20,824 nt of DNA from a virus. Position numbers and translations under genes: made by a program. A model generated the notes under the pieces. It saw nothing but the letters and a program-made list of their open reading frames with translations, was not told the DNA's origin and did not search any database. The stretch is taken from positions 1-20,824 of IMG/VR virus record IMGVR_UViG_3300042464_000242; one strand, 5' to 3'. Each line of letters opens with the position of its first letter. Position 1 is the stretch's first letter. Positions 1-20,824 of the stretch are shown in pieces.

Positions 1-2
1 TG

Positions 3-2324
3 GATCCAGCAATCAAAGCGCAAGTAACTTACGCATTGGTAATGGAACAAACAAAGATGGCGCAGGGCGATTTTGCGAGAACGCAAGAAGGCACAGCAAA
101 CACAATGAGAGAACTCACCGCTAAATTTGATGAGGCAAAAGTAGCAATCGGTGAAGCGCTAATGCCAGCGTTCAGAGCGATTCTCACTATCTTAAAAATA
201 CTAATTCCTGTACTCACAGCAATAGGCAAGTTCTTCAAAGAAAATTCAGACGCATTAAAAATGCTCGCCATCATTGTAGGAACAGCGGCTGCCGCCTTCT
301 ACGCTTACAGAGCAGCGTTAGTCGTAGTCAACGTCACTCAACAATTATTTATCGTGGTACAGACGCTTATGCGAGGTGCAACCCTTGCTTCGATTGCTTC
401 AACCAACGGTTTAGCAGCTTCAATGCTCAAACTTAACGCTGTCATGCGCGCAAACCCGATTGGCCTAATCGTGACGGCGATTGCATTAGTAGCAGCAGGG
501 TTCGTAATGGCTTGGAAGAAATCCGAGACATTCAGAGAAGTTGTAATCAAGGGCGTTCAAATCATTCTTAATTGGTGGGCACTCCTTATCGAAGGCGTAG
601 GCAAACTCATTGGTCTGTTTGCTAAATTACCCGGACAGGGTTGGGCTAAGGGAATTGCGCAAGGCGCGCAAGACGCAGCAGACAAAATCAGAATTACAAG
701 TAAAAACCTTTCTGACTTAAAATCAAATTTCAAGGGCATGGGCAACGTATCCATGACTACTGGAACTGCCGGCGTCAGCGGTGGCGGTACAACAGTTACT
801 TCCAGCACCGTAAACTCAGGAGCATTAAAAGCAGCAGAAGATGCTGCGAAAAAACAACTAAAGATTCAAGAGAAGGCTGCAAAAGACCTTAAAGATTTAC
901 GAGAAAAATTAGCCGAGATACAAAAGAATTTCGAAGAAGATGTATCTGAGGCGCATAAGCGTGAATTAAAATCTCGACTCGAAGCGCAAAAGCAATTTAA
1001 CAACAGACTAAAAGACCTTAACGAAGGCTACGCCGAGCAACAAATAGAGATTGAGGAAAACCACAGCAAGCGTCTAGTAGAGATTGACAGCGATTACGCA
1101 GACTCAGTTCTTGAAATCAAAGCAAACTTTGCTGAGAAAATGCGGCAAATCGTTCAAGACAATGACACCGCAATAGAAGACATCACCGCAAACCATTTCC
1201 AAAAGATTTCAGACATACAAGCTTCATACGCGGAGAAGTTAGAGGCCATTGTCCAAAAGTCTATTTCCCGACTTACTGACGCATTTGCGAACGCAACAAA
1301 AACAGATGTAGGCAAACTATTCAGCGACCTAGAAAAATCAGGCGACACATCAGGCGAAGCGTTGGTCGCCAAGATGAAGGAACACCTAACATCAATTAAG
1401 AAGTTAGCAGAAAACGCTTCGGCATTAGCAGGAGCAGGGTTCTCTCAGACTTTCATTGAACAAGTCATGGCAATGGGTCCTGACGCCGGCAATAAAATGG
1501 CGGAAGCATTACTCAAAGGTTCTCCAGCGACAAACCAAGAAATGCAAGACCTGTTTGGCGAGTTAGAAAATGTATCTAACAATGGCGTAACCGACCTAGC
1601 AAAGAGCATGAGCGCCGGAGGCAAACTAGCCACGCAAGCACTCATGCAAGAATACGCAAAGACACAAAGAGATTTGGGCGAAGCCTTAGCAAAACAAAAC
1701 AACTTGTACCAAATGGCATTAGCAGACCAAGCGAAAAAATTCAAAGAAGCATTAGAAAAAACAAATGCCGAGTTAGCAAAGGCGCTCGAAGAAGCAGACA
1801 AGAAGTTGAAGGAACAGACTGCCGCACAAAACGAAGCTTATACAAAGACATTGGGTGACGCTCAAAAGAGTTACGACGAGGCTGTCGCTAACGCTGCTAG
1901 AACAAGAGACGAAGCATTTGCTAACGCTCAGGAACAACTTGTCGAGGACATAGCGCGGTCGGAAAAAACAATGCTCGACGCACTTACAAGATTAAGAAAA
2001 GCGTTCGAAGATAAATTAGCACCTGTCAAAGCAGTCGTTAGCGGAATTGGTGCTGAAATTGCAGGACTCGGCGGCGCGATTGAAGCGTTGCTCGCGCGTC
2101 TCGCGTCTGCGCAAAATGCGTACAACAAGAAGGCTGCGGATAACGCGCAGGGTATCTTGGGTGGTGGCACAAAGCCGCCTGCCAGTTCCCCGGACGACGC
2201 GCGAAATGGCAATACAAACAATCTAAACTTGAACATCAATGCCAACACCGACGCAAGCCCTGAAAGCATTGCTAACTCAGCGCTCAACGCGATACGATTC
2301 GGCTTACCGTTGGGACTTCTATAA
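3..2324 (+). CDS. Tape measure protein, C-terminal part (5' end outside window)
   Basis: The reading frame is open to the left edge, so the N-terminus is missing; a TTG at 36 is unlikely to be the true start. Tape measure proteins set siphovirus tail length and are extruded on DNA ejection. Counting from TTG 36, hydrophobic segments lie near residues 45-65, 75-100 and 140-160, the usual membrane-active part. Two long charged coiled-coil regions follow (about 270-420 and 555-690), rich in Glu, Lys, Ala and Gln, and a short Asn-rich tail. The sequence just after the edge (AQGDFARTQEG) matches a motif common in phage tail tape measure proteins. The stop overlaps the next start (taATG), where a distal tail protein is expected. 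Confidence 0.9.
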   Translation, partial: DPAIKAQVTYALVMEQTKMAQGDFARTQEGTANTMRELTAKFDEAKVAIGEALMPAFRAILTILKILIPVLTAIGKFFKENSDALKMLAIIVGTAAAAFYAYRAALVVVNVTQQLFIVVQTLMRGATLASIASTNGLAASMLKLNAVMRANPIGLIVTAIALVAAGFVMAWKKSETFREVVIKGVQIILNWWALLIEGVGKLIGLFAKLPGQGWAKGIAQGAQDAADKIRITSKNLSDLKSNFKGMGNVSMTTGTAGVSGGGTTVTSSTVNSGALKAAEDAAKKQLKIQEKAAKDLKDLREKLAEIQKNFEEDVSEAHKRELKSRLEAQKQFNNRLKDLNEGYAEQQIEIEENHSKRLVEIDSDYADSVLEIKANFAEKMRQIVQDNDTAIEDITANHFQKISDIQASYAEKLEAIVQKSISRLTDAFANATKTDVGKLFSDLEKSGDTSGEALVAKMKEHLTSIKKLAENASALAGAGFSQTFIEQVMAMGPDAGNKMAEALLKGSPATNQEMQDLFGELENVSNNGVTDLAKSMSAGGKLATQALMQEYAKTQRDLGEALAKQNNLYQMALADQAKKFKEALEKTNAELAKALEEADKKLKEQTAAQNEAYTKTLGDAQKSYDEAVANAARTRDEAFANAQEQLVEDIARSEKTMLDALTRLRKAFEDKLAPVKAVVSGIGAEIAGLGGAIEALLARLASAQNAYNKKAADNAQGILGGGTKPPASSPDDARNGNTNNLNLNINANTDASPESIANSALNAIRFGLPLGLL

Positions 2325-3187
2325 TGACTGTAACGACATTAAACAATTACTCATTCGCCTTCAATGATTTCGTCTTCGGCGGCGCAGCTTCTCCCTATCA
2401 GATTACAGGCGTAGACGGATTAGAGATGCTGCCGGACTTACGTGTCCAAGACACAGACCGTGGATACCTCGACGGCATGTTCTCGGGCAGAGATTTCCTA
2501 GCAGGGCGATACATCACAATCCAAATGTTGATTACAGGAGACGGAACAAACAGCGCGCAGACGAATTACAACTTGTTACAGGCCGCACTCCTACCGCAGC
2601 AATCCGGAACAACACCGCTGCAATTTCAACTTTCAGCGGCAGGCACTTTACAGCGCGTAAATGCACGCGTACGCAAGAGCCGGACATTGATTGACCCGGA
2701 TTACACATACGGCTTAATTAGGGCGCAGTACGAATTCTTTTGCCCTGACCCGAACTACTACGACGACACGCTGCAATCGGCTCTAATGACCCCTACGGAC
2801 GCTCTAGGACGTACTTACAACCGAGTGTATGACTTAACTTTCGGTGGCGGTTCTCAGACCGGAACAGCAAGCATTGTAAACAGCGGTTGGGCAACAACTT
2901 ATCCAACAATCACGGTAGATGGTCCAGTTACCAACCTTGTTTTAGGCAACTTAACCACAAACGATTTCCTCTACTTCTCAACAACAATGGGAGCAGCCGA
3001 TGTATTAGTTGTGGACTTGTACGCGAGGACAATTACACTCAACGGAAACCCGGCGCGAAACTTGTTAAAAGGCGGGTCTGCTTGGTTCGCAGCGGAACCG
3101 GGACTCAATTCATTCTACTTTACGGGACAAGCGGTGGTGTCAGGCACTACAATGGCAACAGTCACTTGGCGTAATGCGTACATTTAA
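2324..3187 (+). CDS. Distal tail (Dit)-like phage tail protein
   Basis: This 287-residue protein directly follows the tape measure gene, the standard place for the siphovirus distal tail protein that joins tail tube to tail tip. The N-terminal half resembles phage tail family proteins with a beta-rich Dit fold (a GxDGLE segment near residue 30 and an RGY.DG segment near 45). The C-terminus has the typical galectin-like ending: a D-LYARTITLNG strand, then GSAWFAAEPGLNSF and a final short strand. Translation probably depends on coupling, because the start overlaps the upstream stop and no strong Shine-Dalgarno is visible. Assignment rests on synteny and motif recognition. Confidence 0.75.
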   Translation: MTVTTLNNYSFAFNDFVFGGAASPYQITGVDGLEMLPDLRVQDTDRGYLDGMFSGRDFLAGRYITIQMLITGDGTNSAQTNYNLLQAALLPQQSGTTPLQFQLSAAGTLQRVNARVRKSRTLIDPDYTYGLIRAQYEFFCPDPNYYDDTLQSALMTPTDALGRTYNRVYDLTFGGGSQTGTASIVNSGWATTYPTITVDGPVTNLVLGNLTTNDFLYFSTTMGAADVLVVDLYARTITLNGNPARNLLKGGSAWFAAEPGLNSFYFTGQAVVSGTTMATVTWRNAYI

Positions 3188-3196
3188 GGAGAACAA

Positions 3197-3889
3197 ATGA
3201 CATTAAGAACCCCGCCGAGTTGGCAACAGCAGTCCTCTCACCCGGCCGAAAATGACCGATTAACAACACAGGCATTATGGTCATCAACAGGCGTAGCCCG
3301 GGCAGGCGACCTCAAAGTCACACAAAGTCCAACACCGGGAATGAGCGCAGTAGTAGCAGCAGGCTGGGGTATTATCCTCGGCGACTACCAAGCAAACATG
3401 GGTACTTACGTCGCTTACAATGACGCAGATTTAACAGTAACTCTCACAGGCGCAAACCCTACAAACCCGCGAATTGACCGCGTGGTCATGACAATTAACG
3501 ACGCTTACTACTCAGGCTCAACAAACGATGTAACCATAGGAGTCATAGCAGGAACCGCCGCAGCTTCACCGGTCGCGCCGGCAACCCCTGTAAACAGCAT
3601 TTCTTTGGCGACCATAGCGGTAGCGGCAGCAGCAACTACTATCGTCAACGCGAACATCACAGATACGCGAGTCAGAGCAGAGCGCGACGAGGTTGTAGTT
3701 TCGACCAGCGCAACAACAGGCGTACCTCTAACAATCCAAAATGTGGCGGCTCAGACAGCAAACACCTTAGAAATCAAAAACTCATCAGGTACAGTTGTCG
3801 GTTGGATAGACTCATCAGGCACTCCACAGGGTACACTTGCAGGTGGGTCAGCAGGCGGGTTCAATCCATTCTTTTTGATAGGAGCATAA
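3197..3889 (+). CDS. Putative minor tail / tail tip protein
   Basis: A 230-residue protein with a good ribosome-binding site (AAGGAG at 3186-3191). Residues 1-60 (PPSWQQQ, HPAENDRL, AGDLKV) and the following beta-rich stretch are of a type found in tail tip regions of many actinobacterial and marine phages. Residues 95-160 are rich in Ala, Thr and Val with a PRIDRVVM segment. The C-terminal part carries NTLEIKNSSGTVVGWIDSSG, a short strand-turn-strand motif frequent in phage fibre and adhesin proteins just before a glycine-rich tail. A receptor-contacting or structural role is inferred from position between Dit and the glycine-rich adhesin; no catalytic motif is seen. Confidence 0.6.
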   Translation: MTLRTPPSWQQQSSHPAENDRLTTQALWSSTGVARAGDLKVTQSPTPGMSAVVAAGWGIILGDYQANMGTYVAYNDADLTVTLTGANPTNPRIDRVVMTINDAYYSGSTNDVTIGVIAGTAAASPVAPATPVNSISLATIAVAAAATTIVNANITDTRVRAERDEVVVSTSATTGVPLTIQNVAAQTANTLEIKNSSGTVVGWIDSSGTPQGTLAGGSAGGFNPFFLIGA

Positions 3890-3892
3890 GAA

Positions 3893-4705
3893 GTGCCAAC
3901 AACATACAAAATACAGGCGCAGTTTCCTGCTACGACAAAGGTAACTAGCAACAAAAACATTTCAAACAAGGCACTTACTTCCAACCTTGCCACGCTTACT
4001 ACAAACGCGGTTCACGGTATCACTCAGGTAGGAACAATCGTAGTAGTGCAGGGTGTGGATAGCACATTTGACGGCACTTACGTTATTCACTCAATTCCAA
4101 CAACAACAACATTTACTTATGTTAAGACAAACGCAAATGTGTCAAGCGCAGCAGTATCACCTGTCGGTAGCGCAACATTCCTACCAGTCACGGCAGGATT
4201 TACAGTTTCAAATAAAGTTGTTCAAAACTATGTAGCAACACTTACTTCATCATCTGCTCACGGATTAAGCGTTGGCGATTATGTAGCGGTAACTATTGGC
4301 GACGCAAACATTGACACGCAACAGGCGCAGGTAATCAACACACCTTCTGCCACTTTGTTCTCATTTGTCGTTACGACTCAAACCGTAGCAAACGCAGCAG
4401 TATCTCAGGGCGCATGGTGCGAGACAACATTCCAATCCTCATACACCGTTCCTGCTTCAACGCAGGGTGTGTCTTCAACAATTTATGTAACAAACACTTC
4501 AACACGAACTCAGTATTACAGATTGTCAGCGCAACTAGGCGGAGCAGCATTAGCCAATCAATGGATTGCTTACGACGCACCTATCGCTACAAATTCAACT
4601 GTCGCGCTAACAACCGGACTCGCACTAAACGCAGCAGAAGTAGTCACGATGCAAGCTTCATCAAACCAAGTTATCTTCACCATTGACGGAAGCGAGACAA
4701 CATAA
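3893..4705 (+). CDS. Putative tail structural protein with duplicated beta domain
   Basis: A 270-residue protein starting at GTG, chosen because AGGAG at 3880-3884 sits 8 bases upstream and the start follows the previous stop by 3 bases. It contains two tandem copies of a roughly 66-residue Thr/Val-rich domain, residues 27-92 and 109-174, in register with a constant offset of 82 residues. Shared positions include ATLT, HG, G..V.V, PT/PS followed by FTYV/FSFV, and VS.G. Such repeats are known from phage tail fibre and decoration proteins and are probably all-beta. The C-terminal 90 residues are also Ser/Thr/Ala-rich. It ends with a taATG overlap into the glycine-rich gene. Confidence 0.55.
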   Translation: MPTTYKIQAQFPATTKVTSNKNISNKALTSNLATLTTNAVHGITQVGTIVVVQGVDSTFDGTYVIHSIPTTTTFTYVKTNANVSSAAVSPVGSATFLPVTAGFTVSNKVVQNYVATLTSSSAHGLSVGDYVAVTIGDANIDTQQAQVINTPSATLFSFVVTTQTVANAAVSQGAWCETTFQSSYTVPASTQGVSSTIYVTNTSTRTQYYRLSAQLGGAALANQWIAYDAPIATNSTVALTTGLALNAAEVVTMQASSNQVIFTIDGSETT

Positions 4706-5514
4706 TGGCAGTAACCGTAATCCCTGCACCATCAGGGCTAAGACAATTCACGCAAGAGTTTTTGGCAACAGGAACTTGGGTTGCGCCTAGCACTATTACT
4801 TCTGTATCTGTATTTCTTGTCGCTGGCGGTGGCGGTGGCGGGGGGTGTAGTTCCCTTGTTTCGGCAGGTGGCGGTGGCGGTGGCGGAGTTATCAAAACAG
4901 ATGTCACAGTAACAGCAGGAACAACTTATACATTCACCATTGGTGCTGCTGGTACAGCAGGAACTACTGGTGGAACAAACGGCGGTAATGGCGGAAATAC
5001 CACTATGACAGGAACAGGATTTACAACACTTACTGCCGAAGGTGGCGGTGGTGGTCAAGGTAGCAGCAGCGGAACAATTTTGGCTGGTGGTTGCGGTGGC
5101 GGTGCTCATAATGGTTCTACAAATGCAGGTGGTTGTGGCGGTGGCGCAGGTGGAGCAGCAACGCCTGTAAGTGTTTATGTCGCGGCAACGCAATTAGCAT
5201 CTTCAGTTGTTGAAGGCGGAAGAGCAACGCAAGGCGGCGCTGGTGCTTCGGTTCCAAGTTTTTCATCTGGTCAAAGTATCCAATCAAATTACGGTGGTAT
5301 AGGTATAGACGGATACGGCGGTGGCGGGGGTGGCGGTCGAAATTCAGGTGGAAGTGGAGTTGGACGCGGCAGTTCAGGTGGCGGTGACGGCGGTACTACC
5401 GCAGCAGGTTCAGCAGGTACAACAAACAAAGGCGGTGGGGGCGGTGGCGCTGGTGGAGGATTTAACGGCGGTGCTGGCGGTTCAGGCTACGCAAGAATTA
5501 CTTACTGGGCATAA
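4705..5514 (+). CDS. Glycine-rich putative tail adhesin / receptor-binding protein
   Basis: A 269-residue protein. The N-terminal 40 residues contain FTQEFLATGTWVAPSTITSV, typical of the module preceding glycine-rich domains in phage tail proteins. The rest is dominated by runs of 5-7 glycines separated by short Ser/Thr/Asn/Ala segments, ending in GGSGYARITYWA. This pattern is shared with glycine-rich phage adhesins; polyglycine helix bundles that recognise the host surface are known from T-even gp38 adhesins, and that comparison is by analogy only. The GGTGGCGGTGGCGG DNA repeats make the gene prone to slippage or recombination. The large opposite-strand frame is an artefact of this composition. 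Confidence 0.7.
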   Translation: MAVTVIPAPSGLRQFTQEFLATGTWVAPSTITSVSVFLVAGGGGGGGCSSLVSAGGGGGGGVIKTDVTVTAGTTYTFTIGAAGTAGTTGGTNGGNGGNTTMTGTGFTTLTAEGGGGGQGSSSGTILAGGCGGGAHNGSTNAGGCGGGAGGAATPVSVYVAATQLASSVVEGGRATQGGAGASVPSFSSGQSIQSNYGGIGIDGYGGGGGGGRNSGGSGVGRGSSGGGDGGTTAAGSAGTTNKGGGGGGAGGGFNGGAGGSGYARITYWA

Positions 5515-5524
5515 GGGGAAATAA

Positions 5525-5755
5525 ATGGCTGAATTAGGTTACGCATTTATTAAAAACGGAATTGTAGAAGAAGTCGCTGTCTTTGCTGAGCAAAATGACG
5601 CACTTGCCAATACGGTTGCACAAAACTTGGGCTACGACGAATTTGTTTGGGTAGGCGCAGACTTTCCAACAATGTATTCAACTTGGGACGGTGAAAAATT
5701 TACTCCACCTGTACCTGTATTTGAGCCTGAACTCGCACCTACGCCTACTAAGTAA
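5525..5755 (+). CDS. Small conserved-type phage protein in tail module
   Basis: A 76-residue protein with a strong ribosome-binding site (AAGGGGA at 5513-5519). It begins AELGYAFIKNGIVEEVAVF, then an NTVAQNLGYDEFVWV segment and a Pro-rich C-terminus. Small acidic proteins of this look follow adhesin genes in many phages, where some act as fibre chaperones or attached subunits. No specific family could be named. The location between adhesin and baseplate genes suggests a virion or tail assembly role. Confidence 0.55.
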   Translation: MAELGYAFIKNGIVEEVAVFAEQNDALANTVAQNLGYDEFVWVGADFPTMYSTWDGEKFTPPVPVFEPELAPTPTK

Positions 5756-5766
5756 GCGGTTGCCTC

Positions 5767-6903
5767 ATGGCTACATACCGATACCTGTTTGCTGATTTAC
5801 TCACAAACACCATACTAGGCGAATTGCCTTTAACAAATGTCAATTTCACGCAGCAGTTAAACGCCTCGGGAACATTTACTGGCAGCTTATTGCTATCAGG
5901 TGTAGACGCAGCAACTTACAATGTAGACGCCGCAACAATCCCGGCGCGAACCGCTGTGTATGTAGACAGAGACGGCACATTAATTTGGGGCGGTATTTTG
6001 TGGGGACGCGATTACGACTCAAAGAGTCAGACATTAAAATTACAAGCAAGAGAATTTGAGTCATACTTTGAACGACGCAGAATAACAACAACAACAGTAT
6101 TTAACGCAGTAGACCAATTAACCGCAGTACAAACTCTAATTACAAACGCGCAAGCAGCTTCGGCAGGCAACATCGGAGTTCAACTAGGCGGCGAGACTTC
6201 CGGCATAAACATCACACGAACATTTTACGGTTACGAGCGCAAGACTGTTTACAGCGCAATCCAAGATTTATCTAAAGCGTTAGACGGATTTGATTTCAGA
6301 ATTTATGTCTACTACGACAGCAACGGCAACCCGGCAAAACTATTAAAACTAGGCTATCCAAGATTAGGCGAAACCTATACAACAACATCATTAACAATTC
6401 CTGTCTTCCAATTACCCGGAAACATTGTCGAATACACTTATCCCGAAGACGGTTCAATCGCAGCAAACACCGTGTACGCATTAGGCGCTGGTTCTAATGA
6501 AGGCAAGCTTATTGAGACAGCGGTAGACGGACAAAAACTAATTGACGGTTGGCCATTGTTGGAAGAAGCACCTAACTATTCAGACATTTCAGACGCAACT
6601 TTGTTGGAGCAGTTAGCGCAAGGTCAAGTAGCAGTTATTTCTTACCCACCGACAACAATCAAACTCAGTCAGACACCTACCATGGATCCAATTTTAGGTT
6701 CGTACGAAATCGGAGACGACGCAAGATTTATTGCATTAGATGACCGCTTCCCAAGTGGCATAGACGCAATTTACAGAGTCGTGGCTCTAAACGTAACAGC
6801 AGGCGAAAACAACAATCCTGAATTAGTAACTGCTACCCTAACATTTGTAACTAACAGCACAGCAGGCGAGGGAACATCATCAATCGCTATTAGCGGGTAC
6901 TAA
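5767..6903 (+). CDS. Minor tail / baseplate hub-like protein
   Basis: A 378-residue protein whose N-terminus (YRYLFADLLTNTILGELPLTNVNFTQQLNASGTF and onward) and GTLIWGGILWGRDYDS segment match the fold of siphovirus minor tail proteins in actinobacteriophages, related to the hub/tail-associated proteins that plug the tail tip. The middle (LKLQAREFESYFERR, then a Phe/Tyr-rich region) and a C-terminal VVALNVTAGENNNPELV segment fit the same family. Gene order (tape measure, Dit, adhesins, this protein) agrees. There is no obvious peptidase motif. The 11-base gap upstream has no strong Shine-Dalgarno. Confidence 0.7.
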   Translation: MATYRYLFADLLTNTILGELPLTNVNFTQQLNASGTFTGSLLLSGVDAATYNVDAATIPARTAVYVDRDGTLIWGGILWGRDYDSKSQTLKLQAREFESYFERRRITTTTVFNAVDQLTAVQTLITNAQAASAGNIGVQLGGETSGINITRTFYGYERKTVYSAIQDLSKALDGFDFRIYVYYDSNGNPAKLLKLGYPRLGETYTTTSLTIPVFQLPGNIVEYTYPEDGSIAANTVYALGAGSNEGKLIETAVDGQKLIDGWPLLEEAPNYSDISDATLLEQLAQGQVAVISYPPTTIKLSQTPTMDPILGSYEIGDDARFIALDDRFPSGIDAIYRVVALNVTAGENNNPELVTATLTFVTNSTAGEGTSSIAISGY

Positions 6904-6912
6904 GGAAGAAAA

Positions 6913-7128
6913 ATGCCATACATCAATTATCCGCCGGCGCTTAAAGACATCATTGACGATTTACAAAACAGATTACGCAAACTTGAAACAGGCACGCGCT
7001 TCACCTTTCCTGCTGTAACATCAGACCCTAGCAATCCACGAATTGGCGACGCATGGTTGAATACAACAACCAATCAAGCCAAAATTGTGGACAGCGCAGG
7101 AACCGTACGAATACTGACTTGGACATAA
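6913..7128 (+). CDS. Small virion-associated hypothetical protein
   Basis: A 71-residue protein with a clear ribosome-binding site (AAGGAAG at 6902-6908). The first 25 residues (PPALKDIIDDLQNRLRKLE) form a likely coiled coil. The rest (DPSNPRIGDAWLNTTTNQAKIVDSAGTVR) looks like the short beta segment seen in fibre and baseplate proteins where a trimer anchor is followed by a repeat. It may be a small tail tip subunit; function is not established. Confidence 0.55.
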   Translation: MPYINYPPALKDIIDDLQNRLRKLETGTRFTFPAVTSDPSNPRIGDAWLNTTTNQAKIVDSAGTVRILTWT

Positions 7129-7129
7129 A

Positions 7130-7348
7130 ATGACTGTTGAACAATGGGTAGGACTGTCAGTAGGCGTATCAACGCTAATCGGCGCAGCAGCAATGGGTGT
7201 AAGACACTTGGTTAAATACTACCTAGCAGAATTAAAACCCAATTCAGGTTCCAGCATGAGAGACGAACAGACGCGTCAAGGCGAGTCAATCAAACGCTTA
7301 GAGGACAGAGTCGATGAAATTTATCGCCTACTTCTTAATCGCGCTTAG
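7130..7348 (+). CDS. Small membrane protein with C-terminal coiled coil (lysis-associated candidate)
   Basis: A 72-residue protein. Residues 6-25 form one hydrophobic helix (WVGLSVGVSTLIGAAAMGV) followed by basic residues, then an acidic/basic heptad-like helix (about 45-72, IKRLEDRVDEIYRLL). This plan is seen in small phage membrane proteins near lysis genes. It begins one base after the previous stop without a visible Shine-Dalgarno, so coupling is likely. Its last 35 bases overlap the lipoprotein gene in another frame. It may be a holin accessory or antiholin; the call is positional. Confidence 0.55.
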   Translation: MTVEQWVGLSVGVSTLIGAAAMGVRHLVKYYLAELKPNSGSSMRDEQTRQGESIKRLEDRVDEIYRLLLNRA

Positions 7349-7499
7349 CCTCAGCGGGTGTGGGTATCAGGGATACACGCGCTACCCTTGCCAAGAATTT
7401 GAGAATTGGGCAAAGGCAGAATGTAATCCACCGCAATGTGAAGCAATCGGACAATGTACAAAGGATTTATTACCAGATGTGGAGACGCAAAATGGCTAG
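7314..7499 (+). CDS. Small lipoprotein
   Basis: A 61-residue protein with a textbook lipoprotein signal: MKF, a hydrophobic stretch, then the lipobox LSGC with Cys16 as the predicted lipidated residue. The mature part is short and has four further cysteines (YPCQEFENWAKAEC, PPQCEAIGQC). It overlaps the upstream membrane gene by 35 bases and the downstream holin-like gene by 8. A GAGG at 7301-7304 lies 9 bases before the start. Small phage lipoproteins act as spanin partners in Gram-negative hosts, or in superinfection exclusion; which applies in an actinobacterial phage is unknown. Confidence 0.65.
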   Translation: MKFIAYFLIALSLSGCGYQGYTRYPCQEFENWAKAECNPPQCEAIGQCTKDLLPDVETQNG

Positions 7500-7785
7500 A
7501 CGTAAATTTACCCCGGAAGAATTACACGCACGCCTAATCGTAACAATAGGAATTCTTTTGGCCGTAGTCTTCGCAGGTTCAGTCTTCGCCATGCTGTACG
7601 CATTAGTGTTCGTAACGCAGCCAATGGCGCAAGCACCTAACGACGCAGCGTTCATTGACCTCGTATCTACCTTGTGCGTATTTCTTACTGGTACGCTCTC
7701 GGGCATACTTTCGGCAAACGGATTAAAGTCCAAGCCTAAAAACAAAGAAGAAGGGGAAACAAATGAGCCTCAGCAAAGTGCTTGA
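7492..7785 (+). CDS. Two-helix membrane protein, holin candidate
   Basis: The ATG at 7492 (MARRKFTPEELHARL) is preferred over an upstream in-frame GTG at 7360, because GGAG at 7481-7484 sits 7 bases before it and the upstream segment runs inside the lipoprotein gene. The 97-residue product has two hydrophobic helices, about residues 15-41 and 55-78, separated by an AQAPNDAAF loop, then a charged Lys/Glu tail. This matches a common family of small membrane proteins in marine and freshwater phages. The position before a CHAP endolysin supports a holin role. Its 3' end overlaps the endolysin start by 23 bases. Confidence 0.6.
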   Translation: MARRKFTPEELHARLIVTIGILLAVVFAGSVFAMLYALVFVTQPMAQAPNDAAFIDLVSTLCVFLTGTLSGILSANGLKSKPKNKEEGETNEPQQSA

Positions 7786-8236
7786 ATTGTGCAAGGCAAC
7801 AGTTGGCTACACAGAAAACACAAATAACGACACGACATTCGGCAAGTGGTTCGGCCTCAACAATCAACCTTGGTGCGCGATGAGCGCTTCAAAAATGTAC
7901 TTCGACGCTGGCATTATTGAGTCTGTGGCAAACACGAAAAAAGGATTTGCCTCATGTGACGCTTGGTTGAAGTATCTAGCGAAAAACAATCAGTTGGTAC
8001 CGGTCGGACAAGCGCAGCCGGGAGACCTAGTCTTCTACCAGTTCGACGAAGACGCGCAGCCTGACCATGTAGGAATTGTCCAGTTCAACAACAAAACATT
8101 TAAGACGATTAACGCCTACGAAGGCAATACATCAGGCAACGCAAAAGGCAGCCAATCCAACGGCGATGGGTTCTACTTGAAGAAGCGTGGCTACGGTACG
8201 ATTATGGCAATCGCAAGACCAAAAGGAGTAGCATGA
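7763..8236 (+). CDS. CHAP-domain endolysin (peptidoglycan amidase/endopeptidase)
   Basis: A 157-residue enzyme made of a single CHAP (NlpC/P60-like) domain. The putative catalytic cysteine is Cys38 in QPWCAMSASKMYFDAG, the histidine His102 in PDHVGIV, and the third polar residue Glu120 in NAYEGN, with the PGDLVFYQF strand between them (85-94), all in the usual order and spacing. It should cleave peptidoglycan cross-links or the amide bond for host lysis. No signal peptide and no separate cell-wall binding domain are seen, so export would need a holin, consistent with the small membrane proteins on both sides. AAGGGGA precedes the start. Confidence 0.88.
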   Translation: MSLSKVLELCKATVGYTENTNNDTTFGKWFGLNNQPWCAMSASKMYFDAGIIESVANTKKGFASCDAWLKYLAKNNQLVPVGQAQPGDLVFYQFDEDAQPDHVGIVQFNNKTFKTINAYEGNTSGNAKGSQSNGDGFYLKKRGYGTIMAIARPKGVA

Positions 8237-8490
8237 ATAAAACATTAAAAGCAGCATTGGCCTCATACGGCCGCGCAGCGCTAGTAGCAGTTGTAGTAGC
8301 AATTTCAATGGGCAAGACAGAGCCGCGTGACCTACTAACAGCAGCAGTAATCGCAGTAGCCGCACCGTTGCTACGAGCAATCAATCCTAACGACACAGCA
8401 TTTGGCGTAGTAGCCAATAAAGCAGCAGCAGAGATTGAGAAGCTTCTAAAAGCAGACGCAAAGAAGGCAGCAAAGAAGTCCGCAAAATAA
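8233..8490 (+). CDS. Small membrane protein, holin candidate with Lys-rich tail
   Basis: An 85-residue protein with two hydrophobic segments (about 9-24 and 34-48) and a strongly basic C-terminus (LLKADAKKAAKKSAK). This arrangement is classic for class II holins. It starts inside the endolysin stop (ATGA overlap) and has AAGGAG at 8223-8228. Together with the gene at 7492 it gives two candidate holins flanking the endolysin. It is the last gene before the hairpin at 8512-8545, so it closes the late operon. Confidence 0.65.
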   Translation: MNKTLKAALASYGRAALVAVVVAISMGKTEPRDLLTAAVIAVAAPLLRAINPNDTAFGVVANKAAAEIEKLLKADAKKAAKKSAK

Positions 8491-8511
8491 GGATAAAAAC
8501 TAAATAGCGAG

Positions 8512-8545
8512 GAACCTCCAACTGACGGGGAACGGTTGGAGGTTC
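8512..8545 (+). terminator. Hairpin closing the late (tail/lysis) operon
   Basis: GAACCTCCAAC (8512-8522) pairs perfectly with GTTGGAGGTTC (8535-8545), leaving a 12-base loop. It lies 22 bases after the last lysis gene. There is no clean T-run, only TTGCATTT after the stem, so it is either a U-poor actinobacterial-type terminator or an RNA-processing or protecting hairpin. Confidence 0.65.
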
Positions 8546-8564
8546 TTGCATTTAGCGGCTAAGA

Positions 8565-8573
8565 TTATCCACA
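8565..8573 (+). promoter_or_regulatory. Single perfect DnaA-box-like sequence
   Basis: TTATCCACA is an exact match to the DnaA box consensus. It touches the ribosome-binding site of the 8586 gene. A lone 9-mer match is not significant by itself (chance about 0.16 in this window, both strands). Confidence 0.25.
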
Positions 8574-8585
8574 GGAGGCATACAC

Positions 8586-8825
8586 ATGGGTCTAGCAAAG
8601 AAGTTGCAGGAGATTGGCGAAAGCAAAAATCAGAATGTTTGCTACTACAAGAAAATGTACGACTCTTTATCACCGGAAGACCAAAAGGCATTAGACGACG
8701 CATGGGCGAAGAAGTATTCGGCTAACGAGATTTTGATGGCGTTGCGAGCAGAGGGAATTAAAAGCAGCAACGAAGCAATCAGGCGACACCGAATTGGAGC
8801 ATGCGGATGCCAAGAAAAGAAATAG
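8586..8825 (+). CDS. Small putative DNA-binding protein
   Basis: A 79-residue protein with an excellent ribosome-binding site (AGGAGG at 8573-8578, 7 bases spacing), the first gene after the late-operon hairpin. Residues 27-65 (LSPEDQKALDDAWAKKYSANEILMALRAEG, then SSNEAIRRHRIG) have the helix-turn-helix look of a resolvase- or terminase-small-subunit-like DNA binder, ending in a CGC cysteine pair. No family could be named with certainty. As the first gene of its unit it might be regulatory. Confidence 0.6.
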   Translation: MGLAKKLQEIGESKNQNVCYYKKMYDSLSPEDQKALDDAWAKKYSANEILMALRAEGIKSSNEAIRRHRIGACGCQEKK

Positions 8826-9067
8826 AAGACATACTAAGCGAGCGTCAAAACATTTACGGAGACGCACATAAAAACTTCGCAATTACTGGCCGCATTTGGG
8901 GAGCCATGTTGCAGACAGACGACATTCCAGCATGGCAAGTGGCACTCATGTTAGACGCATACAAGAGCGTTCGGTGCTTCGCTAACCCGGCGCACGAAGA
9001 TTCATGGCAAGACAAACTCGGTTACACAATTCACGGCCGAGAGATTGCGATGACAGATGAGCCTTAA
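8807..9067 (+). CDS. DUF6378-like phage protein
   Basis: An 86-residue protein with ILSERQNIYGDAHKNF near the N-terminus and AHEDSWQDKLGYTIHG near the C-terminus, the signature pair of the phage family I recall as DUF6378 (function unknown, often near nucleotide metabolism and replication genes). Two starts are possible, 8801 and 8807. GGAG at 8796-8799 is only 1 base from the first ATG but 7 from the second, so 8807 is preferred. It overlaps the previous gene by 19 bases and the next by 11. Confidence 0.75.
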   Translation: MPRKEIEDILSERQNIYGDAHKNFAITGRIWGAMLQTDDIPAWQVALMLDAYKSVRCFANPAHEDSWQDKLGYTIHGREIAMTDEP

Positions 9068-10091
9068 AGACAAGTTCGACGAAATGCCAGAAGACATTGA
9101 AAGCAGCGACGTAACAGAATTACGCCGGGCGCTCATGCGTACCCAAAAGAAGTTGATGGAGACAAAGCAAAAGGTAGACGACCTAGTAGCGGCAACACAT
9201 CAAGCAGCTTATGACGCAACATTATCGGCAGGAAGAATTAACCCGGTACCGGAACCGAAGATAGACAAGAGTAAGAAAAAACCGGAAGTAGCATTGTGGC
9301 ATTTGACGGATTGGCAAGGCGCAAAGAAAACAACAAGTTACAACAGCGAAGTAATGCGCGAGCGGGTAATGACATTCGCAGACAAAGCAACAAGAATTAC
9401 AGAAATCCACAGAGCAGACCACCCGGTAGATGAAGTCTTTATCCTCTTCGGAGGGGACATGATTGAAGGCCTCTTCAACTTTCCAAGTCAAGCATTTGAG
9501 ATTGACTCCACGCTATTCGAGCAGTATGTAAATGTAAGCCGCCTGTGCGTAGATGTAGTACGGCACGCGCTAACTAATTACAAGAAGGTTACTGTCGTCC
9601 CGGAGTGGGGAAATCACGGCAGAATAGGAAGCAAGCGAGACAATGTGCCGCGCTCGGACAACTTCGACCGCATGTGCTACGAATTGGCAAAGCAGCTTCT
9701 ACAAGGCGAAAAGCGATTGACATGGCAGGATTGCCCGGAAGACATACAACGAGTCGAGATTGGCAACTACCGCGCACTTCTCATTCACGGAGACGAAGTA
9801 GGGCGCAACGGATTCGCCTCACCGGGAGCGATTGTGCAACACGCGAACAGATGGCGCAGCGGTTCTTACCCATGGGATTTTAGAGATGTATACATCGGTC
9901 ACTACCACACACACGCAGAGTGGGCTATGGCAAACGGACAAGGCTCGGTGTACCAAACGGGCAGCACAGAGAGCGATAACCGATACGCAGGAGTAATGCT
10001 CGCAGCAAGCGCAACTCCGTCTCAACGATTGCACTTCATAGACCCGGTAAAAGGCCGCGTCACAGCAGGATACAAAGTGTGGTTGGACTAA
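9057..10091 (+). CDS. Metallophosphoesterase, Mre11/SbcD-like
   Basis: A 344-residue protein. After an N-terminal coiled coil (about 20-45) comes a calcineurin-like phosphoesterase domain with the metal-binding motifs in order: Asp85 in HLTDWQ, GGDMIEG with Asp134, GNHG with Asn186 and His187, HGDE with His244, and GHYHTH with His282, His284 and His286. The DxH of the first motif is altered to DxQ. Enzymes of this class are Mn-dependent nucleases or phosphodiesterases; in phages they are usually presumed to process DNA ends during recombination or replication. The setting in the replication half supports a nuclease role. No SbcC/Rad50-type partner is visible in the window. Confidence 0.8.
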   Translation: MSLKDKFDEMPEDIESSDVTELRRALMRTQKKLMETKQKVDDLVAATHQAAYDATLSAGRINPVPEPKIDKSKKKPEVALWHLTDWQGAKKTTSYNSEVMRERVMTFADKATRITEIHRADHPVDEVFILFGGDMIEGLFNFPSQAFEIDSTLFEQYVNVSRLCVDVVRHALTNYKKVTVVPEWGNHGRIGSKRDNVPRSDNFDRMCYELAKQLLQGEKRLTWQDCPEDIQRVEIGNYRALLIHGDEVGRNGFASPGAIVQHANRWRSGSYPWDFRDVYIGHYHTHAEWAMANGQGSVYQTGSTESDNRYAGVMLAASATPSQRLHFIDPVKGRVTAGYKVWLD

Positions 10092-10267
10092 TGGAGAAGA
10101 CATTGGAAATACATTTAGCAGAGCAGCGAGACGCAATACGACAAGCGATTATTGACCAACCGGAACCGGAAGACATGAGTTGGGCAAGCAAGATTGCGTG
10201 GGAACGAGCAAGAATTGAATTTCTCAGAATTGTAAACGGAGCAGCAGATGCCTACATACGAATTTAA
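10091..10267 (+). CDS. Small hypothetical protein
   Basis: A 58-residue, mainly helical protein (MEKTLEIHLAEQRDAIRQAI, then PEPEDMSWASKIAWERARIEFLRIVNGA). The ATG at 10091 overlaps the upstream stop (taATG) and is preferred over an in-frame GTG 12 bases earlier inside the phosphoesterase gene. Its 3' end overlaps the zinc-ribbon gene by 20 bases. No family is recognised. Confidence 0.5.
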   Translation: MEKTLEIHLAEQRDAIRQAIIDQPEPEDMSWASKIAWERARIEFLRIVNGAADAYIRI

Positions 10268-10418
10268 GTGTCCAAAATGCTTCCGATTGGAAGAGCAGTA
10301 CTTCGGATTCAAAGACGAACACAAACTACTTTGCCCGGGCTGCAAAACAGAGATGGGCAAAGTTATAGGCGCAGCGCCGGCTATCTTTCACGGAGGAGGG
10401 TGGGGCGGAAAGCCTTAA
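10248..10418 (+). CDS. FmdB-like zinc ribbon protein
   Basis: A 56-residue protein starting MPTYEFKCPKC, with Cys8 and Cys11, a second pair CPGC (Cys29, Cys32), and a tail AAPAIFHGGGWGGKP. This is the standard layout of the FmdB/CxxC-CxxC family of putative regulatory zinc ribbons. The family is common in actinobacteria and phages; the original FmdB was proposed as a transcriptional regulator, and phage roles are unknown. It ends head-on against the minus-strand gene: both stop codons lie in the same TTAA (10415-10418). Confidence 0.8.
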   Translation: MPTYEFKCPKCFRLEEQYFGFKDEHKLLCPGCKTEMGKVIGAAPAIFHGGGWGGKP

Positions 10419-11005
10419 CCGTTAGTAATCCAAGACTTTCCATTTCTATCTTGTAAAGCAAACTGAACAGCACCGCCGGAGTAAATGTCGTACTTAATTG
10501 CTGTTTGAACAGCGCGCTCCACTACTTCCACAGCTTCTTCCCAATCATCAACCTCAGCGACATTAAGAGCGTCGGCAGCACCAAGAGCCAATTCCATGCC
10601 GGAGCCGGTCACATAAACCCGGTTAGAAGTACGCTCCACACCATAGGCCTCGTCAATCAAATACAAAACGCCATTGACAGCAACAATAAACTCATTGTCG
10701 TGCTGGGCAACATCTCCATCATCTTTCATGTCGTAACCCGCAGCTTGAAAACATTTACGCAGAGCAGGAACAAAGACATTGACCATAAATTTATCAAGAT
10801 TAGATTTAGGTGGAGCAGGAGGATTAAACGCGTGTTGAATAAGGTTCATGCCGCGAACAAGACCAGCAGCAGCAACAAGGTATTTACCGTTCCGAGCGAT
10901 TTTGCCCATAGGGGAGCAGTCGGCGGAAAGATGATAAGAAGTAGTTTGCGAGTCACCGGCGATTAAACACCAATCCTCGTGCTGTACGGCGATGAGAGTA
11001 GTCAT
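10415..11005 (-). CDS. HslV/proteasome-like Ntn-hydrolase (threonine protease)
   Basis: This 196-residue protein is the only minus-strand gene. It begins MTTLIAVQHEDWCLIAGDSQTT, matching HslV and proteasome beta subunits (TT...GD.QAT). After Met removal the nucleophile would be Thr1, Asp17 falls at the conserved position, and the GKI lysine is residue 34, one off the usual Lys33. Later come YLVAAAGLVRG, FIVAVNGVLYLIDEAYGVE and TGSGMELALGAADAL, equivalent to the GSG helix start of HslV. Length fits a single Ntn domain. A ribosome-binding site (AGAGGA on the minus strand, 11013-11018) is 7 bases before the start. Known family members assemble into rings and degrade unfolded protein with an ATPase such as HslU; no ATPase is seen here. 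A non-proteolytic or host-partnered role remains possible. Confidence 0.85.
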   Translation of the reverse strand: MTTLIAVQHEDWCLIAGDSQTTSYHLSADCSPMGKIARNGKYLVAAAGLVRGMNLIQHAFNPPAPPKSNLDKFMVNVFVPALRKCFQAAGYDMKDDGDVAQHDNEFIVAVNGVLYLIDEAYGVERTSNRVYVTGSGMELALGAADALNVAEVDDWEEAVEVVERAVQTAIKYDIYSGGAVQFALQDRNGKSWITNG

Positions 11006-11129
11006 GGGGTAATCCTCTCACACGACACGCCGGAGCCTCACATTACGAGAATGGCGACAAAACGAAAAAAACAAGGCAGAATTGCGCGCAACAGGTTCCA
11101 TCAAGGAATCCCTTACGGAAGGCAGCAAC
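11006..11129. promoter_or_regulatory. Divergent control region between the HslV-like gene and the recombination operon
   Basis: This 124-base noncoding stretch is the only place where transcription diverges, so promoters for both directions should lie here. It holds a perfect 10-base palindrome, TTGCGCGCAA (11082-11091), a possible operator, and ribosome-binding sites at both ends. No convincing -35/-10 pair was found by eye. Confidence 0.45.
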
Positions 11130-11690
11130 ATGGCAGGAAAGTTCGACCTAGAGACATACGAGACCGTCGAAAGCAGATTGGTCAAGTTTTGGAAAGACCA
11201 CCCAAATGGCAGAGTGTTCACCGAATTGGTATTCCATGACGAACGCCGATTCATTGTCAGAGCAGAGATTTACTTTGACAAAGACGATGTCAATCCAACA
11301 GCAACCGGATACGCGGAAGAGATTGTGGGAGCGTCACCAGTAAACCGCACCTCAGCACTAGAAAACGGAGAGACAAGTTGCATTGGTCGCGCATTAGCAA
11401 ACTGCAATTACGCTTCTCAGGGCAAGCGCGCAAGCCGCGAGGAAATGGAAAAGGTACAGCGATACCAAGACGAACCGCGCAAAGCTTCAAAGCCGAAAGA
11501 GCAAAAGGTGTACACACCGGAGCAAATCGCGGCTGCACAATTAGCGATGAACGAGTTACCTATCTTGCCTAACAAAGAAGAGGCAACAAAATTTTGGTAC
11601 TTACACAAAGAAATCTTAGAAGTACCTGTCGAAGGCACGACATTAAAAGACGCGCTAGGAAAATTAGTAGTGGACAAAGGTTGGGCGTAA
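11130..11690 (+). CDS. Putative ssDNA-binding/annealing-type recombination protein
   Basis: A 186-residue protein. The ATG at 11130 is chosen because GGAAGG at 11117-11122 lies 7 bases upstream; the frame extends upstream without a better start. Residues 1-110 (FDLETYETVESRLVKFWKDHPNGR, AEIYFDKDDVNPTATGYAEEIVG, NGETSCIGRALANCNYASQGKRASREEM) match a widespread phage family with an ETSxIGRALA motif reminiscent of ERF/Sak-type annealing proteins. Residues 115-186 are a basic linker and a small helical C-terminal domain. Neighbouring Cas4-like nuclease, replication initiator, resolvase and SSB genes fit a recombination role. Function is inferred. Confidence 0.6.
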   Translation: MAGKFDLETYETVESRLVKFWKDHPNGRVFTELVFHDERRFIVRAEIYFDKDDVNPTATGYAEEIVGASPVNRTSALENGETSCIGRALANCNYASQGKRASREEMEKVQRYQDEPRKASKPKEQKVYTPEQIAAAQLAMNELPILPNKEEATKFWYLHKEILEVPVEGTTLKDALGKLVVDKGWA

Positions 11691-12064
11691 TGACCGACTT
11701 ACAACTTCCATTAACACCATACGCAGGAACAAGCGGGTGGCAGGGCAGCGAAGCAAGTCACGACCGGGTCAAAGAAGATGACGCAAACGGAACAACAACA
11801 TTAAGACAGCGCATTAGTCTTCACCGAGTACGGACGCAAGGCGAACGCGGATTGACTTGGAAAGAATTGGGAGAGATTGAAAACTGGCACGCCGGACAAT
11901 CCAGCGGGTCACTTTCAGTTCTACATAAAGAAGGACTGGTGTATCGCTTGAAAGAAAAGCGCAACCGCTGTTCCATTTATGTAACAGAGGAATACATCAA
12001 CAACAGAGAGACATCAGAGCGCAAGGTACAAGATACCTGCAAACATTGTGGAGGAAAACTATGA
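11690..12064 (+). CDS. Winged helix-turn-helix DNA-binding protein
   Basis: A 124-residue protein whose ATG overlaps the upstream stop (taATG). Residues 35-90 (TLRQRISLHRVRTQGERGLTWKELGE, WHAGQSSGSLSVLHKEGLVYRL) look like a MarR-type winged helix. The N-terminus PLTPYAGTSGWQGSEAS is a motif shared with actinobacteriophage HTH proteins. It ends with an isolated CKHCGGKL, a possible half zinc site. Likely a transcriptional or replication accessory protein. Confidence 0.65.
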   Translation: MTDLQLPLTPYAGTSGWQGSEASHDRVKEDDANGTTTLRQRISLHRVRTQGERGLTWKELGEIENWHAGQSSGSLSVLHKEGLVYRLKEKRNRCSIYVTEEYINNRETSERKVQDTCKHCGGKL

Positions 12065-12363
12065 GTGACAAGACAAAGAAGTTCGAACCATCAACAGGCT
12101 GGTTAGTAGCAATCAACCATCAGCAAGTCAGTATCCACCGACTAGCAGAGGCACTAGACCTCGACGGAGTAACAGTCGGCAAAGCATTAGACGCAGCCGG
12201 ATACCAACTAACACCTGACCCATTTGGATACGCGTCAGATGTATGGAAGGTCATGGAGATTGAAAAGCGCAAGGCGAAGGAACATCTATCAGTCGTAGAA
12301 GACAAGACAGACATAGCCGAGAGTGTAAGCGAATTAGACGAAGAGGAAATGGCAAATGAATAA
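12061..12363 (+). CDS. Small acidic hypothetical protein with HTH-like segment
   Basis: A 100-residue protein with a good ribosome-binding site (GGAGG at 12050-12054) and a 4-base ATGA overlap with the gene before. Residues 23-60 (QVSIHRLAEALDLDGVTVGKALDAAGYQL) resemble a helix-turn-helix. The C-terminus is very acidic (SELDEEEM). No named family. Confidence 0.5.
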   Translation: MSDKTKKFEPSTGWLVAINHQQVSIHRLAEALDLDGVTVGKALDAAGYQLTPDPFGYASDVWKVMEIEKRKAKEHLSVVEDKTDIAESVSELDEEEMANE

Positions 12364-12727
12364 CACAGTAGTCACCCCGGCGCAGATAGAAAAACGACTT
12401 TACGACCTCAGTAAAGAGATTGACGACTCACACAGCGAATTAGTAGAAGTCGAAAGTCATTACAACAGCGACAAAGCGAATTACGAAATTGCGATGGCGC
12501 GCAGCAGAATGTTGTACAGCATGAAGTCATCACCGACAGGAAAGAATTACACCGTCAGCGAGAGAGACGACATGGCACTACTAGAAAACGAAGAATTACA
12601 TTTACGAGTAGCGATGGCAGAGGCGCAAGTCAAAGCAGCAAGAGCAAACGCAGCGCGTATCAAAACGCAAGTAGAGATTGCCCGTTCAATCGGAACATCA
12701 GTTCGCAGTTCTTTGGAGGCATTGTGA
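12356..12727 (+). CDS. Coiled-coil phage protein of unknown function
   Basis: A 123-residue, almost entirely helical protein. A first coil (LYDLSKEIDDSHSELVEVES) and a second (ENEELHLRVAMAEAQVKAARANAARIKTQ) flank a conserved-looking SSPTGKNYTVSERDDMA turn. Proteins with this turn recur in phage recombination clusters beside annealing proteins and PD-(D/E)XK nucleases. An accessory role in recombination is inferred from context. Starts inside the previous stop. Confidence 0.55.
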   Translation: MNNTVVTPAQIEKRLYDLSKEIDDSHSELVEVESHYNSDKANYEIAMARSRMLYSMKSSPTGKNYTVSERDDMALLENEELHLRVAMAEAQVKAARANAARIKTQVEIARSIGTSVRSSLEAL

Positions 12728-12861
12728 GCAAAGAAAAGAAGGAAGGTCTAAACCAGTCCCTATTGGAGAGCTTTATAGACGCATACATGAAGACGCACCC
12801 GGGTGTGACCCGCGAAGAGGCAACGAAAGAAGTCGCCGAACTAGCGATGCACCATGATTAA
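12724..12861 (+). CDS. Very small hypothetical protein
   Basis: A 45-residue protein starting at GTG, overlapping the upstream stop (GTGA) with GGAGG at 12715-12719. Sequence SKEKKEGLNQSLLESFIDAYMKTHPGVTREEATKEVAELA is amphipathic and probably two helices. It overlaps the next start by 8 bases. The ribosome-binding site and tight packing argue that it is translated. Confidence 0.5.
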   Translation: MSKEKKEGLNQSLLESFIDAYMKTHPGVTREEATKEVAELAMHHD

Positions 12862-13135
12862 AAAAATACATCTGTTCGACCAAGCACTAGCCTTCATAAA
12901 AGAAGACGCACATTCGACAATCATTCATGACTCCGGACTAATAAATTCAGACGGAGGAACAGGAGTAAACGCGTGGGAAGTTTTAGCGCACGAATTTGAA
13001 CATTATTGGAGGCATGTAATCGCGGAGGAAGTTATCAAGTCATTAAAACTTAATCCAACAGATTTAACGCCGGCGATACTGCTCGACTCACAATACCTGC
13101 TAGACACAATTTGGAAGACGGGGAAAGATGATTGA
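12854..13135 (+). CDS. Hypothetical protein
   Basis: A 93-residue protein without a recognised family. It has an HEFEHYWRHVIAEE segment (residues 46-59) whose HExxH-like spacing (H-E-F-E-H) is superficially like a metalloprotease motif, but the protein is too short for a peptidase domain. The ATG lies inside the preceding gene's 3' end, and its own stop overlaps the nuclease start by 8 bases. Expressed as part of the recombination operon by position. Confidence 0.45.
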   Translation: MIKKIHLFDQALAFIKEDAHSTIIHDSGLINSDGGTGVNAWEVLAHEFEHYWRHVIAEEVIKSLKLNPTDLTPAILLDSQYLLDTIWKTGKDD

Positions 13136-13796
13136 CTTGAACGAATTACTAAGCAAAAGCCTAAGCGCCTACGATAAAAACAGAGACCGCAGCAAGCAAG
13201 TAGAAATCGGTCCGAGCAGTATCGGAGGCTGCCGCCGCAAGGTTTACTACCAGCTTCAAGACGCACCGAAAACAAACCCGGACACAGAGGCACTCGCGTC
13301 AATCCTCGGAACATTTATCCATAGCGGAATAGCCGAAGCAATCAAACGCGAAGACCCATTCGGCGATAACTTCCTAATAGAACAGGCCTACGAGTACGAA
13401 GGACTCAAAGGCCATTGCGATTTATTTATTAAGGACATTGGCCTCGTCGTGGATTGGAAGACCACAAAGAAGAAGAGCCTGAGATACTTTCCGAGCGAAC
13501 AACAGCGTTGGCAAGTACAACTCTACGGATACCTACTAACGAAAAACGGTCACACAGTAAACGAAGTATCTCTAGTAGCAGTACCCCGCGACGGCGACAT
13601 GAGCGAGATACGAGCACACCGGGAGCCATACGATGAAAACATGGCACTCGCAGCAATCAAGTGGCTGGAAGAAGTCAAGGAATTGGCGGCAGCAAATACG
13701 CCTCCGCCGGCAGAAAAGTGGGCAGGGTTCTGCGCCTCTTACTGTTCTTACTACGACGCGAGCGGAGAAAACGGGTGTCCGGGTACGACCAAATAA
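13128..13796 (+). CDS. Cas4/RecB-like PD-(D/E)XK nuclease with Fe-S cluster cysteines
   Basis: A 222-residue protein with the RecB-family nuclease core: His65 in GTFIHSG, GHCDLFI with Asp98, VVDWKTTKK with Asp109 and Lys111, and a QxxxYG-type motif (Gln129 to Tyr133). One N-terminal cysteine (Cys35 in GGCRRKVYY) and three C-terminal ones (Cys202, Cys206, Cys217) reproduce the 4Fe-4S layout of Cas4 and AddB. Such enzymes are 5'-3' or bidirectional ssDNA exonucleases. No Cas1, Cas2 or CRISPR repeat is nearby, so this is a phage recombination or replication exonuclease rather than a CRISPR adaptation gene. Confidence 0.85.
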   Translation: MIDLNELLSKSLSAYDKNRDRSKQVEIGPSSIGGCRRKVYYQLQDAPKTNPDTEALASILGTFIHSGIAEAIKREDPFGDNFLIEQAYEYEGLKGHCDLFIKDIGLVVDWKTTKKKSLRYFPSEQQRWQVQLYGYLLTKNGHTVNEVSLVAVPRDGDMSEIRAHREPYDENMALAAIKWLEEVKELAAANTPPPAEKWAGFCASYCSYYDASGENGCPGTTK

Positions 13797-14176
13797 ATTG
13801 GGCTGACGCAGCTTGTGAAGGCGCACCGACAAACCTCTTCTACATAGTGGAAGAAGACCGCTCAATACTGCAACTAATCAGCGCAGATTCTTTACGAAGG
13901 ATTTGTGTCACTTGTCCGATTTGGAATAAGTGCCTAGCCTACGCAATGCGCAACGAGACATACGGAGTGTGGGGCGGATTACTTTCCAAAGAGCGCACAG
14001 CACTAAAGAAAAACGACGGTTCGCACGCGCAGGAAATAGCAACACGCGAATTAACAAAATACGGAATACAACGAGAAGAGATTGAGGCAATCACGCATGA
14101 GTATCAGAATTATGAGCGAGGTCTGGCGAACAAACTTACCGACAACAGAAAAGATGATACTGCTCGTAATCGCTGA
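13775..14176 (+). CDS. WhiB-like Fe-S transcription factor
   Basis: A 133-residue protein starting at GTG 13775, supported by GGAG at 13764-13767 with 7 bases spacing; upstream in-frame codons lie inside the nuclease gene. It has the WhiB signature: WADAACEG with Cys14, then CVTCPIWNKCLAYA with Cys44, Cys47 and Cys53, and the GVWGG turn (64-68) followed by a basic segment. Members bind a 4Fe-4S cluster and act on the principal sigma factor of actinobacterial RNA polymerase. Phage copies (for example WhiBTM4) can act as dominant negatives on host WhiB regulators. The C-terminal 60 residues are an extra helical region. It overlaps both neighbours. Confidence 0.9.
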   Translation: MSGYDQINWADAACEGAPTNLFYIVEEDRSILQLISADSLRRICVTCPIWNKCLAYAMRNETYGVWGGLLSKERTALKKNDGSHAQEIATRELTKYGIQREEIEAITHEYQNYERGLANKLTDNRKDDTARNR

Positions 14177-14897
14177 CCACGCGACAGACGAAGGCGATAA
14201 TGCGTGGCCAAGTCAGATGACGATAGCGACCCGGGCAAGTTGTAATGTCCGGACAGTTCAGCGCAGCATTAACAAGCTTGTGGAAGACGGCTGGTTGTGG
14301 GTGGAAAAGCGCGGAGGCGGGTCGGCAACCTGTCGAGACGACAGGAGACCGCACCGGTACACAATCGTGTTAAAGAAGTTACGAGGCGACAAAACGCCGC
14401 CGCGTCAAGTGGAACGAGGCGACAATGACGACGCTAACGACACGACATTGACGACGGCAACGGGGCGACAATCACGTCTCATGAAACACCCTAATGAAAC
14501 ACCCATTGAAACACCCGGAGAGTTCGATTTATTTTGGAAGACCTATCCAAGAAAAACAGCAAAGGGAGCAGCCCGAAAAGCATGGGACAAACTGTCAGAG
14601 GAAAACCGGAAAGCAGCCCTAGCCGGGGCAAAGAGATTCGCAGCAGACCCGAACCGAGAAGACACATACACGCCATACCCGGCGACATGGCTCAACGCAG
14701 AGCAATGGGAGGACGAGCCGCTGCCACCGGCTAAGAAGTCACAGGAGGCCATCAGAGCCGAGGAGACAGCAAGGGCTAAGGAAAAGGCAAGGCGCGACCG
14801 GGAAGCGTCTGAGAGGCTGGCACAGCTTCAAGAAGAGGCAGCAGCAAGAGCAGTACCAATGCCGGATTACCTGAAGGATTTACTGAAGCGCGTCTAG
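14097..14897 (+). CDS. Replication initiator, O/DnaD-like, with N-terminal HTH
   Basis: A 266-residue protein; the ATG at 14097 (MSIRIMSEVW) is preferred over a frame start at 14082. Residues 1-92 form a helix-turn-helix domain (LLVIADHATDEG, WPSQMTIATRASCNVRTVQRSINKL). Residues 97-141 are a low-complexity linker, and 143-207 a C-terminal domain (FDLFWKTYPRKTAKGAARKAW, YPATWLNAEQWEDE) typical of phage replication initiators that recruit a helicase. A charged helical tail follows. The linker is encoded by DNA repeats that look like an origin (see repeat entries), as in lambda O. No helicase loader is seen in the window. Confidence 0.8.
   Translation: MSIRIMSEVWRTNLPTTEKMILLVIADHATDEGDNAWPSQMTIATRASCNVRTVQRSINKLVEDGWLWVEKRGGGSATCRDDRRPHRYTIVLKKLRGDKTPPRQVERGDNDDANDTTLTTATGRQSRLMKHPNETPIETPGEFDLFWKTYPRKTAKGAARKAWDKLSEENRKAALAGAKRFAADPNREDTYTPYPATWLNAEQWEDEPLPPAKKSQEAIRAEETARAKEKARRDREASERLAQLQEEAAARAVPMPDYLKDLLKRV
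14382..14471 (+). repeat. Three CGRGGCGACAA repeats inside the replication gene
   Basis: CGAGGCGACAA occurs at 14382-14392 and 14415-14425, and CGGGGCGACAA at 14461-14471. The first two are read as Arg-Gly-Asp, the third in another frame as Gly-Arg-Gln, so similarity is at DNA level. They precede the TGAAACACCC repeats and may be part of the replication origin. Confidence 0.6.
14482..14516 (+). repeat. Three TGAAACACCC iteron-like repeats (candidate origin)
   Basis: Exact copies of TGAAACACCC lie at 14482-14491, 14495-14504 and 14507-14516, that is with 13- and 12-base periods, about one helical turn. The first copy is read in a different frame from the other two, so DNA, not protein, is being repeated. 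An AT-rich stretch (TTCGATTTATTTTGG) follows directly. Position in the linker of an O-like gene mirrors the lambda origin. Confidence 0.65.
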
Positions 14898-14938
14898 TTG
14901 CTCAGATTATCCGTAAGGGTTACACTTATCAGTAATCT
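14898..14938 (+). promoter_or_regulatory. Candidate promoter and shared 19-base motif upstream of the 14961 gene
   Basis: TTGCTC (14898-14903), 17 bases, then TACACT (14921-14926) forms a weak sigma70-like promoter right after the replication gene. The -10-like part belongs to a 19-base motif at 14920-14938 that recurs at 16513-16531 with 15 of 19 identical bases. Weak but placed in a rare gap. Confidence 0.35.
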
Positions 14939-14960
14939 CACGCACAGCGGAGGAGGTGAA

Positions 14961-15155
14961 ATGACAAGCACTCTCGTAATGACAGACGCGTCACGATTAC
15001 AGTTCGGCGACCGCGTATTAATCAACACCAAAACTTGGACAATCAAAGGAATTATGGGTCCGGACTCAATCGGCACATACGACCTGTTTCTTCTTGATGA
15101 CGAACACAGAGAAGGAACAGCAATCGTAAATGGCCAAGTTACAATTTCGGTGTGA
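14961..15155 (+). CDS. Small hypothetical protein with strong ribosome-binding site
   Basis: A 64-residue protein preceded by AGGAGGTGA (14951-14959), fully complementary to the 16S rRNA 3' end though with short spacing of 4 bases from AGGAGG. It supports ATG 14961 over any upstream start. The sequence (MTDASRLQFGDRVLINTKTWTIKGIMGPDSIGTYDLFLLDDEH) suggests a small beta-barrel, perhaps SH3-like. High translation is expected. Function unknown. Confidence 0.6.
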   Translation: MTSTLVMTDASRLQFGDRVLINTKTWTIKGIMGPDSIGTYDLFLLDDEHREGTAIVNGQVTISV

Positions 15156-15523
15156 TTGAATTTAGAGTAAACGGATTACCAGTCCCGCAAGGGAGCATGA
15201 AGGTAATCAACGGGCGAGTGCTTCACTCGCAGGGCAGCGCGCTCGCGGTTTGGCGTTCCACAATAGCGTGGGAAGCAACTCTAGCCGGGTGCAAGCCGGA
15301 GCAAGGCGCGATGAAAGTAACGCTCCTGTTTATCATGCCGCGACCCAAAACGGTCAAAAGGGTCGAACCTAGCGTAGCGCCGGATTTAGACAAGCTTGTG
15401 AGAGCAGCACTAGACGCGCTCACCTCCGTAGCGTACGAAGACGACGGACAAGTCACCGAAATACACGCAATAAAGATTTACGGCGGAATACCCGGGCTAG
15501 AAGTACGCGTGGAAAAAAAATAA
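15152..15523 (+). CDS. rusA: RusA-like Holliday junction resolvase
   Basis: A 123-residue protein starting at GTG, overlapping the previous stop (GTGA). It has the RusA layout: N-terminal VNGLPVPQGSMKV, a strand with RPKTVKRVEP, then PDLDKLVRAALDAL with Asp78, Asp80 and Asp88, and YEDDGQVTEI with Asp97/Asp98, the acidic residues that bind metal in RusA. RusA enzymes cut four-way DNA junctions as dimers; in phages they resolve recombination or replication branches before packaging. Length matches the family. It ends in an A-rich tract that continues into phased A-tracts. Confidence 0.87.
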   Translation: MIEFRVNGLPVPQGSMKVINGRVLHSQGSALAVWRSTIAWEATLAGCKPEQGAMKVTLLFIMPRPKTVKRVEPSVAPDLDKLVRAALDALTSVAYEDDGQVTEIHAIKIYGGIPGLEVRVEKK

Positions 15524-15542
15524 AAAAACTTTAAAAAAACTT
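15513..15542 (+). repeat. Phased A-tracts with an 11-base perfect tandem repeat
   Basis: A8, A7 and A7 tracts start at 15513, 15522 and 15533. The last two are in a perfect tandem copy of TAAAAAAACTT (15521-15531 and 15532-15542), one helical turn apart. Such phasing bends DNA and can act as an UP element. It lies just upstream of the first leader. Confidence 0.6.
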
Positions 15543-15561
15543 CGGAAATCGGGAGACAAGA

Positions 15562-15578
15562 GTGCCATTCGGGGGCAC
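15562..15578 (+). promoter_or_regulatory. Small hairpin in the first leader region
   Basis: GTGCC (15562-15566) pairs with GGCAC (15574-15578) around a 7-base loop. It sits between the phased A-tracts and the repeated leader, and has no counterpart in the second leader. It could be a weak terminator for the resolvase unit or part of the 5' leader. Confidence 0.4.
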
Positions 15579-15634
15579 AATTAATGCAACAGAGACCGAC
15601 AAGGACTCCCAAGCGTTAGGACAGGCAAATGACA
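15576..15634 (+). promoter_or_regulatory. Repeated leader, copy 1
   Basis: The 5' 25 bases (15576-15600) match copy 2 at 16536-16560 in 21 of 25 positions, including CAACAGAGACCGAC exactly. The downstream part keeps the order GG.CTCCCAA, GTTAGGA and CAAATGACA. GAGACC and GGACTC can pair with one A-A mismatch; GTTAGGA supplies the ribosome-binding site. It looks like a conserved 5' leader controlling the 15629 gene. Confidence 0.65.
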
Positions 15635-16051
15635 CAGTACGAAAAAAACATTACTGCACTCGGACTTTCAGAGGCAGACGCACGCAACGCAATCACAGTC
15701 ACATACAAGAAGCAGCGTTACACCTTCTACACAGACGGCGCAGGATTGGATTACTTCGACACAAACGCAGACCAGTCAATCGGACACGAATTGTTCTGCA
15801 AGCTTGTAGACGAATACCGCTCAGTAGGCCTCCTACAAGCGCTCATCAACGCAAAGGCAACTATCGTGCCAGTCAAGAAGGACGGTCGTTACAAACTCTA
15901 CAAAATCCAAGGTCAGTACGAATTGTGGCGCGGCCGCATGACAGCAAAGCACGCATACCGCGCAGGCTATGTCTCAAACCCGGACAACATGCAAGAGGCA
16001 ATCGAAGCAGCCGAAGAAGAAATGCGTTACCTAATGGCGGAGGCAATCTAA
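15629..16051 (+). CDS. Hypothetical protein behind leader copy 1
   Basis: A 140-residue protein, first gene of a unit controlled by the repeated leader. Residues 10-60 (LSEADARNAITVTYKKQRYTFYTDGAGLDYFDT) look beta-rich, followed by a helical half ending in an acidic helix (NMQEAIEAAEEEMRYLMAEAI). No family or catalytic motif is recognised. The specially regulated leader and a downstream zinc-protein pair suggest an early or host-takeover function, but this is only context. Confidence 0.55.
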   Translation: MTQYEKNITALGLSEADARNAITVTYKKQRYTFYTDGAGLDYFDTNADQSIGHELFCKLVDEYRSVGLLQALINAKATIVPVKKDGRYKLYKIQGQYELWRGRMTAKHAYRAGYVSNPDNMQEAIEAAEEEMRYLMAEAI

Positions 16052-16203
16052 TGACTATCCAAATGCCTGTACTCACAAAAGCAATTTGCACTAACTGCCG
16101 CACAATCGACGAAGTTTATTGGGGCAGATACGGTTCAGAATCCTTCTGCCAAGAGTGCTCGGCTCCTCCAATTTCTTTCAAAAAATGGGAGGCAAATCAA
16201 TGA
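16051..16203 (+). CDS. Small zinc-ribbon protein
   Basis: A 50-residue protein with GGAGG at 16039-16043, 7 bases before the ATG, which overlaps the previous stop (taATG). CTNC (Cys13, Cys16) and CQEC (Cys33, Cys36) give a four-cysteine zinc site. No named family. Overlaps the next gene by 4 bases (ATGA), so the two metal proteins are probably co-translated. Confidence 0.6.
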   Translation: MTIQMPVLTKAICTNCRTIDEVYWGRYGSESFCQECSAPPISFKKWEANQ

Positions 16204-16475
16204 GCAGATTTGTAGACGATGGAGCAGGCATTGTGTGGACTGCGCCGGCAAAGACAAAGAAGGACAAGTACAAATGCTTCGACTGCGGAAAGAGCTTCCC
16301 TGAGTCATACCTCATGCTTCTGCATTACGACTTCCACCGAGGCGAACCAACCGTACGCGAAGCCGGGTGCTTCTGCGCGCAGACATACGATGTACGCGTC
16401 GGCACTTGCGCTAACTGCGGATACAAGCACAGCGACGGGTGGCGTGTAGTAAACGGAGTAGCAGTCACCGAATAA
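16200..16475 (+). CDS. C2H2 zinc-finger protein with additional Cys cluster
   Basis: A 91-residue protein; GGGAGG at 16187-16192 lies 7 bases before the ATG. Residues 24-46 (YKCFDCGKSF then LMLLHYDFH) form a canonical C2H2 finger: Cys26-x2-Cys29-x12-His42-x3-His46 with the Tyr and Phe positions kept. A second cluster (Cys57, Cys59, Cys70, Cys73) may bind another zinc. C2H2 fingers are rare in phages; the Ros/MucR type is the known bacterial one and differs in spacing (x9 between Cys and His). DNA or RNA binding is plausible. The first ten residues are nearly the same as those of the 17200 gene. Confidence 0.65.
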   Translation: MSRFVDDGAGIVWTAPAKTKKDKYKCFDCGKSFPESYLMLLHYDFHRGEPTVREAGCFCAQTYDVRVGTCANCGYKHSDGWRVVNGVAVTE

Positions 16476-16491
16476 GCGTGAAAAAACTTTC

Positions 16492-16531
16492 TCGACACGC
16501 CGGCAGCCATCTTTACACAAATCACTAATCA
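16492..16531 (+). promoter_or_regulatory. Candidate promoter plus shared 19-base motif
   Basis: TCGACA (16492-16497), 16 bases, TACACA (16514-16519) is a fair sigma70-like match in a gap between genes. The motif at 16513-16531 repeats 14920-14938 (15 of 19 bases). A transcript starting about 8 bases later would contain the whole second repeated leader. Confidence 0.4.
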
Positions 16532-16535
16532 GGAA

Positions 16536-16592
16536 CAGAATTGAGCCAACAGAGACCGACCGGTCTCCCAACAGTTAGGAAAACAAATGACA
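16536..16592 (+). promoter_or_regulatory. Repeated leader, copy 2
   Basis: Matches copy 1 over its length. Here the hairpin is perfect: GAGACC (16551-16556), loop GACC, GGTCTC (16561-16566). CCAAC just before it could pair with GTT-A-GG after it, which would cover the ribosome-binding site GTTAGGA (16573-16579). Suggests translational control of the 16587 gene. Confidence 0.65.
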
Positions 16593-16841
16593 ACAACAGC
16601 AATCAAGTTAGACGCAGCAACAACAGTCATGACAAAAATGACTAAGAAGGAAGCAGCTTCATTAGTACGATTTTTGACAGAGGCAATCGCGGAAACAAAC
16701 GAAGACACAATCAACATACTAATTGACTTACGCAACGATTTCGACGGAGCGCAAGCACTAATTTCTGCAACTAACAGCACAATGTTTGGTTCAAGAGCAG
16801 CCATCACCGAGACACGCGTTATCAGTTACGAAGGTGCTTAA
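16587..16841 (+). CDS. Hypothetical protein behind leader copy 2
   Basis: An 84-residue helical protein (MTKMTKKEAASLVRFLTEAIAETNEDTINILIDLRNDFDGAQALI) with a Thr-rich N-terminus. No family recognised. It is the first gene after the second leader; it is not an evident paralogue of the 15629 protein even though the leaders match, so the control region and not the protein is duplicated. Confidence 0.55.
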   Translation: MTTTAIKLDAATTVMTKMTKKEAASLVRFLTEAIAETNEDTINILIDLRNDFDGAQALISATNSTMFGSRAAITETRVISYEGA

Positions 16842-16843
16842 TC

Positions 16844-17200
16844 ATGTCAGTTTACAAGCCAGTAGAGACAATCGGAAAGTTCAAGCGCACCGAAGAGGTC
16901 GCCGGTACCTGCTTACAAGGTTACATCACAGCAACGCGTGAGCAGCTTACAACAGTATTTGGAGAGCCGGGAGCAGGAGACGATTACAAATTCTTTTTCC
17001 ATTGGGGCATTGAAGTCACAGAGGAAAACGGAACCAAAACCATTGCAACAATTTACGATTGGAAATACGATTACAAAGTCGGCGAAGAAGAAAAGGTTGT
17101 TTGGAACATTGGCGGCAGTTCAAGAGACGCAGTACGCGTAATCAGCGCAATCCTTTGCGAAGAATTACAAGTAGCAACAGTAAGAGAGCAGGTCGCATAA
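16844..17200 (+). CDS. Conserved-type phage protein of unknown function
   Basis: A 118-residue alpha/beta protein beginning 2 bases after the previous stop. The arrangement GYITATREQLTTVFGEP, then a WGIEV strand, ATIYDWKYDYKVGEEEKVVWNIGGSSRDAV is of a type repeatedly found in cyanophage and actinophage genomes, always without known function. The last segment is a helix. Its stop overlaps the next start. Confidence 0.6.
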   Translation: MSVYKPVETIGKFKRTEEVAGTCLQGYITATREQLTTVFGEPGAGDDYKFFFHWGIEVTEENGTKTIATIYDWKYDYKVGEEEKVVWNIGGSSRDAVRVISAILCEELQVATVREQVA

Positions 17201-17397
17201 TGAGCAGATTTGTAGACAGCGGAACCGGAATCATGATGTATCAAACATCAGAGACAGAAAACAAGATTGCCAGCCTAGTACGCAAGTTGGAACCCGGAGA
17301 TGGCGTTGAGTTCCTTGTAGGCGCATTAGCGTCTGTGTGTAACGAAGACCAATTAAAAGCATTTGCCATGCACCTAGAAGAGAGGGCAACACGATGA
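17200..17397 (+). CDS. Small protein sharing the MSRFVD N-terminus
   Basis: A 65-residue protein whose start overlaps the previous stop (taATG). The first 18 bases are identical to those of the 16200 gene and the first residues read MSRFVDSGTGI versus MSRFVDDGAGI. The rest is unrelated (a helical EDQLKAFAMHLEERATR end, no cysteine cluster). The shared start may be a common targeting or binding peptide or a trace of recombination. Confidence 0.55.
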   Translation: MSRFVDSGTGIMMYQTSETENKIASLVRKLEPGDGVEFLVGALASVCNEDQLKAFAMHLEERATR

Positions 17398-17576
17398 ACA
17401 TGGAACGCAAGTATGTAATCCGACGCAGGATTGCGGCAATAGCCGTAGCAGCTTCATTAGTAGCAGCATTTACATACGCAACCCGGGACACATGCTATGT
17501 CGGAGAAGGCGGCAACGCATTAGGTTACGGGAGTTGCACAGAAATGATTGACAAAGTTATTGAGGGAGGAAAGTAA
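17394..17576 (+). CDS. Small membrane or secreted protein
   Basis: A 60-residue protein with basic N-terminus (ERKYVIRRR) and one hydrophobic helix (IAAIAVAASLVAAFTYA), followed by an external-looking 32-residue part with two cysteines (TCYVGEGGNALGYGSC) able to form a disulphide. A signal anchor or secreted small protein is likely. Overlaps the previous gene by 4 bases. Function unknown; superinfection exclusion is one option for such proteins. Confidence 0.55.
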   Translation: MNMERKYVIRRRIAAIAVAASLVAAFTYATRDTCYVGEGGNALGYGSCTEMIDKVIEGGK

Positions 17577-17804
17577 ATGACAAAAGCACTTGTAACCATT
17601 GAGGTTGATTTCGATACTTCGGGCATAGTCGAATTAAAAGATTCGGGAGCAGGCGAAAGTTCTAACCCTAATCACCCGGGACAAAGACACATCAACGAAG
17701 GAAAGCGTAATTACATTTGGGACAGCGTTTCTAAATTCATTGAGACCAACCCTGAAATGAAAAATGTAACAAAGGTTCGATTAGTGAGAGGAGAAAACGA
17801 ATGA
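17577..17804 (+). CDS. Hypothetical protein
   Basis: A 75-residue protein starting directly after the preceding stop, with GAGGGAGG about 10 bases upstream. ALVTIEVDFDTSGIVEL at the N-terminus suggests a beta strand pair, and VTKVRLVRGENE a final strand around a central helix. No family recognised. Confidence 0.5.
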   Translation: MTKALVTIEVDFDTSGIVELKDSGAGESSNPNHPGQRHINEGKRNYIWDSVSKFIETNPEMKNVTKVRLVRGENE

Positions 17805-18259
17805 AGCGCGCAGAGATTGACCTACGCGAAAAGATTGCCGCAGAGATTGAAGCAGCAATCGCGGACGGAGATGGCAAGTGGGCGATGATAAGAGCAATCG
17901 GAGTCGTACGAGCGCCGCTAAACCATAATTCAATTTGTCCTTGCTCTTTGTGCGACAAATGGGAAATTAAAAGTTGCACCGACAGTTGCAGCAAGCACCG
18001 CAGAATCACAATCCAAGAGGCCACCCGGTTCGCAGAGATTCAGTATGTAAATCCAACAGACAAATTTACTTGTGACTGGTGCAATCACGGACAAAACGAG
18101 TGGAAGATTACAGAGCTTCTATTCGACATCGAAAACGAATTCCCAATCACACCTTGCTGCCATACAGAGGCAACAGAGGCACTAGACATTCCAGAGCCGG
18201 ACGACGACCAGCGCCGGGAAGACGAAGACAGTTACCGATACTCGGTAGTAGGGAGATAG
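17801..18259 (+). CDS. Cysteine-rich hypothetical protein
   Basis: A 152-residue protein overlapping the previous gene by 4 bases. It has three cysteine groups: CPCSLC with CTDSC in residues 46-66, CDWC near 90, and a CC pair near 120, with several histidines. This suggests two or more zinc sites. The C-terminus is very acidic (PEPDDDQRREDEDS). Not assignable to a family; a nucleic-acid or RNA polymerase-binding role is only a possibility. Confidence 0.5.
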   Translation: MKRAEIDLREKIAAEIEAAIADGDGKWAMIRAIGVVRAPLNHNSICPCSLCDKWEIKSCTDSCSKHRRITIQEATRFAEIQYVNPTDKFTCDWCNHGQNEWKITELLFDIENEFPITPCCHTEATEALDIPEPDDDQRREDEDSYRYSVVGR

Positions 18260-18261
18260 AA

Positions 18262-18555
18262 ATGACAGTACGAGCAAACGAGCAGGAAGACCGCGAGTAC
18301 AGCGGGTGGAAGAATTACGCGAGTTGGAATGTAATGCTACACATTGATAACGATTACGGGATTTACAAAGGCGCAGTAGCGTTTATGAAGGACTACAAAG
18401 GCAAGCGACCGTACATAGATTTCTGCGTAGATTCAGGACTAGACACACAGAAAACGCCTGACCGCATAAATTGGATTTCAGATAAACTAGATTACGAGGC
18501 ACTCAACGCAGCGATGTGGGAGATGGCACCCGAGGGAGCAAGGAAGATTCAATGA
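18262..18555 (+). CDS. NYxTWNV-motif phage protein (DUF7249-like)
   Basis: A 97-residue protein. The ATG at 18262 has GGGAG 6 bases upstream; a longer in-frame version lies inside the previous gene and is rejected. GWKNYASWNVMLHIDNDYGIYK matches the W.NYETWNV.LWI.ND signature of a widespread phage and haloarchaeal family, DUF7249 if memory serves, of unknown function. The C-terminus (DKLDYEALNAAMWEM) also fits. Confidence 0.6.
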   Translation: MTVRANEQEDREYSGWKNYASWNVMLHIDNDYGIYKGAVAFMKDYKGKRPYIDFCVDSGLDTQKTPDRINWISDKLDYEALNAAMWEMAPEGARKIQ

Positions 18556-18806
18556 CAAAGTACGACCCGTTGGTAAGAGAATTCATGGTCACATCATCAA
18601 AGATGTTGCGCAAAGGCGCGCGCAGAAAAGACCCAAAATTGATGTGGGCAATTCTAATGAACCTCGACGGGGTATTGGAGACGTACTTACAAGCAGCGGA
18701 GGAGCAGTATCTCGTAACGCAGCTTCATGAAGACATTGAGAAAAGAGACCAGCAAGAGACAGAGTTCAGGAGTATCGAGCGTCAAAGCGGCCGTTCATTC
18801 CGCTAA
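18552..18806 (+). CDS. Hypothetical helical protein
   Basis: An 84-residue, highly charged helical protein whose ATG overlaps the previous stop (ATGA). Sequence features are a basic patch (LRKGARRKDPK) and a long helix (LETYLQAAEEQYLVTQLHEDIEKRD). No known family. Last gene of the unit begun at the second leader. Confidence 0.5.
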   Translation: MTKYDPLVREFMVTSSKMLRKGARRKDPKLMWAILMNLDGVLETYLQAAEEQYLVTQLHEDIEKRDQQETEFRSIERQSGRSFR

Positions 18807-18953
18807 GTCCGGTCATGATGGCGTCCTAACCGCCTAGCCGGTACTGCGCTCCCTTCGGTCGCCGGGTTCTAACCTTTCTTCCCGGCGACTGAACCTGAAA
18901 TTACCGATACAATTTATGCACTATTCGCTATCACCAATCAAAGGGGAACGAAA
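18807..18953 (+). ncRNA. Structured noncoding segment, possible small RNA or terminator
   Basis: The 147-base gap carries two hairpins. The first is nested: CCGG (18809-18812) with CCGG (18838-18841), and GGCG (18820-18823) with CGCC (18831-18834), around the 7-base loop TCCTAAC. The second is strong: 18854-18866 pairs with 18881-18893 over 13 base pairs including one G-U, with a 14-base loop. The TCCTAAC loop is the exact complement of GTTAGGA in both leaders. A TACAAT at 18908-18913 could be a -10 for the next genes. There is no T-run. Could be a U-poor terminator, a small RNA, or both. Confidence 0.45.
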
Positions 18954-19064
18954 ATGAATAGCAACGACAGCATGATAAGCAGAAAAAATTGCGCGCTCGG
19001 CGCGTGGCATTACGGAGACAATCTTTGCGAAGCCTGTAAGAAGGGGCGGAAGGTCTCGGCATAA
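18954..19064 (+). CDS. Tiny Cys-containing protein
   Basis: A 36-residue reading frame with AAGGGGA before its ATG. It encodes MNSNDSMISRKNCALGAWHYGDNLCEACKKGRKVSA, or in words one early cysteine (13), a His (18) and a CEAC pair (25, 28), which could form a small zinc knuckle. It ends where the lysozyme-like gene seems to begin, so it may mainly serve translational coupling. Confidence 0.45.
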   Translation: MNSNDSMISRKNCALGAWHYGDNLCEACKKGRKVSA

Positions 19065-19486
19065 CATTACGCGGCGCAGTCCTTGTAACAGCCCTAACGG
19101 TTGGACTCTGCCTATCATCAATCCCGTTAGTGGCAACGCCATTGACAATGACACCGGAACGATACGCGCAAGCGCACCCAAAACTGCACGCAAAACAAGC
19201 GGTAATGAAACAATGGGGCAAACACGAAGAGTGGAAATGCTTGGAGCAGCTTGTACAACGCGAGAGCGGCTGGCGGATTACAGCACTTAACAAGTCTTCG
19301 GGAGCATTCGGCCTCTTCCAGTTCTTGCCTAGCACATGGGGTAATTACAAGTTTCCATACAAGCCAAAAGAGGCTAGTATCCAAATCAAAGCCGGATTAC
19401 GGTACATCACCAAAAGATACGGCTCACCCTGCAAGGCGTGGACATTTTGGCAAGCCAACGCAGCAAAAGGACACCCGTGGTATTAA
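19061..19486 (+). CDS. Secreted lysozyme/transglycosylase-like enzyme, apparent ATA start
   Basis: The enzymatic part carries QRESGW with a putative catalytic Glu68, SSGAFGLFQFLPSTWG, and an RYGSPCKAWTFWQAN ending, the pattern of SLT/Rpf-like lysozyme-fold domains in actinobacteria; Cys60 and Cys124 could pair. A GTG at 19130 would give 118 residues but cuts off a perfect upstream signal peptide in the same frame (TLRGAVLVTALTVGLCLSSI then PLVA). The only initiation candidate for that form is ATA 19061, overlapping the preceding stop (ATAA) and 7 bases after GGAAGG (19048-19053). It should act outside the cytoplasm on peptidoglycan glycan strands. A sequencing error (ATG read as ATA) is possible. 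Confidence 0.7.
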   Translation: MTLRGAVLVTALTVGLCLSSIPLVATPLTMTPERYAQAHPKLHAKQAVMKQWGKHEEWKCLEQLVQRESGWRITALNKSSGAFGLFQFLPSTWGNYKFPYKPKEASIQIKAGLRYITKRYGSPCKAWTFWQANAAKGHPWY

Positions 19487-19499
19487 GGAAAGAGGAACA

Positions 19500-19838
19500 A
19501 TGGACAAGAAGGTCGTGGAGATTGTCCAGCAGCGCGCAGGAGATTACTGCGAAGCTTGTGGAGCAGCCGCGCAAGAGAGCATGGCGCTACATCACAGAAA
19601 ACTAAAATCACGCGGAGGAAAAGATACGCCGGCGAACCTGATTTCGGTACATCACAAATGCCACAATCTAGGAACAGACAGTATTCACCTCAACCCGGAA
19701 TGGGCAGAGGAGCGCGGATACATGGTGCCGAGTTGGCGCGAACCGCAGGAGTGGCCAATAACTTTGCCTGACGGAAGATTCGCATTACTATTAGACGACG
19801 GAACAAGAAAAATACTAGAGGAGAAGGCACATGAATAA
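19500..19838 (+). CDS. HNH endonuclease
   Basis: A 112-residue protein with AGAGGA at 19490-19495. It contains a zinc-supported HNH module: CEAC (Cys17, Cys20), ALHHRKLKSRGGKDTPANL with His31, His32 and Asn46, and VHHKCHN with His51, His52, Cys54 and His55, in the order H-N-H. Such proteins may be free-standing homing enzymes or work with terminase; the terminase is not in the window. The C-terminal 50 residues are a small beta region. Overlaps the ssb start by 8 bases. Confidence 0.82.
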   Translation: MDKKVVEIVQQRAGDYCEACGAAAQESMALHHRKLKSRGGKDTPANLISVHHKCHNLGTDSIHLNPEWAEERGYMVPSWREPQEWPITLPDGRFALLLDDGTRKILEEKAHE

Positions 19839-20208
19839 CATCACGACAAAAGGCAACATCGGCAGCGACCCGGAAATCAAGTTTGTAGGCGACCTCGCCA
19901 TAGCAAGCTTCTCATTAGCGCATACACCGCGCCGCAAGAGCAAGGCAACGCAAGCATGGGAAGATGGCGAGACCATGTGGTATCGAGTTACATTCTTCGG
20001 CTCAAAGGCAGAGGGCATTGTAGACAACTACGCTAAGGGCGACTCAGTAATTCTTGTAGGCATGCTGTCACAAAACACATACACGAACAAAGACGGAAAG
20101 ACCGTAACCGGATTAGAAATCAACGGAACAGAGATTGCTAAAATCGCAAAAGGGCAAGCAGCGAAGACAAAGTACATTGAAGAGAAGGTAGAAGCGCCGG
20201 CATGGTAG
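19831..20208 (+). CDS. ssb: Single-stranded DNA-binding protein
   Basis: A 125-residue OB-fold SSB: NITTKGNIGSDPEIKFVGD, ASFSLAHTPRR, WYRVTFFGSKAEGIVDNYAKGDSVILVGMLSQNTYTNKDGK and LEINGTEI in the expected order. The bacterial acidic C-terminal tip (usually DDDxPF) is missing; the protein ends EAPAW, so it probably does not recruit host partners by the usual route. It coats ssDNA during replication and recombination. GGAG precedes the start. Confidence 0.9.
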   Translation: MNNITTKGNIGSDPEIKFVGDLAIASFSLAHTPRRKSKATQAWEDGETMWYRVTFFGSKAEGIVDNYAKGDSVILVGMLSQNTYTNKDGKTVTGLEINGTEIAKIAKGQAAKTKYIEEKVEAPAW

Positions 20209-20381
20209 AGATGAGTTCGCAGGAAGTCGCGGAGTATCTAGGCATAACAATCAACAACCTGCGACAGATTCAGCACCGGAAAACGCTGGAGTGGAAGCGC
20301 AGAGAGTGGCGTAATGTGTACTACGACCGAGCGGAAGTAGAGGCATACAAACGCAAGCGCGAGGAGCGTAAGCAACGCTAA
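20202..20381 (+). CDS. Excisionase/MerR-like HTH protein
   Basis: A 59-residue basic protein with a MerR-like helix-turn-helix: SSQEVAEYLGITINNLRQIQHRKTLEWKRREWRNVYYDRAEVEAY. It overlaps the ssb stop by 7 bases; a second in-frame ATG at 20211, 2 bases after that stop, is an equally plausible start. Such proteins serve as excisionases or small regulators; no integrase is in the window, so a regulatory role is just as likely. Confidence 0.65.
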   Translation: MVEMSSQEVAEYLGITINNLRQIQHRKTLEWKRREWRNVYYDRAEVEAYKRKREERKQR

Positions 20382-20390
20382 TGTACCCAC

Positions 20391-20651
20391 ATGGCAATAG
20401 TCATCACGGAAGAGGCCAGCGTCACCGACATTGACGAGGCAATGCGTCACATACAAAACATGTTGGCGGAACCCGGCATTGAAAAAAACCGACGGAACAT
20501 TCTGTTAAGCAGCTTGGACGACCTTCTCGACGCGCGACTTGAAATTACGCAAACGCAGGAATTCTTGCTAGAGTTGGAGCAGGAGGCGAACAATGGAAAT
20601 CAAGGAAGTAGCACTAATAACATTAAAGCCTTACCCGAACAATCCGCGTAA
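20391..20651 (+). CDS. Small acidic hypothetical protein
   Basis: An 86-residue protein of two or three helices (VTDIDEAMRHIQNMLAEPG, NILLSSLDDLLDARLEITQTQEFLLELEQEA). No Shine-Dalgarno is obvious; it starts 9 bases after the previous stop. Its 3' part overlaps the ParB-domain gene by 59 bases in another frame. No family recognised. Confidence 0.5.
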   Translation: MAIVITEEASVTDIDEAMRHIQNMLAEPGIEKNRRNILLSSLDDLLDARLEITQTQEFLLELEQEANNGNQGSSTNNIKALPEQSA

Positions 20652-20824
20652 AGGCGACATCAATCTGATTGCGAAAAGCCTAGAGACATACGGCCAATAC
20701 AAACCGATTACGATTAACAAACGAACAAACGAAATCCTCGCGGGTAATCACACAGCGCAAGCAGCACGCAAACTCGGTTGGACAACAATCAAGGCTGTTT
20801 ACATTGACGCAGACGAAAACACCG
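20593..20824 (+). CDS. ParB-like nuclease-domain protein, 5' part (runs off the window)
   Basis: The frame is open to the right edge. A good ribosome-binding site (AGGAGG at 20581-20586) precedes the ATG. The visible 77 residues are the start of a ParB N-terminal domain: VALITLKPYPNNPRKGD, an IAKSLETYGQYKPITINKRT segment and the key LAGNHTAQAARKLGW box (usual GxxR replaced by GNHT). In phages this domain is often fused to a DNA methyltransferase, but the rest is outside the window. Confidence 0.8.
   Translation, partial: MEIKEVALITLKPYPNNPRKGDINLIAKSLETYGQYKPITINKRTNEILAGNHTAQAARKLGWTTIKAVYIDADENT

Follow-up and report, generated by a model that had tools for sequence, protein, structure and literature searches.

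Origins of replication that lie inside the gene of their own initiator are a plan already known from lambda and SPP1. In lambda, iterons followed by an asymmetric A-rich region are located within the initiator gene O (PMC7466680, PMC5043065), and oriL of SPP1 is located in gene 38, with direct repeats for the initiator and an unwinding region within this initiator gene (PMC6316719). For RK2 it was described that four 13-mers adjoin the iterons, that TrfA needs them for its single-strand binding and contacts one of their strands, and that altered 13-mers abolish replication (PMC4081077). No description of the origins of phages with initiators of the phrog_270 / HTH_36 type was found in the literature searched.

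The array described here lies in an initiator gene of this type. It is part of a window of 20,824 nucleotides, which is the whole stretch of viral DNA that was analysed (IMG/VR record IMGVR_UViG_3300042464_000242, positions 1 to 20,824), and comprises iterons (A) followed by a second tandem repeat (B). Judged from the sequence and its relatives, this array is likely the replication origin of the phage, placed inside its own initiator gene and equipped with initiator-specific iterons.

With the lambda origin in gene O, which is also found in Stx phages, and with gene 18 of P22, the locus shares four iterons at a spacing of about 20-24 bp. As in lambda, the iterons lie between the DNA-binding and the C-terminal domain of the initiator and are followed by a strand-asymmetric A/C-rich stretch. 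However, the N-terminal domain of lambda O and P22 18 is PF04492, which was not matched here, while the present one is HTH_36. In addition, the iterons lack the internal inverted repeat of the 18-bp iterons in the lambda O-type origin, the repeat after the iterons is of the GAACC/GAAACACCC type instead of the ACAAAAGA type of lambda and P22, no lambda P was found, and the AT-richness is mild. The comparison with lambda O made in the sequence-only reading of the window therefore holds for the plan, i.e. iterons inside the initiator gene, but not for the family. A look at lambda O (L435:1341-1500) and P22 gene 18 (L436:535-680) showed that their iterons differ, while the post-iteron top-strand repeat ACACAAAAGACA...ACAAAAGA is common to both. 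This shared repeat may be the PF04492 counterpart of B.

Direct repeats, here presumably for the initiator, and an unwinding region, here a candidate one, inside the initiator gene are also known from SPP1 oriL, but SPP1 has its own loader and a DnaB-type helicase, for neither of which the 36-39 kb relatives of the window gave a match. With RK2 oriV the locus has in common that the iterons are followed by a short tandem array of 12-13-mers; the RK2 13-mers, in contrast, are AT-rich and lie outside the initiator linker, whereas B comprises about half G+C and is coding. The type of N-terminal domain and the position of B in the linker are the same in the phrog_270 / HTH_36 initiators of Arthrobacter phage Galaxy (gp42) and SfV (orf39), which differ in their iteron sequences.

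The initiator gene and its two repeat families

The gene and the parts of its protein are located as follows:

14097..14897, plus strand: replication initiator gene, 266 aa, ATG at 14097; the MSI start is kept in relatives
14130..14297, plus strand: HTH_36 winged helix-turn-helix, presumed iteron-binding domain (PF13730 match, AlphaFold model)
14391..14486, plus strand: linker of the protein with predicted disorder (pLDDT < 50 almost throughout); most of the array-encoded part
14523..14720, plus strand: C-terminal helical domain FDLFWKTYPRK...WLNAEQWEDE (phrog_270 comparison, AlphaFold), presumed to contact the helicase or replisome

The N-terminal domain of the protein matches PF13730 (HTH_36) with an E of 7e-19 and 67.8 bits (cut-off 25), and the best PHROG match is phrog_270, replication initiation protein (6e-40), which together place the protein among the HTH_36 / phrog_270 phage replication initiators. 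The AlphaFold model (mean pLDDT 78) comprises a winged helix with helices at residues 16-28, 40-47 and 51-64 plus wing strands, a linker and a helical C-terminal part. Residues 99-130 of the linker show a pLDDT below 50 with one exception, and this predicted disordered stretch approximately coincides with the stretch encoded by the array, which follows the HTH domain and precedes the C-terminal FDLFWKTYPRK domain. A Foldseek comparison with the PDB gave a MarR-type wHTH and the DnaD N-domain as nearest structures, i.e. only generic wHTH similarity with none at E<=0.001, and a PDB sequence search with the initiator gave no convincing match. The same C-terminal domain was also found in proteins whose N-terminal domain is a different one and whose genes adjoin those of a helicase or loader. 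Directly 5' of the initiator gene, a WhiB-like regulator (13661-14176) points to an actinobacterial host.

The array and its flank comprise the following features:

14382..14399, plus strand: iteron A1, CGAGGCGACAAAACGCCG, frame 0; synonymous diversity 0 in the GGC GAC codons
14415..14432, plus strand: iteron A2, CGAGGCGACAATGACGAC, frame 0
14438..14455, plus strand: iteron A3, CGACACGACATTGACGAC, second frame; degenerate in the window, CGRGGCGAC in most relatives
14461..14478, plus strand: iteron A4, CGGGGCGACAATCACGTC, third frame
14482..14491, plus strand: B repeat 1, TGAAACACCC, in a frame different from that of B2 and B3
14495..14504, plus strand: B repeat 2, TGAAACACCC
14507..14516, plus strand: B repeat 3, TGAAACACCC
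14480..14519, plus strand: strand-asymmetric stretch rich in A+C (75%), formed by the B repeats; ranks in about the top 0.5% of the windows of the contig
14519..14558, no strand assigned: candidate unwinding region; with 48.9 kcal/mol (2nd percentile of the contig) the 40 bp of lowest stability near the array

The three copies of CGRGGCGACAA noticed in the sequence-only reading are exact and start at 14382, 14415 and 14461; the same accuracy was found for the three copies of the second family at 13- and 12-base periods (TGAAACACCC at 14482, 14495 and 14507). An alignment of the iterons extends the unit to about 18 bp with the consensus CGRGGCGAC-WHT-KACGMC, in which no dyad is evident. A fourth, degenerate copy (CGACACGACATTGACGAC, 14438-14455) had been overlooked. 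With this copy included, the starts are spaced by 33, 23 and 23 bp, the 23-bp period being regular, and the four iterons together occupy all three reading frames. When synonymous codons were shuffled within the gene with the protein unchanged, a mean of 0.34 strict iterons was obtained compared to three observed (P=0.0015), and P was similar or smaller in most other family members. Loose 11-mer matches across the whole window showed no excess (12 observed, 12.1 expected), and it is therefore the exact, clustered copies that count. A candidate fifth iteron at 14334 (CGAGACGAC) fits the loose pattern but was excluded, since the synonymous diversity in its codons is close to normal (0.95, 0.77 and 0.98 of expectation). 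In one relative (L007; G006:10098-10107, minus strand), an inverted exact iteron CGAGGCGACA lies between iterons 1 and 2.

The B set begins 3 bases past the iterons, and B reads WWWRAAMCAYCC in relatives. As an element, B is defined here by GAACC/GAAMCAYCC copies in tandem that lie 10-18 nt from one another, occupy at least two frames and directly follow the iterons; the window shows TGAAACACCC three times, in two frames and right after the iterons. The synonymous shuffles gave a mean of 0.40 B sites compared to three observed (P=0.0015). In six genomes, the B stretch comprises 75-80% A+C on the coding strand, which is about the top 0.5% of windows in each contig, and in five of the six the least stable 40 bp near the array start 34-43 bp past B repeat 1 and rank between the 2nd and the 6th percentile of the contig. 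The AT-rich run that had been noted after the repeats holds in part: the 40 bp at 14519-14558 are of low stability (2nd percentile), whereas the A+T content is mild, with 62% for the best 50-mer near the array (91st percentile). No RNA element was found at the array (folding z of -2.05; no Rfam match in the window; no tRNA). An overlapping gene was considered and rejected, as every alternative frame is interrupted in at least one relative; the best candidate, an antisense frame across 14373-14520 of the window, is open in 34 of 48, and its conservation is too low for a gene.

Constraint and concerted change in relatives

In a set of 50 distinct genes, taken from IMG/VR contigs related to the window, the synonymous diversity over 14382-14520 was reduced to 0.15-0.45 of expectation, compared to about 0.8-0.9 along the rest of the gene, and recovered at once on either side. 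Many repeat codons are invariant at synonymous sites. The array is conserved in all close relatives; its absence from these had been named in advance as an argument against the reading. The repeats also change in concert. In L020, GAA replaces GAC at the end of all four iterons, while L032 and L058 show a GTC end in all three remaining iterons and in three of four, respectively. A CCC core was found in three iterons of L014, L016, L017 and L019, and a GCG core in all four iterons of L056/L059. Since the copies are read in different frames, such concerted change is not readily due to pressure on the protein. Selection on the DNA, which the sequence-only reading had derived from one frame-shifted copy in each set, is thus borne out by the synonymous trough, the three frames and the concerted change.

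The proteins with the GCG-core iterons (L056/L059) are the same ones in which the recognition helix is changed from RTVQR to RQVRR. Covariation of this kind would be expected for iterons that are read by the HTH, and although it stems from a single lineage and is suggestive only, the joint change of the recognition helix and all four iterons lends support to the earlier proposal that the initiator's own HTH is the ligand.

In the five 36-39 kb relatives, exactly one iteron cluster per genome was found, always in the initiator gene. The same holds true for the B chain in four of the five; in the remaining one (G006), two B sites are kept in the array, which is below the chain rule used. HTH_36 proteins occur once per genome. 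Searches for a DnaB helicase, a family A polymerase, lambda P and a DnaC/IstB-type loader, all of which gave matches in control genomes, detected none in these five relatives, whose contigs may be fragments; a lambda P-type loader (PF06992) was likewise absent from the six records, which may be fragments too. Since no helicase, polymerase or loader was detected, the phage is probably dependent on the replisome of its host, for which the initiator would be the obvious recruiter. The cumulative GC skew, which had been suggested as a check, did not back the reading: it is monotone or featureless in the window and the five relatives and shows no inflection at the array, a weak test as the genes all point one way.

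The B repeat in other phages

When 2.9 million viral contigs were searched for exact copies of GAACCATCC-N4-GAACCATCC, 14 loci were obtained, eight of them in such initiator genes, including distant genes with other iterons. The pair AACCATCC-N3-GAACCATCC gave 72 viral loci; among the 70 open frames scanned, HTH_36 was present in 47 and phrog_270 in 52. In bacterial genomes, the repeat pair lies mostly in unrelated genes, and HTH_36 was found in just three of 73 open frames of at least 60 aa, although it is the only family recurring among the bacterial matches listed. Compared to the 47 of 70 viral frames, this argues against B as a general bacterial motif.

Since these scans start from the motif, the test was repeated with genes that had been collected solely through the similarity of their proteins. 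Several named phages show the array clearly: the Galaxy initiator gene carries AGAACCGTCCTTGAACCGTCCTTGAACCGTCCAGTAGAACCATCC in three frames, copies of GAACCAGTC were found in SfV, ST64B and Serratia BZS1 and likewise in Vibrio D77, and GAACC copies occur in the initiator genes of Pseudomonas TC7, Bordetella PHB09 and EBPR podovirus 2. In a set of twelve divergent lineages (mean N-domain identity 32%), GAACC ranked top of all 1,024 5-mers for repetition 10-18 nt apart, with seven of the twelve lineages, all out of frame. No 5-mer reached seven lineages in any of 500 synonymous shuffles, and in a wider set of 17 GAACC was again the top 5-mer. A marine phage family showed its own synonymous trough over iterons and B (0.06-0.25, compared to about 0.5-0.85 elsewhere), which is deepest over B (0.06-0.14). 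This family was chosen through a motif hit, whereas its trough is independent of the motif. The enteric family was left out of this test as its sequences are too similar, and the marine linker as a query gave no match in the phages collection.

B was found in 12 of 18 HTH_36 initiators and in none of five proteins that have another N-domain and resemble them in the C-terminal domain only (Fisher P=0.014, the lineages not being fully independent). Accordingly, B tracks the HTH_36 N-domain and not the C-terminal domain or the host. The HTH_36 initiators of Eeyore, YeP2, KS9, PMBT6 and Bumble showed no clear B array. In Eeyore and YeP2 (L414, L415), which lack GAACC arrays, the linker encodes DPSVN...DPS repeats, possibly a shifted form of B. 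Another replication-like phage protein family (L097, L103, L137, L139, L149, L157, L205) carries GAACCATCC repeats that encode DEPSDEPSD within the linker; its N-terminal domain is apparently different. Altogether, two repeat families in one array, regarded as less usual in the sequence-only reading, turned out to be no local oddity, as the second family is widespread in HTH_36 phage initiators, following unrelated iterons in phages of both Actinobacteria and Proteobacteria. In the full-text literature searched, which excludes most subscription papers, B is apparently undescribed, although this does not prove its novelty.

Proposed origin function and alternative explanations

Direct repeats with regular spacing and concerted evolution are seen here; in iteron-type origins, repeats of this kind are bound by the cognate initiator, as is presumed for the present ones. 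For the origin activity that we infer, copies of the initiator would bind the four 18-bp iterons with their N-terminal winged helices and thereby distort the DNA. The strands would open, or be held open, at B (GAAMCAYCC every 12-13 bp, with a top strand rich in A and C) and at the low-stability stretch directly downstream, and the host helicase would be loaded there. Most simply, B would be a sequence-specific single-strand contact for a conserved part of the initiator, comparable to the RK2 13-mers and TrfA. The C-terminal domain would then recruit the host replisome. A role of B in single-strand binding or opening is favoured since its place and period resemble the RK2 13-mers, and by this analogy it is assumed here.

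Some of the evidence could also be read differently. Since B varies little among phages with unrelated iterons and distant hosts, as expected of a widely conserved reader, the iterons could be the initiator-bound origin core and B a separate site for a host protein (e.g. DnaA, a nucleoid protein or a helicase/primase). However, the association of B with the HTH_36 N-domain points to the initiator, and the mostly unrelated genes around the bacterial repeat pairs look chance-like, so that this division of labour is considered unlikely, if worth keeping in mind. Much less probable is an operator array, in which the repeats, bound by the initiator or a repressor, would control transcription across the gene and have no origin function. 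An HTH protein beside clustered sites and a weak promoter-like match at 14506-14535 would agree with it; the sites, however, lie 285 to 420 bases into the gene and not at its promoter, the promoter-like matches amount to 2 compared to a shuffled expectation of 0.9 +- 0.9, and no second cluster was found at any promoter in the five relatives. Furthermore, an operator would leave the B repeat and its spread among initiators with other iterons unexplained.

The repeats could also originate from the protein, if the linker were selected for RGD or ETP/EPS peptides and the DNA repeats arose by codon reuse or slippage. Although some copies in one frame do encode RGD and ETP, and KPSxEPS is encoded at this place in many phages, this origin is very improbable in view of the three frames with concerted change across them, the frozen synonymous sites, the synonymous shuffles that fail to reproduce the repeats and the predicted disorder of the linker. 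For B, the multiple frames and the synonymous shuffles rule out a peptide motif. A partition (parS-like) or other segregation site is scarcely credible: tandem repeats presumably bound by an HTH protein would suit it, and a ParB_N-like open reading frame starts at 20593, but this frame is 6 kb off and equally resembles phage ParB-like nucleases/methyltransferases and partition proteins, and the array lies within the initiator gene, whose HTH changes with the iterons. The frame itself (20593-20824, at the window edge) has a ParB_N-like domain and matches phage ParB-like nucleases and methyltransferases.

The reading as an origin within the initiator gene can tentatively be extended to the whole group. 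Within HTH_36 origins, B possibly serves as a conserved element for opening or loading. We likewise put forward, with some reserve, a two-part origin common to HTH_36 phages, in which the iterons diverge freely together with the recognition helix while the GAACC-type 11-13-mers stay constant. It is conceivable that in such an origin B, constant across phages of Actinobacteria and Proteobacteria, is read, probably single-stranded, through a feature conserved in the initiator or in the replisome of the host.

For most of the phages that are known from sequence alone, the origin is unmapped. If the two-part signature holds, the origins of many HTH_36 phages could be read directly from the initiator gene, and the pairs of iteron and recognition helix would form a natural data set for initiator specificity. 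With a second element that stays constant despite the turnover of the iterons, short oligonucleotides and a small protein could be used to test how non-DnaA initiators open DNA strands and hold them open. The GAACC-type element would, if this is true, be a general opening or loading code common to a very large class of origins in phages.
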